From NCBI RefSeq assembly GCF_032716425.1, contig NZ_CP090419.1, forward strand, positions 1,413,001 to 1,477,000: a stretch of DNA of 64,000 nucleotides. The letters run 5' to 3'. Below the pieces are notes generated by a model. It saw only the letters and a program-made list of their open reading frames with translations, was not told the DNA's origin and ran no database searches. Made by a program: the position numbers and the translations under genes. Below, piece by piece: positions 1 through 64,000 of this stretch. The stretch is from Pseudoalteromonas sp. N1230-9 (GTDB lineage Bacteria; Pseudomonadota; Gammaproteobacteria; Enterobacterales; Alteromonadaceae). Each line of letters starts with the position of its first letter. Position 1 is the first letter of the stretch.

Positions 1-40
1 CATCAAAATTTTAAAGTTGGTTGAATTCGAAGGCGAATAA
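1..40 (+). CDS. apt: 3' end of a probable adenine phosphoribosyltransferase gene
   Basis: An open frame enters from the left edge and stops with TAA at 38-40, giving a C-terminal tail that reads IKILKLVEFEGE. The final 'LVEFEG' is reminiscent of Apt tails, and apt precedes dnaX in E. coli and many relatives, so adenine salvage (adenine plus PRPP to AMP) is the likely function. Only 12 residues are visible and no catalytic motif can be checked, so the call rests mainly on gene order. Confidence 0.45.
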   Translation, partial: IKILKLVEFEGE

Positions 41-43
41 TTA

Positions 44-2503
44 ATGAGTTATCAGGTTCTAGCAAGGAAATGGCGACCACAAACCTTTCACGAGTTAGTG
101 GGGCAGTCTCATGTTAAGCAGGCATTGGTTAATGCATTAACACAAAATAGACTCCATCATGCTTACCTCTTTACTGGAACCCGTGGGGTGGGTAAAACTA
201 CCATCGCACGTATATTCGCAAAAAGCCTCAACTGCGATAAGGGTATCTCTGCTGAGCCATGTGGCCAATGCTCAAGTTGTACTGACATTGAAGCAGGCCG
301 TTATATTGATTTATTAGAAATCGATGCGGCTTCACGTACAAAGGTAGAAGATACCCGCGAAATCCTTGATAACGTTCAATACGCACCAACACGTGGTCGT
401 TACAAGGTATACCTAATCGATGAAGTTCACATGCTATCTAAGCATAGTTTTAATGCTTTACTAAAAACATTGGAAGAGCCACCAGAGCATGTGAAGTTTT
501 TATTAGCGACAACTGATCCACAAAAACTGCCAGTGACGATTTTATCTCGTTGCTTACAGTTTAATTTGAACGCGCTGTCGCAATCAGAAATTCATGAGCA
601 GCTTGCCCATGTTTTACAGCAAGAGCAACTCAGCTTTGATGATAAATCCTTGCAGGTACTTGCGAAAGCCGCCGATGGTAGTATGCGCGATGCGCTAAGC
701 TTAACTGATCAAGCAGTTGCCCAAACGAATGGCAATATAAGTTACCAGGCCGTACAAAGTATGCTTGGCTTGATGGATACTCACTACAGTCAAACTATGT
801 TAGCTGCAGTACTTTGCCAAGATGGAGATGCGCTGTTATCTGAGGTAAAAAACCTTGTCAGTCGCAACCCTAATTTTGTTGCTTTGCTTGATGACCTTAT
901 TGCACTTACACATCTAATTCAGCTTGCACAGTTAGTACCCAGCGCAGCAGCACTTGATGAGAGTAATCGTGAGTTTATAGAACAGGTTGCGCAAACAACT
1001 GATGCGCAGCAGATACAAGTTTATTACCAATTACTGTTGAATGGTAAAAAAGATCTGCAATGGGCGCCGGATGCCAAATTAGGTTTTGAAATGATCATGT
1101 TGCGCTTGCTCGCATTCCAACCAACGCAATTTGCTCAAAGTCAAACATCAACGAATAGTCAACAACAGGTTAAACCTAGCGGTGCCGGTGCACTGCGTGA
1201 TATTTTGAAAAAATCAACGGCGCAACGTGAACAAGCAGCTTCAGAGCAAGCACCAGTTGCACATAGCTCTGCACAGACAACCGCTGTACCTTCAGAGCCT
1301 GAGCCAACACAAGCTGAACCTGTTGAAGTAGAATCTATTCAAGCAGAACCTATTCAAGCTGCCGCAGCAGAAACGGCACATAGGCATGAGCCTGCCCAGC
1401 AAGTTGAAGCAACAGCAGTAGAACAGCTTGATGTTGATCAACAGACTCAGAAATCTGTTGAAACTGCAATGGCCGCTGAAGTTGAACCAGCGCCACAACA
1501 GCAAGAGCAAAGCCACTCAGAGCAAGTGCCTGCAGCTGAATACTCTCCACAGGAGTATTCTTCGCAAGATTACATGGATGATCATGATGCACAAATGGAC
1601 TCATCACTTGCAGCGCAATACGATGATGTGATGAATAGCGCTTATGATCAGGGCTTTACTGCCAATGAAGCATCTACAGCGCCTCAGCAACAGCAAACTG
1701 CACCAGCACAATTACAACAGCAGCAAAGTCAGGCGCAGTCGGCCATTGCTCGTATTTTACAAGACCGCAATATCTCAGGTGCTGGTCGCTTAAGTGGTAC
1801 AGCTACGCAAACTAATGTTAAAGCAGAACAACAGTCTGAAGCTAAGCCGCCAGCGCAACAAAGCACAGCCGCTACGAATCATCAACCTCAGCAGCAACAA
1901 GTGGCTGCAGAAGTAAAAAAGCCCAGCCCCCAGCCGACGGGGGAGAGCAATAATAAAGTAAAAAAAGTCGACTTTAGAGAAAAGCATCAAACAATCACTG
2001 AAAATTTAGCGCCTGAGTTGCTTGAGCAAATCAATCCACAAAAAGCGCCAGAGCCTGTGATTGAAGAAGCCAGTATTCCGATACCTGATGATTTTGAAAG
2101 CCCGATCAGCAGTATTAAATTCGCACACGAACAAGATGAATGGGCGTATTTAATAAAACGTATGGGGCTAGGTGGCCGAATGCGACAATTTGCATTGCAC
2201 TCGATTTTCACAAAGAATAATAATCAAATGCACATTGAAGTTGACTCATCACAGCGTCACTTAGACAGTGCAGTACTAAGGCAAAAGCTCAATGCTGCAT
2301 TAAGTGAAATTTACGGTCATAATGTAGAACTAAGTATCGAGTTTGCTGATGGCGTAATTGATTCACCGTATTTGATCCAACAAAAGATTGATGCAGGTCG
2401 TCATCAACAAGCCATTGATGTAATAAATAGTGATGAAAACATAGTGCAATTTCAGCAGTTATTTAGCGCTATAATCGATGAAAACAGTATTCAGGCATTG
2501 TAA
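44..2503 (+). CDS. dnaX: DNA polymerase III subunits tau and gamma (clamp loader)
   Basis: The 819-residue product is the clamp-loader ATPase that opens the beta clamp and, as tau, couples polymerase cores and helicase. The AAA+ Walker A TGTRGVGKT is at residues 44-52 and the zinc cysteines are C64, C73, C76 and C79. An 'IDEVHML' Walker B follows, and 'SRC' carries the arginine finger. Residues 380-640 form a long Gln/Ala/Glu-rich linker, which explains the excess length over E. coli tau (643 residues). The C-terminal 150 residues resemble the polymerase-binding tau domain. ybaB and recR follow in the usual order. A slippery heptamer with hairpin near codon 625 should yield a short gamma form of about 636 residues. 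Confidence 0.97.
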   Translation: MSYQVLARKWRPQTFHELVGQSHVKQALVNALTQNRLHHAYLFTGTRGVGKTTIARIFAKSLNCDKGISAEPCGQCSSCTDIEAGRYIDLLEIDAASRTKVEDTREILDNVQYAPTRGRYKVYLIDEVHMLSKHSFNALLKTLEEPPEHVKFLLATTDPQKLPVTILSRCLQFNLNALSQSEIHEQLAHVLQQEQLSFDDKSLQVLAKAADGSMRDALSLTDQAVAQTNGNISYQAVQSMLGLMDTHYSQTMLAAVLCQDGDALLSEVKNLVSRNPNFVALLDDLIALTHLIQLAQLVPSAAALDESNREFIEQVAQTTDAQQIQVYYQLLLNGKKDLQWAPDAKLGFEMIMLRLLAFQPTQFAQSQTSTNSQQQVKPSGAGALRDILKKSTAQREQAASEQAPVAHSSAQTTAVPSEPEPTQAEPVEVESIQAEPIQAAAAETAHRHEPAQQVEATAVEQLDVDQQTQKSVETAMAAEVEPAPQQQEQSHSEQVPAAEYSPQEYSSQDYMDDHDAQMDSSLAAQYDDVMNSAYDQGFTANEASTAPQQQQTAPAQLQQQQSQAQSAIARILQDRNISGAGRLSGTATQTNVKAEQQSEAKPPAQQSTAATNHQPQQQQVAAEVKKPSPQPTGESNNKVKKVDFREKHQTITENLAPELLEQINPQKAPEPVIEEASIPIPDDFESPISSIKFAHEQDEWAYLIKRMGLGGRMRQFALHSIFTKNNNQMHIEVDSSQRHLDSAVLRQKLNAALSEIYGHNVELSIEFADGVIDSPYLIQQKIDAGRHQQAIDVINSDENIVQFQQLFSAIIDENSIQAL
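1915..1953 (+). other. dnaX programmed -1 frameshift cassette (slippery heptamer, hairpin, -1 frame stop)
   Basis: In the dnaX frame the heptamer A AAA AAG occupies 1915-1921. After a 5-nt spacer, CCCCC at 1927-1931 pairs with GGGGG at 1939-1943 around a 7-nt loop. A ribosome slipping back one base at AAA-AAG reads ten more codons (AQPPADGGEQ) and stops at TAA 1951-1953, giving a gamma-like protein of about 636 residues. The heptamer and the spacer match the known E. coli dnaX site. No strong upstream Shine-Dalgarno-like stimulator is evident. Confidence 0.85.
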
Positions 2504-2563
2504 TTAGTTACAATAGCCCTTATCTTCATGCCAATTAAAGTAGTTTTAGAAAGAGAGACAGTT

Positions 2564-2890
2564 ATGTTTAAAGGTGGAATGGGTAACATGATGAAGCAAG
2601 CGCAGCAAATGCAAGAGCGCATGCAAAAAGCCCAAGACGAAATCGCTAACCTAGAAGTAGTAGGTGAAGCTGGTGCAGGCCTAGTTAAAGTAACTATGCT
2701 TGGTAACCACAATGTACGTCGTGTTGAATTAGATGAAAGCCTAATGGAAGACGACAAAGACATGATAGAAGATTTGCTTGCGGCAGCGTGTAATGATGCT
2801 GTACGCCGTGTTGCAGAAGAAACACAAGAGCGCATGAGCAAAGTAACTGGCGGTATGCAATTACCACCAGGTATGAAAATGCCTTTCTAA
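2564..2890 (+). CDS. ybaB: YbaB/EbfC nucleoid-associated protein
   Basis: This 108-residue protein closely matches YbaB/EbfC, a small dimeric DNA-binding nucleoid protein. The alpha-helical Met/Gln-rich start ([20 protein letters not shown]), '[10 protein letters not shown]' and the '[11 protein letters not shown]' tail are characteristic. I start it at ATG 2564, behind an AGAGAGA ribosome site at about 2551-2557. A longer frame from 2528 adds 12 residues absent from the family. It sits between dnaX and recR, as in most gammaproteobacteria. The family is linked by context to recombination and replication, but its exact role is unsettled. Confidence 0.95.
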
Positions 2891-2900
2891 GTGATTCTAT

Positions 2901-3509
2901 ATGCAACTATCGCCTAGTTTAACACAGCTGATTGAAGCACTAAGATGCCAACCTGGCATTGGTCCTAAGTCGGCACAGCGCATTGCTTTTCATTTGCTTG
3001 AACGAGACCGTCAAGGTGGCAAGCAGCTTGGTCATGCATTGACTAAAGCCATGGATGAAGTAGGGCATTGTCAGTCGTGCCGTACTTTTACCGAGCAACC
3101 CGTGTGCGATATATGTTCAAGTGTTAAACGTCAAGATAGTGGTTTATTGTGTGTGGTCGAATCACCAACCGATGTGCTGGCTATTGAGCAAACCGGTCAA
3201 TACCAAGGTCTTTACTTTGTTTTAATGGGTCACTTGTCGCCAATCGATGGCATAGGACCAAAAGAAATTGGCCTTGATATTCTTGAAATCAAGTTGCAAC
3301 AAGGCGGCATTAATGAGGTGATCCTCGCAACCAACCCAAGTGTTGAAGGGGAAACCACAGCCCACTACATTGCTGAGCTTTGTCATAAGTATCAGGTAGG
3401 AGCATCCCGTATTGCTCATGGTGTCCCTGTTGGTGGTGAGCTCGATTTACTTGATGGCATGACCCTAATGCATGCATTTAGCGGGCGACGCGCTGTAAAC
3501 CAAAACTAA
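2901..3509 (+). CDS. recR: Recombination mediator RecR
   Basis: The 202-residue protein matches RecR, which works with RecO (and RecF) to load RecA onto SSB-coated gaps. It has an N-terminal helix-hairpin-helix ('[15 protein letters not shown]', residues 16-30), a zinc finger with C57, C60, C69 and C72, and a Toprim domain starting at '[10 protein letters not shown]' (E87). The C-terminal 'GVPVGGELD' Walker-B-like element is present. It begins 10 nt after ybaB and is probably co-transcribed with dnaX-ybaB. A strong terminator follows. Confidence 0.97.
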
Positions 3510-3524
3510 TACCGCAATGGTATC

Positions 3525-3551
3525 AAAAGCCTGCTTCATGCAGGCTTTTTT
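3525..3551 (+). terminator. Rho-independent terminator after recR
   Basis: AAAAGCCTGC at 3525-3534 pairs with GCAGGCTTTT at 3540-3549 around a TTCAT loop, with a T-run to 3551. It closes the dnaX-ybaB-recR unit and separates it from the heat-shock gene htpG. Confidence 0.9.
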
Positions 3552-3591
3552 GTGTCTATCCGCTATTTTACCCGTAAATTTAGCTTTTTGC

Positions 3592-3619
3592 CTTGAACTT
3601 CAAAAAGCCTGCCCCATAT
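3592..3619 (+). promoter_or_regulatory. Sigma-32 (heat-shock) promoter of htpG
   Basis: CTTGAA at 3592-3597, a 14-bp spacer and CCCCATAT at 3612-3619 match the RpoH consensus (CTTGAA N13-15 CCCCATNT). The site lies about 50 bp before the htpG start codon. Confidence 0.9.
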
Positions 3620-3668
3620 AAAGAGTCATAGTGCAGATAAGACACTTTGTTAATTGGAGATTTACACA

Positions 3669-5582
3669 ATGACTGCAGCACAAAAAGAAACATTAGGCTT
3701 TCAAACAGAAGTCAAACAACTATTAAACCTGATGATTCACTCTCTTTACTCTAATAAAGAGATTTTCCTACGTGAGCTTGTATCAAACGCGTCAGATGCA
3801 GCAGATAAATTGCGTTTCCTAGCGCTTTCAAATGGCGATTTATATGAAAATGATGCAGATTTAAAAGTACGTATCAGTGCAGATAAAGACGCAAACACAG
3901 TAACCATTACCGATAACGGTATTGGTATGAGCCGTGAAGATGTGATCAATTCACTAGGTACGATTGCAAAATCTGGTACCGCAGAGTTTTTTCAAAACCT
4001 AACAGGTGATCAAAGCAAAGATTCACAATTGATTGGTCAATTCGGTGTTGGTTTTTACTCTGCATTTATCGTTGCTGATAAAGTAACAGTGCGTACGCGT
4101 AAAGCGGGTGAAAGCCAAGGTATTGAATGGCAATCTGCGGGTGAAGGTGAGTACACATTACAAGAGATTGATAAACCATCACGTGGTACGGAAATCATCC
4201 TTCATCTTCGTGAAGACGAAACAGAGTTTGCTGATGAATTCCGCTTACGTAGCATCGTGACTAAATACTCAGACCACATTTCTATTCCAGTTGAAATGTA
4301 TAAAGCAGAAGTACCTGAATCTGAAGGGCCTGACGGCGAGAAAATTCCAGCACAGCCAGGCGAGTGGGAAGGTATTAACCGCGCAACTGCATTATGGACT
4401 CGCGATAAGTCAGAAGTCACAGACGAAGAGTACAAAGAGTTTTATAAGCACATTGGCCATGATTGGGAAGAGCCACTAAGCTGGGCACATAACAAGGTTG
4501 AAGGTAAAACAGAATACACGAGCTTGTTATACATCCCGAAAAAAGCACCTTTCGATTTATGGAACCGTGAGCGTCAATCAGGTTTAAAACTGTATGTGCA
4601 ACGCGTTTTCATCATGGATGACGCTGAGCAGTTTATGCCAAGCTACTTACGTTTTGTGAAAGGTTTACTTGATTCAAACGACTTACCACTAAACGTGTCG
4701 CGTGAAATATTGCAAGACAACAAAGTAACGCAAGCAATCCGTAAAGGTTGTACATCGCGTGTACTTAAAATGCTTGAGCGAATGGCGAAAAACCGTGAAG
4801 AAGATTACCAATCTTTCTGGAATGAGTTTGGTCAGGTGTTAAAAGAAGGCCCTGCTGAAGATGCGGCTAACAAAGAAGCCATTGCTAAGCTACTGCGTTT
4901 CGCTTCTACACATACTGACGAAAGCACACAAAATGTATCGCTTGAGCAATACATTGAGCGTATGAAGCCAGAGCAAGATAAAATTTACTATGTGGTTGCT
5001 GATTCATTCGCTGCAGCGAAGAGCTCACCACACTTAGAGATCTTCCGTAAGAAGGGCATCGAAGTATTGCTACTAAGCGACCGTGTTGATGAGTGGATGA
5101 TGAGCTACTTAACTGAGTTCAACGAAAAATCATTCCAGTCAATCACTCGTGGTGACTTAGATTTAGGTAATATGGATGACGAAGAAACGAAAAAAGCACA
5201 AGAAGAATCAGAAAAAGAAGTTGCTGGCCTAGTTGAGCGTATTAAAACAGCACTAGGTGATAACGTTAAAGACGTACGCTTTACGCATCGTCTAACTGAC
5301 TCGCCTGCATGTGTTGTTGCAGATGAGCATGATATGAGCTCACAAATGCAAAAGTTAATGGAATCAGTTGGTCAAACAGTGCCTGAGCAAAAGCCAATTT
5401 TTGAGCTTAACCCAGAGCATCAGCTTGTTAAACACTTAAATGTTGAGCAAGATGAAGACAAGTTTGCCCAGTGGTCACATGTACTTCTTGACCAAGCATT
5501 ACTGGCTGAGCGCGGTACCTTAAAAGATCCTGCTGGCTTTGTAACTCGCTTAAACAAACTCATGCTAGATATAAGCAAATAA
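3669..5582 (+). CDS. htpG: Hsp90-family chaperone HtpG
   Basis: The 637-residue cytosolic ATP-dependent chaperone has the GHKL nucleotide-binding motifs [16 protein letters not shown] and [12 protein letters not shown] in its N-terminal domain, followed by the middle and dimerisation domains of bacterial Hsp90. The start is placed at ATG 3669 ([12 protein letters not shown]), 8 nt after TTGGAGA. An upstream in-frame ATG would add MEIYT, overlap that ribosome site and lack family support. A sigma-32 promoter upstream and a terminator downstream make it a single-gene heat-shock unit. Confidence 0.97.
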
Positions 5583-5605
5583 GCGTTTTAGCTGAATGAG
5601 TTGGG

Positions 5606-5629
5606 AAAGGGAGCAAGGCTCCCTTTTTT
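5606..5629 (+). terminator. Rho-independent terminator after htpG
   Basis: GGGAGC at 5609-5614 pairs with GCTCCC at 5618-5623 around AAG, flanked by an A-run and followed by six T's. Confidence 0.9.
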
Positions 5630-5739
5630 ATTGCCGTTAATATAGGCAATTGGTATAAGTTACTTGAGGTATAGCCTCAGTTGTGGAAGAATTCAGGCTT
5701 TAAAAACAAAACTCCACTGATCGACCATTTTAAGATTAG

Positions 5740-6405
<666 letters not shown>

Positions 6406-6426
6406 TCTTAGGATTAACTGAGCAAT

Positions 6427-6452
6427 AAAAAACCGCCTTTTGGCGGTTTTTT
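6427..6452. terminator. Bidirectional terminator between adk and the tpx-like gene
   Basis: AAAAAACCGCC and GGCGGTTTTTT form a hairpin with a short T-rich loop. A- and T-tracts on both sides let it serve both convergent genes. Confidence 0.88.
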
Positions 6453-6465
6453 GCTGAATGTAACT

Positions 6466-7047
6466 TTAAAGCTTTTTTAAAGCCTCAATTGCACCACTGT
6501 AATCAGGCTCTTTCGATAAGTTATCGACAAGTTGTTTGTATACGATTTTGTGCTCGTCATTTAAAACAAATACGGCGCGAGTTAATAAACCCATATCTTT
6601 AATAATTAAACCATATTGCTCGCCGAAATTACGCCACACAGAGTCCGAAAGTGCCGTCACTTTGTCTATATTCTCCGCTTTACAAAAGCGCTTCTGCGCA
6701 AACGGTAAATCAGCACTTAAAGTCAGCATCGCGATACTAGGGTATTCGGCAGCTACTTTTTCATTAAAGTGTTTAGTCTGAATACTGCATACACCAGTGT
6801 CTAAACTTGGCACTACACTAATAAGTACTGCTTTGCCTTTGTAGTCATTTAGAGTGACAGGTGTAAAGCTATCATCTACTACTTTAAAATTAGGTGCTTG
6901 TTGACCAACTTCAACACCTTGACCTAGTAAAGTAACTGGTTTTGATTGAGCAGATACTTTACCTGCATCAAGCGTGTTTTCTGGTAACTCACTTGCGTAA
7001 CTAAATGTACATAGTGAGCCAAGTGCAAATATCAATGGGCGTATCAT
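6466..7047 (-). CDS. tpx: Thiol peroxidase (Tpx-type peroxiredoxin) with a signal peptide
   Basis: This 193-residue atypical 2-Cys peroxiredoxin reduces peroxides using thioredoxin-like donors. The motif PSLDTGVC places the peroxidatic cysteine at C87, and 'RFCKAENI' gives a resolving C122, the usual Tpx spacing. Unlike the roughly 168-residue cytosolic Tpx, it begins MIRPLIFALGSLCTFSYA-SE, which looks like a cleavable Sec signal peptide (about 18 residues). The mature enzyme is therefore predicted to be periplasmic. How it is re-reduced there is not evident from the neighbours. Convergent with adk; no operon partner. Confidence 0.88.
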   Translation of the reverse strand: MIRPLIFALGSLCTFSYASELPENTLDAGKVSAQSKPVTLLGQGVEVGQQAPNFKVVDDSFTPVTLNDYKGKAVLISVVPSLDTGVCSIQTKHFNEKVAAEYPSIAMLTLSADLPFAQKRFCKAENIDKVTALSDSVWRNFGEQYGLIIKDMGLLTRAVFVLNDEHKIVYKQLVDNLSKEPDYSGAIEALKKL

Positions 7048-7252
7048 AACTTCATTCCTTCAAATTAACGCATTTTACATCAGTGTATTATACTGAGTTA
7101 ATAGCTCCAAGGTTTACAGTAATTTAAAATTGTAAATAAAGGGTAGTTTGATTAACATGTATACGCAGCCCAATTTTTATTAATAATAACAATAATAAAG
7201 TTAGTGTTTTGTTTTTCTGACTAGTTAAAAAGTGCGGATTTAGAGAGAGTGT

Positions 7253-8257
7253 ATGTCGACATCGGTATTAGTATGTGATGATTCAAAATTAGCGCGTAGG
7301 CAATTAGCGCGCTCTTTACCTGATGATTGGGATATCAAAATTGAATTTGCAGAAAATGGAGTTCATTGCATCGAGCAAATTAAGAAACTCCAACCAGAAA
7401 TATTATTTCTGGATTTAAACATGCCTGAAATGGATGGTTATGAAGTTCTTCAAGCCATTCAAGAACAAGGGCTGCATGTTCTAACAGTCGTTGTCTCCGG
7501 TGATATTCAACCTAATGCACATCAACGTGTCCTTGAGTTAGGGGCTATCGACTTTATTCAAAAGCCTTGTTCACCTGAAAAGCTCGCCAATATCATTGAG
7601 CATCATGGCATTAAAGATAAAGCCATGCGTGAGCGTTTAGCAAATAAGTTAGGTGAGCAGGTTGATCCTGACGTACGAGATATATATCAAGAACTTACAA
7701 ATGTAGCGATGGGTCAGGCAGGTGACTTACTCGCGCGTTTACTCAATGTGTTTGTCAAGCTGCCTATCCCTAATGTGAATGTCTTAGAAGTAAACGAGCT
7801 GGATATGGCACTTCGTTCTATTGATGCCAATGCCTCAACGTCTGGTGTTTGCCAGGGTTTTATTGGTGGTGGGGTATCAGGTGAAGCGTTGCTTCTTTTA
7901 AATGATTCAAGCTTTAAAGAAATCGCCTCATTGATGAACTATGAAGGTGAGTTAAACAATAAAGTTGAGCTTGAATTATTAATGGACGTCAGCAACATTC
8001 TAATTGGTGCTATTTTATCAGGGCTTTCTAAGCAGCTTGATATGCGCTTTAGCCAAGGACACCCCGTTGTTCTTGGTCAACACTGTGATGTCTCTGACTT
8101 AGTCAAAGCTAATAAATCTCGTTGGCAACGAACGTTGGCCATTGAGATCAGCTACGGCATTGAAAATCATAATATTAATTGTGATTTGATGTTGCTATTC
8201 ACCGAGGACTCGTTGAAGACCTTAAAATATAAAGTAGCTTATTTACTAGAAGATTAA
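7253..8257 (+). CDS. Response regulator with CheC-like phosphatase domain
   Basis: The 334-residue protein joins an N-terminal receiver domain (acidic D9/D10, phospho-acceptor D54, S82, K104) to a CheC-type domain (about residues 140-330). The phosphatase signature is visible as D143-x3-E147-x2-N150-x20-P171. A second copy, E-LLM-D-VS-N, has Asp in place of the usual Glu. CheC/CheX proteins dephosphorylate CheY-like regulators, so this may be a self-controlling receiver or a phosphate sink. The diguanylate cyclase gene follows after 4 nt, so the pair probably forms one c-di-GMP signalling unit. No kinase is adjacent. Confidence 0.85.
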   Translation: MSTSVLVCDDSKLARRQLARSLPDDWDIKIEFAENGVHCIEQIKKLQPEILFLDLNMPEMDGYEVLQAIQEQGLHVLTVVVSGDIQPNAHQRVLELGAIDFIQKPCSPEKLANIIEHHGIKDKAMRERLANKLGEQVDPDVRDIYQELTNVAMGQAGDLLARLLNVFVKLPIPNVNVLEVNELDMALRSIDANASTSGVCQGFIGGGVSGEALLLLNDSSFKEIASLMNYEGELNNKVELELLMDVSNILIGAILSGLSKQLDMRFSQGHPVVLGQHCDVSDLVKANKSRWQRTLAIEISYGIENHNINCDLMLLFTEDSLKTLKYKVAYLLED

Positions 8258-8261
8258 ACTT

Positions 8262-9230
8262 ATGCCAGCAGCCGACTTTAATATGAATGAACTCCATTGG
8301 TTAATGGATATGTTTAATACAGTTGATGTAGGCCTTGTGGTGCTCGACAGGGACTATAAAGTGTGTATTTGGAATGGCTTTATGGAGAACCATTCTGGGC
8401 TATTACCAAGTGCGGTGAAAGATAGAGATCTGTTCGATTTGTTTCCATCAATCGATGAAAAGTGGTTTCGAAGTAAATCTGAGTCGGTATTTATTCTTAA
8501 TAATCGCTCATTCACTATATGGGAGCAGCAACCGTATATTTTCCGTTTTAAAAACTATCGACCTATTACCGGCAAAGCGGATCATATGTATCAAAACGCG
8601 ACTTTTATACCACTAACCACGACGACAGGTGAAGTTTCTCACATTTGTATCATTATTTACGATGTTACTGACGAAGCAGTTAATAAAAAAGAGCTTGAAG
8701 AAGCAAACTCAAAACTTGAATTAATGAGCCGTACAGATGCATTAACGCAACTTACAAACCGCGGGTTTTGGGAACAAAAGCTTCGCAAAGAATACATGCG
8801 AATTGTTCGAAGTGGTGGTTGCAGTACATTATTGATGTTTGATATTGATCATTTTAAAAACGTCAACGATGAACACGGACACAGCGGCGGAGATGAAGCG
8901 TTACGCCATGTTGCCGATTTACTACGCAAAACCCTTCGAGAAACCGATTTAGCAGGCCGTTATGGTGGGGAAGAGTTCGCCATTACGCTATTGGATACCG
9001 ATTATGATGGTGCTGTTATATTTGCTGAAAGGTTACGTGAGTTAATTGAGAACTCGTCAATCTATTACAAAGAACAGCAAATAAAACTAACTGTAAGCAT
9101 TGGTTTTGCTTGTTTTGACGAAAAGTTTGACCGCTATGAAAAATGGATTGAAGCGGCAGATAACGCGCTCTACCATTCAAAAGAAAATGGTCGAAACAAA
9201 GTAACAGCTTATTCAGATTTAAAAGACTAA
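8262..9230 (+). CDS. PAS-GGDEF diguanylate cyclase
   Basis: The 322-residue soluble protein has an N-terminal PAS domain (about residues 12-140), a short linker helix and a GGDEF domain. The active-site motif is intact as GGEEF at residues 235-239, with metal-binding D194. The inhibitory I-site RETD (226-229) lies exactly five residues before it. It should therefore make c-di-GMP from GTP under product inhibition. With no membrane segment, the PAS ligand would be cytosolic. It is coupled to the CheC-type response regulator immediately upstream. Confidence 0.9.
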   Translation: MPAADFNMNELHWLMDMFNTVDVGLVVLDRDYKVCIWNGFMENHSGLLPSAVKDRDLFDLFPSIDEKWFRSKSESVFILNNRSFTIWEQQPYIFRFKNYRPITGKADHMYQNATFIPLTTTTGEVSHICIIIYDVTDEAVNKKELEEANSKLELMSRTDALTQLTNRGFWEQKLRKEYMRIVRSGGCSTLLMFDIDHFKNVNDEHGHSGGDEALRHVADLLRKTLRETDLAGRYGGEEFAITLLDTDYDGAVIFAERLRELIENSSIYYKEQQIKLTVSIGFACFDEKFDRYEKWIEAADNALYHSKENGRNKVTAYSDLKD

Positions 9231-9257
9231 AGGTGTTTAGCGCTTTAGTCTTTTAAA
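9218..9257. terminator. Hairpin terminator overlapping the cyclase stop codon
   Basis: A 15-bp inverted repeat (TTTAAAAGACTAAAG at 9218-9232 and its complement at 9243-9257) encloses a 10-nt loop and includes the TAA stop. T- and A-runs flank both sides, so it could also serve the convergent spoVR gene. Confidence 0.65.
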
Positions 9258-9349
9258 ATTCCAACTAATTTTAAGCTTAAAGGTTGCATACGTTAACCTT
9301 CATTTTTAACAAACCAGTCGCGAGAGTCTGCACTTATAAATAGCCCAAG

Positions 9350-10864
9350 CTACTCTGTAGCATGCCTTGTATCACTTGCGGGGCACTCACCTATTACAGA
9401 TACCTCACCAGTTGCTGACTCTTGCTCTAGTTTTACCTTAAAGCCCCATAATCTATAAAGATGTTTTAATACTTCATCTTTAGATTTAGCAAGGGGGATA
9501 CTGTTATGAGGCACATAGCGCAAAGTGAGTGAGCGATCGCCTCTTATATCAACATTATAAATTTGTATATTAGGCTCGTGATTGCTTAGGTTATATTGGG
9601 CTGAAAGCGTCTCTCTTACTTGGTGGTAACCTATTTCATCATGAATAGCACCGACATTAAGCGTTGGTTCTTTTTCGTGATCGATAATGGTAAAGAGCTT
9701 AAAATCACGGATAATTTTTGGCGATAAAAACTGACTTATAAAACTCTCGTCTTTAAAGTTTTGCATTGCAAAGTGGAGTGTTTCCAGCCAATCACTGCCC
9801 GCGTATTCTGGAAACCACTTTTTATCTTCCTCAGTCGGGTTCTCACAAATGCGGCGAATATCAACCATCATGTTAAAACCAAGCGCATAGGGGTTAATCC
9901 CTGAATAATAATTACTGTTGTAGGGCGGTTGATAAACCACATTGGTGTGACTTTGTAAAAACTCGAGCATAAAGGCGTCGGTGAGCTTATCCTCATCGTA
10001 CAGGTGATTCAAAATGGTGTAATGCCAAAACGTAGCCCAGCCTTCATTCATCACTTGTGTTTGTTTTTGTGGGTAAAAGTATTGCGAAATTTTACGCACA
10101 ATACGAATGATTTCTCGTTGCCATGACTCAAGTAGTGGCGCATTTTTTTCAATGAAATACAGGATATTTTCTTGCGGCTCTTCAGGGAAGCGACGCTCAC
10201 GTTTTTTAGATTCTTGCTGTGAAGTAGGTATAGTGCGCCACAGTTCATTGACCTGCGATTGTAAGTAATCTTCACGTTCTTGCTGACGCTTTTGCTCTTC
10301 GTATAGCGAAATACGTTGCGGGCGTTTATAGCGGTCAACACCATAATTCATTAAGGCATGACATGAGTCGATGAGATTCTCAACCTCATTGATGCCATAT
10401 TTTTCTTCGCACTTAGCAATATAATTTTTGGCAAATAATAAGTAGTCGATGATTGAACTGGCATCAGTCCAGGTTTTAAAAAGGTAATTGCCTTTAAAAA
10501 ATGAGTTGTGACCATAGCAAGCGTGTGCCATCACCAAAGCTTGCATTGGTAGGGTGTTTTCTTCCATTAAATAGGCAATACACGGGTCTGAGTTAATAAC
10601 AATCTCATAAGCAAGACCCATTTGCCCACGTTTATAGTTTTGTTCGGTTTGAATGAATTTTTTACCATACGACCAGTGGCTATAACCAATCGGCATACCC
10701 ACACTCGAATAGGCATCCATCATTTGCTCAGCGGTTATTACTTCGATTTGATTCGGGTAAGTATCGAGCTTATAAATGTTCGCTACCCGTTCAATCTCAG
10801 TTTGATATTCTGCTAATAAATCAAATGTCCAATCAGGACCGTCGCTAATACGTTTATCGGCCAT
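9350..10864 (-). CDS. spoVR: SpoVR family protein
   Basis: The 504-residue protein matches the SpoVR/YcgB family, named for a B. subtilis cortex gene but widespread in non-sporulating proteobacteria as the third gene of the prkA-yeaH-spoVR stress cluster. Conserved stretches such as 'MNEGWATFWHYTI', 'NPYALGFNMMVDI' and 'YAHSHFGHN'-like histidine patches ('MAHACYGHNSFFKGN') are present. Its biochemical activity is unknown. A good ribosome site (GAGGTAAAG) precedes the start, 20 nt after yeaH. Confidence 0.93.
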   Translation of the reverse strand: MADKRISDGPDWTFDLLAEYQTEIERVANIYKLDTYPNQIEVITAEQMMDAYSSVGMPIGYSHWSYGKKFIQTEQNYKRGQMGLAYEIVINSDPCIAYLMEENTLPMQALVMAHACYGHNSFFKGNYLFKTWTDASSIIDYLLFAKNYIAKCEEKYGINEVENLIDSCHALMNYGVDRYKRPQRISLYEEQKRQQEREDYLQSQVNELWRTIPTSQQESKKRERRFPEEPQENILYFIEKNAPLLESWQREIIRIVRKISQYFYPQKQTQVMNEGWATFWHYTILNHLYDEDKLTDAFMLEFLQSHTNVVYQPPYNSNYYSGINPYALGFNMMVDIRRICENPTEEDKKWFPEYAGSDWLETLHFAMQNFKDESFISQFLSPKIIRDFKLFTIIDHEKEPTLNVGAIHDEIGYHQVRETLSAQYNLSNHEPNIQIYNVDIRGDRSLTLRYVPHNSIPLAKSKDEVLKHLYRLWGFKVKLEQESATGEVSVIGECPASDTRHATE

Positions 10865-10884
10865 ACTTTACCTCACTCGCAAGG

Positions 10885-12171
10885 CTATGCGGCGCCTTGC
10901 TGCTGACGATTCTTTTTAAATAATTCACGGAAAATAGGGTAAATGTCCTCAACGCCACGGATATGTTGCATTGCAAAATTGTCGTGGGTTTGCGCTATAG
11001 ATTGATACTCACGCCATAAACTTTGATGAGCACGGGCGGTAATTTCGATATAGGCGTAATAGCGCACCGCCTTTAACAGTTTATTACGTAAAATTTCGCC
11101 ACAATTTGGCGAGTCGTCTGCCCAATTGTCACCATCAGAGGCTTGTGCTGCGTAAATGTTCCATTCCTCAGGGTTATAGCGTTCAGCAATGATTTCGTTC
11201 ATCAGTTTTAATGCACTCGATACTATGGTGCCACCGGTTTCTTGAGAATAGAAAAACTCCTGTTCATCCACCTCTTTAGCTTGGGTATGATGACGAATAT
11301 AGACAACCTCTATATTTTTGTAGCTACGGGTTAAAAATTGATACAGCAAAATATAAAAGCGTTTCGCCATGTCTTTAGTAGCTTGATCCATTGAGCCTGA
11401 CACATCCATTAAACAAAACATCACGGCTTTGCTTGTAGGGTGGGGTCGTTTTTCATAGTTACGAAAACGTAAGTCGTAATTATCAATAAAGGGCACTGCT
11501 TTAATGCGACTTTGTAGCTCCTCGATTTGCCGTTCAAGTAAAGCAATTGCGGCCTTATCTGGCTCTTCTTCAGCTTGTAACAAGGCTAACTGACCCTCAA
11601 GCTCAGCAAGATGACGTTTTTTGCCAGCGGTCATTGCTACTCTGCGAGCAAGTGAACCCTGCAGTGAACGAACAATATCAATATTGCTGGGCATGCCGTC
11701 GTTACAAAAACCAGCACGATGGGTTTTCATCTGCACCAGTTTATCGAGCTGATTTTGTTGCAGGTTAGGTAGTTCAAGATCTTCGAACAATAAATCTAAG
11801 TATTCATCTTTTGAAATAGAAAATACAAAGTCGTCTTGTCCTTCACCAGAGTCACTGGCTTCACCTTCGCCGCTACCACCCCCTTGACCGCCTCCTTGCG
11901 GGCGCTTGATTTTGTCGCCCGTAGAAAATTGGTCATTACCTGGGTGGATCTGCTCACGGTCGCCACCACGTCCTTGATGAAAAATAGGCTCACTGATATC
12001 ACGTTGCGGAATAGAGATACTCTCGCCGCTGGTGGTATCGGTTACGCTGCGCTTATTAATGGCATCAGATACCGCTTCTTTAATTTGTTTTTTATAACGC
12101 CTGATGAACCGTTGACGATTCAAGGTACTTTTGTTTTTTCCATTCAGGCGTCGGTCAATAAAATGCGCCAT
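10885..12171 (-). CDS. yeaH: YeaH family protein with von Willebrand factor A domain
   Basis: The 428-residue YeaH/YhbH-type protein has a basic N terminus, a Gly-rich low-complexity tract (about residues 90-112), a coiled-coil segment (about 185-225) and a C-terminal vWA domain with the MIDAS motif DVSGS at 256-260. It is encoded between the PrkA kinase and SpoVR, with 26 nt before and 20 nt after, and is presumed to function with them in stationary-phase or nitrogen stress, as described for E. coli yeaGH. Its molecular activity is not established. Confidence 0.93.
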
Positions 12172-12197
12172 AACAACCCCCTTAAAACAAACGTTTT

Positions 12198-14120
12198 TTA
12201 CTGCGATTTTCTAACGCGTAAATACCATTCAGAAAGTAAACGTACTTGTTTTTGGGTATAGCCTTTCTCAACCATACGATTGACAAAGTCTTCGTGTTTT
12301 TTCTGATCTTCAGCCGAAGTTTTCGCATTGAAGGAAATAACCGGTAGGAGATCTTCGGTATTTGAGAACATTTTCTTTTCAATAACCGTGCGAAGTTTTT
12401 CGTAACTGGTCCAAAGCGGATTCTTGCCTTGATTGTGTGCACGAGCACGCAGTACGAAATTGACTATTTCATTTCTAAAGTCTTTCGGATTTGAAATACC
12501 CGCAGGTTTTTCAATCTTCTCAAGCTCTGCGTTAAGTGCAGCGCGATCAAATAGCTGGCCGGTATCTGGGTCACGGTATTCTTGATCTTGGATCCAAAAA
12601 TCTGCATAAGTGACATAGCGGTCAAAGATGTTTTGCCCGTATTCAGAGTAAGACTCTAAATAGGCCGTTTGTAACTCTTTGCCAATAAACTCAACGTATT
12701 GTGGAATAAGGTAGCCTTTTAAGTGGCTTAAATAACGTTCTTCAACATCGGCAGTAAATTGCTCACGCTCAATTTGCTGTTCAAGTACATAAAATAGATG
12801 TACAGGGTTTGCAGCCACTTCTGTCGTATCAAAGTTAAATACCCGCGATAGAATCTTAAACGCAAAGCGGGTAGAAAGCCCTGTCATGCCCTCGTCAACA
12901 CCGGCATAGTCGCGGTACTCTTGATACGACTTAGCTTTCGGATCGGTGTCTTTTAAGCTTTCGCCATCATATACCCGCATTTTTGAATAAATACTTGAGT
13001 TTTCAGGCTCTTTCATTCGCGAAAGCGTGGTAAATTGCGCCAGTGTTTTTAATGTACCAGGTGCGCATGGTGCATCGTGTAATTCACTGTTTTCAAGCAG
13101 TTTATTATAAATTTTAACCTCTTCAGAAACACGTAAACAATAAGGTACTTTGACGATGTAAACACGGTCTAGGAATGCTTCATTGTTTTTATTGTTTTTG
13201 AATGTTTGCCACTCAGATTCATTTGAGTGAGCTAAAATCATGCCGTTAAACGGTAAGGCACTGATACCTTCAGTCCCATTATAGTTACCTTCTTGCGTTG
13301 CAGTAAGCAGTGGGTGTAGCACCTTGATGGGCGCTTTAAACATTTCCACAAACTCCATTAAGCCTTGGTTTGCTAAACAAAGCGCACCCGAGTAGGCATA
13401 TGCATCGGGGTCATTTTGTGCAAAGTGTTCAAGTTGGCGAATATCGACTTTACCAACGAGTGCTGAGATGTCTTGATTGTTTTCATCGCCGGGCTCTGTT
13501 TTAGCAATTGCGACTTGGTTTAAAATGGATGGGTAGCGCTTAACCACTCTAAATTGGCTAATGTCACCGTTAAATTCGCTTAAACGTTTTGCAGCCCATG
13601 GTGACATCACTGTTTTTAAATAACGCGGTTTAATACCGTATTCTTTTTCTAAAAGCTCAGCGTCTTCATTTGGGTCAAATAATGCCAGAGGGTGATCGTT
13701 AACAGGCGAGCCTTTAATTGAATAAATAGGCACCTGCTGCATCAAGTATTTAAGCTTTTCAGCGATTGATGATTTACCACCACCCACCGGACCAAGTAGA
13801 TAGAGAACTTGCTTGCACTCTTCTAAACCCTGAGCTGCGTGTTTTAAGTACGCAACGATTTGCTCTATTGCATCTTCCATCCCATAAAAATCGTGGAAGG
13901 CAGGGTAGCGTGCAACAACGCGATTTGAAAACAGCCTGCTTAAGCGCGCATCGGTTGATGTATCGATAATTTCAGGCTCACCGATGGCCATTAAAAGCCG
14001 CTCAGGCGCGCTGGCATAAGCTGATTTATCCTTTTTACAGATCTCGAGAAATTCCTCAATACTGTATTCTTCTTCTTGCGCTGCTTCGTATCGTGATTGG
14101 TAATGCTCAAAAATACTCAT
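12198..14120 (-). CDS. prkA: PrkA/YeaG serine protein kinase
   Basis: The 640-residue protein has an AAA-type core (Walker A GPVGGGKS near residues 110-117) and a C-terminal kinase-like region, typical of PrkA/YeaG. In E. coli, YeaG supports survival under sustained nitrogen starvation. It heads the prkA-yeaH-spoVR operon behind a strong GGAGG ribosome site. I found no convincing sigma-54 promoter in the 240 bp upstream, so its promoter class is open here. Confidence 0.94.
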
Positions 14121-14310
14121 AGAGACCTCCGAAAACCCGCTAAAATGACGTGTAATTAGATTAAGAGAAAAGCAAAGGTTATTTAAAGCTTAGTCACGAT
14201 TTTGACTTTTTGCGCAAGAAAATTAAGAATTTAATTGAAAAAAGCTCATCTTGATTAGGCTTTTTGAGTGAGGGCTTGGCTGCGGCTTAGAAGGGGCGTG
14301 CAATAGCAAT

Positions 14311-14337
14311 AAAAAAGACGCCGAAGCGCCTTTTTTT
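14311..14337 (-). terminator. Rho-independent terminator of sodB
   Basis: On the minus strand GGCGC-TTCG-GCGTC forms a UUCG-capped hairpin followed by six T's, 23 bp beyond the sodB stop. Confidence 0.85.
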
Positions 14338-14359
14338 GATTACTGTTAGTAACAGAAGA

Positions 14360-14941
14360 TTAAGCGAAGTTAGCGTTCGCGAAGTCCCAGTTAACTAATG
14401 CCCAGAAACCTTTTAAGTAATCTGGACGAACGTTACGGTAATCGATGTAATAAGCGTGTTCCCACAGATCCACAGTAAGGATTGGTGTTACACCTTCATC
14501 AGTTAACGGAGTTGCAGCATTTGATGTGTTTACGATATCAAGTGTGCCGTCAGCTAGTTTAACTAACCAAGTCCAGCTTGAACCAAAGTTGTTTACAGCT
14601 TTGTCGTTTAATGCATCTTTGAATGCTTCGAAAGAACCCCATTTAGCGTTGATAGCATCAGCGATAGCGCCAGTAGGCTCACCACCACCGTTTGGAGATA
14701 GGCTGTTCCAGTAGAAAGTGTGGTTCCAGATTTGTGCAGCATTGTTAAATACACCACCTTCTGAAGAACATACGATTTCTTCTAGAGATTTATTTTCGAA
14801 TTCTGTGCCTGGGATCAGGCCATTTAATTTTACAACATACGTGTTGTGGTGTTTACCGTGGTGAAACTCTAGAGTTTCCTTTGAAATATGTGGCTCTAAT
14901 GCATCGATTGCGTATGGTAGTGACGGTAGTTCAAATGCCAT
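14360..14941 (-). CDS. sodB: Iron superoxide dismutase
   Basis: The 193-residue cytosolic enzyme converts superoxide to peroxide and oxygen. The metal ligands H27, H74, D157 and H161 are all present, and Q70 ('NNAAQIWNH') marks the Fe-type rather than the Mn-type. Length equals E. coli SodB. It is divergent from grxD across 260 bp that contain two palindromes, one of them IscR-like, consistent with iron- or redox-linked control. Confidence 0.97.
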
Positions 14942-15014
14942 TTTTTATCTCCATCTTCTTGGTTGATAGTCCACCTAGTTATAGGTAATAGCAAGCTAAA
15001 CAGCGTACTTACCT

Positions 15015-15028
15015 ATACCAAGTGGTAT
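15015..15028. promoter_or_regulatory. Short palindrome in the sodB-grxD intergenic region
   Basis: ATACCA-AG-TGGTAT is a perfect 6-bp inverted repeat. It overlaps a TATAAT reading on the minus strand (complement of 15027-15032), so it could be an operator over a sodB promoter. The regulator is unknown. Confidence 0.35.
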
Positions 15029-15047
15029 TATAGTGTTACTATAATTG

Positions 15048-15064
15048 TTGAGTATTTTACTCAA
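15048..15064. promoter_or_regulatory. IscR type-1-like palindrome between sodB and grxD
   Basis: TTGAGTA-TTT-TACTCAA is a perfect 7-bp inverted repeat. Over 25 bp centred at 15056, 21 positions agree with the E. coli type-1 IscR consensus, the core mismatches being a symmetric C/G exchange. Fe-S homeostasis control would suit grxD, but this is inference. Confidence 0.4.
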
Positions 15065-15201
15065 GTTTTAGCAAACAGCAATGCTCTTGCTACGACTATT
15101 TAAAATTGTGGCTGTGTTTGCCATTCTAAGTAATATATCTGAGGCCACAGTGAATCTTTTTCAAGGCCAATGTAGTAAGCCAATGTATTTTGAGGTTGTA
15201 A

Positions 15202-15540
15202 ATGGAAACCATCGATAAAATTAAACAGCAAATTTCTGAAAATCCAATCCTTTTGTATATGAAAGGATCACCAAAATTACCTAACTGTGGTTTTTCTTCT
15301 CAAGCATCACAAGCATTAATGTCGTGTGGTGAACCGTTTGCTTACGTCGACATCTTACTAAACCCTGATATCCGTGCAGAGTTACCTGCATACGCTAACT
15401 GGCCAACCTTCCCACAGCTTTGGGTTGAAGGTGAGCTTATCGGTGGTTGTGATATTATCATTGAGATGTTTCAGCGTGGTGAATTACAACCACTGATTGC
15501 AGAAACTGCTGCAAAGTACAAAGAAGAAGACGCTGAATAA
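15202..15540 (+). CDS. grxD: Monothiol glutaredoxin GrxD
   Basis: The 112-residue protein has the monothiol CGFS site at residues 29-32 and 'WPTFPQLWVEGELIGGCDI', near-identical to E. coli GrxD (Grx4). Such proteins bind a [2Fe-2S] cluster with glutathione and deliver it to acceptors, often with BolA partners. A GAGGT ribosome site precedes the ATG. It is divergent from sodB and ends at a palindromic terminator facing the sensor kinase gene. Confidence 0.97.
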   Translation: METIDKIKQQISENPILLYMKGSPKLPNCGFSSQASQALMSCGEPFAYVDILLNPDIRAELPAYANWPTFPQLWVEGELIGGCDIIIEMFQRGELQPLIAETAAKYKEEDAE

Positions 15541-15559
15541 CCGTATTTAGTGTAGAAAG

Positions 15560-15582
15560 AAGCCGCAATTGCGGCTTTTTTT
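15560..15582. terminator. Bidirectional terminator between grxD and the sensor kinase gene
   Basis: AAGCCGCAATTGCGGCTT is a perfect palindrome followed by T's on the plus strand and positioned between two convergent genes. Confidence 0.85.
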
Positions 15583-15594
15583 ATAGCAATTTTA

Positions 15595-16881
15595 TTAAGC
15601 AGGCAGCAAAACATGCACACTCAAACCACCTTGCTCACGGTTGTGTAAGCTTATTTGCCCGTGGTGTGCCTCTACTATTTCTCTGCAAAGTGCCAAACCA
15701 AGGCCGCTGCCTGTTGCTTTGGTTGAGTAAAAGGGAATAAGTGCATTTGCCATTACGGCTTCACTCATGCCTTTGCCTTTATCGCTTACTGTGATGTGGG
15801 TGCCGCTTGTTTCTTGTTGTACCGTTAAACTGACATCTTCTGGGTTTGAGCCTGACTCATGGGCATTTTTTAACAGATTTATCAGCAGTTGTTCCAGTTG
15901 TGTATGATCGGCCTGAGTTGATACATCATCATTAAGAGTCACATTGACCTGCCACTGATTTTTTAATTGCTCAATTAAGTTAGTCCAATTTATTGTGATT
16001 AATTGCGGGGTGGGCAGTTTGGCAAATTTACCATAACCTTGTACAAATTCATTTAAGTGCTTGATACGATCTTCTATTGTTGTAAACACTCGTTTTAAAC
16101 GTGGCTCATCAACTTCTTTAGTGAGTAGTTGAGCACTATGTAGCATGGATGACATAGGACCAAGCGAGTTATTAAGTTCATGGCTAATAATGCGGATGAC
16201 CTTTTTCCACACTTCGACCTCTTGACGACTGAGCTCTCTCGTTAACTGCTTAAAGACAAGTAGTTGGTGAAATTGGTTGTTTAGTAATAATCGGCCGGTA
16301 GCCATATGCCAAGTTTGTGATTCTTGCTCAGCTCTATCTAAAGTGAATAACCCATCAATACCTTTGTTGACGGCGCGTGTAAGTTGCTCAGAGCTGTGCG
16401 TAAGCAAGCTTTTAAGTGTTAAACCTTCAAGTGCTGATTGTTTTTCAAATAGGCTGCGTGCGCTGTGGTTGCTGTATACAATAAAGTCTTGATCGTTTAC
16501 GAGCAGTACCGCTTGCGGCGAGCTTTGTAATACTTTATCGAGCATTAATTCGCGTTGGTAAATCCATTGCTTTTCTTGGCGAAGTTGTTTGGCGGTTTGA
16601 TTATAAAGGTGGCATAAATTGCCTAATTCGTCCTTGCCGTTATATGCAAGTAATGAAGCAAGTTCGCCATCTTTAAAATTCAGTAAGCCAGTTTCAAGGG
16701 CGGCCATGCCATTGACCAGTGGCGCACTCAACTTATAAGCAAGAAAGCCTGATATAAAAGCACAAAGTAAAGAAGCCAGTACTATATTTGCACAAGGTAT
16801 AGCCAAAAAGTAGCTAGTGGCCAGTAGCGGTAGAACCGCTGCCATAATGCATAAAGCAATAATTTTATAGCGGAGCATCAA
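15595..16881 (-). CDS. Membrane sensor histidine kinase (NtrB/NtrY-like)
   Basis: The 428-residue kinase has two N-terminal membrane helices (about residues 5-27 and 31-50) with almost no periplasmic loop, then a HAMP-like linker and a PAS domain (about 118-215). The HisKA box ISHELNNSLGP gives the phospho-acceptor H234. An HATPase domain follows with N-box 'NLLKNAHES' and 'GSGLGLAL'. Its ATG overlaps the upstream regulator's stop by 4 nt, so kinase and NtrC-type regulator are a cognate pair. The tiny external loop suggests it senses a membrane or cytosolic cue, possibly the state of the linked ABC transporter. Confidence 0.9.
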   Translation of the reverse strand: MMLRYKIIALCIMAAVLPLLATSYFLAIPCANIVLASLLCAFISGFLAYKLSAPLVNGMAALETGLLNFKDGELASLLAYNGKDELGNLCHLYNQTAKQLRQEKQWIYQRELMLDKVLQSSPQAVLLVNDQDFIVYSNHSARSLFEKQSALEGLTLKSLLTHSSEQLTRAVNKGIDGLFTLDRAEQESQTWHMATGRLLLNNQFHQLLVFKQLTRELSRQEVEVWKKVIRIISHELNNSLGPMSSMLHSAQLLTKEVDEPRLKRVFTTIEDRIKHLNEFVQGYGKFAKLPTPQLITINWTNLIEQLKNQWQVNVTLNDDVSTQADHTQLEQLLINLLKNAHESGSNPEDVSLTVQQETSGTHITVSDKGKGMSEAVMANALIPFYSTKATGSGLGLALCREIVEAHHGQISLHNREQGGLSVHVLLPA

Positions 16882-18206
16882 TATTCAATCTTAAATTTAT
16901 CAAGTCTACGGTACAGAGCCTGTCTGCTAAGACCAAAATGGCGTGCTACCTTAGCAATTACGCCTTGGTAGTCTCGCATCGCTAGTTCAATGTCTTGTTT
17001 TGTTGGCTCCGCTTTGCTCTTTACGGTATTTTCTTTTTCAACTTGTAAGCCAAAATCGGCAAGTTCAATGATGCCCGTTGGTTTTAATACCGCAGCACGC
17101 TTACAAGCGTTTTCAAGTTCACGCACATTACCAGGCCAGCTATGGGCGAGAAGGGCTTTTTCAGTGCTAAGTGACAGCGTGCGCTCAGGTAAAAAGTGTG
17201 CAACCAAGGCTAAAATGTCATCTGGGCGATCAGCTAAACGTGGTAAATTTAACTCAATTACATTTAAGCGGTAGTAGAGGTCTTCACGAAATTGACCTGT
17301 TTTAATGGCGTGGCTTAAATCTTCATTGGTTGCTGAAATAACCCTAACATTCACTTTACGGGTTTGTGTTGAACCTAAACGTTCAAATTCGCCGGTTTGT
17401 AAAATGCGTAATAGTTTCATTTGCCCCGATAGCGGCAAGTTACCAATTTCGTCTAAAAATAAGGTGCCACCGTCGGCTGCTTCAAAACGACCAATACGTT
17501 GTTTAGTAATGCCGGTATAGGCGCCAGCTTCTGCACCAAATAGCTCAGCTTCAATAAGCTCGCTTGGTAGGGCTCCTGCATTTACAGTGATAAAAGGTGC
17601 ATCCGTTAATAATGAATTGGCTTGAATTATTTGTGCAATCCGCTCTTTACCACTGCCGTTAGGGCCTGTGATCAAAACTGAAATATCCGACTTAGCAACC
17701 TGAATAGCAAGATTGACAATATGCTCCATGGCCGTACTTTTATAAACTAAGCCAACTAAATTGGCATTATGCACAGATGCTTCACGTTCTTGCTGGTGGC
17801 GGGCAAAGGTTTCGTTTTGTTGTTTTGCCTTACCCAGTTCTATCAGATTATTTACACAGGTAAGCAGCTTTGTATCGTCCCATGGTTTTGGTAAATAATC
17901 TGCAGCACCTGCTTTGACGAGTTCAACGGCCGTTGAAAGCTCTGTCCAAGCGGTGATTAAAATGATCGGTAAATGAGGATTAATCTCTCGTAAGGCATAA
18001 AAGAGTTCTTTGCCTTCTTCGCCTGAGGTTGTGTCGGCGGTAAAGTTCATGTCTTGAATAACAAGTGCAATACGCTGGTACTGTACAGCCTGAGTTGCCT
18101 CAAAAGGGTTGCTTGCTGTAACAACCTCAAAATTATGAATTTCGAGCAATAATGACAACGCATCTAAGATAGCAGGGTTGTCATCAACGATAAGTATTTT
18201 TTCCAT
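16878..18206 (-). CDS. NtrC-family sigma-54-dependent response regulator
   Basis: The 442-residue activator has a receiver domain (D8, D9, phospho-acceptor D52, K107), a sigma-54 AAA+ domain and a C-terminal Fis-type helix-turn-helix (about residues 400-440). Walker A is GPNGSGKE at 181-188 and Walker B 'GGTLFLDEIG' at 246-255. The sigma-54-contacting GAFTGA loop reads GAYTGI (228-233), a variant at two positions. It lies downstream of the ABC exporter genes and overlaps the kinase gene. A pair of TGTCC/GGACA palindromes upstream of that operon are plausible binding sites. Confidence 0.92.
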   Translation of the reverse strand: MEKILIVDDNPAILDALSLLLEIHNFEVVTASNPFEATQAVQYQRIALVIQDMNFTADTTSGEEGKELFYALREINPHLPIILITAWTELSTAVELVKAGAADYLPKPWDDTKLLTCVNNLIELGKAKQQNETFARHQQEREASVHNANLVGLVYKSTAMEHIVNLAIQVAKSDISVLITGPNGSGKERIAQIIQANSLLTDAPFITVNAGALPSELIEAELFGAEAGAYTGITKQRIGRFEAADGGTLFLDEIGNLPLSGQMKLLRILQTGEFERLGSTQTRKVNVRVISATNEDLSHAIKTGQFREDLYYRLNVIELNLPRLADRPDDILALVAHFLPERTLSLSTEKALLAHSWPGNVRELENACKRAAVLKPTGIIELADFGLQVEKENTVKSKAEPTKQDIELAMRDYQGVIAKVARHFGLSRQALYRRLDKFKIEY

Positions 18207-18245
18207 ATTATTGTTTTAGTTTTTTCCTAATCAGGTGCAAGGTAA

Positions 18246-18273
18246 ATGCTACACTGTTAATCCAGTGTAGCAT
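18246..18273 (-). terminator. Perfect hairpin between permease and regulator genes (possible partial terminator or processing site)
   Basis: ATGCTACACTG and CAGTGTAGCAT form an 11-bp perfect stem with a 6-nt loop in the 79-nt gap before the regulator gene. No T-run follows on the minus strand, so mRNA processing or pausing is as likely as termination. Confidence 0.5.
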
Positions 18274-18285
18274 AGGTTGGGAGAA

Positions 18286-19491
18286 CTAAATTGTTCGGGT
18301 TGCAATGCTAGGTGAGATGTTCGCCGCACGTTTTGCTGGAGCAAGTACAGCCAATAAGCTCATAACAAACACACACAAAGCAGTACCAAGTACATAACTA
18401 ATCTCTAGTTGTGCAATAGAAAAATGCTGCATAAGTAGCTGCCCTAAATAAACAGCAGCAATGATGCCAATGACTAAACCAACACTACAAATCATGGCGT
18501 TTTCAACTAAGAAGTAGCTGATGATGGCAGATTTTCTTGCACCTAATGCACGGCGAGTACCGATTTGTTTTGTACGCTTGCTAATATTGAACAGCGTCAG
18601 GCCAAAAATACCCAGGGCAGTCACCAAGACTAAGATAGTAATAAGTACAATCAGCATACGCATCATTAATGTATCTTCTGCCATATATTGCTCTTTGTCT
18701 TCATCAAGGCCACGAATGCGAGAAATAACACGTTTGTTGTAGTTTTTTAACATAGCCTCTTCAACTCGGTTCATTACAGATTGACGTTGACCTGGTTCAG
18801 TTCTTACTACAAATCGTGCATTACTACCGGCTTTAATAAAAGGGAGCAATGCGACATTATCAGGGCGACTATCTTTAAGCCATGGGCCTTTCATTAAATC
18901 AATCACGCCGATGATTTTCATTGGGATATCACCGAAATAAATGGTTTGCCCTAGGCCGTTGCCATCAGGGAACAGCTCATCGAGTAGAGTTTTAGTGACA
19001 ACGGTTACTTTTGAAAGCTCATCGTAATTGTCAGTGACAATCACTTCGTCTTCGGTGTAGTTGCGCCCAGCAATGAGTTTCACACCATAAGTATTGATGC
19101 CATGTTCATCGATAAACATGTAAGAAGTACGGGCTGATTTACTCTCTTCAGGCGCTGGCTTCAAGCTAAAGTCAGACGATGAGCCACTGCCTGAAAGCGG
19201 TGTATTACTTGAATACGCAGCATCGACTACGCCAGGTATTTGGCGAAGCATGGCTTCATCAAGTTCATACTGTTGAGACAGTGATACGTCTTGACCAAAC
19301 ATCATTACATGAAATACCAAGATATCTTCTTCAGGGTAGCCGGTTTCTTGGCTTAAATAGCTAATTCTGTCTTGGATAATAAATGCAGCATTACTGACAA
19401 TTGCTGTGGTAATGGCAATTTGTATAAGTAATAAGACTGCGCCAACCTTTGAGCGGCATAAGGCGTTAAAAATAGGTTTAATTTCAAACAT
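18286..19491 (-). CDS. MacB/FtsX-type ABC transporter permease (second)
   Basis: The 401-residue protein has one N-terminal membrane helix, a large periplasmic MacB-PCD-like domain (about residues 40-260) and three C-terminal helices. The FtsX-fold signature 'TKQIGTRRALGARKSAI' lies between helices 2 and 3. MacB-type permeases transmit ATPase motion to the periplasm rather than forming a classical channel. The gene starts 10 nt after another permease of the same type, so the complex is probably a heterodimer served by a separate ATPase and an HlyD-type adaptor. The substrate is unknown; peptides or lipophilic toxins are typical. Confidence 0.88.
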   Translation of the reverse strand: MFEIKPIFNALCRSKVGAVLLLIQIAITTAIVSNAAFIIQDRISYLSQETGYPEEDILVFHVMMFGQDVSLSQQYELDEAMLRQIPGVVDAAYSSNTPLSGSGSSSDFSLKPAPEESKSARTSYMFIDEHGINTYGVKLIAGRNYTEDEVIVTDNYDELSKVTVVTKTLLDELFPDGNGLGQTIYFGDIPMKIIGVIDLMKGPWLKDSRPDNVALLPFIKAGSNARFVVRTEPGQRQSVMNRVEEAMLKNYNKRVISRIRGLDEDKEQYMAEDTLMMRMLIVLITILVLVTALGIFGLTLFNISKRTKQIGTRRALGARKSAIISYFLVENAMICSVGLVIGIIAAVYLGQLLMQHFSIAQLEISYVLGTALCVFVMSLLAVLAPAKRAANISPSIATRTI

Positions 19492-19501
19492 GTTACTTTC
19501 C

Positions 19502-20815
19502 TTATTGGCTCTTCAGGTAAATAGCAGGGTTGGTTTTGCACACCAGCCAAGCAGGGTAAAGTCCAGCAATAACACAAGTACTAATGGCTATAACAGGAGC
19601 ACTCAAGAGCATGCTTAAATCCATGGTTGCTAGGCTTTTATAATAGGTATAACTTTGGCGCACACCTAAAAGGCCAACTTGAGCAAGAATGATCCCAAAA
19701 ATGCCGCCTAAAAACCCTAGCATGGCTACTTCGACGATGTGCTGGTAAAAAATTTGTCGTTTACTCGCGCCAAGGGCTCTTCGTACACCCACCTCAGAAG
19801 CTCTTCGTAAAAATTTAGCAAGCAGTAAACCAAGAATGTTCGCAAGGCATACAGCCAAAAACATAAAGCTAAGACCAACAAGAATCTCATTATCTTCACT
19901 GACTACATTGTTGTACTGCATCCACTCATTCACGTCCCGTAGTTTGGCCTCTAGTTGCTCACGATTGAAGCGACCTAGCTTTTGTTGTTCTTGCATGTAA
20001 GCCATCAAGAAATCTTGGTAAGCCTGTTTTTCCTCAGGCGTTTTAAGTTCAACCCAAAATTGTAGCCACACTAACTCTGAATTTAACTTATCGTTGAATG
20101 TATTGGTTTTTTCGTGTTTCCATCCATTTGTGTTACCCCAGTTTTCTAGCTGACGCGCTTTCATAAGGCTAAAAGGGAGGAATAGTTGCTCTGTTTTATT
20201 GAATGAGCCGTTATTTAAATCGTAATACTTAGTTGTAATATCCCAATCATCAATAACACCCACCACCTCGTAACTGGCATCGTCAAGGTAGATAATTTTT
20301 CCAATCGAATTTTCGCCAGCAAATAATTTGTCATTCAGTTCTTTGCTGATCACGACAACGGGTGCAGCATTTGCCTCTTGTTGCTCGCTCCAAACACCTC
20401 CATATAGAAATGACAAATTAAACATATCGAAAAAGTCAGGTGTAGTGAGGCGAGCTTGGCCAATAAAAGGTTTTATTTTGTCTGAGTCTAAATAAACCGA
20501 AAAGCCAGTGCGTACCATAGTGACACGTTTGCCACCTGCATCCGCTTTATTCAAATTCACAGCGTCTTGGTAGGTCAATTGTAAGGGTAGGTTGTCCTTA
20601 GTCCACCAAGTGCTGCCATCATCCATAATTTGAAGCTGTACGCTGTAAAGTTGGCTGCTTTTTTCAGGGATCGGATCCGCCGACATCATGTGATAAACAG
20701 ATAGGCTTGTCATCGTGACACCAATACCAATAGCAATGGCTAGCACCATTAAAAAGCTCACTAATGGCGTGCGCTTAAAGCTACGCCAGCTTAAATCTAA
20801 ATAATGAAGGAACAT
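19502..20815 (-). CDS. MacB/FtsX-type ABC transporter permease (first)
   Basis: The 437-residue permease begins with a membrane helix (about residues 18-40), followed by a roughly 270-residue periplasmic domain and three C-terminal helices. The coupling segment 'ASEVGVRRALGASKRQIFYQ' matches FtsX/MacB permeases. It follows the ATPase gene after 2 nt and precedes the second permease by 10 nt. Sequence differences from its neighbour argue for a heterodimer rather than a recent duplication. Confidence 0.88.
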   Translation of the reverse strand: MFLHYLDLSWRSFKRTPLVSFLMVLAIAIGIGVTMTSLSVYHMMSADPIPEKSSQLYSVQLQIMDDGSTWWTKDNLPLQLTYQDAVNLNKADAGGKRVTMVRTGFSVYLDSDKIKPFIGQARLTTPDFFDMFNLSFLYGGVWSEQQEANAAPVVVISKELNDKLFAGENSIGKIIYLDDASYEVVGVIDDWDITTKYYDLNNGSFNKTEQLFLPFSLMKARQLENWGNTNGWKHEKTNTFNDKLNSELVWLQFWVELKTPEEKQAYQDFLMAYMQEQQKLGRFNREQLEAKLRDVNEWMQYNNVVSEDNEILVGLSFMFLAVCLANILGLLLAKFLRRASEVGVRRALGASKRQIFYQHIVEVAMLGFLGGIFGIILAQVGLLGVRQSYTYYKSLATMDLSMLLSAPVIAISTCVIAGLYPAWLVCKTNPAIYLKSQ

Positions 20816-20817
20816 GA

Positions 20818-21525
20818 CTACACCCCTGCAGCTTTTAAGTTTTGAGTGCCTTGATACAAGGTTAGGTCTGCGAGTTGACCATCAACGACCTGAATGTTTC
20901 GAGGTGCTCTGCGAGCAAGTTCAGGATCGTGAGTAACCATCACAATAGTTGCGCCATCACGATTTATTTGTTCAAGCAATTCCATTACTTGGCGAGCCAT
21001 TAAGCTATCAAGGTTACCCGTTGGCTCATCGGCAAGTAAAAAACGAGGTTCACCAGCAAGGGCTCTAGCAATAGCTACACGTTGCTGTTGTCCGCCAGAT
21101 AGCTGTTGAGGGAGATGTTTAGCACGTGATGCTAGACCAACTTGCTCTAAACATTGCTCAATTCGACGTTTACGCTCGGCAGCTTTAATTCCACGGTAAC
21201 GAAGTGGTACTTCAATATTTTCGTATAGGTTCAAGTCAGGGATGAGGTTGAAACCTTGGAAAATAAAACCTATTTTTTGATTACGAAGGTCGGCACGCTG
21301 ATTGTCATTGAGTTTACCGACATCAATACCGTCTAATAGATATTGGCCCTCATTAAATGGCTCTAGCATTCCTGCAATGTTTAAAAAAGTGGTTTTACCT
21401 GAGCCGCTTGGGCCTGTCACTGCAATAAATTCACCCTCATCTACTTGTAGGTTAAAATCACGAAGTGCATGAGTTTGTACCATTTCAGTTTGATACACTT
21501 TATTGATGTTATTCATTTTAAGCAT
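20818..21525 (-). CDS. ABC transporter ATP-binding protein (LolD/MacB type)
   Basis: The 235-residue ATPase has Walker A GPSGSGKTT, Q-loop 'IFQGFNLIPDLN', signature LSGGQQQR, Walker B 'FLLADEPTGNLD' and the switch histidine in 'VTHDPELA'. The 'TGNLDS' form places it in the LolD/MacB/FtsE branch that pairs with FtsX-type permeases. It sits between the adaptor and permease genes with very short gaps, so it should energise the two-permease exporter. An AAGGAATT ribosome site precedes the start. Confidence 0.93.
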   Translation of the reverse strand: MLKMNNINKVYQTEMVQTHALRDFNLQVDEGEFIAVTGPSGSGKTTFLNIAGMLEPFNEGQYLLDGIDVGKLNDNQRADLRNQKIGFIFQGFNLIPDLNLYENIEVPLRYRGIKAAERKRRIEQCLEQVGLASRAKHLPQQLSGGQQQRVAIARALAGEPRFLLADEPTGNLDSLMARQVMELLEQINRDGATIVMVTHDPELARRAPRNIQVVDGQLADLTLYQGTQNLKAAGV

Positions 21526-21543
21526 AATTATAATTCCTTGTTG

Positions 21544-22800
21544 TTAACGTAAAACGAGTACCGGTGCTTGTTTATAACGGTCGTAGTTAGAGATGATTAA
21601 TTGATCGCCAGCTTGAACGCCTTCTAAGAGCTCCACAGCGTTAATGCTGCTAGCGCCTGTTTTAATATCGATTAAGTAAGCCATATCACCATCGATTCGA
21701 TAAGCACGCGTCCCACCTTGTTGTAAAAAGGCGCCGCGCTTTACTTGTAAAACATTGTCGCGATTTTCTAAGAGAATGCGGGCTGTGAGACGCTGATTTT
21801 GGCGAATTCCAACCAGTTCATCATCAAATCGCACTCGTGTTGTCACTTCACGGTTGTTTACTTCCGGTGATATTGCTGACAATGTTCCCGTCACATGACG
21901 AGCACCGAGCGTTAGTTCGACTTGCATCCCTAAACCTAATTCATTGGCATAACTTTCTGGCACTTGAAGCTCGGCTTCAAAGTTACTTAAGTCCACCAAA
22001 GTCATTAATGGCTGACTTTGAGTTACGGCCTCTTTTTGTTGAACAAGTAAATTCCCCACGATGCCGCTCACACTGGCTATGATAGTTAGGTCATTTACTT
22101 GGCGAAATAAATCATCAACGATAAGCTGCTGTCTTGCTAGATCTCGCTCTGCGGCTTTTAACTCAAAGGCAAGGGTATCTTTAGCAAGCGCAACCTCTTG
22201 CTCAGCATGTTTATAAGAAAGTTTTGCTCTTGCTAAATCATCGACTGCTTTTTCTAAATCAATTTGGCTTATTAAGTTTTTCTTTATAGATAATTGGGCA
22301 CGACGGTTTTCACGGTCAGCAGCATTAAGTTCGACCTGAGCAAGGTCGAGCGCTTTCGTTAAGCTTAGTTTTTGTCTACGTGCTTCAAGTTGCTTGCGTT
22401 GAAGCTCACCATCAAGCCTTGCAAGTACAGATTGTTGCTGTTTTAGCTCATTTGTTAGCTCAGGGCTTTTTACAATTGCGATGATGTCATCTTTTTTTAC
22501 GCTGTCACCTGCTTTTACTTTTAAATCCACAAAGCCGCGTTCAGGGCTGTATACTTTGGGCGCATTTGCAGCAACGATTTTGCCACTTGCGGCGACATCT
22601 CTAATGAGAGGTTGCTGAGTTACTTTGCTGATTTGTAGGCTTGCTTTTTCAACGGAAATACTGCCTTCGGTGTCCGCAAAAATACTGCCTATACCAACCG
22701 AGCCAATTAATAATACACCGATAATTAGTGCAACTGGTTTTGCAAAGTTATTCCTCTTTGTCACCGAGATATCCTGAGCACTGGTATCTTTTATCATCAT
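21544..22800 (-). CDS. HlyD/MacA-type periplasmic adaptor protein
   Basis: The 418-residue membrane-fusion protein has an N-terminal helix (about residues 20-42), split biotinyl-lipoyl-like halves ('GFVDLKVKAGDSVKKDDIIAIVKSPE'; 'IIASVSGIVGNLLVQQKEAV') around a long coiled coil (about 110-235), then beta-barrel domains. It would bridge the MacB-like permeases to an outer-membrane TolC-type channel, which is not encoded here. The second ATG (22797) has better spacing to the AAGGA ribosome site than the first (22800). Either overlaps the stop of a 30-codon membrane ORF, implying translational coupling. Confidence 0.9.
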   Translation of the reverse strand: MMIKDTSAQDISVTKRNNFAKPVALIIGVLLIGSVGIGSIFADTEGSISVEKASLQISKVTQQPLIRDVAASGKIVAANAPKVYSPERGFVDLKVKAGDSVKKDDIIAIVKSPELTNELKQQQSVLARLDGELQRKQLEARRQKLSLTKALDLAQVELNAADRENRRAQLSIKKNLISQIDLEKAVDDLARAKLSYKHAEQEVALAKDTLAFELKAAERDLARQQLIVDDLFRQVNDLTIIASVSGIVGNLLVQQKEAVTQSQPLMTLVDLSNFEAELQVPESYANELGLGMQVELTLGARHVTGTLSAISPEVNNREVTTRVRFDDELVGIRQNQRLTARILLENRDNVLQVKRGAFLQQGGTRAYRIDGDMAYLIDIKTGASSINAVELLEGVQAGDQLIISNYDRYKQAPVLVLR

Positions 22801-22889
22801 AGTTCCTTAATGTTTTCAACTAACATAATCATGAAACCCACTACTAGCATGGTGAGTGGCGATGCAATAAATAAACTAAAAGTGAACAT
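22797..22889 (-). CDS. Small predicted membrane peptide (30 aa) heading the ABC exporter operon
   Basis: On the minus strand an ATG at 22889, preceded by an AAGGACAGG ribosome site, opens a 30-codon frame. The product starts MFTFSLFIASPL, continues with an uninterrupted hydrophobic helix and ends LVENIKEL. Its TGA stop (22799-22797) overlaps the adaptor start. The hydrophobic helix, strong ribosome site and stop-start overlap support translation. I recognise no family. A regulatory or stabilising subunit of the exporter, or simply a coupling ORF, are both possible. Confidence 0.6.
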   Translation of the reverse strand: MFTFSLFIASPLTMLVVGFMIMLVENIKEL

Positions 22890-22923
22890 GTCCTGTCCTT
22901 AAATCTGCTGATGTGATCTTATA

Positions 22924-22940
22924 TACCAACAACATGCCAA
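22924..22940 (-). promoter_or_regulatory. Sigma-54-like promoter of the ABC exporter operon
   Basis: On the minus strand TTGGCATG (22940-22933) matches the -24 element YTGGCAYG completely. The -12 element reads TGGTA at the correct distance, keeping the G but with T for the usual C. It lies about 35 bp before the small membrane ORF, and an NtrC-family activator is encoded in the same unit. Confidence 0.5.
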
Positions 22941-22993
22941 CTTTTATTTTTTTGATTTATAAGGGGTTATTTGTTTTGTTGATGTTGTTTCAA

Positions 22994-23005
22994 TGTCCGC
23001 GGACA
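22994..23005. promoter_or_regulatory. Palindromic upstream activator-type site 1 (TGTCCGCGGACA)
   Basis: A perfect 12-bp palindrome about 60 bp upstream of the sigma-54-like promoter. Its centre is 20.5 bp (two helical turns) from the centre of site 2, as expected for two dimers on one DNA face. Confidence 0.6.
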
Positions 23006-23006
23006 G

Positions 23007-23033
23007 AAAAAGTGTCCGCAGCGGACACTTTTT
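23007..23033. promoter_or_regulatory. Palindromic upstream activator-type site 2
   Basis: GTGTCCGC-A-GCGGACAC (23012-23028) sits inside A5/T5 flanks, making a perfect 27-bp inverted repeat with a single central base. It shares TGTCCGC/GCGGACA with site 1. The A/T flanks also make it terminator-like, but no gene ends here. A weak third half-copy (GTGTCCAGCGAGTC) is at 23113-23126. Confidence 0.6.
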
Positions 23034-23043
23034 AATAAGTGGG

Positions 23044-23059
23044 TTTACGTGCGCGTAAA
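23044..23059. promoter_or_regulatory. TTTACG-N4-CGTAAA operator, copy 1
   Basis: TTTACG-TGCG-CGTAAA is an inverted repeat that recurs exactly 160 bp downstream. It resembles TTTACGT-type palindromes that I associate with MerR-family LiuR regulators in gammaproteobacteria; the assignment is tentative. Confidence 0.5.
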
Positions 23060-23203
23060 GAGCAAGCTTTTAGGAGGGTAAGCGTAAATAGCTATCTAAA
23101 GAGTTACAGCAAGTGTCCAGCGAGTCTGGTTTATGTGAGTAGGTGGTATCTAAATTCTGCATTATCATTCAAAAAGTGAATATTTATTCATTTCAGGTGT
23201 CAG

Positions 23204-23219
23204 TTTACGTTAACGTAAA
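23204..23219. promoter_or_regulatory. TTTACG-N4-CGTAAA operator, copy 2
   Basis: TTTACGTTAACGTAAA is a perfect 16-bp palindrome 260 bp before gltB with the same arms as copy 1. Two sites 160 bp apart could support DNA looping over the divergent promoters or act on each promoter separately. Confidence 0.55.
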
Positions 23220-23361
23220 GAGTGGTTTTTGAAATTTTTCTTTTACAAGTTGTTAAATATGACACCAGTGTCATAAAAAAATAACGGTGAAAATACGTCT
23301 AAATGTAAAAAATTAGCATAGAATTTACTAAGTGCATTTAAATGAGAAATATTCATGAATA

Positions 23362-23375
23362 TGAATATGTATTCA
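23362..23375. promoter_or_regulatory. ArgR-type box upstream of gltB
   Basis: TGAAT-ATGT-ATTCA fits the ARG-box core (TGAAT N4 ATTCA). A neighbouring ATTCATGAAT at 23351-23360 adds half-sites. ArgR takes part in control of E. coli gltBDF, so a role here is plausible. Confidence 0.45.
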
Positions 23376-23477
23376 AAACTCTATTGACTCAGAGATTATT
23401 TGGCGATAGTTTTGTTCGTCTGCTAGCCCTGTCACAAGAGACTAAAGGGCTGGTCGTTGTAGCAAGGGGAGGGGTCT

Positions 23478-29359
<5,882 letters not shown>

Positions 29360-29375
29360 TTAGACTCTCTTGGTT

Positions 29376-29410
29376 AGTAAAAAAGCAAGCACTCAGCTTG
29401 CTTTTTTACT
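29376..29410. terminator. Terminator after gltD
   Basis: A perfect 15-bp stem (AGTAAAAAAGCAAGC and its complement) with a 5-nt ACTCA loop contains A- and T-tracts, so it can act in both directions between gltD and the convergent membrane protein gene. Confidence 0.92.
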
Positions 29411-29446
29411 TTAGGCTAGTTGTTTTATTTATTACGCTATTGGTCA

Positions 29447-29845
29447 TTACCAACATCCAATCAAGGCATTCCTTACTTTCATTTTATGACGTTTTAGGAG
29501 TAAATAGGCTGTACCAACTACAATAAGGTGGCTACCTATAAACAACCAAATAATGGTCGATAAGGCTTGGCTAAAGTAGCCTAAAATACCACCCAATGCG
29601 ATCATCAAAAAAGCAGACACATTTAGAACAGATTGTAGCTGTAATTTAAATCTTAAGTGTTTCCAGCGACTAAATACCAGTAAAAGTAAAGCAACAATAG
29701 GCAAAGCAATCACTAATGCTTCGACTAAATACAGCCAAACAGATATAAAAGGGCTTGCTGTATCCACAGATTGTGATGCACTTACTGGGGTTGATGTCAT
29801 CGCTATTGAAGCTGTCACAAATAAAGCTAATTTGCGAAATATCAT
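29447..29845 (-). CDS. Small membrane protein of unknown function
   Basis: The 132-residue protein starts with a probable signal sequence (MIFRKLALFVTASIAMTSTPVSA) and then has three hydrophobic helices separated by basic segments ('SRWKHLRFK', 'KRHKMKVRN'). I do not recognise a family. The chosen ATG at 29845 gives a proper signal sequence; a TTG five codons earlier is possible, and neither has a clear ribosome site. It lies downstream of recN on the same strand, separated by a GCGCTTAAGCGC palindrome (29868-29879), and is probably an inner-membrane protein. Confidence 0.6.
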   Translation of the reverse strand: MIFRKLALFVTASIAMTSTPVSASQSVDTASPFISVWLYLVEALVIALPIVALLLLVFSRWKHLRFKLQLQSVLNVSAFLMIALGGILGYFSQALSTIIWLFIGSHLIVVGTAYLLLKRHKMKVRNALIGCW

Positions 29846-29899
29846 TATTTTAATGTCCAATTTATGAGCGCTTAAGCGCCCATTACTTCTCTTAAAAAA

Positions 29900-31573
29900 T
29901 TATGCATGTGCGCTTATTAACTCTTTCGCATTTGCTCTTGCTGTTTTGCTAATATTATCGCCCCCAAGTAGACGTGCAATTTCGTCTATACGGCCATCTT
30001 TTGAGAGTGTATTCATTTGTGTAAAGGTTTCGCCATGAGCAATTTCTTTGGCAACAAAAAACTGTTGATGCCCAGAGCTGGCAACTTGAGGTAAATGTGT
30101 AACGCATATAACTTGAGTTGATTTCCCAAGTTGGCGCAGCAGCTTTCCTACGGCGGATGCTGTCGGGCCTGAAATACCCACATCCACTTCATCAAAAATT
30201 AAAGTTGGTGTGGTCACGCGCTCTGCAATAATAACTTGAATAGCTAAGCTAATACGCGATAACTCACCACCGGATGCAACTTTTGATAGAGCTTGTAAAG
30301 GTTGACCAGGGTTAGTCGATACCAAAAACGAGACTGTGTCAAAACCCATTGCGCTAGGTGCTTTGTCGGGTGTTTGTTGTATATCAATCGCAAACTTGCC
30401 ATTTTCCATTGATAGATTAACCATGCTATCGCTAATTAGCTGATTAAGCGTATCAGCGTAACGATGGCGACTTTCACTTAATAATTGAGCCGCTTGCCTG
30501 TATTGTTCAAGCGCGTCGCTAATTTCGCTTTCAAGTGCGCCAAGGCGGTCGCTGTTATAGCTAATTGATGCTAATTCTTCTGCGATTGATTGATGGAACT
30601 CAACAAGTTCTTCAGGTTTAATGTGATGCTTACGCGCCAAGTCCATGATGCCAGTTAAGCGAGTTTCTACATCGTCTAAACGGGCAGGGTCTAGATCTGT
30701 CATGTCAACATAACCACGGATCTCTCGGCTAGCTTCTTCGACTTGCACTGCAGCTTCATTTAAAAGCGTGGCGATACCCGAGAGGTTCTCATCATACCCT
30801 GCAAGTTCAGTAAATTGCTGGGCACTGTGTTGTAGCAGTGAGCATGCACTTTGCTCATCAGCTTCATATAAATGCTGCAATTCACGTTGGCATGATTCTA
30901 AAATAGTTTGGCTGTGGCTTAATTTGTGATGCTCGACTTCTATTTCTTCAAACTCACCAGGTAGTAAAGCAAACTCATCTAATTCGGCAACTTGATACTC
31001 GAGTAACTGCTTTTGCGCAGCTTGCTGCTGTTGTTGTTGCTCAAGATGATTAAACTCTTTTAATAATGCTTGGTAAGCTTTATAGCGCTCTTTAACATCA
31101 GCAAGCAATGTCGTGTGACCAGCATACGCATCGAGTAAATGCAGTTGATGATCAGATTTTAATAGATGCTGGTGGGCATGTTGGCCATGAATCGATATTA
31201 AGTACTGGCCAAGCTCTTTGAGTTGTGCAGCAGTCACTGTGCTGCCATTGATGTAGCTTTTACTACGACCATTTTTGCAAATCACACGACGTAACAGACA
31301 TTCGCCTTCAGCATTCGATAACAAATGATGCTCTAAGAATTGCTGCGCTAAAGGAAGCGTTGAAATATCAAACTGCGCACAAATTTCTGCACGGTCAGTG
31401 CCAGGGCGAACGGCTGTTGCATCGGCTCGTTCACCTAAACACAATGAGAGTGCATCTATTGCAATTGATTTACCGGCACCTGTTTCACCGGTAATGGCTG
31501 TCATACCATGATGCCATTCCGTACTTAAACTACTTACAATGGCAAAGTTTTTAATTTCTAACCCAATTAACAT
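29900..31573 (-). CDS. recN: DNA repair protein RecN
   Basis: The 557-residue SMC-like protein acts in double-strand break repair. It has Walker A GETGAGKS at residues 29-36, two long coiled-coil arms (about 150-360) and C-terminal signature/Walker B elements ('VASGGELSRISLAIQV', 'LIFDEVDVGISG'). Length matches E. coli RecN. Two LexA boxes lie directly upstream, the nearer touching the start codon, so strong SOS induction is expected. The ribosome site GGATGGA lies inside the nearer box. Confidence 0.97.
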   Translation of the reverse strand: MLIGLEIKNFAIVSSLSTEWHHGMTAITGETGAGKSIAIDALSLCLGERADATAVRPGTDRAEICAQFDISTLPLAQQFLEHHLLSNAEGECLLRRVICKNGRSKSYINGSTVTAAQLKELGQYLISIHGQHAHQHLLKSDHQLHLLDAYAGHTTLLADVKERYKAYQALLKEFNHLEQQQQQQAAQKQLLEYQVAELDEFALLPGEFEEIEVEHHKLSHSQTILESCQRELQHLYEADEQSACSLLQHSAQQFTELAGYDENLSGIATLLNEAAVQVEEASREIRGYVDMTDLDPARLDDVETRLTGIMDLARKHHIKPEELVEFHQSIAEELASISYNSDRLGALESEISDALEQYRQAAQLLSESRHRYADTLNQLISDSMVNLSMENGKFAIDIQQTPDKAPSAMGFDTVSFLVSTNPGQPLQALSKVASGGELSRISLAIQVIIAERVTTPTLIFDEVDVGISGPTASAVGKLLRQLGKSTQVICVTHLPQVASSGHQQFFVAKEIAHGETFTQMNTLSKDGRIDEIARLLGGDNISKTARANAKELISAHA

Positions 31574-31592
31574 ACTGTTTATCCATCCAGCT
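31573..31592 (-). promoter_or_regulatory. LexA (SOS) box 1 at recN
   Basis: The core is CTG-N10-CAG (31575-31590) in a TACTGT...CCAGCT context. It abuts the recN ATG, so LexA bound here would cover the translation start region. Confidence 0.7.
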
Positions 31593-31596
31593 AATT

Positions 31597-31616
31597 AACT
31601 GTTAATTTATACAGTG
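31597..31616 (-). promoter_or_regulatory. LexA (SOS) box 2 at recN
   Basis: AACTGT...ACAGTG with CTG-N10-CAG (31599-31614) and an AT-rich centre is a close match to the gammaproteobacterial SOS box, 24 bp from box 1. Multiple boxes are also known at E. coli recN. Confidence 0.85.
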
Positions 31617-31646
31617 TTTTTGGGTTTTGCAAACTAAATTTGTATT

Positions 31647-32204
31647 TTAGGTTAATTCTGTGAGCTGTTCTTGTTGGTTTAAATCTTCAATCTCTTGGGG
31701 GGCAATACTTTGCTGGTGATCATCAATTGATTCGATAGAAGGGTAGAACTTGATAGTCTCAACCAATGAAGGGAATGTTTCTTGATAAAAGGTTTTATTA
31801 AACTCGATACCATTACGAGGCAGTTGCGCCATAAAATATTGCAAACGGTCTGCAAGTTGGTCGTGTTCAGCTTCACTTTGTAAGCGACTTGCCTCTGCAA
31901 TGACCGTATTGATAAATAAATCACTGATATATTCGAGTTGATTTAAATTTTCTTCATTATGTGCTTGCACGACGAAATAGTTACTCGTTATTTGGTGTAA
32001 GCTGCCTATATTTTTAGGGCGAATGAGCTTGGCTTCACTAAATTCAATTAACTTGATTTTGAAGTCATTGTTGATTTCTTTTACGCGTTGATTGAAGCGC
32101 TTTTTTTCTGCTTCGATTGCTTTTTGACGATTACTTTCGATGATCCAGTAACAACCTAGCAAGGTGATCAGCAACAGTAGAGCAAGAAAAACGATATAGC
32201 CCAT
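31647..32204 (-). CDS. Membrane-anchored coiled-coil protein, unknown
   Basis: The 185-residue protein has one N-terminal membrane helix (about residues 3-22), a basic/acidic helical stretch predicted to be coiled coil (about 24-60) and a soluble, helix-rich remainder ending in a Gln/Glu-rich tail. I recognise no catalytic motif or family. It lies between nadK and recN on the same strand, with 73-95 bp gaps and no obvious terminators, so it may be part of a nadK transcript. Topology suggests a cytosolic domain tethered to the inner membrane. Confidence 0.65.
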   Translation of the reverse strand: MGYIVFLALLLLITLLGCYWIIESNRQKAIEAEKKRFNQRVKEINNDFKIKLIEFSEAKLIRPKNIGSLHQITSNYFVVQAHNEENLNQLEYISDLFINTVIAEASRLQSEAEHDQLADRLQYFMAQLPRNGIEFNKTFYQETFPSLVETIKFYPSIESIDDHQQSIAPQEIEDLNQQEQLTELT

Positions 32205-32299
32205 TTCGGATTAGATTCCTTAAATAATTACAGCTTTAAGTCTGAATATTTTGCGCTAATCACTTTGACTTGGCAATTATTTAAAGCAAAAAATGTGTT

Positions 32300-33184
32300 T
32301 TAAAATAACCGACTTCCCCAATTCAGTTTTTTTCTCAGAACATTGTAGTAAGAATAGTCTTTAGGGTGGATTAGCCGTAAACGTTTATCAGCTTTTTTTA
32401 TCACCACTTCATCACCAGGTAATACTGCCAGCACCACATGACTGTCACAACTAACTTGTAAACTGTCGGTGTTTTCAAGGCTCAGTTTCAGGCGAACTTC
32501 GTTATCGGCATCAACAACTAAAGGGCGACTTGAAAGAGTATGAGGAAACATAGGCACAAGTGATATTGCGTTCAGCTCAGGGGTTAAAATTGGCCCACCG
32601 CCAGATAATGAATAAGCTGTTGAGCCTGTGGGTGTTGAGACTATTAAACCATCTGAACGCTGTGAAAAAACGAAATCGTTATTAATAAAGGCCTCAAACT
32701 CGATCATATGAGCGACTTTATCAGCATGAAGCACCGCTTCGTTTACGGCTGAATTTGCGCTTTTTAACTCAGCGTGGCGATACACCTCTACTTCTAGCAG
32801 AAAGCGTTTTTCTTCAATATATTGCCCACTAAGAACGTGTTCTAAGCTGGCTTCAAAGCCTTCTGGGTTGAGGTCTGTTAGAAAGCCTAAATTGCCACGG
32901 TTAACGCCAATAACAGCAACATCAAAGCGTGCTAAAACTCTTGCCGCACCCAGCATATTTCCATCACCACCTACTACAATGGCTAAATCCGCACGTTCGC
33001 CTAAATCGACTAGCTTTACTAATTGCTCACTGGGCACATCTTCAAGTTGCCTTCCAGTACGTTGTTCAACAAGGACTTCAAAACCTAATGCGAGCAAAAA
33101 AGTATGAAGACGTTGTAATGTGTTGGCCGCACCTGAGTGGTTGGGCTTGCCGATTAAGCCGATGGTTTTGAACGGTGAATCCAT
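32300..33184 (-). CDS. nadK: NAD kinase
   Basis: The 294-residue enzyme phosphorylates NAD to NADP. The GGDGN motif is at residues 72-76 (numbered from the chosen start), followed by '[11 protein letters not shown]', 'NEAVLHAD' and '[16 protein letters not shown]'. The start is ATG 33184 ([16 protein letters not shown]), which gives the usual family length; a frame from 33223 adds 13 residues absent from the family. It is divergent from the HrcA-like gene, whereas in E. coli nadK faces grpE directly, so the HrcA-like gene is inserted between them here. Confidence 0.96.
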
Positions 33185-33247
33185 ATTGTGTGCACTTAGC
33201 GATGTCATGCAGATAGAGTACATTAAAAATTAAAGCTTTGAAAATAC

Positions 33248-33274
33248 CTTGAAATAAACATGCTATGCCCAGAT
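33248..33274 (+). promoter_or_regulatory. Possible sigma-32 promoter of the HrcA-like gene
   Basis: CTTGAA at 33248-33253, a 13-bp spacer and GCCCAGAT at 33267-33274 match the RpoH consensus with two mismatches in the -10 element. Confidence 0.5.
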
Positions 33275-33294
33275 ATTAACTTGCAAGAGATAAG

Positions 33295-34251
33295 ATGTAT
33301 GAATTTATGAAATTAAACCCTCGAGACCAACAAATTTTTTCAGCTGTGATGAGCCTCTACTGTAATGGTGAAGGCCAACCGGTAGCATCTACGCGCATTG
33401 CAAAACAAAAAGGCATGGCAGTGTGTTCTGCGACGATACGAAATGCAATGTCGAGACTTGAAAAAGAAGGGTTACTTTATTCTCCTCACACATCGGCAGG
33501 GCGGGTGCCAACGAATGCGGGCTTCGATTACTGGTTGTCGGAGTTTTTTGCATTGTCAGAAGTGGCAGCTTATTGGCAGCCTGAACAAGCTCAATTAGTT
33601 GAGCTTGCACATGGTTTAAGTCAGCGTTACAAGGTATGTTGTTGTGTTGGCTTACCTCAGGTAAGTTCGCAGTTAGTGTTTCGAGTTGAAGTGTTAGATT
33701 TTGACGGCTCTAATTGGCTTATTCTACTAATAGACCGTGCAGGACAAAGTAACAATATATGCATTTCTAAACCACAAGATGCCAGCGATACGGTTCGCTA
33801 TCAGTTTGCTACTTGGTTGAATACGGTGTTTAGTCAACAAACGCTTATGGAAGGTTTGTATCGTATGCAAGCGATGGCTAATACCGCTCCCCACAATTGC
33901 CATGATTCTTTAACGCAGTGGACACGAGAGTTGAGTCAGAAGCTCGGTTCTGATAACAGCATAGTGGTTGGGGAAAATTATTTATATCGTCAAGTTGATT
34001 GCCAAACGAGCTTAAATATCGGGGTCTCGTTTTTGAACTATGTTGAAGATAAGCTGGCGTTTAGAAATGGCTTATCGGTATTAAATACCGAGCAATTACC
34101 TTTCACTGATTGTGATGAGTTAATGGTATTGAGTGTGCCGTACTTTAACAACCAACAATATCAAAGTAGATTTTGTGTTATTTGTCCAAAATCAGCACAA
34201 ATTGAAGCAATCATCCAAGAATTTAAGTCAATCGGGTCACGTGCCTCTTGA
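33295..34251 (+). CDS. HrcA-like heat-shock transcription repressor
   Basis: The 318-residue protein has an N-terminal winged helix strongly like HrcA: 'LNPRDQQIFSAVMSLYCNGEGQPVAST', 'ATIRNAMSRLEKEGLLYSPHTSAGRVPT'. The rest (about residues 90-318) fits the GAF-like dimerisation region only loosely. HrcA normally represses groESL and dnaK operons through CIRCE elements (TTAGCACTC-N9-GAGTGCTAA). None is visible in this window. It ends 58 bp before grpE, and the grpE heat-shock promoter overlaps its last codons. Many gammaproteobacteria lack HrcA, so the target of this copy is an open question. Confidence 0.75.
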   Translation: MYEFMKLNPRDQQIFSAVMSLYCNGEGQPVASTRIAKQKGMAVCSATIRNAMSRLEKEGLLYSPHTSAGRVPTNAGFDYWLSEFFALSEVAAYWQPEQAQLVELAHGLSQRYKVCCCVGLPQVSSQLVFRVEVLDFDGSNWLILLIDRAGQSNNICISKPQDASDTVRYQFATWLNTVFSQQTLMEGLYRMQAMANTAPHNCHDSLTQWTRELSQKLGSDNSIVVGENYLYRQVDCQTSLNIGVSFLNYVEDKLAFRNGLSVLNTEQLPFTDCDELMVLSVPYFNNQQYQSRFCVICPKSAQIEAIIQEFKSIGSRAS

Positions 34252-34274
34252 ATCTTTTGATTCTATCCCCATAA
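34247..34274 (+). promoter_or_regulatory. Sigma-32 promoter of grpE
   Basis: CTTGAA at 34247-34252, a 14-bp spacer and CCCCATAA at 34267-34274 match the RpoH consensus almost perfectly. The -35 element overlaps the stop codon of the HrcA-like gene. Confidence 0.9.
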
Positions 34275-34309
34275 TTACCGCAGTTGTAAAGAATTGGAGC
34301 ATTTAAGCT

Positions 34310-34918
34310 ATGTCAGAGCAGACAAAATCACCAGAGCAAGAAGTTGAATTAAACGAAGAATTTGAACAGATGCAAGCGGACGTTGATGCAGCTGTAGAAG
34401 CAGCAGAGCAAATGGAAGGCGAAGAAATGAGCCCTGAAGCAGAAATTGCATTACTGCATAGTGAACTTGAAGCTGCAAAACAGACTATTAATGATCAAAA
34501 AGACAGTGTTGTACGTGCTGCCGCAGACGTTGAGAACATGCGTCGTCGCGCTGCTCAAGATGTAGAAAAAGCGCATAAATTTGCACTAGAGAAGTTCGCT
34601 AATGAGTTACTACCTGTGATTGATAACTTAGAGCGTGCAATTGAATTTTCTGATAAAGAAAATGAAGAGCTTAAGCCTGTACTTGAAGGCATTGAGATGA
34701 CCGTTAAGAGCTTTAATGACGCAGTTGCTAAGTTTGGTGTTGAAATTGTAAACCCACAGGGCGAGCAGTTTAACCCAGAGTTCCACCAAGCAATGTCAAT
34801 TCAGCCAAGTAACGATGTAGCACCTAATACGGTATTAGCTGTGATGCAAAAAGGTTACACACTAAACGGTCGTTTACTTCGCCCTGCGATGGTAATGGTA
34901 TCCAAAGAAGCTGAATAA
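34310..34918 (+). CDS. grpE: Nucleotide exchange factor GrpE
   Basis: The 202-residue GrpE releases ADP from DnaK. It has an acidic disordered N terminus, a long paired helix (about residues 45-140, '[43 protein letters not shown]') and a C-terminal beta domain ('[13 protein letters not shown]', '[21 protein letters not shown]'). A sigma-32 promoter and a terminator make it an independent heat-shock unit; dnaK and dnaJ are not adjacent, as in E. coli. Confidence 0.98.
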
Positions 34919-34933
34919 GCTTTAAAAATATAT

Positions 34934-34966
34934 AAAAAATGCCTGTTAATCACAGGCATTTTTTTT
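34934..34966 (+). terminator. Rho-independent terminator after grpE
   Basis: AAAAAATGCCTGT pairs with ACAGGCATTTTTT around TAATC, followed by further T's. It also faces the convergent MFS gene. Confidence 0.92.
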
Positions 34967-35007
34967 GGTAAGTTACCTACCATTTAGCTGCTAGGATGAT
35001 TAAATAT

Positions 35008-36216
35008 TTAAGTCGATTGGTATCGTTTTCTGTGCCACAGCTGTACGAGTAAGATAAGTATCAGTGCACTGAACATCATCGCAGAAAATGGAATGGCACT
35101 TTGTGGATGAACAAACGCAAGGATAGGGCCGACTAAAGCACCACTGCCAAATCGAAGTGTACCAATAACCGCCGTTGCCGTACCTGACTTTTCCTCAAAT
35201 TGCATCAATATTAACGAGTCTGCATTACTTGCTACAATACCTAAACTCATCATTAGTGGCGCTATTGCCGCAACGATAAAGTAAAGTGATAAATGCATCA
35301 CACTGAATAACAGCAATGCCCCACCAGAAACAAAACCAATACCAAGGCCGATAAATAACAGCTTTCTAGAACCTAAGCGTGGTACCAAACGAGTATTCAT
35401 AAAGTTACCAAACATTAATGCCAAGACATTAAACGCAAACAACACACCGAATAGCTGCTCATCAACTTTAAAAAAGTCGAGGTAGACATAAGGCACTGAT
35501 GTTAAAAAGCAGAAGAACGCAAACGAAGCAAACATTGAGCTGGCAATATCTGCTAATGCACTTTTACGTGAAAACACGGTTTTATAACTATTAAAAAATA
35601 GTGCAAAACCACGTTGTTGACTTTTAAAAATAGGGATATCTATTAAGTATATTTGTACTAAGGCTAAAATCGCAAAGCTGTATGATGCTAAAGCAATAAA
35701 TATCACTTGCCATGTTGAAATTCCCATGATCAAAGAACCCAAGGTTGGTGCAATGAGTGGTGCAACCATCATGATCATTGAAACATACGACATACCTTTG
35801 GCTGTATGCTCACGGTAGATATGGCGAATAATACCAGGAACAACCACTGTTGCAGCTGCACCTGTAAATGCTTGTATGGCTCTGAGCGTCCAAAATAACT
35901 CAATATCATCACAAAAAGCTAAGGCCAATGATGTTATTCCAAATAGCACTAACCCCACTTTTGCAAGTAGCCGCCTGCCTAACTCATCTGCAATAGGCCC
36001 AAAAAATAACATACCTAAAGCATAGCCTGCCAAATAGATACTTAGAGATATCTGCACGTTTGGCATCGTGGTCTGTAAATCGTTAGCAATTACAAGCATT
36101 GCAGGTAAATACAAATCAATCGCCAGTGGTGTAATAGCAACAATACTTGCGAGTAAAGGTAATAAAATGCGTTTATTTATCGAGTCAGGGGAAGGCATTG
36201 CATACTCATTAATCAT
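35008..36216 (-). CDS. MFS drug transporter, Bcr/CflA family
   Basis: The 402-residue protein has 12 predicted membrane helices. Bcr/CflA-type motifs are visible: 'ITPLAIDLYLPAMLVIANDL' in helix 1, 'GYALGMLFFGPIADELGRR' (motif A) after helix 2 and 'AIQAFTGAAATVVVPGIIRHIY' in helix 4. Such proton antiporters export drugs (bicyclomycin, chloramphenicol) and some metabolites; the substrate cannot be told from sequence. The start is uncertain: MINEYAMPSP at 36216 or the ATG at 36198. Single-gene unit. Confidence 0.88.
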   Translation of the reverse strand: MINEYAMPSPDSINKRILLPLLASIVAITPLAIDLYLPAMLVIANDLQTTMPNVQISLSIYLAGYALGMLFFGPIADELGRRLLAKVGLVLFGITSLALAFCDDIELFWTLRAIQAFTGAAATVVVPGIIRHIYREHTAKGMSYVSMIMMVAPLIAPTLGSLIMGISTWQVIFIALASYSFAILALVQIYLIDIPIFKSQQRGFALFFNSYKTVFSRKSALADIASSMFASFAFFCFLTSVPYVYLDFFKVDEQLFGVLFAFNVLALMFGNFMNTRLVPRLGSRKLLFIGLGIGFVSGGALLLFSVMHLSLYFIVAAIAPLMMSLGIVASNADSLILMQFEEKSGTATAVIGTLRFGSGALVGPILAFVHPQSAIPFSAMMFSALILILLVQLWHRKRYQST

Positions 36217-36392
36217 TTAATAGGTCACTATTGTAGCAGCGTCGCACGCAGGGGTGAACTTAGTTTGCCTGCTAAGTAAAAGAATTAACTAAAAAATAAC
36301 AATTGCCTTGGTAGTTATTCATTTTCATATAAAATTAAGCAAGGTTTTGGTATATTTAGCTATCACCACTCTCAGTATTTTGAAGGATTAGT

Positions 36393-37190
36393 ATGAAAAA
36401 GTTAGTTATGGCAGTGCTCGTTACGACTATTTTAGCAGGCTGTAAAACATCTCCAACGGGACGTACGCAAATTGCACTTTATTCAGACCAGCAAATGAGT
36501 CAAATGGGTCAAGCAAGCTTTGCAGAAATGAAAAAAACACAGCCGATTAACTCCGATCCTCGTGTAAATAACTACGTGAAATGTATTGCCAATGATGTAA
36601 TTGCGGTGCTACCTCAAGAATATGCTAACCAGTCATGGGAGGTGGTTGTATTTGAAGAGGACTCTGCAAATGCATTTGCATTACCAGGGGGTTACATAGG
36701 TGTGCATACCGGTTTATTAAAAGTCGCAACTAATCAAGAACAATTAGCGACGGTACTTGGCCACGAAGTCGCGCATGTTATCGCTGAGCACTCAAATGAA
36801 CGTGTATCGCAAAACTCTCTTTTACAAACGGGCCTGCAAGTCGGTGGCGCAGCACTTGATATGGGTAATGTGCAGTATCGAGGTGAAATCATGCAAGCCT
36901 TAGGGTTAGGAGCGCAATACGGTGTGGTACTACCATTTAGTCGCTCACATGAATCAGAGGCGGATATTGTTGGTTTAGATTTAATGGCAGAAGCGGGCTT
37001 TAATCCTGAGCAGTCGGTATCTTTATGGCAAAACATGAGTGCAGCAGGTGGCAGTGGTACACCAGAGTTTATGTCGACTCACCCATCTCCTGGTAACCGT
37101 ATTAAAGAGTTGCAAAAACATATGCCAGATGCGTTAAAAGCCCAACAAACGGCTAGAGCAAAAGGCAAAACTCCTCAGTGTAAACTTTAA
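36393..37190 (+). CDS. M48-family metalloprotease lipoprotein (LoiP/YcaL-like)
   Basis: The 265-residue protein starts with a lipoprotein signal peptide ending in the lipobox LAGC (lipidated C17). The zinc site HEVAH is at residues 124-128, with the distal glutamate in 'SHESEADIVGLD'. Periplasmic M48 proteases of this type (LoiP, YcaL, BepA-related) degrade or process misassembled outer-membrane proteins. No TPR domain follows, so it is closer to LoiP/YcaL than to BepA. It ends with a 'THPSPGNRI' motif typical of the group. Single-gene unit with terminator. Confidence 0.9.
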   Translation: MKKLVMAVLVTTILAGCKTSPTGRTQIALYSDQQMSQMGQASFAEMKKTQPINSDPRVNNYVKCIANDVIAVLPQEYANQSWEVVVFEEDSANAFALPGGYIGVHTGLLKVATNQEQLATVLGHEVAHVIAEHSNERVSQNSLLQTGLQVGGAALDMGNVQYRGEIMQALGLGAQYGVVLPFSRSHESEADIVGLDLMAEAGFNPEQSVSLWQNMSAAGGSGTPEFMSTHPSPGNRIKELQKHMPDALKAQQTARAKGKTPQCKL

Positions 37191-37203
37191 TCGAAATAAT
37201 TAA

Positions 37204-37237
37204 AAAAGCCTGCTGTGAATGATAACAGCAGGCTTTT
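37204..37237. terminator. Terminator between the M48 protease and Tsx-like genes
   Basis: AAAAGCCTGCTGT pairs with ACAGCAGGCTTTT around GAATGATA. A- and T-tracts on the two sides fit the convergent genes. Confidence 0.88.
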
Positions 37238-37260
37238 GTTATTCTATAATTGCTAGTTAA

Positions 37261-38043
37261 TTAAAACGTCCACTCAACGTGAAGCTGCGGGACTGATTCA
37301 GTTGTATTTGTACCTAGCTTGTTGTGCCAGTATTGCCACTCAAGGCCCAGCAGTAGGGTGTTTTCTTTCATGCTCATTGCATGACCTAAATCCCACGTGA
37401 TGATTGGCTGTGCTAATATCCACGCTTTAACGTCTTCGCCAAATTCATTTTCACGCTCTGCAATGTATTCAACATGGCCCGTTACGTTGAATTTTTGTGA
37501 GCCGATAGTGAATGGGTAGCCCCAAGCAACATCAATCATCCAGCTGTTTGTTTCAGTCGGAGCACCACCACGTGCTACACCTTCGCTGTCATCAATATAC
37601 GCTGTGAATAAAGTCGATAAAAAACTAAACCCAGGTGCTTGCCAGCTAAGTTTTACACCGGGTAAATACTTAAGAACTTTCGAGTCGCCAGCAGCGTTAA
37701 AACCTGCCGTTAAACCCATATCACTGATTGCGCCATATGAGAAATCACTACCTGAGATTTTTGATAAACTGAAGGTTGAATACCACTCACCATAAAAATC
37801 TTTATCTTGATAGCCGTCTTGTAAGCCATCATCACTGTAGTCGATAAAAAAGAAGTTATCGCCATAGTCATAGCCTGATGCATGCTGTAGCGATACCACA
37901 GTGGTATTTGATTCGGCTAGTGTGAACGGGTTTTTTTGATCGCCGTTATTAATGTGTAATTGTGTAGAGCTCCAATTAGCGGCATAGCTCGAAGTACTCA
38001 CTGCACAAAGCGCAGCAACAGAAAGGATCTTTTTCAAGTTCAT
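37261..38043 (-). CDS. Tsx/OmpK-like outer-membrane channel protein
   Basis: The 260-residue protein has a signal peptide cleaved after 'SSYA' (about residue 21), many alternating beta segments and a C-terminal phenylalanine ('LHVEWTF'), as in outer-membrane barrels. 'ASGYDYGDNFFFIDYSDDG' and 'GEWYSTFSLSKISG' resemble the nucleoside-specific channel (Tsx/OmpK) superfamily. Nucleoside uptake is the family's known role but is not proven here. An extended -10 promoter with an overlapping palindrome precedes it, so it is probably regulated by a local repressor or activator. Confidence 0.82.
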   Translation of the reverse strand: MNLKKILSVAALCAVSTSSYAANWSSTQLHINNGDQKNPFTLAESNTTVVSLQHASGYDYGDNFFFIDYSDDGLQDGYQDKDFYGEWYSTFSLSKISGSDFSYGAISDMGLTAGFNAAGDSKVLKYLPGVKLSWQAPGFSFLSTLFTAYIDDSEGVARGGAPTETNSWMIDVAWGYPFTIGSQKFNVTGHVEYIAERENEFGEDVKAWILAQPIITWDLGHAMSMKENTLLLGLEWQYWHNKLGTNTTESVPQLHVEWTF

Positions 38044-38083
38044 ATCTCAATATTGATGGTGTAAAGGGGGATATAAAGACATA

Positions 38084-38092
38084 ATTATAGCA
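38084..38092 (-). promoter_or_regulatory. Extended -10 promoter of the Tsx-like gene
   Basis: On the minus strand TGCTATAAT is a consensus extended -10 element, about 40 bp before the start codon. There is no good -35 hexamer. Confidence 0.6.
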
Positions 38093-38116
38093 GATACGCC
38101 CATATTTGGGCGTATC
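38093..38116. promoter_or_regulatory. Palindromic operator over the Tsx-like promoter
   Basis: GATACGCCCA-TATT-TGGGCGTATC has perfect 10-bp arms and directly abuts the extended -10 element, covering the -35 region. It lacks a T-run, so an operator is more likely than a terminator for nhaC, although it lies 20 bp beyond the nhaC stop. Confidence 0.5.
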
Positions 38117-38135
38117 GAGAGAAAAATTATTTAAC

Positions 38136-39449
38136 TTATGCTTTATTTCGGCGTAAGCAAATTACTGCTATCGCAGTGAAAGCAAGAATAAAGCAGTAGT
38201 AAGAAGAGGTAGAAACTTCCCACGGGCTAATTTTGAAAGTCGCGCCGAGTAAAAGCGCTTGTGCGCCATACGGTAATGAACCTTGCGTTACGCAAGCAAA
38301 AATATCAAGTAAGCTTGCTGAACGCTTTCCTGTAATTTCACCATCATCCGCTAATTTTTTAGCAATCGGGCCTGCAACTATAATAGACACGGTATTATTA
38401 GCGATACATAAGTTACTGGTCATAACCAGTGCTGCAATCCCTAATTGATCCGCAACTTTACGGTGCCATTTTGCAATGATTTTAGTGATTGCTTGAATTT
38501 TGTTAGCAATGTAATCAAGGCCACCATTAATGCGGATAAACTCAGAAAGACCACCGATAAACATCGACAGCAAGAAAATTTCCTGCATGTCAGTAAAGCC
38601 TTTATAGATATCTTTAACAAAGCTTGCACCTTCATAGCTGCCAGTAAAGCCCATGAGTGCAGCGAAAATAATACCGCTAAACAGCACCACAAAGACATTA
38701 AAGCCCATTACCGCGAGCACTAAGATAAAGGCATAAGGTAACACTAATAAAATATCGAAGTCTTGCGTCTCTACCGCTTCTGCAGCAGGGGTTAAGAAGA
38801 ATAACAAACCAATAGTTAATGCCGCAGCGGGTAAGGCGATTTTTAAGTTCTCACGGAATTTATCTTTCATCTCACAGCCTTGCGTGCGGGTTGCAGCAAT
38901 GGTTGTGTCAGAGATGATTGATAAGTTATCACCAAACATGGCACCCGATACAATCGTGCCTGCCATCAGTGATGGATCAATCCCCGTTTTTTGCGCAACT
39001 GCATAAGCAATCGGGCCAATGGCTCCAATAGTACCCATTGAAGTACCCATCGCAGTCGATACAACCGCAGCAATTAAAAATAACCCAGGGAGTAATAAAG
39101 CCGGTGGAATAAGTGATAAGCCTGCATTAACAACGGCATCAACACCACCGGTTGCACCGGCAACCGCAGAAAATGCACCGGCAAGTAGATAAATCAAACA
39201 CATAGTGATGATGTTGCTATGGCCAGCACCTTTAATAAAGGTTTCAACACTGTGGTTGATGGTATTTTTATTTAAGATAAATGCCAACATGATGGCTGGC
39301 AAAATTGCCACAGGCGCAGGCAATTGATAGAAGGCGTAATCGACACCTTGAGACTGTAAGTATAAGCCAGCGCCTAAAAATAAGCCGACAAACACCAAAA
39401 GCGGCAGCAAAGAAAGTTTTGCTTTTGTTTTATTAAATGATGGCTGCAT
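38136..39449 (-). CDS. NhaC-family Na+/H+ antiporter
   Basis: The roughly 437-residue protein has about 11-12 membrane helices and the NhaC signature region 'MGTSMGTIGAIGPIAYAVAQKTG...GAMFGDNLSIISDTTIAATRTQGCEMKDKF'. NhaC proteins exchange Na+ for H+ (some relatives exchange other ions or organic substrates), which suits a marine bacterium. I start at ATG 39449, 5 nt from GAGGA. A longer frame from 39488 lacks support, and the ATG at 39452 is too near the ribosome site. The leader (39489-39560) can form alternative hairpins (CGCTGT/ACAGCG or TGTCTT/AAGACA). Confidence 0.88.
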   Translation of the reverse strand: MQPSFNKTKAKLSLLPLLVFVGLFLGAGLYLQSQGVDYAFYQLPAPVAILPAIMLAFILNKNTINHSVETFIKGAGHSNIITMCLIYLLAGAFSAVAGATGGVDAVVNAGLSLIPPALLLPGLFLIAAVVSTAMGTSMGTIGAIGPIAYAVAQKTGIDPSLMAGTIVSGAMFGDNLSIISDTTIAATRTQGCEMKDKFRENLKIALPAAALTIGLLFFLTPAAEAVETQDFDILLVLPYAFILVLAVMGFNVFVVLFSGIIFAALMGFTGSYEGASFVKDIYKGFTDMQEIFLLSMFIGGLSEFIRINGGLDYIANKIQAITKIIAKWHRKVADQLGIAALVMTSNLCIANNTVSIIVAGPIAKKLADDGEITGKRSASLLDIFACVTQGSLPYGAQALLLGATFKISPWEVSTSSYYCFILAFTAIAVICLRRNKA

Positions 39450-39738
39450 CATATTCCTCGTTAGATAACCAAAAACACAGCCAAACACTTCTTTTAGCTG
39501 TATTTAGTCGCTGTCTTAAACAATGAAAGACAACAACAGCGCCCGCAAGCCAAAGACCAAATCGGCGTAAAGGAAGAAGTTTAAATGTATAGATGGCTAA
39601 ATGCAAAGACTATCTGTTATTATTGTTGTTATTCAATAAAATCTAAAATTAGCTCTGTATTTTTTATAAGCTAACCTGACTATTACATGAGTTTTCGATA
39701 AAATCCAGCCAGTTAAGAAGAATAGATAAGGTAACTAC

Positions 39739-40536
39739 ATGAACCGCATAGGTGTATTTGGCGCAAACGGCCGCATGGGACTTACACTTTTAGAAGCTGT
39801 CTCAAAAAAAGATGATGCAACATTAACCGGCGCGTACGTGCGTGATAACTCGCCACTTTTAGATAGTGCGGTTAATCAATTAAACAGCGCTGCGTCAGCG
39901 GATGTATTATTTAGTAAAGAAACCGACGTAAAAGATGCTGATGTATTGATTGATTTCACTTTGCCAGCAGGAATGCGCAACCACCTAAAAATAGCAGTCG
40001 AAAAAAATATCGCCATGGTCATTGGTACCACGGGCCTTAACCAAGATGACATTGATGCGCTTAATGATGCTGCGAAGCACATTCCGATTGTTTTTGCTCG
40101 CAACTATAGCGTAGGTGTAAATTTACTGCTTAACTTAGTGCAGACTGCGGCTGTGAAGTTTGGCGATGACATGGATATCGAAATATTTGAGGCTCATCAT
40201 CGTCACAAAATCGATGCGCCATCAGGGACTGCATTGGCAATTGGTGAAGCGATTGCCGAGGCAAAAGGCTGGCAGCATGATGAAGTCGCGCGTTTTGATA
40301 GAAGCAATAACGAACACGCAAAATCGCAAAATGAAATCGGTTATTCGGTCATGAGGGGCGGAGATATAGTAGGTGAACACACCGCATACTTCGCAACTTC
40401 TGGCGAAAGGCTAGAATTAACTCATAAAGCAAGTTCAAGAATGACCTTCGCGTTAGGTGCAGTAAGAGCTGCGGGCTGGTTGAAAAATAAACCAGCTGGA
40501 CTTTATGACATGCAAGATGTGCTTGACTTGAAGTAG
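39739..40536 (+). CDS. dapB: 4-hydroxy-tetrahydrodipicolinate reductase
   Basis: The 265-residue enzyme reduces HTPA to tetrahydrodipicolinate in lysine/diaminopimelate synthesis. The nucleotide-binding GANGRMG is at residues 8-14, and the catalytic histidine/lysine motif 'EAHHRHKIDAPSGTA' and 'HTAYFATSGERLELTH' are present. It is slightly shorter than E. coli DapB (273). AAGGTAAC supplies the ribosome site. It precedes carAB, a frequent arrangement in gammaproteobacteria, but carAB has its own promoter-like leader. Confidence 0.97.
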   Translation: MNRIGVFGANGRMGLTLLEAVSKKDDATLTGAYVRDNSPLLDSAVNQLNSAASADVLFSKETDVKDADVLIDFTLPAGMRNHLKIAVEKNIAMVIGTTGLNQDDIDALNDAAKHIPIVFARNYSVGVNLLLNLVQTAAVKFGDDMDIEIFEAHHRHKIDAPSGTALAIGEAIAEAKGWQHDEVARFDRSNNEHAKSQNEIGYSVMRGGDIVGEHTAYFATSGERLELTHKASSRMTFALGAVRAAGWLKNKPAGLYDMQDVLDLK

Positions 40537-40561
40537 TTTAGTTTCTTTTTTGGCAGTTTCA

Positions 40562-40575
40562 GTGAATTTTTAGTT
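40562..40575. promoter_or_regulatory. Weak ArgR-like box upstream of carAB
   Basis: TGAAT-TTTT-AGTTA retains one perfect ARG half-site and an AT spacer, with the second half degenerate. It lies just before the putative carA promoter. Arginine repression of carAB is general in enterobacteria, but this match alone is weak. Confidence 0.25.
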
Positions 40576-40610
40576 AATAACGCTTATTTTCACTATTTTA
40601 TTAATTAAGG

Positions 40611-40640
40611 TTAGATCTAAAAGCTAATTTACTGTAGAAT
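40611..40640 (+). promoter_or_regulatory. Possible sigma-70 promoter of the carAB leader
   Basis: TAGAAT at 40635-40640 is a good -10 with TTAGAT 18 bp upstream as a poor -35. A start near 40647 would place the whole leader ORF and attenuator in the transcript. Confidence 0.35.
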
Positions 40641-40666
40641 AGCGCCAATTTGCCAAAAATTCATAA

Positions 40667-40747
40667 ATGCGTGTTTCCAATCGCTTTAAACGGGCAGTAG
40701 AGCAAATGACTTTACTCCCGTTTTTTACTGTTAGGAGGTTAACTTGA
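40667..40747 (+). CDS. carA leader ORF (26 codons) spanning an attenuator
   Basis: ATG at 40667 opens a 26-codon frame beginning [14 protein letters not shown] and ending TVRRLT. Its TGA (40745-40747) overlaps the TTG start of carA, giving a TTGA junction. The frame runs straight through a terminator hairpin and has five arginine codons. No strong ribosome site is visible. Translation through the hairpin would melt it, so it fits a leader peptide for pyrimidine- or arginine-linked attenuation; which signal is sensed cannot be told. Confidence 0.5.
40688..40726 (+). terminator. Intrinsic terminator (attenuator) in the carAB leader
   Basis: AAACGGG (40688-40694) plus AGTA (40696-40699, one bulged C) pair with TACT-CCCGTTT (40713-40723), followed by T's to 40726. 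It lies only 7 nt before the carA ribosome site, so it can only act on the carA transcript itself or on read-through from dapB. Confidence 0.7.
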
Positions 40748-41880
40748 CTAAATCCGCTCTGTTAGTCCTAGAAGACGGCACAGTGTTTCGCGGTACTGCA
40801 ATCGGCGCTGACGGCATGTCAGTCGGTGAAGTAGTATTCAATACGTCTATGACTGGTTATCAAGAAATTTTGACTGACCCTTCATACGCGGAACAAATCG
40901 TAACTTTGACGTACCCACATATCGGTAATACGGGTACTAACAGCGAAGACGAAGAAGCGGGTCAAATCTGGGCTAAAGGCCTAGTGATCCGTGATTTGCC
41001 ACTGCTAGCAAGTAATTTCCGTAACGAGCAATCGTTAAGTGATTACTTAAAAGAACGCAATATCTTAGGTATTGCTGACATCGACACTCGTAAATTAACA
41101 CGTATTTTACGTGATAAAGGCGCTCAAAATGGTTGTATCATTGCAGGCGACGAGTTAGATGAGAAAAAAGCGCTTGAAGCTGCGCAAGCCTTCCCAGGCT
41201 TAAAAGGCATGGATTTAGCAAAAGTTGTCTCAACCAAGGAAAATTTTGAGTGGCGCGAATCAAGCTGGACGTTAGGTTCAGGCTTTAAAACGCTAGAAGC
41301 AGCAGACGAGAAGTTCCACGTTGTTGCTTATGACTTCGGTGTTAAACGTAATATCTTACGTATGTTAGTTGACCGCGGCTGTAAATTAACCGTTGTTCCT
41401 GCACAAACATCTGCAGAAGACGTACTGGCATTAAACCCAGACGGTATCTTCTTATCAAATGGCCCTGGTGACCCTGAGCCGTGTACTTACGCGATTGAAG
41501 CAATTAAAACTTTCCTAGAAACAGACACGCCAATCTTTGGTATTTGTTTAGGTCACCAATTGCTTGCACTTGCTTCAGGTGCACAAACGGTGAAAATGAA
41601 GTTTGGTCACCACGGTGGTAACCACCCAGTTAAAGACCTTGACCGCAATGTTGTAATGATCACTGCACAAAACCACGGTTTCGCAGCTGATGAAGCAACA
41701 TTACCAGCGAACTTACGTGCAACTCACGTTTCATTATTCGATGGCACGCTACAAGGTATTCACCGCACAGATAAGCCTGCATTTAGCTTCCAAGGTCACC
41801 CTGAAGCAAGCCCAGGTCCACATGATGCGGCGCCATTATTTGACCACTTCATCGATTTGATGCAAGCACGTTCTAACTAA
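40744..41880 (+). CDS. carA: Carbamoyl-phosphate synthase small subunit
   Basis: The 378-residue glutaminase subunit supplies ammonia to CarB for carbamoyl phosphate, the shared precursor of arginine and pyrimidines. The class I amidotransferase motif '[15 protein letters not shown]' carries the catalytic cysteine; '[11 protein letters not shown]' supplies His and Glu. The start is TTG at 40744, 5 nt after a perfect AGGAGG ribosome site; E. coli carA also starts at UUG. The rare start codon, leader ORF overlap and upstream attenuator point to tight control. carB follows after 16 nt. Confidence 0.97.
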
Positions 41881-41896
41881 TTTAACCGGAGTAACA

Positions 41897-44800
41897 ATGC
41901 CAAAACGTACCGACATAAAAAGCATTCTTATCTTAGGCGCAGGCCCGATCGTAATCGGTCAAGCTTGTGAATTTGACTACTCTGGTGCACAAGCGTGTAA
42001 AGCACTACGAGAAGAAGGCTTTCGAGTAATTCTTGTAAACTCGAACCCTGCAACTATCATGACTGACCCTGAAATGGCGGATGCGACGTACATCGAGCCA
42101 ATTCACTGGGAAGTTGTAGAGAAAATCATTGAAAAAGAAAAGCCTGATGCAGTACTGCCTACTATGGGTGGTCAAACAGCATTAAACTGTGCACTTGATT
42201 TAGATAAGCACGGCGTACTGGCTAAACATGGTGTTGAACTTATCGGTGCAACTGCTGATGCAATCGATAAAGCTGAAAACCGTGAGCGTTTTGACGTAGC
42301 AATGAAGAACATTGGCCTTGAGTGTCCGCGTGCAGAAATCGCTCACTCAATGGAAGAAGCACACGATGTTCTTAGCCGCATCGGTTTCCCATGTATCATT
42401 CGTCCATCATTCACTATGGGTGGTACCGGTGGTGGTGTTGCATACAACCAAGAAGAATTTGATGAAATTTGTGAGCGTGGTTTAGATTTATCACCAACAA
42501 ATGAACTTTTAATCGATGAATCATTAATCGGTTGGAAAGAATACGAAATGGAAGTTGTTCGTGACAAAAACGACAACTGTATCATCGTATGTTCTATCGA
42601 AAACTTTGACCCTATGGGTGTTCACACAGGTGACTCAATCACGGTTGCTCCAGCGCAAACATTGACAGATAAAGAATACCAAATCATGCGTAATGCATCG
42701 ATGGCGGTACTTCGTGAAATCGGTGTTGAAACAGGTGGTTCAAACGTACAGTTTGGTGTGAATCCAGTTGATGGCCGTATGGTTATCATCGAGATGAACC
42801 CTCGTGTATCGCGTTCATCTGCACTCGCATCAAAAGCAACGGGTTTCCCAATTGCGAAAATCGCAGCGAAACTAGCTGTAGGTTACACGCTTGATGAGCT
42901 ACAAAACGACATCACTGGCGGTAAAACACCAGCGTCTTTCGAGCCGTCAATTGACTACGTTGTTACTAAGATCCCACGTTTTAACTTCGAAAAATTCGCA
43001 GGTTCAAACGACCGTCTAACAACACAGATGAAGTCTGTGGGTGAGGTTATGGCGATTGGTCGTAACCAACAAGAGTCTCTGCATAAAGCATTACGTGGTC
43101 TTGAAGTAGGCGCAACGGGCTTTAACCCAATTGTTGCCCTTGATGATCCGAAAGCAAAAGAAAAAATCATCCGTGAATTACGTGAGCCAGGTGCTGAGCG
43201 TATTTGGTACGTTGCTGATGCAATGCGTCACGGTATGAGCGTAGAGGACGTTTTCGAACTCACTAAGATTGACCCTTGGTACCTAGTGCAAATCGAAGAC
43301 ATCTTAAAAGACGAAGCAACAATCAGCGAAGTAGGTATGGCTGGTTTAAATGCTGAGTTCTTACGCAAGCTTAAGCGTAAAGGTTTCGCTGATGCGCGTA
43401 TCGCTGAAATTGCCGGTGTTTCTGAAGCAGAAATTCGCAAGAAGCGTCACCAGTTAGATATCGTGCCTGTATACAAGCGCGTTGATACGTGTGCTGCAGA
43501 GTTTAGTTCAGATACAGCTTACATGTACTCATCTTATGATGAAGAGTGTGAAGCGAATCCATCTGACAAAGATAAAATCATGGTAATCGGTGGTGGCCCT
43601 AACCGTATCGGTCAAGGTATCGAATTCGATTACTGCTGTGTTCACGCAGCATTAGCTTTACGTGAAGACGGCTACGAAACAATCATGGTTAACTGTAACC
43701 CTGAAACTGTTTCGACTGACTACGACACATCAGATCGCTTATTCTTCGAGCCAATCACGCTAGAAGACGTATTAGAAATCGTACGTGTTGAAAAGCCTAA
43801 AGGTGTTATCGTTCAGTACGGTGGTCAAACGCCACTTAAACTTGCGCGTGCACTAGAAGCGAATGGCGTGCCAGTTATTGGTACTTCTCCAGATGCAATC
43901 GACCGTGCTGAAGACCGTGAGCGTTTCCAACAACTTGTTGAGCGTTTGAACCTTCTGCAACCAGAAAATGCAACAGTGACTTCTTTAGAAGAAGCGGTTG
44001 TTAAGTCTGCTGAAATTGGTTTCCCACTGGTTGTACGTCCTTCGTACGTACTAGGTGGTCGTGCGATGGAAATCGTATACGATGAAGACGACTTACGTCG
44101 TTACATGACTGAAGCGGTATCTGCATCAAATGAAGCGCCAGTACTACTTGACCACTTCTTAGATAACGCAATTGAAGTTGACGTTGACGCTATCTGTGAC
44201 GGTGAGCAAGTAATCATCGGTGGTATCATGGAGCACATTGAGCAAGCAGGTGTTCACTCAGGTGACTCAGCGTGTTCATTACCAGCTCACTCACTAACTG
44301 CTGAAGTACAAGACGTAATGCGTAAGCAAGTGACTGATATGGCACTAGAGCTTGGCGTAGTAGGTCTGATGAATACACAGTTTGCTGTGAAAGACGGTAA
44401 AGTTTACTTAATCGAAGTAAACCCACGTGCTGCACGTACAGTCCCGTTTGTTTCTAAAGCGACAGGTATTGCACTTGCAAAAGTTGCTGCGCGTTGTATG
44501 GCGGGTCAGTCGCTAGCAAGCCAAGGTATTACAAAAGAAGTAATCCCTCCTTACTACAGCGTAAAAGAAGTGGTACTGCCATTTGCTAAGTTCCAAGGTG
44601 TTGACCCAATCCGTGGCCCAGAAATGCGCTCAACGGGTGAGGTAATGGGGGTTGGTGAAACTTTCGCCGAAGCATTCGCTAAAGCACAATTAGGTGCAAG
44701 CAACACTTTACCACGCGGTGGTCGCGCGTTACTATCGGTACGCAACAGTGACAAACCACGTATTGTTGAATTAGCTAAAACCATGACAGCTTTAGGTTTT

Positions 44801-45115
44801 GAGCTAGATGCAACGGGTGGCACTGCAAAAGCGCTAGAAGAAGCGGGTATTGCAGTTCGTCGCGTGAACAAAGTATACGAAGGTCGTCCTCATATTCTTG
44901 ATAGAATTAAAAATGGTGAATACAGCTACATTGTAAACACTACTGAAGGTCGCCAAGCGATTGAAGATTCGAAGGTGTTACGTCGTGGTGCGTTACAGCA
45001 CAAAACTAACTACACAACGACACTGAACGCGGCATTTGCTAACTGTACTGCAAACCAAGCAGACGACCGTAGCAAGGTGACGTCAGTTCAGGAACTACAC
45101 CAGCGAATGAACTAA
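41897..45115 (+). CDS. carB: Carbamoyl-phosphate synthase large subunit
   Basis: The 1072-residue subunit (E. coli 1073) makes carbamoyl phosphate from bicarbonate, ammonia and two ATP. It contains two ATP-grasp halves ('[17 protein letters not shown]' and '[17 protein letters not shown]'), each with 'MGGTGGG' or 'LGGRAME'-type loops, an oligomerisation domain between them and a C-terminal allosteric MGS-like domain ('[13 protein letters not shown]', '[10 protein letters not shown]') that binds UMP/ornithine/IMP in E. coli. It forms an operon with carA. Confidence 0.98.
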
Positions 45116-45125
45116 GGAAATGTGC

Positions 45126-45150
45126 CAAGGGCGAGGCAATCGCCCTTGGG
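45126..45150. terminator. Perfect hairpin between carB and greA
   Basis: CCAAGGGCGA-GGCAA-TCGCCCTTGG has perfect 10-bp arms and a 5-nt loop starting 11 nt after the carB stop. No T-run follows, so it may be a weak terminator, a pause or an mRNA 3'-end stabiliser between carB and greA. Confidence 0.55.
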
Positions 45151-45166
45151 ATTAAGTGAGAATAAT

Positions 45167-45643
45167 ATGCAATCAATTCCGATGACGGTTCGTGGTGCAG
45201 CATTACTGCGCGAAGAACTTAACGAATTAAAAACAGTTACCCGTCCAAAAATCGTTGCTGATATCGCTGAAGCACGTGAGCACGGTGATTTGAAAGAAAA
45301 CGCTGAATACCATGCTGCTCGTGAGCAACAAGGTTTTTGCGAAGGTCGTATTCAAGAAATTGAAGCAAAGCTTTCAAACGTACAAATCATCGATGTAACT
45401 AAGATGCCAAAAACTGGCAAAGTTATTTTTGGCACAACGGTCACTATCGTTAATGTTGACACTGACGCTGAGGTTAAATACCAAATTGTGGGTGATGATG
45501 AAGCAGATATCAAAAACAATCTGATCTCTGTAAATTCGCCAATCGCGCGTGGCTTAATTGGTAAAGAGGTAGATGATGCCGTTACCATTAAAACACCAAA
45601 CGGTGAAGTCGAGTACGAAATCATTGAAGTTGAGTATATTTAA
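45167..45643 (+). CDS. greA: Transcription elongation factor GreA
   Basis: The 158-residue protein rescues backtracked RNA polymerase by stimulating transcript cleavage. It has the N-terminal coiled coil with the acidic tip ('[24 protein letters not shown]') and a C-terminal FKBP-like domain ('[32 protein letters not shown]'). The start is ATG 45167 ([10 protein letters not shown]), matching E. coli in length and sequence. A longer GTG frame from 45122 would run through the perfect hairpin and is rejected. Confidence 0.98.
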
Positions 45644-45663
45644 TAGCTTAACCAAGCATTGAT

Positions 45664-45694
45664 AAAAACCGCAGTTACATACTGCGGTTTTTTT
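45664..45694 (+). terminator. Rho-independent terminator after greA
   Basis: AAAAACCGCAGT pairs with ACTGCGGTTTTT around TACAT, followed by more T's. Confidence 0.93.
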
Positions 45695-45762
45695 ATGCCT
45701 GTTTACTTCTGGTATGTTATTCGGTACGTTGGCTGCTTGGTTATTCAAAAGAAGAGGTAATA

Positions 45763-46806
45763 GTGGTGAAAATTCAATATCCTAAAGCGCTATCTTTAGG
45801 CGATAGCATCGCCATATGTGCTTTTTCTTCTGGTGTCGATAAGGCATATCATAAAAGATTAGATGTTGTACTCGAAGGGCTAAGTGCGAAGGGGTTTAAT
45901 GTTGTTGAAGGAGACTGTTTACGTCAACAACACAATAGTGCAAAGGAACGTGCGGCCGAATTGATGCAGTTTTTAACAGATGACTCGATTGCCGCGATTA
46001 TGCCGCCTTGGGGAGGGGATCTCACCATGGAGATCTTACCTTTGTTAGATTTTAGTGCTATCAGTAATGCAAAACCTAAATGGTTAGTTGGTTTTTCTGA
46101 TATCAGTACATTTGCTTGCGCACTCACTACCCGATGTGGCTGGGCTACACTGCATGGTGCGAATTTAATGCAGATTCACCCCGATGATAAAGATCCACAC
46201 CTAGCGGCTTTATTTACCGCCATGGGCCTTGAAGAAAAAGCATCCTTTAAGCAACTTGCTGCGCCGTTTTATCAGCAAGATCAGATTGATTACGCCACTA
46301 AACCTGATGCAAAATTCAACTACACAGCCGAAAGCCAATGGCGTTGTATTAACTATAAAGATAAGCGACAAATAGAGGTATCAGGTCGTTTGATTGGCGG
46401 CTGTATTGACACACTAGGCTTATTACTGCCTTCAAATTACTATGCGTTGCATGAATTTAAAAAACAGTATGCACCGGAGGGATTAATTCTTTATTTAGAA
46501 AATGCAGAACTGAGTCCGATGGCGTTAGCAAGGTGTTTATTATCTTTAAAACTTAATGATGTGTTTACTGATGTCAATGCCGTTATATTTGGGCGTAGCT
46601 CAGCAATTAACAATGACTGTTACTTTGATGAATATCAGGCGATTGAGTTAGCATTTCAAGGCAACTTATTCCCTGTTTTGACCGATGCTGATATTGGTCA
46701 TGTTGCACCAAACCTTGCATTGATCAATGGTGCATTCGCCACCATAACCACGGATCTTTGTGAAGGTATGGCGACAAATGTTCAAATAGACACGGTGTTA
46801 AGTTAA
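45763..46806 (+). CDS. S66-family serine peptidase (MccF/LD-carboxypeptidase-like)
   Basis: The 347-residue cytosolic protein has the S66 nucleophile elbow 'VGFSDIST' (S112), a glutamate in 'LYLENAE' and the histidine in 'DADIGHVAPN', the three members of the S66 triad. Length and N terminus ('LSLGDSIAICAFSSG') are nearer MccF (microcin C immunity) than the shorter murein LdcA. MccF hydrolyses the aminoacyl-nucleotide amide of processed microcin C; LdcA trims D-Ala from muropeptides. Start is GTG 45763 or the next GTG, after GAGGT. It is monocistronic and convergent with the DUF3307 gene. Confidence 0.82.
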   Translation: MVKIQYPKALSLGDSIAICAFSSGVDKAYHKRLDVVLEGLSAKGFNVVEGDCLRQQHNSAKERAAELMQFLTDDSIAAIMPPWGGDLTMEILPLLDFSAISNAKPKWLVGFSDISTFACALTTRCGWATLHGANLMQIHPDDKDPHLAALFTAMGLEEKASFKQLAAPFYQQDQIDYATKPDAKFNYTAESQWRCINYKDKRQIEVSGRLIGGCIDTLGLLLPSNYYALHEFKKQYAPEGLILYLENAELSPMALARCLLSLKLNDVFTDVNAVIFGRSSAINNDCYFDEYQAIELAFQGNLFPVLTDADIGHVAPNLALINGAFATITTDLCEGMATNVQIDTVLS

Positions 46807-46809
46807 CAC

Positions 46810-47559
46810 TCAAAAGAGTTTAACTAAATAAACAGTACTCATACCAATGAGTAATGTCACAGAAACGCTTAATAAAGTGCCAAGCATGACATACTCTGTG
46901 AGTTGTTTTTCTTCGCTCGCTTTTAAATCTCCAAAGCGAAAGATTGATTTTGCAGCGAGTAGGAATCCTACTCCTGCATATTCACCCATAAGTATAAAGC
47001 TTAGCATCAGTCCTCGCTCTAAAAGCCCTATACTGTGGCCAGCTGCAGGAATGCTGCCAGATGTAGCAAAGCCTTGTGTGATTTTTTCAAGCATCATGCG
47101 AATAAATACTGAGCTTGGATTTAATACGAGTATATAAGCACAGATAACAAAAAGAGTATCTATAGCAATTAGTTTTTGCCAAATAAGCGCATAAAATTCA
47201 TCATAATCGGTTAACCATACAGCTAGCATCACCAGCACAATACTATGTGCAAGCTGATCAAGTAGAAATGGAACGACCCCTTTATTGGAATAGGATTTTG
47301 CTAAATCAATGAGGAAGTGACTAAGCATAATTAGCAGTGTTGCGCAGACAACACGTGCAAGCTCATTCCAGCCATAATTAAACTCCCAAAGAGCTAAAAT
47401 GATAAACGAAACAATGCCGTGTGTTAAAACATGCAAATACAACTTTGTTGCGCGAAAGTGTCGGCTGTTTCGGTCATTAACCCAGCTCATTGGCTGTAGA
47501 TAAAAGTCAGCAACCAAGTGTGCTAAAAATAGGGCGACAAGTAATAAGGTAAAGCTCAT
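46810..47559 (-). CDS. DUF3307 membrane protein
   Basis: The 249-residue protein has about seven hydrophobic helices and begins 'MSFTLLLVALFLAHLVADFYLQP', the characteristic DUF3307 start with conserved His/Asp in 'AHLVADFYLQP' and 'MLSHFLIDLAKS'. The histidine and aspartate pairs inside membrane helices recall metal-dependent membrane hydrolases, but no activity is known to me. Its ATG overlaps the satD-like stop by 4 nt, so the two are translationally coupled and presumably functionally linked. Confidence 0.85.
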   Translation of the reverse strand: MSFTLLLVALFLAHLVADFYLQPMSWVNDRNSRHFRATKLYLHVLTHGIVSFIILALWEFNYGWNELARVVCATLLIMLSHFLIDLAKSYSNKGVVPFLLDQLAHSIVLVMLAVWLTDYDEFYALIWQKLIAIDTLFVICAYILVLNPSSVFIRMMLEKITQGFATSGSIPAAGHSIGLLERGLMLSFILMGEYAGVGFLLAAKSIFRFGDLKASEEKQLTEYVMLGTLLSVSVTLLIGMSTVYLVKLF

Positions 47560-48173
47560 GCTATCAATCCTTTGAGTGTTGTATGGCTGTACTTGATAAA
47601 ACGTTCGACTAATTGGTACTGAGCAAGGTTTAGTAATTTGGTCACATTTTCTCTGCTTGTATTGAGCTCTTTTGCTAGTTCTGCGTGGCTATTATTGCTT
47701 GCTGTAAGGTAATTAAATAAAGCATTCGCTTGTTTTTGGCTCATCTTCTCTAGCAATACCTCTATTAAGGCAATATTGAGTAAAAATCCTTCATCGAGAT
47801 GATTATTTTCCACTTTTATTGTTAACAGCTGATGAGTCATATTATCTAAGCCCTGACCGGATAACGTATACGCACTTCCTGTGGCTGTTTTTATATCGGC
47901 GCGAGGATTATCGACTGTGCCAATGGCCATACTTTGACGTAATTCATAGTTAGCGGCTTTCATTTGTAAATATAAGAGTATCGCTACATGACAGACAGAT
48001 TCTGGTGTTTGTAGCTGTAATTGCAAAGCATCACCACGATAAATGCTAAAACTACTTTCAAAGTGTTGAGTGATAAAACGTAAGCTTTGATCGAGTTGGT
48101 ATAGCATTGCATCGTATTCTTGTTGTGGGATTCTTTGTGATTTAATTAAATCTCCAGTGATCACCGCAATCAT
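47556..48173 (-). CDS. SatD-family protein (putative autoregulator)
   Basis: The 205-residue protein opens with 'MIAVITGDLIKSQRI' and 'FSIYRGDALQLQL', features of the SatD family, and ends with a winged helix-turn-helix-like segment ('ELAKELNTSRENVTKLLNLAQYQ', about residues 165-187). SatD was first named in streptococci (acid tolerance). The N-terminal part recalls nucleotide-cyclase/GGDEF-like folds ('GDLIKS', 'RGD'), though no activity is established. It is coupled to the DUF3307 gene. Three evenly spaced palindromes lie 17-90 bp upstream, so it may control its own operon. Confidence 0.8.
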   Translation of the reverse strand: MIAVITGDLIKSQRIPQQEYDAMLYQLDQSLRFITQHFESSFSIYRGDALQLQLQTPESVCHVAILLYLQMKAANYELRQSMAIGTVDNPRADIKTATGSAYTLSGQGLDNMTHQLLTIKVENNHLDEGFLLNIALIEVLLEKMSQKQANALFNYLTASNNSHAELAKELNTSRENVTKLLNLAQYQLVERFIKYSHTTLKGLIA

Positions 48174-48189
48174 AGCGCATCCTTTTACT

Positions 48190-48263
48190 GTAACTAAAAC
48201 TAGTTACTTGTTCATATGTAACCAAATTTGGTTACTGTTGTTCATGTAACCAATTTAGGTTAC
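48190..48263. repeat. Three 28-bp-period palindromic operators upstream of satD
   Basis: GTAACTAAAACTAGTTAC (48190-48207), GTAACCAAATTTGGTTAC (48218-48235) and GTAACCAATTTAGGTTAC (48246-48263) share the core GTAAC-N8-GTTAC. Starts are exactly 28 bp apart, and the two 10-bp spacers both contain TTGTTCAT, so the array is also a direct repeat. The position between satD and the divergent NYN gene suits an operator array bound cooperatively, possibly by the helix-turn-helix of SatD. Confidence 0.8.
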
Positions 48264-48326
48264 TTTTGAGTGAATTACAAGTAAGTCGTGCTACAGTAGC
48301 AAGATATAAATTATACAAGGTGTATT

Positions 48327-48830
48327 ATGCAAACAATTGAAAAGCCGAGAGTTGCTATCTTTGTCGACGTACAGAATATTTACTACACCTGTAAAGAAAG
48401 TTATGGAAAAAACTTCGATTACAACGCCTTTTGGGCAAAAATGCAGGAGCTGTATACAATTGATGGTGCTATTGCCTATGCAATTTATCGTGGCGATGAA
48501 AAGCAATCACAATTTCAAAATATTTTGCGAGCAATAGGCTTTGAAGTAAAACTTAAGCCGTTTATTCAGCGACGCGATGGCAGTGCAAAAGGCGATTGGG
48601 ATGTGGGTATTACTATTGATATGCTTGAAAATGCACGCAAAGTAGACAAAATGGTGTTGCTGTCTGGCGATGGTGACTTTGCATTGTTATTAGGGCATCT
48701 AGCACACAACTATCAAATTCCTTGTGATGTGTATGGGGCAGAACAATTGACTGCTGATGTACTAAAAAATGCGGCTGAGAATTTTTACTGTATCGACGAC
48801 GGCTTGTTACTTAATAACCGCAGAGAATAG
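48327..48830 (+). CDS. NYN-domain (PIN-like, LabA/DUF88) protein
   Basis: The 167-residue protein is a single NYN domain, the PIN-like fold of many RNases. The acidic residues expected for metal binding are present: D14 in 'FVDVQNIYY', D90/D92/D98 in 'KGDWDVGITIDM' and D115/D117 in 'LLSGDGDF'. RNA cleavage is therefore plausible, but the substrate is unknown. It is divergent from the satD-DUF3307 operon across 153 bp that include the triple operator, so it may be co-regulated. Confidence 0.88.
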   Translation: MQTIEKPRVAIFVDVQNIYYTCKESYGKNFDYNAFWAKMQELYTIDGAIAYAIYRGDEKQSQFQNILRAIGFEVKLKPFIQRRDGSAKGDWDVGITIDMLENARKVDKMVLLSGDGDFALLLGHLAHNYQIPCDVYGAEQLTADVLKNAAENFYCIDDGLLLNNRRE

Positions 48831-49203
48831 CAATAAATATTCCTATTTAAATAAATTGTTTAACTAAAGTATTATTTCAGCTAAGCTAATATGAGCTAGA
48901 CTCGTTCATAGTTATAGTAATATGCACTTGAAATGGCTCTTTTAATTCAAATAAACAATGAGAACAAGACATACCAAGTAATTGCTAGGTCTGTTTCAAA
49001 TTTCTTTTCTGTTAATAAAGCTTTTTAATTCAACAAATTAGAAATAATTATGAAAGTTATACGAATTTTTATGAAAAATGTAATGACAACGCTGTCATTT
49101 ATTGTGTAACATTAAATCAACATGGGTTGAGATGATTTCGCATTCTGATAAGAAAAAATAGTGCGATTTATACAAAAACTAAACGAAGGTTAGGGGTCGT
49201 TAA
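48831..49203. other. 373-bp region between the NYN gene and nagK
   Basis: No convincing gene or terminator is visible. The right part carries the NagR-type operator and a roughly 100-nt leader for the nag operon; the left part is AT-rich with no clear motif. Confidence 0.6.
49082..49099. promoter_or_regulatory. NagR-type operator of nagK-nagA-nagX
   Basis: AATGACAACGCTGTCATT is a near-perfect LacI-family palindrome matching the AATGACA-N4-TGTCATT form described for NagR in Alteromonadales. A sister site precedes nagB. Confidence 0.8.
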
Positions 49204-50118
49204 ATGATGGCGAAGAGTGTGAGTGAGGACCAATTGTTTATTGGTATCGATGGTGGCGGAACAAAGTGCCGAGCAACCATTTACTCTGTAAAACATGGCG
49301 TATTAGGGACAGGCTTAGGCGGTCCGGCAAATCCACTACATGGTTTGGAGCGCACACTTGAATCTATAATGGTCTCAACTCAATTAGCGTTGCGTGATGC
49401 TGGGTTGCCGTTAGAGACGGTACATCAACTCTATGCAGGTTTAGGCCTTGCAGGTGTTAACTTGCCGAGCCTATACGATAAAATTATGGAGTGGGAACAC
49501 CCGTTCAAACAAATGTTTTTAACGACTGACCTACATACGGCTTGTATAGGCGCTCATGAAGGCAGTGACGGTGCAGTCATTATCACAGGCACGGGCTCAT
49601 GCGGCTTTTCTTGTGTGAATGGGCAAACCACCAATTTTGGTGGCCATGGTTTTGCGTTAGGTGACAAAGGCAGCGGTGCCTGGATGGGACTTGAAGCGAT
49701 AAAAGCCACGCTGCTGGATTTAGATGGGTTAGGCTCAAAGACCTGTTTAACCAAAGTCATTACCGAACATTTCTCGGCTGATAACGCAATGGCGATTGTT
49801 GAGCAAATGTCAGGTCAACCATCTAGTAGTTATGCAAAACTTGCTCGCTATGTGTTTAATGCTGCAAATGAGCAAGATGCAGTGGCACTTGCTATTGTTA
49901 AAGACGGTGCAGAGTATGTGAGTAAACTTGCACACCGTTTATTAGAGAACAAACCACCACGTTTGTCTATGATAGGTGGGTTAGCTGAGCCATTAAATAA
50001 ATGGCTAGACCCTGATATCGCTAAGCTTGTAGAAAACCCAATTCAACCACCTGAAATGGGAGCAGTATATTTCGCACAACAGTCTGTGTTAGAACAAAGC
50101 CAAGAGGTAGCAATTTAA
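49204..50118 (+). CDS. nagK: N-acetylglucosamine kinase, BadF/BadG type
   Basis: The 304-residue cytosolic kinase phosphorylates GlcNAc to GlcNAc-6-P. The ASKHA phosphate loop 'FIGIDGGGTKCRATI' is near residues 12-26, followed by 'LTTDLHTACIGAHEG', 'VIITGTGSCGF' and 'GDKGSGAWMG', typical of the BadF/BadG/eukaryotic-type GlcNAc kinase rather than the ROK-type E. coli NagK. Marine gammaproteobacteria use this form. It heads the nag operon under a NagR-type operator; its TAA overlaps the nagA ATG by one base. ATG 49204 or 49207 could be the start. Confidence 0.92.
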   Translation: MMAKSVSEDQLFIGIDGGGTKCRATIYSVKHGVLGTGLGGPANPLHGLERTLESIMVSTQLALRDAGLPLETVHQLYAGLGLAGVNLPSLYDKIMEWEHPFKQMFLTTDLHTACIGAHEGSDGAVIITGTGSCGFSCVNGQTTNFGGHGFALGDKGSGAWMGLEAIKATLLDLDGLGSKTCLTKVITEHFSADNAMAIVEQMSGQPSSSYAKLARYVFNAANEQDAVALAIVKDGAEYVSKLAHRLLENKPPRLSMIGGLAEPLNKWLDPDIAKLVENPIQPPEMGAVYFAQQSVLEQSQEVAI

Positions 50119-51230
50119 TGACGATTTTTCATGCTCAGTCACTATTTACCGGCGAAGAATTTTTAAATGATCGTTATTTTAGTGTAGATAATGGGGTATT
50201 CACCCTAACTGAAGCAAGCACCGATGTGGTTAAGCTAGAGGGGCTCGTGGTGCCTGGTTTTATTGATGTGCAAGTAAATGGTGGTGGTGGTGCATTTTTT
50301 AATGCAGAGCAAACCCCACAATGTTTGCACAATATTGCGAAAGCGCATGGTCGATTTGGTTCAACTGCGATAATGCCAACCCTCATTACTGATAAAGTAG
50401 AGGTGATGGCACAAGCTGCTGATGCAACGGCAGAGGCAATTGCCCAAGCAGTGCCGGGTGTGTTAGGTATTCATTTTGAAGGCCCACATTTATCTTTACC
50501 TAAGAAAGGCACTCATAGTGAACAGTTTATAAGACCTATTTCAGAGCAAGAGTTTGCGATCTATGCACGTCAAGACTTAGGCATAAAAATGGTGACGCTG
50601 GCACCTGAAAATGTCAGAGCAGAAGACATAACGCGATTAGTTGAATGTGGCGTGAAAGTAAGTATTGGCCACACTAACGCTGATTTTGCAACGACTAATA
50701 AAGCATTGGCCGCAGGCGCTGATGGTTTTACACACTTATTTAATGCAATGTCGGCATTTACCTCGCGAGAGCCTGGTGTAGTTGGCTCTGCCCTTTGGGA
50801 TGATAACAGCTGGTGTGGCTTAATTGTTGATGGTCATCATGTTCACCCATCGTCAGCCAAATTAGCGATTCGTACTAAGCAACGCGGTAAGGTTATGTTA
50901 GTAACTGATGCAATGCCTCCTGTGGGCACTGACGATATGGAGTTTGATTTCTTTGACGGTCGAAAAGTTATTCGTACCGGTGACCGTTTAAATTCGACAA
51001 CAGGCGAACTTGCGGGCAGTGTGCTTGATATGGCAAGTGCTGTACGCAATACCGTTAATACATTGGATGTGAGTTTAGCCGAAAGCTTGAGAATGGCGTC
51101 TTTGTATCCTGCACAATATCTTGGTTTGAACAAAAAGGGCCGTCTGGTAAATGGCTTCGATGCTGATTTTGTTGTACTTGATGAGCATCAGTATGTAAAA
51201 GCAACTTATATTGCAGGTAACGCAGTTTAG
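50118..51230 (+). CDS. nagA: N-acetylglucosamine-6-phosphate deacetylase
   Basis: The 370-residue metallohydrolase turns GlcNAc-6-P into glucosamine-6-P and acetate. Visible motifs are 'VPGFIDVQVNGGGG', 'GIHFEGPHLSLPKKGTH' (metal-binding Glu), 'SIGHTNADF', 'THLFNAMSAFTSREPG' (His ligands) and the catalytic aspartate in 'MLVTDAMPPVG'. It is translationally coupled to nagK (TAATG). A strong hairpin terminator lies just downstream, inside the gap to nagX. Confidence 0.95.
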   Translation: MTIFHAQSLFTGEEFLNDRYFSVDNGVFTLTEASTDVVKLEGLVVPGFIDVQVNGGGGAFFNAEQTPQCLHNIAKAHGRFGSTAIMPTLITDKVEVMAQAADATAEAIAQAVPGVLGIHFEGPHLSLPKKGTHSEQFIRPISEQEFAIYARQDLGIKMVTLAPENVRAEDITRLVECGVKVSIGHTNADFATTNKALAAGADGFTHLFNAMSAFTSREPGVVGSALWDDNSWCGLIVDGHHVHPSSAKLAIRTKQRGKVMLVTDAMPPVGTDDMEFDFFDGRKVIRTGDRLNSTTGELAGSVLDMASAVRNTVNTLDVSLAESLRMASLYPAQYLGLNKKGRLVNGFDADFVVLDEHQYVKATYIAGNAV

Positions 51231-51246
51231 AACTTCCCTGTAAAAA

Positions 51247-51276
51247 CCCCGCCGTTGTATCGCGGGGCTTTTTGTA
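51247..51276 (+). terminator. Terminator between nagA and nagX
   Basis: CCCCGC and GCGGGG flanked by an A-run and five T's form a compact hairpin 15-30 nt after nagA. nagX starts only 15 nt beyond the T-run with no room for a normal promoter, so read-through would be needed to express it. Confidence 0.8.
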
Positions 51277-51290
51277 TTAAAGGTAATAAA

Positions 51291-52421
51291 ATGACAACAA
51301 CACAACCTACAAAAAAGCGTTTAGCTTCTTTAGATGCATTACGCGGCATGGATATGTTTTGGATCTTAGGTGGTCAGTCAATATTTGCAGCACTTTTTGT
51401 GCTAACAGGCTGGACAGGCTGGAAGCTATTTGAAGCACATACAGTGCACAGTGAATGGCACGGTTTTACTTTTTACGACTTAATATTCCCGCTATTTATT
51501 TTCCTATCTGGCGTTGCTATGGGGCTTGCCCCCAAACGCATTGATCACTTAAGTTGGGATGAGCGTAAAGTCTATTATCGCAAAGCTATTAAGCGCTTAT
51601 TACTGCTCTGTTTTTTAGGTATTTTATATAATCACGGCTGGGGTACAGGCATGCCGATGGCGTTTGATGAGATACGCTACGCCAGTGTATTAGCTCGAAT
51701 AGCCATTGCGTGGTTTTTCTGTGCCATGTTGGTTTGGCATACAAGCTTACGAACCCAAGTCATAACCGCGGTATCTATTTTACTTGGCTACTGGTTACTG
51801 CTTAGCTTTGTGCCTGTACCAGGAGGCAGTACCGGAGACTTATCTGCTGCTGGAAGTTGGAATGCATGGTTCGATAAGTATTTACTACCAGGGATTAGTT
51901 ATCAAAATCGCGTTGTAGATCCTGAAGGCGTGTTGTCTAATCTACCAGCGATTGTTAACGCACTTATGGGGGTGTTTGCAGGCCAGCTTATTGCACGAGC
52001 ACAACAAATTGGTGAATGGAAAATGTCTGGCGTGTTATTTATTTCAGGCCTTGTTAGCGTAAGCTTAGGGTGGCTCTGGGATTTACAGTTTCCGGTAAAT
52101 AAAGAGTTATGGACGAGCTCTTTTGTATTGGTGACGGTAGGGTGGAGCGCTATTTTATTAGCCGTGTTTTATGCCTTGGTTGATATATTACCAGGGCAGC
52201 GAGTTGCGTATCCATTTGTTATTATAGGTGCTAATTCGATCATTATTTACCTAGCCTCGAGCTTAGTGAACTGGGGTTATGTAAGCCAAAGTGTTTTTGG
52301 TGGTGTTATTCGCGCGGTTCCTGATTCATGGCAGCCATTAATAGCCGTGGTAGCATTACTTGCTGTACAAATGCTTGTGTTGCATTGGATGTACCGTAGA
52401 AAAATCTTTGTCAGTGTTTAG
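51291..52421 (+). CDS. nagX: NagX transmembrane protein (DUF5009/HGSNAT-like)
   Basis: The 376-residue protein has about 10 membrane helices and starts 'KKRLASLDALRGMDMFWILGG', typical of the heparan-alpha-glucosaminide N-acetyltransferase-like family. Members are called NagX where they sit in GlcNAc clusters and are suspected to transport or acetylate aminosugars at the inner membrane. I start at ATG 51291 after AAGGTAA; a longer frame from 51255 would overlap the terminator. Its place beside nagK, nagA and nagB supports a role in chitin-derived sugar use. Confidence 0.88.
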   Translation: MTTTQPTKKRLASLDALRGMDMFWILGGQSIFAALFVLTGWTGWKLFEAHTVHSEWHGFTFYDLIFPLFIFLSGVAMGLAPKRIDHLSWDERKVYYRKAIKRLLLLCFLGILYNHGWGTGMPMAFDEIRYASVLARIAIAWFFCAMLVWHTSLRTQVITAVSILLGYWLLLSFVPVPGGSTGDLSAAGSWNAWFDKYLLPGISYQNRVVDPEGVLSNLPAIVNALMGVFAGQLIARAQQIGEWKMSGVLFISGLVSVSLGWLWDLQFPVNKELWTSSFVLVTVGWSAILLAVFYALVDILPGQRVAYPFVIIGANSIIIYLASSLVNWGYVSQSVFGGVIRAVPDSWQPLIAVVALLAVQMLVLHWMYRRKIFVSV

Positions 52422-52460
52422 TTAACGCTGATAGAAACGTTATTTTTTATTCACTTTTAC

Positions 52461-52489
52461 TTTACAAAGTTAAATCTAAAAGTGATAAT
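52461..52489 (+). promoter_or_regulatory. Sigma-70 promoter of nagB
   Basis: TTTACA (52461-52466), a 17-bp spacer and GATAAT (52484-52489) form a good promoter overlapping the left edge of the NagR-type operator. Confidence 0.65.
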
Positions 52490-52504
52490 GACAGCGTTGT
52501 CATA
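52487..52504. promoter_or_regulatory. NagR-type operator of nagB
   Basis: AATGACAGCGTTGTCATA matches the operator upstream of nagK and overlaps the nagB -10 element, as expected for repression. Confidence 0.8.
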
Positions 52505-52542
52505 ATGGTTATAGCTACTGTACCGTATCCTGGCAGTAGTTT

Positions 52543-52598
52543 GATCTAAAACCCGATTCGATTGCACGTGGGGTCGGGTTTTAGATCCCATTTTTTTT
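52543..52598 (+). terminator. Strong terminator hairpin in the nagB leader
   Basis: GATCTAAAACCCGA (52543-52556) and its exact complement (52574-52587) form a 14-bp stem with a 17-nt loop, followed after CCA by eight T's. It lies downstream of the predicted nagB promoter and 25 nt before the gene. An upstream hairpin CTACTG/CAGTAG (52515-52520, 52534-52539) is adjacent. It may end nagX transcription, act as a nagB attenuator, or both. Confidence 0.75.
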
Positions 52599-52623
52599 CA
52601 ATTTATAATTAGAGCTAATCAAT

Positions 52624-53418
52624 ATGCAAATAGTCATTCTTGATGATGCCGCGCAAGTGGCAGCCTACGGGGCTAACATCTTTGCTAAACAACTTATAAA
52701 AAAACCAGCATCAGTACTTGGCTTGGCAACTGGCTCAACACCTGTTGCGTTATACCAAGAGCTTATCGCAAAAAATAAAGCGGGTGATATTTCATTTAGC
52801 CAAGCGACAACATTTAATTTAGATGAATACTTAGGTCTTACAGGTGAGCATCCGCAAAGTTATCGATACTTTATGAATGAGCAATTATTTAATCACGTAG
52901 ATATTAACAAAGATAACACGCATGTTCCGCCTGGAGATGCAATCAACCCGTTAGTTGCGTGCAATGAATATGAGCAAAAAATTGCAGCATCAGGAGGGGT
53001 TGATGTGCAATTACTTGGTATTGGCCGTAACGGTCATATAGGTTTTAACGAGCCGTCTTCAGGTCTTACCTCGCGCACTCGGGTAAAAACACTTACCAAA
53101 GCAACCATTGATGATAACGCACGATTCTTTGGCGAAGGCGAATATCAACCGCATTTATCAATCACTATGGGGATTGGGACTATCTTAGAAGCCAAAAAAG
53201 TAGTGCTATTAGCGACGGGTGAAAGTAAAGCTGATGCAGTACAGGCAATGGTTGAAGGCCCGCTCATGGCAAAGTGTCCAGCCTCTGCATTACAAATGCA
53301 TAAGGATGCTGTCATCATCATTGATAAAGCGGCTGCAAGTAAATTAGAAGATTTAGCGTTCTATCAGCACATTGAAGCTGAGAACCAAAAACTACAAGCG
53401 CACCTAGCGACCTTGTAA
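52624..53418 (+). CDS. nagB: Glucosamine-6-phosphate deaminase
   Basis: The 264-residue enzyme (E. coli 266) converts glucosamine-6-P to fructose-6-P and ammonia, the last step from GlcNAc to glycolysis. '[15 protein letters not shown]', the catalytic loop '[21 protein letters not shown]' and '[22 protein letters not shown]' identify the classical NagB rather than the SIS-domain type found in some marine relatives. It has its own NagR-type operator and a structured leader, and a terminator follows. Confidence 0.96.
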
Positions 53419-53434
53419 AATTGTGAGAGAGAGC

Positions 53435-53459
53435 AAAAAAGCCCATTTGGGCTTTTTTT
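53435..53459 (+). terminator. Rho-independent terminator after nagB
   Basis: AAAAAAGCCC and GGGCTTTTTT form a hairpin with a 4-nt loop and a trailing T. Confidence 0.9.
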
Positions 53460-53531
53460 ATGCCTGTTATAAATTGGGTTTATCATCAGCTTGTGGTAGT
53501 TTTAGGGGGTAAATAATTTCAAAGGAACGCC

Positions 53532-54449
53532 ATGCTGAATTACTCTCAAATGCCACTGGACCGTGCCTCTAATCATCGAAAAGATCCTAAGTGGCTAAAG
53601 GCGAAAATTAATTCTCAGAGTCGCTGGTTACTTGTTAAAAATAATCAGAGTCTATTTGTTAAAGGGTGCCCTGAGGTGTGTTATTTGCGCCTATCTCAGG
53701 TTGATCATCTTGATTTATCGAAAGGTATTTTACTTGGCCTTGACGAGCAAGGAATTGCTCATTTTGCGTTAGATGTAAGCAATGTGCCTGATTCACTTAT
53801 TGACCCTGTTCTTGATGGTACTGAGTTTGTTGATATACGCAAGTTAGGCCCTCAAGTTGAACTAAAGCAAGGCTCAATTGCTGCACTTGCTCGTGGTCTT
53901 TGTTTTTGGCATGCAACCCATCGTTTTTGTGGCCGATGTGGACATGAAAATAATATGGTTGAAGCAGGACACTCTCGCTTATGTGAGAACCAAACGTGTC
54001 AGCATCAAACGTTTCCTCGCACTGATCCTGCCGTCATTATGATAGTGAAAAAAACCTTTGCTGATGGTGTTGAGCGCTGTTTACTCGGTCGTCAAGCAAG
54101 CTGGCCTGAGGGCGTGTTTTCAACATTGGCGGGGTTTGTTGATCCAGGTGAAACACTCGAGCAAGCTGTCGCCCGAGAAGTCATGGAAGAAGCTGGTATT
54201 GCTGTCACTGATATTCAGTATATAGCTTCACAACCTTGGCCTTTTCCATCTTCAATCATGTTTGGTTTTATGGCAACAGCAGTATCAGAAGATATTCATG
54301 TTGATAAAGATGAATTAGATGACGCTAGGTGGTTTAGTCGTGATGATCTGAATCAATTTGGCCAATGGCATGAACAGGGTAGTCACCTAAAATTAACCCG
54401 ACATGACTCTATTTCTCGATTTTTGGTTGAGCATTGGCGCAACCTGTAA
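53532..54449 (+). CDS. nudC: NADH pyrophosphatase / NAD-cap hydrolase NudC
   Basis: The 305-residue Nudix enzyme cleaves NADH to NMNH and AMP and removes NAD caps from RNA in E. coli. The zinc ribbon has C133, C136, C151 and C156. The Nudix box spans residues 201-223 ('GFVDPGETLEQ...REVMEEAG'), followed by the family-specific 'SQPWPFPSS' at 233-241. It is about 50 residues longer at the N terminus than E. coli NudC. metC follows after 17 nt, and the two may share a transcript. Confidence 0.95.
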   Translation: MLNYSQMPLDRASNHRKDPKWLKAKINSQSRWLLVKNNQSLFVKGCPEVCYLRLSQVDHLDLSKGILLGLDEQGIAHFALDVSNVPDSLIDPVLDGTEFVDIRKLGPQVELKQGSIAALARGLCFWHATHRFCGRCGHENNMVEAGHSRLCENQTCQHQTFPRTDPAVIMIVKKTFADGVERCLLGRQASWPEGVFSTLAGFVDPGETLEQAVAREVMEEAGIAVTDIQYIASQPWPFPSSIMFGFMATAVSEDIHVDKDELDDARWFSRDDLNQFGQWHEQGSHLKLTRHDSISRFLVEHWRNL

Positions 54450-54466
54450 ACTAGATTGGAATAACG

Positions 54467-55645
54467 ATGACAAAGACAAATAAAAATACTCAAATAGTGA
54501 GTGCTGGGCGTAAAAAAGCGTATACGCAAGGCGTGGTAAATCCAGTCGTACAGCGAGCATCAACCGTGGTTTTCGACTCGGTTTCTGAGTTAAAAGAAGC
54601 AGCTAAAAAACGGGGCGATAAAACGCTTTTTTATGGTCGCCGTGGAACCACCACACACTTCGCACTACAAGAAGCTATTGCTGAACTTGAGGGGGGAGAA
54701 GGTTGTGCACTTTATCCATCAGGTGCGGCTGCAATAAGCAATGCGCTATTATCGTTTGTGAAAACGGGCGATCATATTTTGATGGTTGATACTGCTTACG
54801 AACCAACTCGTGATTTTTGTGACAAAATATTAGCCGGTCTTGGGATTGAAACAACCTATTATCCACCAGGTATCGGTGCAGGCATTGATGAGTTAATAAA
54901 AGAAAATACCCGTGTATTATTTTTAGAATCACCTGGCTCGATTACCATGGAAGTGCAAGATGTACCCGCTATGGTCGCAAAAGCGAACGAGCGTGGTGTC
55001 ATGACGATGTTAGATAATACTTGGGGTAATGGCCTGCATTTTAGACCGCTTGAGCATGGGGTGGACATTAGTATCCAAGCTGCGACTAAATATATTGTTG
55101 GCCATTCCGATGTAATGATGGGAGTGGCGGTTGCTAATAAAAAATACTGGTCAACACTGAGAGAAAACTCATATCTATTAGGCCAATGTACGTCTGCTGA
55201 TGATGCATATTTAGCATTACGTGGCTTACGCACTATGGCTGTGCGTTTAAAACAGCACGAGCAAGCCGCCATTGAAGTTGCTAAATGGCTTGAAACACAC
55301 CCATTGGTTGATCATATTCGCCATCCGGCTTTTGCAACATGCCCAGGTCATGAGTTCTTTAAACGCGACTTTGACGGGAGTAATGGCTTATTTTCGTTTG
55401 TAATGAAGCAAGGAAATCAACAAGCGATAGATGCGTTTTTAGATAGTTTGCAGCATTTTAAAATGGGCTTTTCTTGGGGTGGATACGAAAGTTTAGTTAC
55501 TGCAAATTTAACGATGAAAGGGCTACGCTCTGAAACAGGTTGGACGCAAGGCCCAGTGATCCGCTTACATATAGGCTTGGAAGATGTAACAGATTTGCTA
55601 GCCGATCTAGATCAAGCTCTTGGTGTTTACGAGAGCCATCTGTAG
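54467..55645 (+). CDS. metC: Cystathionine beta-lyase
   Basis: The 392-residue PLP enzyme cleaves cystathionine to homocysteine, ammonia and pyruvate in methionine synthesis. The Schiff-base lysine is K208 in 'SIQAATKYIVGHSDVMMG'. 'FYGRRGTTTHFALQEAIAELEGG' and the C-terminal 'FKMGFSWGGYESL' fit the MetC branch of the gamma family. No MetJ box (AGACGTCT repeats) is visible in the short gap to nudC. A terminator closes the unit. Confidence 0.94.
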   Translation: MTKTNKNTQIVSAGRKKAYTQGVVNPVVQRASTVVFDSVSELKEAAKKRGDKTLFYGRRGTTTHFALQEAIAELEGGEGCALYPSGAAAISNALLSFVKTGDHILMVDTAYEPTRDFCDKILAGLGIETTYYPPGIGAGIDELIKENTRVLFLESPGSITMEVQDVPAMVAKANERGVMTMLDNTWGNGLHFRPLEHGVDISIQAATKYIVGHSDVMMGVAVANKKYWSTLRENSYLLGQCTSADDAYLALRGLRTMAVRLKQHEQAAIEVAKWLETHPLVDHIRHPAFATCPGHEFFKRDFDGSNGLFSFVMKQGNQQAIDAFLDSLQHFKMGFSWGGYESLVTANLTMKGLRSETGWTQGPVIRLHIGLEDVTDLLADLDQALGVYESHL

Positions 55646-55670
55646 TTAAAAAGTTTATACTTTGTTACAT

Positions 55671-55697
55671 AAGAGCCGCAATGCGGCTCTTTTTTTT
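55671..55697 (+). terminator. Rho-independent terminator after metC
   Basis: AAGAGCCGC and GCGGCTCTT pair around AAT, followed by a run of T's. Confidence 0.92.
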
Positions 55698-55760
55698 CTG
55701 GTAATTCAAGCTGTTTCACCTTAGTGTAATTCCAATAATAATATTCATTAAGGATTGTGA

Positions 55761-56579
55761 GTGACGCAGTTACACCCTAAACGTCTTGCGCAAATTGCTC
55801 AATTTGAACTTGTACGACTATTTTTGACCAAACGTGGTTTGCTAGCGGTTGCTGCATTCGCCATTTGTTGGTTACTTATTTTACGCTATCCTATAGCTGA
55901 ATCTGTGAATTTGATTAGCTCTGCTGAGTTTGCTGACTTTGCTAGGCAGGCCTTTGGTGCTATCGGTATCAGTCGGTTGCTCGATTGGCCTGAATCAGAG
56001 CTAGCGATGTACTGGCTAATCGCTTTATATAGCTTCCCTTGCTTTTGCTTGTTTTTATGTAGCGACCAAACTGTGGGAGATCGTCAGCGTGGTACGCTAC
56101 GCTTTTTGTCACTACGGGCAACTCGTTCAGAGATTATAATTGGCCGCTTTTTAGGACAAGTATTAATCTTAGCAGCATTGTTATTTGTTACTCTGATGGC
56201 AACGCTTGCTATGTTGACGTATCGTGAGCCAAGTTTATTTCTTTCTGGTTTTTCAAGAAGCCTGACACTATTGGTGTTTCTGCTAATTACTGTAATGCCG
56301 TTTATTGCTTTAATGAGTTTTCTAAATACGTTTGCGCGCTCATCTCGTCTTGCATTTGTATTAGCTATTTTATTTTTTGCTGGCGGCAACATTATTATTG
56401 GTTTGCTTACTTGGCAGCTGCCTTTACTTGAAGTTCTATATTATTTATTTCCTGGCTACCAAATCGATGTAGTCGCGGGACAAAGAGCAGGCATGATGTT
56501 AGGGGTCGGTTTACCTGTTTTACAAACAGTTGTGCTGCTTGTGGTGGGTGAACGAATTTTTGCAAGGAGCTCACTATGA
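55761..56579 (+). CDS. ABC-2 type transporter permease
   Basis: The 272-residue protein has about six membrane helices with a soluble loop after the first two, the layout of ABC-2 permeases that carry 'SDQTVGDRQRGTLRFLSLRATRSEIIIGRFLGQVLILA'. The start is GTG 55761 behind AAGGATTG. Its stop overlaps the ATPase ATG by 4 nt, so the pair forms one exporter. The substrate is unknown; relatives handle antibiotics, polysaccharides or copper-enzyme maturation (NosY). Confidence 0.87.
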   Translation: MTQLHPKRLAQIAQFELVRLFLTKRGLLAVAAFAICWLLILRYPIAESVNLISSAEFADFARQAFGAIGISRLLDWPESELAMYWLIALYSFPCFCLFLCSDQTVGDRQRGTLRFLSLRATRSEIIIGRFLGQVLILAALLFVTLMATLAMLTYREPSLFLSGFSRSLTLLVFLLITVMPFIALMSFLNTFARSSRLAFVLAILFFAGGNIIIGLLTWQLPLLEVLYYLFPGYQIDVVAGQRAGMMLGVGLPVLQTVVLLVVGERIFARSSL

Positions 56580-57484
56580 CAGTATTAATTCAGGCACAAG
56601 GTTTATCAAAAAACTATGGAGCTAAGCGAGCGCTTGATAATGTCAGCTTTGAAATAAATAAAGGAGCGCCAGTTGCACTCGTTGGCCCTAATGGTGCTGG
56701 TAAAACAACCTTATTTAGTTTGTTATGCGGTTATATTTTACCAAGTTCCGGGCAGTTATCAGTGTTGGACCACGCCCCAGGTAGTGCGGCTTTATTTGGT
56801 AAGCTTACGGCATTACCACAAGATGCACAGCTTGATCCGCGTTTTAGTATTGCGCATCAATTAAATTTTTATGGTCAACTGCAAGGTTTAAGTGGCGCGG
56901 TTCGTAAAAAAGAAACAGCACGTGTTCTGGAACTTGTTGGTTTATCTGAAGTGGCTAAACAGCGCCCAGACGATCTTTCTCACGGGATGCGTAAGCGAGT
57001 CACAATTGCGCAAGCACTAATAGGTGAACCTGAAATTGTAATGCTTGATGAGGCAACTGCAGGTCTTGACCCTATCCACGCGCGTGAGGTTCGTGAGCTT
57101 GTGAGCTCTTTAAGCAATGAAGCCACATTTATTTTAAGCTCCCATGATCTAACCGAACTTGAGCGTTTATGTTCGCAAGTATTACACCTAGATAAAGGGG
57201 TATTGAGTGAGCATCAAGCGCGTTCTAGCACACAAGATAATAAGCATTATATAACACTACAATTGAATCAACTTTATGATGATGTAGAAGCTAAGCTTGC
57301 AAGTCTTGCCCATGTACATCATGTTTATATGAGCCAAGCAAAAGAATATGTCATTGAATTTGAACAGACAGCCGAACCATTTGATATCAATCTATTACAG
57401 TTTTGTTATCAACAAGGTTGGCAGTATCGTCAACTAGTGAATGGTCACACACTCGAAAACCAAATTTTTCATAAGGAGAGTTAG
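56576..57484 (+). CDS. ABC transporter ATP-binding protein (ABC-2 exporter)
   Basis: The 302-residue ATPase has Walker A 'GPNGAGKTT' (about residues 39-47), signature 'LSHGMRKRVTIAQAL', Walker B 'IVMLDEATAGLDP' and the switch histidine in 'LSSHDLTEL'. The signature is SHGM instead of SGGQ, common in this branch. A C-terminal extension of about 85 residues follows the core. It is coupled to the permease by a 4-nt overlap and followed after 2 nt by a PH-domain gene. Confidence 0.92.
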   Translation: MTVLIQAQGLSKNYGAKRALDNVSFEINKGAPVALVGPNGAGKTTLFSLLCGYILPSSGQLSVLDHAPGSAALFGKLTALPQDAQLDPRFSIAHQLNFYGQLQGLSGAVRKKETARVLELVGLSEVAKQRPDDLSHGMRKRVTIAQALIGEPEIVMLDEATAGLDPIHAREVRELVSSLSNEATFILSSHDLTELERLCSQVLHLDKGVLSEHQARSSTQDNKHYITLQLNQLYDDVEAKLASLAHVHHVYMSQAKEYVIEFEQTAEPFDINLLQFCYQQGWQYRQLVNGHTLENQIFHKES

Positions 57485-57486
57485 TT

Positions 57487-57861
57487 ATGGGTTTACTAAG
57501 TGGATTAATGGGTAATGCCAGCGAAGTCGATAATGATGATCTAGAAGAATTACTTGCCAACACGCTTATAGCGGGTGAAACAGTGCAAAAGGCCTATAAG
57601 GTGATCCGTGATATGTTTATCTTTACCAATAAAAGATTGATTATTATTGATAAACAAGGTGTTACGGGGTCTAAAGTGGAAATGCTAAGTATTGCTTACT
57701 CAAAAATTACTAAATTTAGTAAAGAAAGCGCGGGGCATTTTGATTTAGATGCAGAGCTGAAAATTTGGGTAGGGTCAGATCCTACTCCGATCAGCAAAGA
57801 CTTCAAAGCAGGTGATAACATTAATGAGGTTTATAGAATAATTAGCGAATTTTCATTATAA
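57487..57861 (+). CDS. Bacterial PH-domain protein (YvbH-like)
   Basis: The 124-residue protein is predicted to be a single PH-like beta fold: 'VIRDMFIFTNKRLIIIDKQGVTGSKVEMLSIAYSKITKFSKESAGHFDLDAELKIW' is the typical bacterial PH core. Homologues often lie beside membrane proteins, and their ligand is mostly unknown. It starts 2 nt after the ABC ATPase gene and is probably in the same operon. No signal peptide, so it should be cytosolic. Confidence 0.82.
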   Translation: MGLLSGLMGNASEVDNDDLEELLANTLIAGETVQKAYKVIRDMFIFTNKRLIIIDKQGVTGSKVEMLSIAYSKITKFSKESAGHFDLDAELKIWVGSDPTPISKDFKAGDNINEVYRIISEFSL

Positions 57862-57890
57862 CACCCTGAAAATAAAGTGATTTATAATAT

Positions 57891-57926
57891 AGTTGGTGTT
57901 GAATTGAAAATTCGGGCCAACTTTTT
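57891..57926 (+). terminator. Probable terminator after the PH-domain gene
   Basis: AGTTGG/CCAACT forms the base and GAATT/AATTC the top of an interrupted stem, followed by a T-rich run. Confidence 0.55.
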
Positions 57927-58079
57927 CTTTACATTTACCGACAATTTATTACAATTAGTTGATTAAAAACAAGGAGTTAGTTAAGTTCCCGTTCAGTTTT
58001 CTCACGTTAGCATGTGCCCAACTTAGCCATTTGGCTAGTTTTGTAGCAATTAAAACAATGTTTATAGGGAAATCTGTTT

Positions 58080-58874
58080 ATGAAAAAGTTAGCAGTTATT
58101 ATTTCGAGTATGCTTCTTTCAACTGCCGCGACTGCTGCGGACAGTTATCAATCAATCAGCCACTTAGGGTATACGGACACCGATGGCAATGACACAGTAA
58201 GTGTTGATTCAATTTATTACTTCGCACCAAAGAACACTATGGGTCCTTACGACCAGTTTGAGTACATCAACAAAACGACTAACGTTTATGGTGCTTATTC
58301 AGACGATGATTTTGGTGATGTATTAGGCTTAGGTGGTGAGTACTTCGTAGAAGATTTTGTATTCGGCGCTGGCTACAATAACTATGACTCTGATTTTGGT
58401 TCAAGCACAGATGTATTTAACGTTTCTGCTGGTTACTTCTTCAATCCAAACTTATTATTAAAAGCGACTTTCGTTGACGTTGAAGACGGTGACAACTCAG
58501 TGATGTTTGATCTTAAGTATAACCATCAGTTAAACAGCACTGATTACATTGGTTTTACTTTAACTGCTGATGATGAGTTTGATTACCGCGCAGTAAATGC
58601 TAAATACTTCGTAGATCTTCAACAAGGTAACTACCTTACAGTTGAAGGTACAATCTCTGATACAGATGATAATGGCAGCTCATGGGAGTTAGGTTCTAAC
58701 TACTACTTCTCTAAAGCAACGTCAGTATTTGTAACGTTTAACAAAGAAGATGATTACAGCTTTGGTGCTCAACACTTCTTCAATAAAAACGTTGGCTTAA
58801 AAGCGGGTTATGGTAACAACTGGGATGACTCAGATTACGATGCATACTTTGCTAACGTAAGCTTACAGTTCTAA
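58080..58874 (+). CDS. Small outer-membrane beta-barrel (putative porin)
   Basis: The 264-residue protein has a signal peptide (cleavage near 'TAATAA-DS', residue 19-20), about 12 amphipathic strands and a C-terminal 'NVSLQF' ending in phenylalanine, the outer-membrane assembly signal. It is Asp-rich (strong negative charge in loops such as 'YTDTDGNDTVS'), as often seen in marine porins. It resembles the small putative porins of Alteromonadales; the solute is unknown. A long leader of about 150 nt precedes it and a bidirectional terminator follows. Confidence 0.8.
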   Translation: MKKLAVIISSMLLSTAATAADSYQSISHLGYTDTDGNDTVSVDSIYYFAPKNTMGPYDQFEYINKTTNVYGAYSDDDFGDVLGLGGEYFVEDFVFGAGYNNYDSDFGSSTDVFNVSAGYFFNPNLLLKATFVDVEDGDNSVMFDLKYNHQLNSTDYIGFTLTADDEFDYRAVNAKYFVDLQQGNYLTVEGTISDTDDNGSSWELGSNYYFSKATSVFVTFNKEDDYSFGAQHFFNKNVGLKAGYGNNWDDSDYDAYFANVSLQF

Positions 58875-58891
58875 TCATTAATTTGATTGTA

Positions 58892-58918
58892 AAAAAGCCC
58901 GCATCATGCGGGCTTTTT
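58892..58918. terminator. Bidirectional terminator between the porin and M2 peptidase genes
   Basis: AAAAAGCCCGCAT-C-ATGCGGGCTTTTT is a perfect 13-bp inverted repeat between convergent genes. Confidence 0.9.
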
Positions 58919-58931
58919 AGTTTTTAGTATT

Positions 58932-60782
58932 TTACCATCCGCACTGACGGTCTTTATTTTGCTCATCAAGGTATTTTTGTAATGGCGCAAAGTAATCCAA
59001 GATTGCTGTTGCATCCATTTCTTCTTTCCCCGTTATTGTGGCAAGGGCTTCTTGCCATGGGCGACTTGAACCCATTTCTAACATCGCATTCAGCTTTTCA
59101 CCAGCCTCTTTTGAGTTATACACTGAACAGCGATGAATCGCTTCTTTGTTACCAGCAATTTCACATAAACTTCTGTGGAAGTCGAATTGTAAAATATGCG
59201 CTAGGAAATAACGCGTGTAAGGGGTGTTACCCGGTACGTGATACTTAGCACCTGGATCGAAGTCTGCTTCGCTACGAGCGATAGGCGCTTGAACACCTTG
59301 ATATTTTTCACGTAGTTCCCACCATGCTTTGTTGTAATTTTCGGGTGTTACTTCACCTGAGAACACTTTCCAGCGCCATTGGTCAACTAATAAGCCAAAT
59401 GGGATAAAAGCAACTTTATCTAGTGCCATTTTCATTAATAGACCGATATCTTTTGATTCATCAGGCACTTCGTCTAATAAACCAATCTCTTTTAAGTAGT
59501 CAGGTGTAACAGACAGCGCAATAGTGTCACCAATGGCTTCATGGAAACCATCGTTCGCACTTTCTTGATAATAAATAGGTTGCGTGTTGTAGGCGCGCTG
59601 GTAGAAGTTATGACCTAACTCGTGGTGAATAACAGAGAACTCCTCACCGGTACGCTGAATACACATCTTGATACGCAGGTCATCTTTGCTATCTATATTC
59701 CATGCTGAAGCGTGACACTGTACGTCACGATCTTGTGGTTTAGTGAATAGTGAGCGTTCATAGAAAGTGTCAGGTAATGGCGCAAAGCCCATTGAAGTAA
59801 AGAACTTCTCGGCGCCACGTACCATTTTCAGCTCGTCGTAATCATGCTTTGCTAATAACTCTGTTACGTCGTAGCCAGGATCTGCATTTTCCGGCGCAAC
59901 TACATCGTAAATATTCCCCCATGTCTGTGCCCACATATTACCTAAAAGGTGCGCAGGAATTGGTTGGTCTTGAGGGACTTTATCTTCGCCATACTTCTCA
60001 CCGAGCTTGGCACGAACATGACAATGTAATGAATCATAAAGCGGTTTAACTTGACCCCAGATACGGTCAAGTTCTTTTGCAAAATCATCCGCTGGCATAT
60101 CGTATTTACTACGCCACATCGCGCCAGTATCCGCATAGCCAAGCTCTTTAGCACCTTCGTTAGTAAGCGCAACTTGTTGCTCATAAAGTGGACGCATTGG
60201 TTTGGAAAATTGGCGCCAACCTTGCCATAAATCCAGTAGTTCATTGTAGTTGCGGCTTGTTGCCATTTTAGCGGTCATCTGGCCAAGGCTTAAGCAGCTA
60301 CCATCTTCTTTACAGTACTTACCTTTACCATAAATACCACCTAGTTCAGCAACTAACTGTGAAAGTTTTGCTGTTTTTTCAGCATCCTGTGGGGCAGGCA
60401 AAGTTAGTGCTAATTTTAGCTTATCTAGCTTACGGCGCGCATCGTAATCCAGTTCTAAACTATCGAATTTTGCAGCTTCATTAGCAAGACGAACAACAGC
60501 TTCGGTCATCTTACGATTAACCTCAGCAGATAACTCTGCAGTATCGTGCGTGATGAAGTTGGCATAAATCCACTCAGCGCGACTAGCCTCTAAATAAAGC
60601 GCACTTAACTCTTTTTCTGTATCGGCGATAAATTTAGCAGCATCTTGCGGCGTCACCTGACTTTTTTTGACTTCAGCCGCAGCTGTTTTGGTATTTGTAG
60701 CGTCATCATTACAGCCTGAAAGTGCAAGTGCACTAGCCACCATGAGAGCACTCATACTAAGTTTAAATGGAGTCTTTTTCAT
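58932..60782 (-). CDS. M2-family peptidyl-dipeptidase (ACE-like) lipoprotein
   Basis: The 616-residue protein has a lipoprotein signal peptide ending in 'ALALSGC' (lipidated C24) and an angiotensin-converting-enzyme fold. The zinc motif is 'VIHHELGHNFYQ' (HELGH), and 'ESANDGFHEAIGDTIALS' supplies the third zinc ligand, both canonical for M2. 'AKYHVPGNTPYTRYFLAHILQF' near the C terminus is also typical. It should remove C-terminal dipeptides from peptides in the periplasm, fitting peptide scavenging by a marine heterotroph. Monocistronic. Confidence 0.95.
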   Translation of the reverse strand: MKKTPFKLSMSALMVASALALSGCNDDATNTKTAAAEVKKSQVTPQDAAKFIADTEKELSALYLEASRAEWIYANFITHDTAELSAEVNRKMTEAVVRLANEAAKFDSLELDYDARRKLDKLKLALTLPAPQDAEKTAKLSQLVAELGGIYGKGKYCKEDGSCLSLGQMTAKMATSRNYNELLDLWQGWRQFSKPMRPLYEQQVALTNEGAKELGYADTGAMWRSKYDMPADDFAKELDRIWGQVKPLYDSLHCHVRAKLGEKYGEDKVPQDQPIPAHLLGNMWAQTWGNIYDVVAPENADPGYDVTELLAKHDYDELKMVRGAEKFFTSMGFAPLPDTFYERSLFTKPQDRDVQCHASAWNIDSKDDLRIKMCIQRTGEEFSVIHHELGHNFYQRAYNTQPIYYQESANDGFHEAIGDTIALSVTPDYLKEIGLLDEVPDESKDIGLLMKMALDKVAFIPFGLLVDQWRWKVFSGEVTPENYNKAWWELREKYQGVQAPIARSEADFDPGAKYHVPGNTPYTRYFLAHILQFDFHRSLCEIAGNKEAIHRCSVYNSKEAGEKLNAMLEMGSSRPWQEALATITGKEEMDATAILDYFAPLQKYLDEQNKDRQCGW

Positions 60783-60950
60783 AACGTTCCCTAGAAGTTT
60801 ATTGTTATTTATTGCCCCTGCATAATAGCAGCGTCTTGATAAACAACAAACTATGTAGATGAGAACAATTTACGAGACATGGCTTACGTTGTATTTATTA
60901 CACGATCAGTCATACTTGAAGACAGTTAATTTAAATAAAAGGATTGCATA

Positions 60951-63230
60951 ATGACGACCGTAATCATTCTGCTACTGGTTGCTGTGATTGTGATTTTTGC
61001 TGTAAAAGATATTCGCATTAATCTGATCACTCGACCTACGTTTAGTATGTTTAAAAAAGTATTACCCCCCTTATCACAGACAGAACGTGAAGCCATGGAA
61101 GCGGGTGACGTGTGGTGGGATGGTGAGCTATTTAGTGGCAACCCTGACTGGCAGAAACTACATAGTTTTCCTAAACCTGAACTCAGTGATAAAGAGCGCG
61201 CATTTATGAGTAAGCAGGTTGAGACGTTACTTGCTATGCTTGACGATTATCAAATTGTTCAAAAAGATAAAGACCTACCAAAAGAAGTCTGGGAATATTT
61301 AAAAAAAGAAGGTTTTTTTGCGTTAATCATTCCTGAAGAGTTTGGTGGCCGTGAATTTTCAGCCATTGCTAATTCGACCATCGTATCAAAAATTGCAACC
61401 AAAAGTTTAACGGCAGCTGTAACCGTGATGGTACCAAACAGTTTAGGCCCAGGTGAGCTACTGCTTCATTACGGAACTAAAGAGCAACAAGAGCGCTGGT
61501 TGCCAAGCTTAGCCAAAGGTGATGATGTGCCTTGTTTTGCGTTAACTGGCCCAGAGGCAGGGTCGGATGCCGGTAGTATTCCCGATACTGGCGTTGTTTG
61601 CATGGGCATGCATAATGGTGAAGAAGTAATCGGTTTAAAGCTTAATTGGTCAAAACGCTACATTACCCTTGCACCGATAGCCACAGTGCTTGGTCTTGCA
61701 TTTAAAATGTACGATCCTGATGGTCTGTTGGGCGATAAAAAAGAGTTAGGTATTACTTGTGCGCTTATTCCGACTGATCACGAAGGTGTGCAAACGGGTG
61801 AGCGTCATTATCCTCTCAATATGGCATTTATGAATGGCACAACCTATGGTAAAGATGTCTTTATTCCACTTGATTGGATCATTGGTGGCGAAAAGGGGGC
61901 TGGTCGAGGTTGGCGCATGTTGGTTGAGTGCTTAAGCGCAGGTCGTGGTATTTCGCTGCCGGCACTCAGCACTGCAACAGGCCACCTTGCATCACGTATG
62001 ACATCGGCGTATGCGACTGTAAGGCAACAATTCGGTGTATCGATTGGGCAATTCGAAGGCGTGCAAGAAGCGCTTGCGCGTATCGGTGGTTTAACATACA
62101 CCCTTGAATCTGCAAGGTTAATGACCGCTGGTGCCATAGATTTAAAACTGAGTCCATCGGTCGTGACTGCCATTGCTAAATACCATATGACAGAAATGGG
62201 TCGCACTGTAATGAACGATGCCATGGATATTCATTCAGGCAAGGGCATTCAAGTAGGTCCTAATAACTATCTTGCTCATGGTTATATGGGGATCCCTGTA
62301 TCGATCACCGTCGAAGGGGCAAATATTCTTACTCGTAATTTGATGATTTTTGGTCAAGGTGCGACTCGTTGCCACCCATTTGTTTTAAAAGAAATGGAAG
62401 CCGCTGCAATGGAAGATCATGACCTTGCACTGAAAGAGTTTGATTCATTACTGCTACAGCATATTTTGTTTGCAACAAGCAATGCGGGTATGGCTTTTGT
62501 ACATGGTTTAACACGCAGTTACTTTGCTAAATCTCCAGTGTGTGGAGTGACAAGTCATTATTACAAACAGTTGAGCCGAATGAGTCGAGGCTTAGCATTT
62601 TGTACTGATGTTGCTATGTTGGTATTGGGTGGCGAGTTAAAACGCAAAGAGATGATATCGGCGCGTTTAGGCGATGTATTGAGCCACTTATATCTCGCCT
62701 CATGTGTTCTGAAGCGTTACGAAGATGAAGGGCGTCAACAAGCCGATTTACCGTTTGTTCAATATGCTGTAGAACATTCGCTTTATAGCATTGGCCAAGC
62801 ATTTGATGGCTTTTTCAAAAACTTTTCGAACCCGATTGTTAACTTTTTACTGAAACGTATCGTTTTCCCATTAGGTAACCATTACCATCGCCCAAGTGAT
62901 GAGCTAGCACAAACTATGTGTGAGCACATGAGTAACCCCGGTGTATTTAGGGACAGATTAACCCATTTATGCTATATCGATGATAAAGCGGGAACTGGTG
63001 TAATGGAAAATGCGTTCTTAGCTATGATAGATACGCAGGAAGACTTTAAACAATTACGAAAATGGCAAAAAGAAGGCTCGATTTCCCGTAATCTAGAGCT
63101 TGAGGATGCTATCGTCGAAGCTGCTGAGAAAAACTTAATTAATGCAACAGTCGCTGAGCGTATGAGTGAAGCAAATGCGCTACGTAAGCAAGCAATCGCT
63201 GTGGATAATTTCGCGCCTGGCGAACTTTAA
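60951..63230 (+). CDS. fadE: Acyl-CoA dehydrogenase FadE
   Basis: The 759-residue flavoenzyme carries out the first step of fatty-acid beta-oxidation. An N-terminal hydrophobic helix (about residues 2-20) is followed by the acyl-CoA dehydrogenase domains ('CFALTGPEAGSDAGSIPDTGVV', 'NWSKRYITLAPIA', 'GYMGIPVSITVEGANILTRNLMIFGQGATRCHP') and a long C-terminal extension characteristic of FadE, somewhat shorter than E. coli (814). AAAGGAT provides the ribosome site. I saw no clear FadR or PsrA site upstream. Confidence 0.95.
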   Translation: MTTVIILLLVAVIVIFAVKDIRINLITRPTFSMFKKVLPPLSQTEREAMEAGDVWWDGELFSGNPDWQKLHSFPKPELSDKERAFMSKQVETLLAMLDDYQIVQKDKDLPKEVWEYLKKEGFFALIIPEEFGGREFSAIANSTIVSKIATKSLTAAVTVMVPNSLGPGELLLHYGTKEQQERWLPSLAKGDDVPCFALTGPEAGSDAGSIPDTGVVCMGMHNGEEVIGLKLNWSKRYITLAPIATVLGLAFKMYDPDGLLGDKKELGITCALIPTDHEGVQTGERHYPLNMAFMNGTTYGKDVFIPLDWIIGGEKGAGRGWRMLVECLSAGRGISLPALSTATGHLASRMTSAYATVRQQFGVSIGQFEGVQEALARIGGLTYTLESARLMTAGAIDLKLSPSVVTAIAKYHMTEMGRTVMNDAMDIHSGKGIQVGPNNYLAHGYMGIPVSITVEGANILTRNLMIFGQGATRCHPFVLKEMEAAAMEDHDLALKEFDSLLLQHILFATSNAGMAFVHGLTRSYFAKSPVCGVTSHYYKQLSRMSRGLAFCTDVAMLVLGGELKRKEMISARLGDVLSHLYLASCVLKRYEDEGRQQADLPFVQYAVEHSLYSIGQAFDGFFKNFSNPIVNFLLKRIVFPLGNHYHRPSDELAQTMCEHMSNPGVFRDRLTHLCYIDDKAGTGVMENAFLAMIDTQEDFKQLRKWQKEGSISRNLELEDAIVEAAEKNLINATVAERMSEANALRKQAIAVDNFAPGEL

Positions 63231-63240
63231 TGCGTTCATT

Positions 63241-63268
63241 AAAAAGCCTTGCTTAGCAAGGCTTTTTT
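63241..63268. terminator. Terminator after fadE
   Basis: AAAAAGCCTTGC-TTA-GCAAGGCTTTTTT, with tracts on both sides, serves fadE and the convergent lipoprotein gene. Confidence 0.92.
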
Positions 63269-63276
63269 GTCTTCAC

Positions 63277-63717
63277 TTATCTAGCAAAAGGGTCGGGGTT
63301 AATTTTTTCAATATACCAATCACCTTTCTTACGTATCATTTTAACGCTACGCATATCATCAATTTTTTTGCCATTGAAGTAGCCAGTGAAAATAAGGTTG
63401 ATATTGGCTTTATCACCGTACTGCTCTCGCAAACTCATATTCGTCATGTCGACTTCGATCACGACTTCATCGTACTGCATATTAACCAAATTACGGGCAA
63501 ACTGGTTAGCGGTACCATAAGATTTCATAATCCGCGCCATTTTTGGCGTTGCATATTGGGTCGCTAAGTTTAAATCTTGTTTATTATATAAAGCGTCAAA
63601 GAAGAGTGTCGCCGTTACTCCTGGAGTATTTTTTTCACCTTTCGGAGCATCTTCAGGCCCGCATCCGAGCAGTAGAACACTGCTTAGTAGGGCACAAATA
63701 AAAAGTATTTTTTTCAT
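63277..63717 (-). CDS. Predicted lipoprotein, DUF4878-like
   Basis: The 146-residue protein has a lipoprotein signal peptide with lipobox LLGC (lipidated C19) and a small alpha+beta domain: 'PGVTATLFFDALYNKQDLNLATQYATPKM' followed by strands ending 'VKMIRKKGDWYIEKI'. This layout resembles the NTF2-like DUF4878 lipoproteins; I cannot assign a function. Between fadE and cysK, with terminators on both sides, it is probably monocistronic. Confidence 0.7.
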   Translation of the reverse strand: MKKILFICALLSSVLLLGCGPEDAPKGEKNTPGVTATLFFDALYNKQDLNLATQYATPKMARIMKSYGTANQFARNLVNMQYDEVVIEVDMTNMSLREQYGDKANINLIFTGYFNGKKIDDMRSVKMIRKKGDWYIEKINPDPFAR

Positions 63718-63820
63718 TGTTCATGGTTTAGAAAATATAATTTGCCTTTAGTGTGTGACTAAATAACTTTCTTGTAAAGGAGGTTAGGTGTTTTAGGTTG
63801 GTTTATTTTTATTTTGCAAT

Positions 63821-63849
63821 AAAAAAGGATGCAGTATGCATCCTTTTTT
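63821..63849. terminator. Terminator downstream of cysK
   Basis: AAAAAAGGATGCA-GTA-TGCATCCTTTTTT is a perfect 13-bp stem lying 17 bp beyond the cysK stop on the minus strand. Confidence 0.9.
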
Positions 63850-63865
63850 ATCTTAATTAAGCTGT

Positions 63866-64000
63866 TTATTGAACAAGCTCTTTGTCACTGAATTCTTCAG
63901 CAAATAATGGGCTTGATAAATAACGCTCTGTCGCACTTGGTAAAATTACCACAATATTCTTACCTGCATTTTCAGGTTTTTCTGCAAGTCGTTTTGCCGC
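63866..64000 (-). CDS. cysK: 3' end of cysteine synthase A gene
   Basis: The last 44 codons of a minus-strand gene run in from the right edge. The peptide contains '[23 protein letters not shown]', the conserved C-terminal part of O-acetylserine sulfhydrylase A, and ends 'ELVQ'. The enzyme makes cysteine from O-acetylserine and sulfide; its PLP lysine lies outside the window. Truncated only by the window edge. Confidence 0.93.

Follow-up and report, generated by a model that had tools for sequence, protein, structure and literature searches.

The window analysed here, a 64,000-nucleotide stretch of the Pseudoalteromonas sp. N1230-9 genome, raises the question of which protein reads a row of palindromes upstream of satD, and which genes this row controls. 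Three exact 18-bp dyads of the form GTAAC-N8-GTTAC were located at 48190..48207, 48218..48235 and 48246..48263, with start-to-start steps of 28 and 28 bp; the palindrome of the second dyad is perfect over all 18 bp. The arrangement bears out the original prediction, made from the letters of the window, of three such dyads at 28-bp intervals. The array lies 16 bp from the start of satD (47556..48173, minus strand), an ORF encoding a predicted autoregulator of 205 aa, and on its other side stands a divergent neighbour, an NYN-domain gene (48327..48830, plus strand; PF01936, 131 bits). The satD ORF overlaps the DUF3307 gene (46810..47559, minus strand; PF11750, 103 bits), which encodes an all-helical predicted multi-pass membrane protein of 249 aa, the presumed target of regulation.

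The three array dyads were the only exact copies of GTAACN8GTTAC in the 64-kb window. With up to one mismatch allowed, the motif occurred seven times (shuffle mean 1.83), a count reached by 1 of 100 shuffles. Across the 4.63-Mb, two-contig genome we found eight exact dyads, three in the array and five scattered singles (three within ORFs of at least 100 aa, two outside), none of which formed an array. A reversed control pattern matched four places in the same genome, so that single dyads occur at chance level. The genome-wide motif scan, a check suggested together with the original prediction, returned a single array of this kind, the one at satD.

To relate the array to satD across genomes, we scanned, without reference to genes, for a pair pattern defined as two exact dyads separated by 10 or 11 bp. 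The pattern matched 10 of 295 genomes of the order; satD was present in all ten, and each match lay directly upstream of it. A protein search found satD in 49 of the 295 genomes, and none of the 246 satD-less genomes contained the pattern (Fisher P = 7e-9). Similarly, satD was present in 71 of 108 Pseudoalteromonas genomes, and the pattern occurred in 64 of these 71 compared to 0 of the 37 without satD (P = 3e-22); among the matches listed for the genus, its positions adjoin satD. The reversed control of the pair pattern matched nowhere in either set (295 genomes of the order, 108 of the genus). The operator role and autoregulation that had been proposed are supported, at the level of sequence, by this tie between array and gene. 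Within the named collection, the satD loci closest to that of the window were nine from Pseudoalteromonas, with 79-100% identity. Thirty Pseudoalteromonas loci yielded 25 distinct arrays, in which all 40 spacings measured exactly 28 bp and the six middle spacer positions carried just 0.02-0.65 bits; the spacers had been called similar, which holds for their length but not for their letters.

The satD and DUF3307 genes travel together. In 66 of 67 loci, DUF3307 is a same-strand neighbour of satD, and the two usually overlap; the exception is a contig end. This count includes as adjacent, uninspected, L072, L075 and L109, for which the script gave the position of DUF3307 as 'up' owing to a very long overlap of its ORF with satD. 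A DUF3307 model match was found in 43 genomes of the order, and 42 of them carry satD; the remaining one is a weak match with an internal stop. The co-occurrence of satD, DUF3307 and NYN genes, a check suggested with the original prediction, held for DUF3307 and failed for NYN. The NYN gene was present in 107 of 108 Pseudoalteromonas genomes, including the 37 without satD. It adjoined satD in all 30 close loci examined, but in the genomes G681, G709, G712 and G691 it was separated from satD, either by some 960 kb or by lying on a different contig. Within the 67-locus set, NYN adjoined satD only in the window and in L039-L047, and in none of the other 57 loci. Its presence without satD and its separation from satD in several genomes indicate that NYN is not a part of the module, so that a role for it in the system is not supported. 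Further along the window, 49204-50118 encodes an N-acetylglucosamine kinase (NagK_SO3507 model), and the next ORFs resemble nagA and nagB by eye.

The DNA upstream of divergent satD genes contains other palindromes. We scanned 59 satD upstream regions (the 67 loci minus near-identical and short ones) with both motif and period unset, at dyad gaps of 4-12 and periods of 20-40. In 53 of these 59 non-redundant promoters the best chain had a period of 28 (38 regions) or 29 (15 regions), compared to 14 of 150 control regions, which were taken from upstream of further ORFs at these loci (P = 2e-29; 150 of 262 controls were used, and 43 were without any chain). One of the 14 control matches is a genuine array before DUF3307, in L080. 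An earlier version of the scan with dinucleotide shuffles gave 28 of 30. Start codons were picked by script and were wrong for at least L076, where an array is present at the start codon that the script had misplaced. This explains one of the six misses, and arrays relocated to DUF3307 explain two more (L080 and L081); for L088, L114 and L120 the motif-free scan found no array. Thirty arrays had three dyads, 17 had two and six were larger, the largest being those of L119 (nine dyads) and L122 (ten dyads), both of which extend far upstream. The distance from array to start codon had a median of 43 bp. In L080 and L081, relatives belonging to another class, the array sits between satD and DUF3307 with a period of 29 and comprises three and two dyads, respectively.

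The two largest arrays differ in texture. That of L122 (also L030) consists mostly of a 58-bp unit in which two types of dyad and spacer alternate; a single step measures 20 bp, and the array looks like the product of recent tandem growth. That of L119 (also L027) comprises nine near-identical dyads at 29 bp with a CTAG core in most spacers.

Among ten plasmid or viral-contig loci, six gave a 28/29 chain (L126, L129, L130, L131, L133 and L134), including loci from Segatella copri (Bacteroidota), Enterobacter kobei, Pseudomonas fragi (weak) and Vibrio lentus. The chain of L130 scored only 18, and its upstream region read from the annotated start showed no array. L127 gave period 28 on a weak dyad, and the scan gave other periods for L128, L135 and L136; repeats visible by eye in L127, L135 and L136 were left out of the count. 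Both the gene pair and arrays upstream of satD thus extend over at least two classes of one phylum and reach one Segatella (Bacteroidota) plasmid. Absence of the sites before orthologous satD genes had been named in advance as the observation that would speak against the original prediction, and the comparison did not refute it. With 10.5 bp to the helical turn, a step of 28 or 29 bp rotates one dyad against the next by 240 or 274 degrees; since neither distance is a whole number of turns, neighbouring dyads do not lie on one helix face.

To characterize the candidate binder, we examined the SatD protein and an AlphaFold2 model of it (pLDDT 94.2). Window SatD matched PF16264, the SatD family of the Streptococcus mutans sat operon, over residues 2-109 with 21.8 bits, under Pfam's curated 29-bit cut-off; PF16264 was matched by 41 of 76 SatD relatives at E ≤0.1, and P0121 passed the cut-off with 37.1 bits. 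As judged from these profile scores, window SatD is a divergent relative of this family. Residues 1-125 (47799..48173, minus strand) are predicted to form a cyclase-type palm domain, as class III cyclases were matched both by fold and by profile. Asp8 and Asp48 align with Asp residues of Ma1120, which we take to bind metal, and are invariant in 75 of 75 and 76 of 76 sequences, respectively. The Hmmer alignment to the cyclase profile stops at profile position 93; by eye, the position of the transition-state Asn is occupied by Ala101, making ordinary cyclase activity less likely. At position 107, 53 of 76 sequences have Arg and the window protein has Gln. The C-terminal helix-turn-helix (HTH) that had been predicted for SatD is present at residues 143-192 (47598..47747, minus strand), with model helices at 146-157, 163-169, 174-183 and 186-204 and with matches among relatives to sigma70 region 4 (43 of 76) and YlxM-like (32 of 76) profiles at E ≤0.1. 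In the open-licence literature searched, neither DNA binding by SatD nor SatD operators nor a cyclase-type fold of the protein was found described.

The half-sites change along with the recognition helix of this HTH. GTAAC half-sites pair with SRxN-type helices, GCAAA and GCAAG with two TRQN helix types, TTAGCC with ATVSKSLKAS and ATACG with QSRVSERLSR. Operator distance correlated with HTH distance given palm distance at a partial r of 0.22, a value reached in 0 of 2000 permutations, and with palm distance given HTH distance at 0.16, in a set in which some operators (L041, L108, L110) stand in the register of an alternative dyad. Because palm and HTH distances themselves correlate at 0.80, phylogeny accounts for part of this covariation. 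The covariation favours SatD as the binder, short of proof. Neither the clade-specific half-sites at constant pitch nor the cyclase-like domain and the relocated arrays had been part of the original prediction.

SatD is thus very probably the binder, as far as sequence can indicate, and satD-DUF3307 its target; we hold with considerable confidence that SatD would bind the array and regulate the pair. The pair is taken as the target because arrays lie near the start codon and, in two relatives, before DUF3307. Under this proposal, SatD would be a putative DNA-binding regulator composed of a cyclase-type, probably nucleotide-binding palm and a C-terminal HTH, whose dimers would sit on the 18-bp dyads 28 or 29 bp apart and contact their neighbours. 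As the dyads are turned by 240 or 274 degrees, these contacts would have to run round the helix, presumably via the palms. We infer cooperative binding because at least two sites recur and the pitch is fixed; the row of dyads would fill cooperatively and most likely shut the promoter of satD-DUF3307. Whether the row forms, and so the timing of DUF3307 membrane protein production, would be decided by a nucleotide that the palm binds or turns over. Given binding and regulation, we infer that SatD is likely to act as a repressor, and a nucleotide is a somewhat favoured input. A sigma-70 consensus promoter was sought in 48100-48400 and none was found (shuffle mean 1.2), so that the overlap of array and promoter is proposed by reasoning and repression is a likelihood, not a result. 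Taken as a whole, the proposal that the array is the operator of a nucleotide-responsive, cooperative and probably repressing autoregulator of satD-DUF3307 has somewhat better than even prospects.

Other readings of the array were weighed against this proposal. SatD could bind the array and activate, or set only its own level, with DUF3307 merely co-transcribed. The sign of regulation is unreadable from sequence, no promoter could be placed, and the L119 and L122 arrays reach far upstream as activator sites can, but most arrays end near the start codon and two precede DUF3307 itself, which leaves this reading rather unlikely. A different DNA-binding protein, such as a global regulator, would suit a half-site that is a common palindrome type; it is made very improbable by the single array in the genome, by the absence of the array from the 37 and 246 genomes without satD and by half-sites that vary with SatD's own helix. 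The unrelated global regulator named beforehand as the binder that would undermine the original prediction is thereby argued against.

Regular repeats, in up to nine or ten copies, together with the presence of satD-DUF3307 on small plasmids, would also suit a site of replication or partition, iteron-like and bound by SatD. Most arrays, however, lie at chromosomal promoters with two or three copies as the usual number, no rep or par gene was found beside the window array, and the array moves with the DUF3307 promoter; we give this explanation as little weight as a foreign binder. On the small plasmid of L130, RepB lies some kilobases from the array. Least probable of all is that the dyads act as RNA hairpins, either terminators or attenuators. 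Two of them score as terminator-like on the plus strand (shuffle mean 0.2), but that strand is antisense to satD, some arrays lie far upstream, and the fixed spacing and clade-wise changes track a DNA-reading helix.

Compared with known systems, regulation by SatD would resemble that by lambda CI, a self-regulator with three-part operators, in self-regulation, tandem dyads and presumed dimer-dimer cooperativity. It differs in the cyclase-type palm, in another HTH and in a 28/29-bp pitch kept while half-sites change. With the class III cyclases Ma1120 and Rv1900c, SatD has in common the palm fold and the pair of Asp at the metal-binding positions; in SatD the palm is fused to an HTH and the transition-state Asn is apparently missing (by eye). 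In Pycsar, a cyclase protein is encoded with an effector, possibly a membrane protein. The Panoptes and Pycsar defence pairs resemble satD-DUF3307 in placing a palm or cyclase protein beside such an effector, and satD-DUF3307 occurs on plasmids as well; it differs in having an HTH and an operator array, and a PADLOC 2.0.0 scan of six proteins gave only weak cross-hits in the HTH region of SatD and none for DUF3307. Tandem operators of a self-regulator are a known kind of system; a palm-HTH regulator with kept pitch and drifting half-sites would be a variant of it that the papers searched do not describe.

It would be unusual for a transcription factor to sense through a cyclase-type palm and to act on an operator row that keeps its pitch as its letters change. 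The proposal makes of a so far unexplained gene pair a testable circuit with a binder, a binding code, a target gene and a candidate ligand class. The naturally varied helix/half-site pairs form a ready series for the study of DNA recognition. Streptococcal satD is known from an acid-tolerance operon (PMC12077213, PMC11323703); the second of these papers describes S. pyogenes satD as essential in every strain examined for this, although just 178 of 249 complete genomes carry it. This pattern fits a satD that restrains something harmful, and the proposal suggests a reason for streptococcal satD being essential only where present. Cyclase domains pair head to tail. In a speculative and improbable extension, the dyad row would serve as an enzyme template, with palms of neighbouring DNA-bound dimers pairing, so that the nucleotide signal would be made or sensed only by a filament on satD's operator, and loss of the filament, for example under phage or plasmid stress, would free DUF3307. 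If true, satD and DUF3307 would together make up a mobile switch of two genes, for stress or defence, whose nucleotide sensor is templated by DNA.

Across 20 DUF3307 sequences, 16 positions are invariant, and His, Asp, Glu and Arg occupy several of these; the predicted all-helical fold of the protein had no match in the PDB. In L102 the DUF3307 gene is split into two ORF pieces, perhaps a broken copy. A match to the window DUF3307 was also found in phrog_2470, a family of phage membrane proteins in the moron or host takeover category, and the jumbo phage RsoM2USA has a tabulated DUF3307 ORF (PMC8504454); for SatD, the phage records searched gave no match. In six 3,770-bp Escherichia and Klebsiella plasmids, satD and DUF3307 fill nearly half of the record, and the one such record inspected also carries Rop and MobA. 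L127 and L128, small plasmids of Escherichia and Klebsiella (3.77 and 4.42 kb), carry essentially nothing but satD-DUF3307 as cargo, and their DUF3307 protein is longer, at 332 aa.
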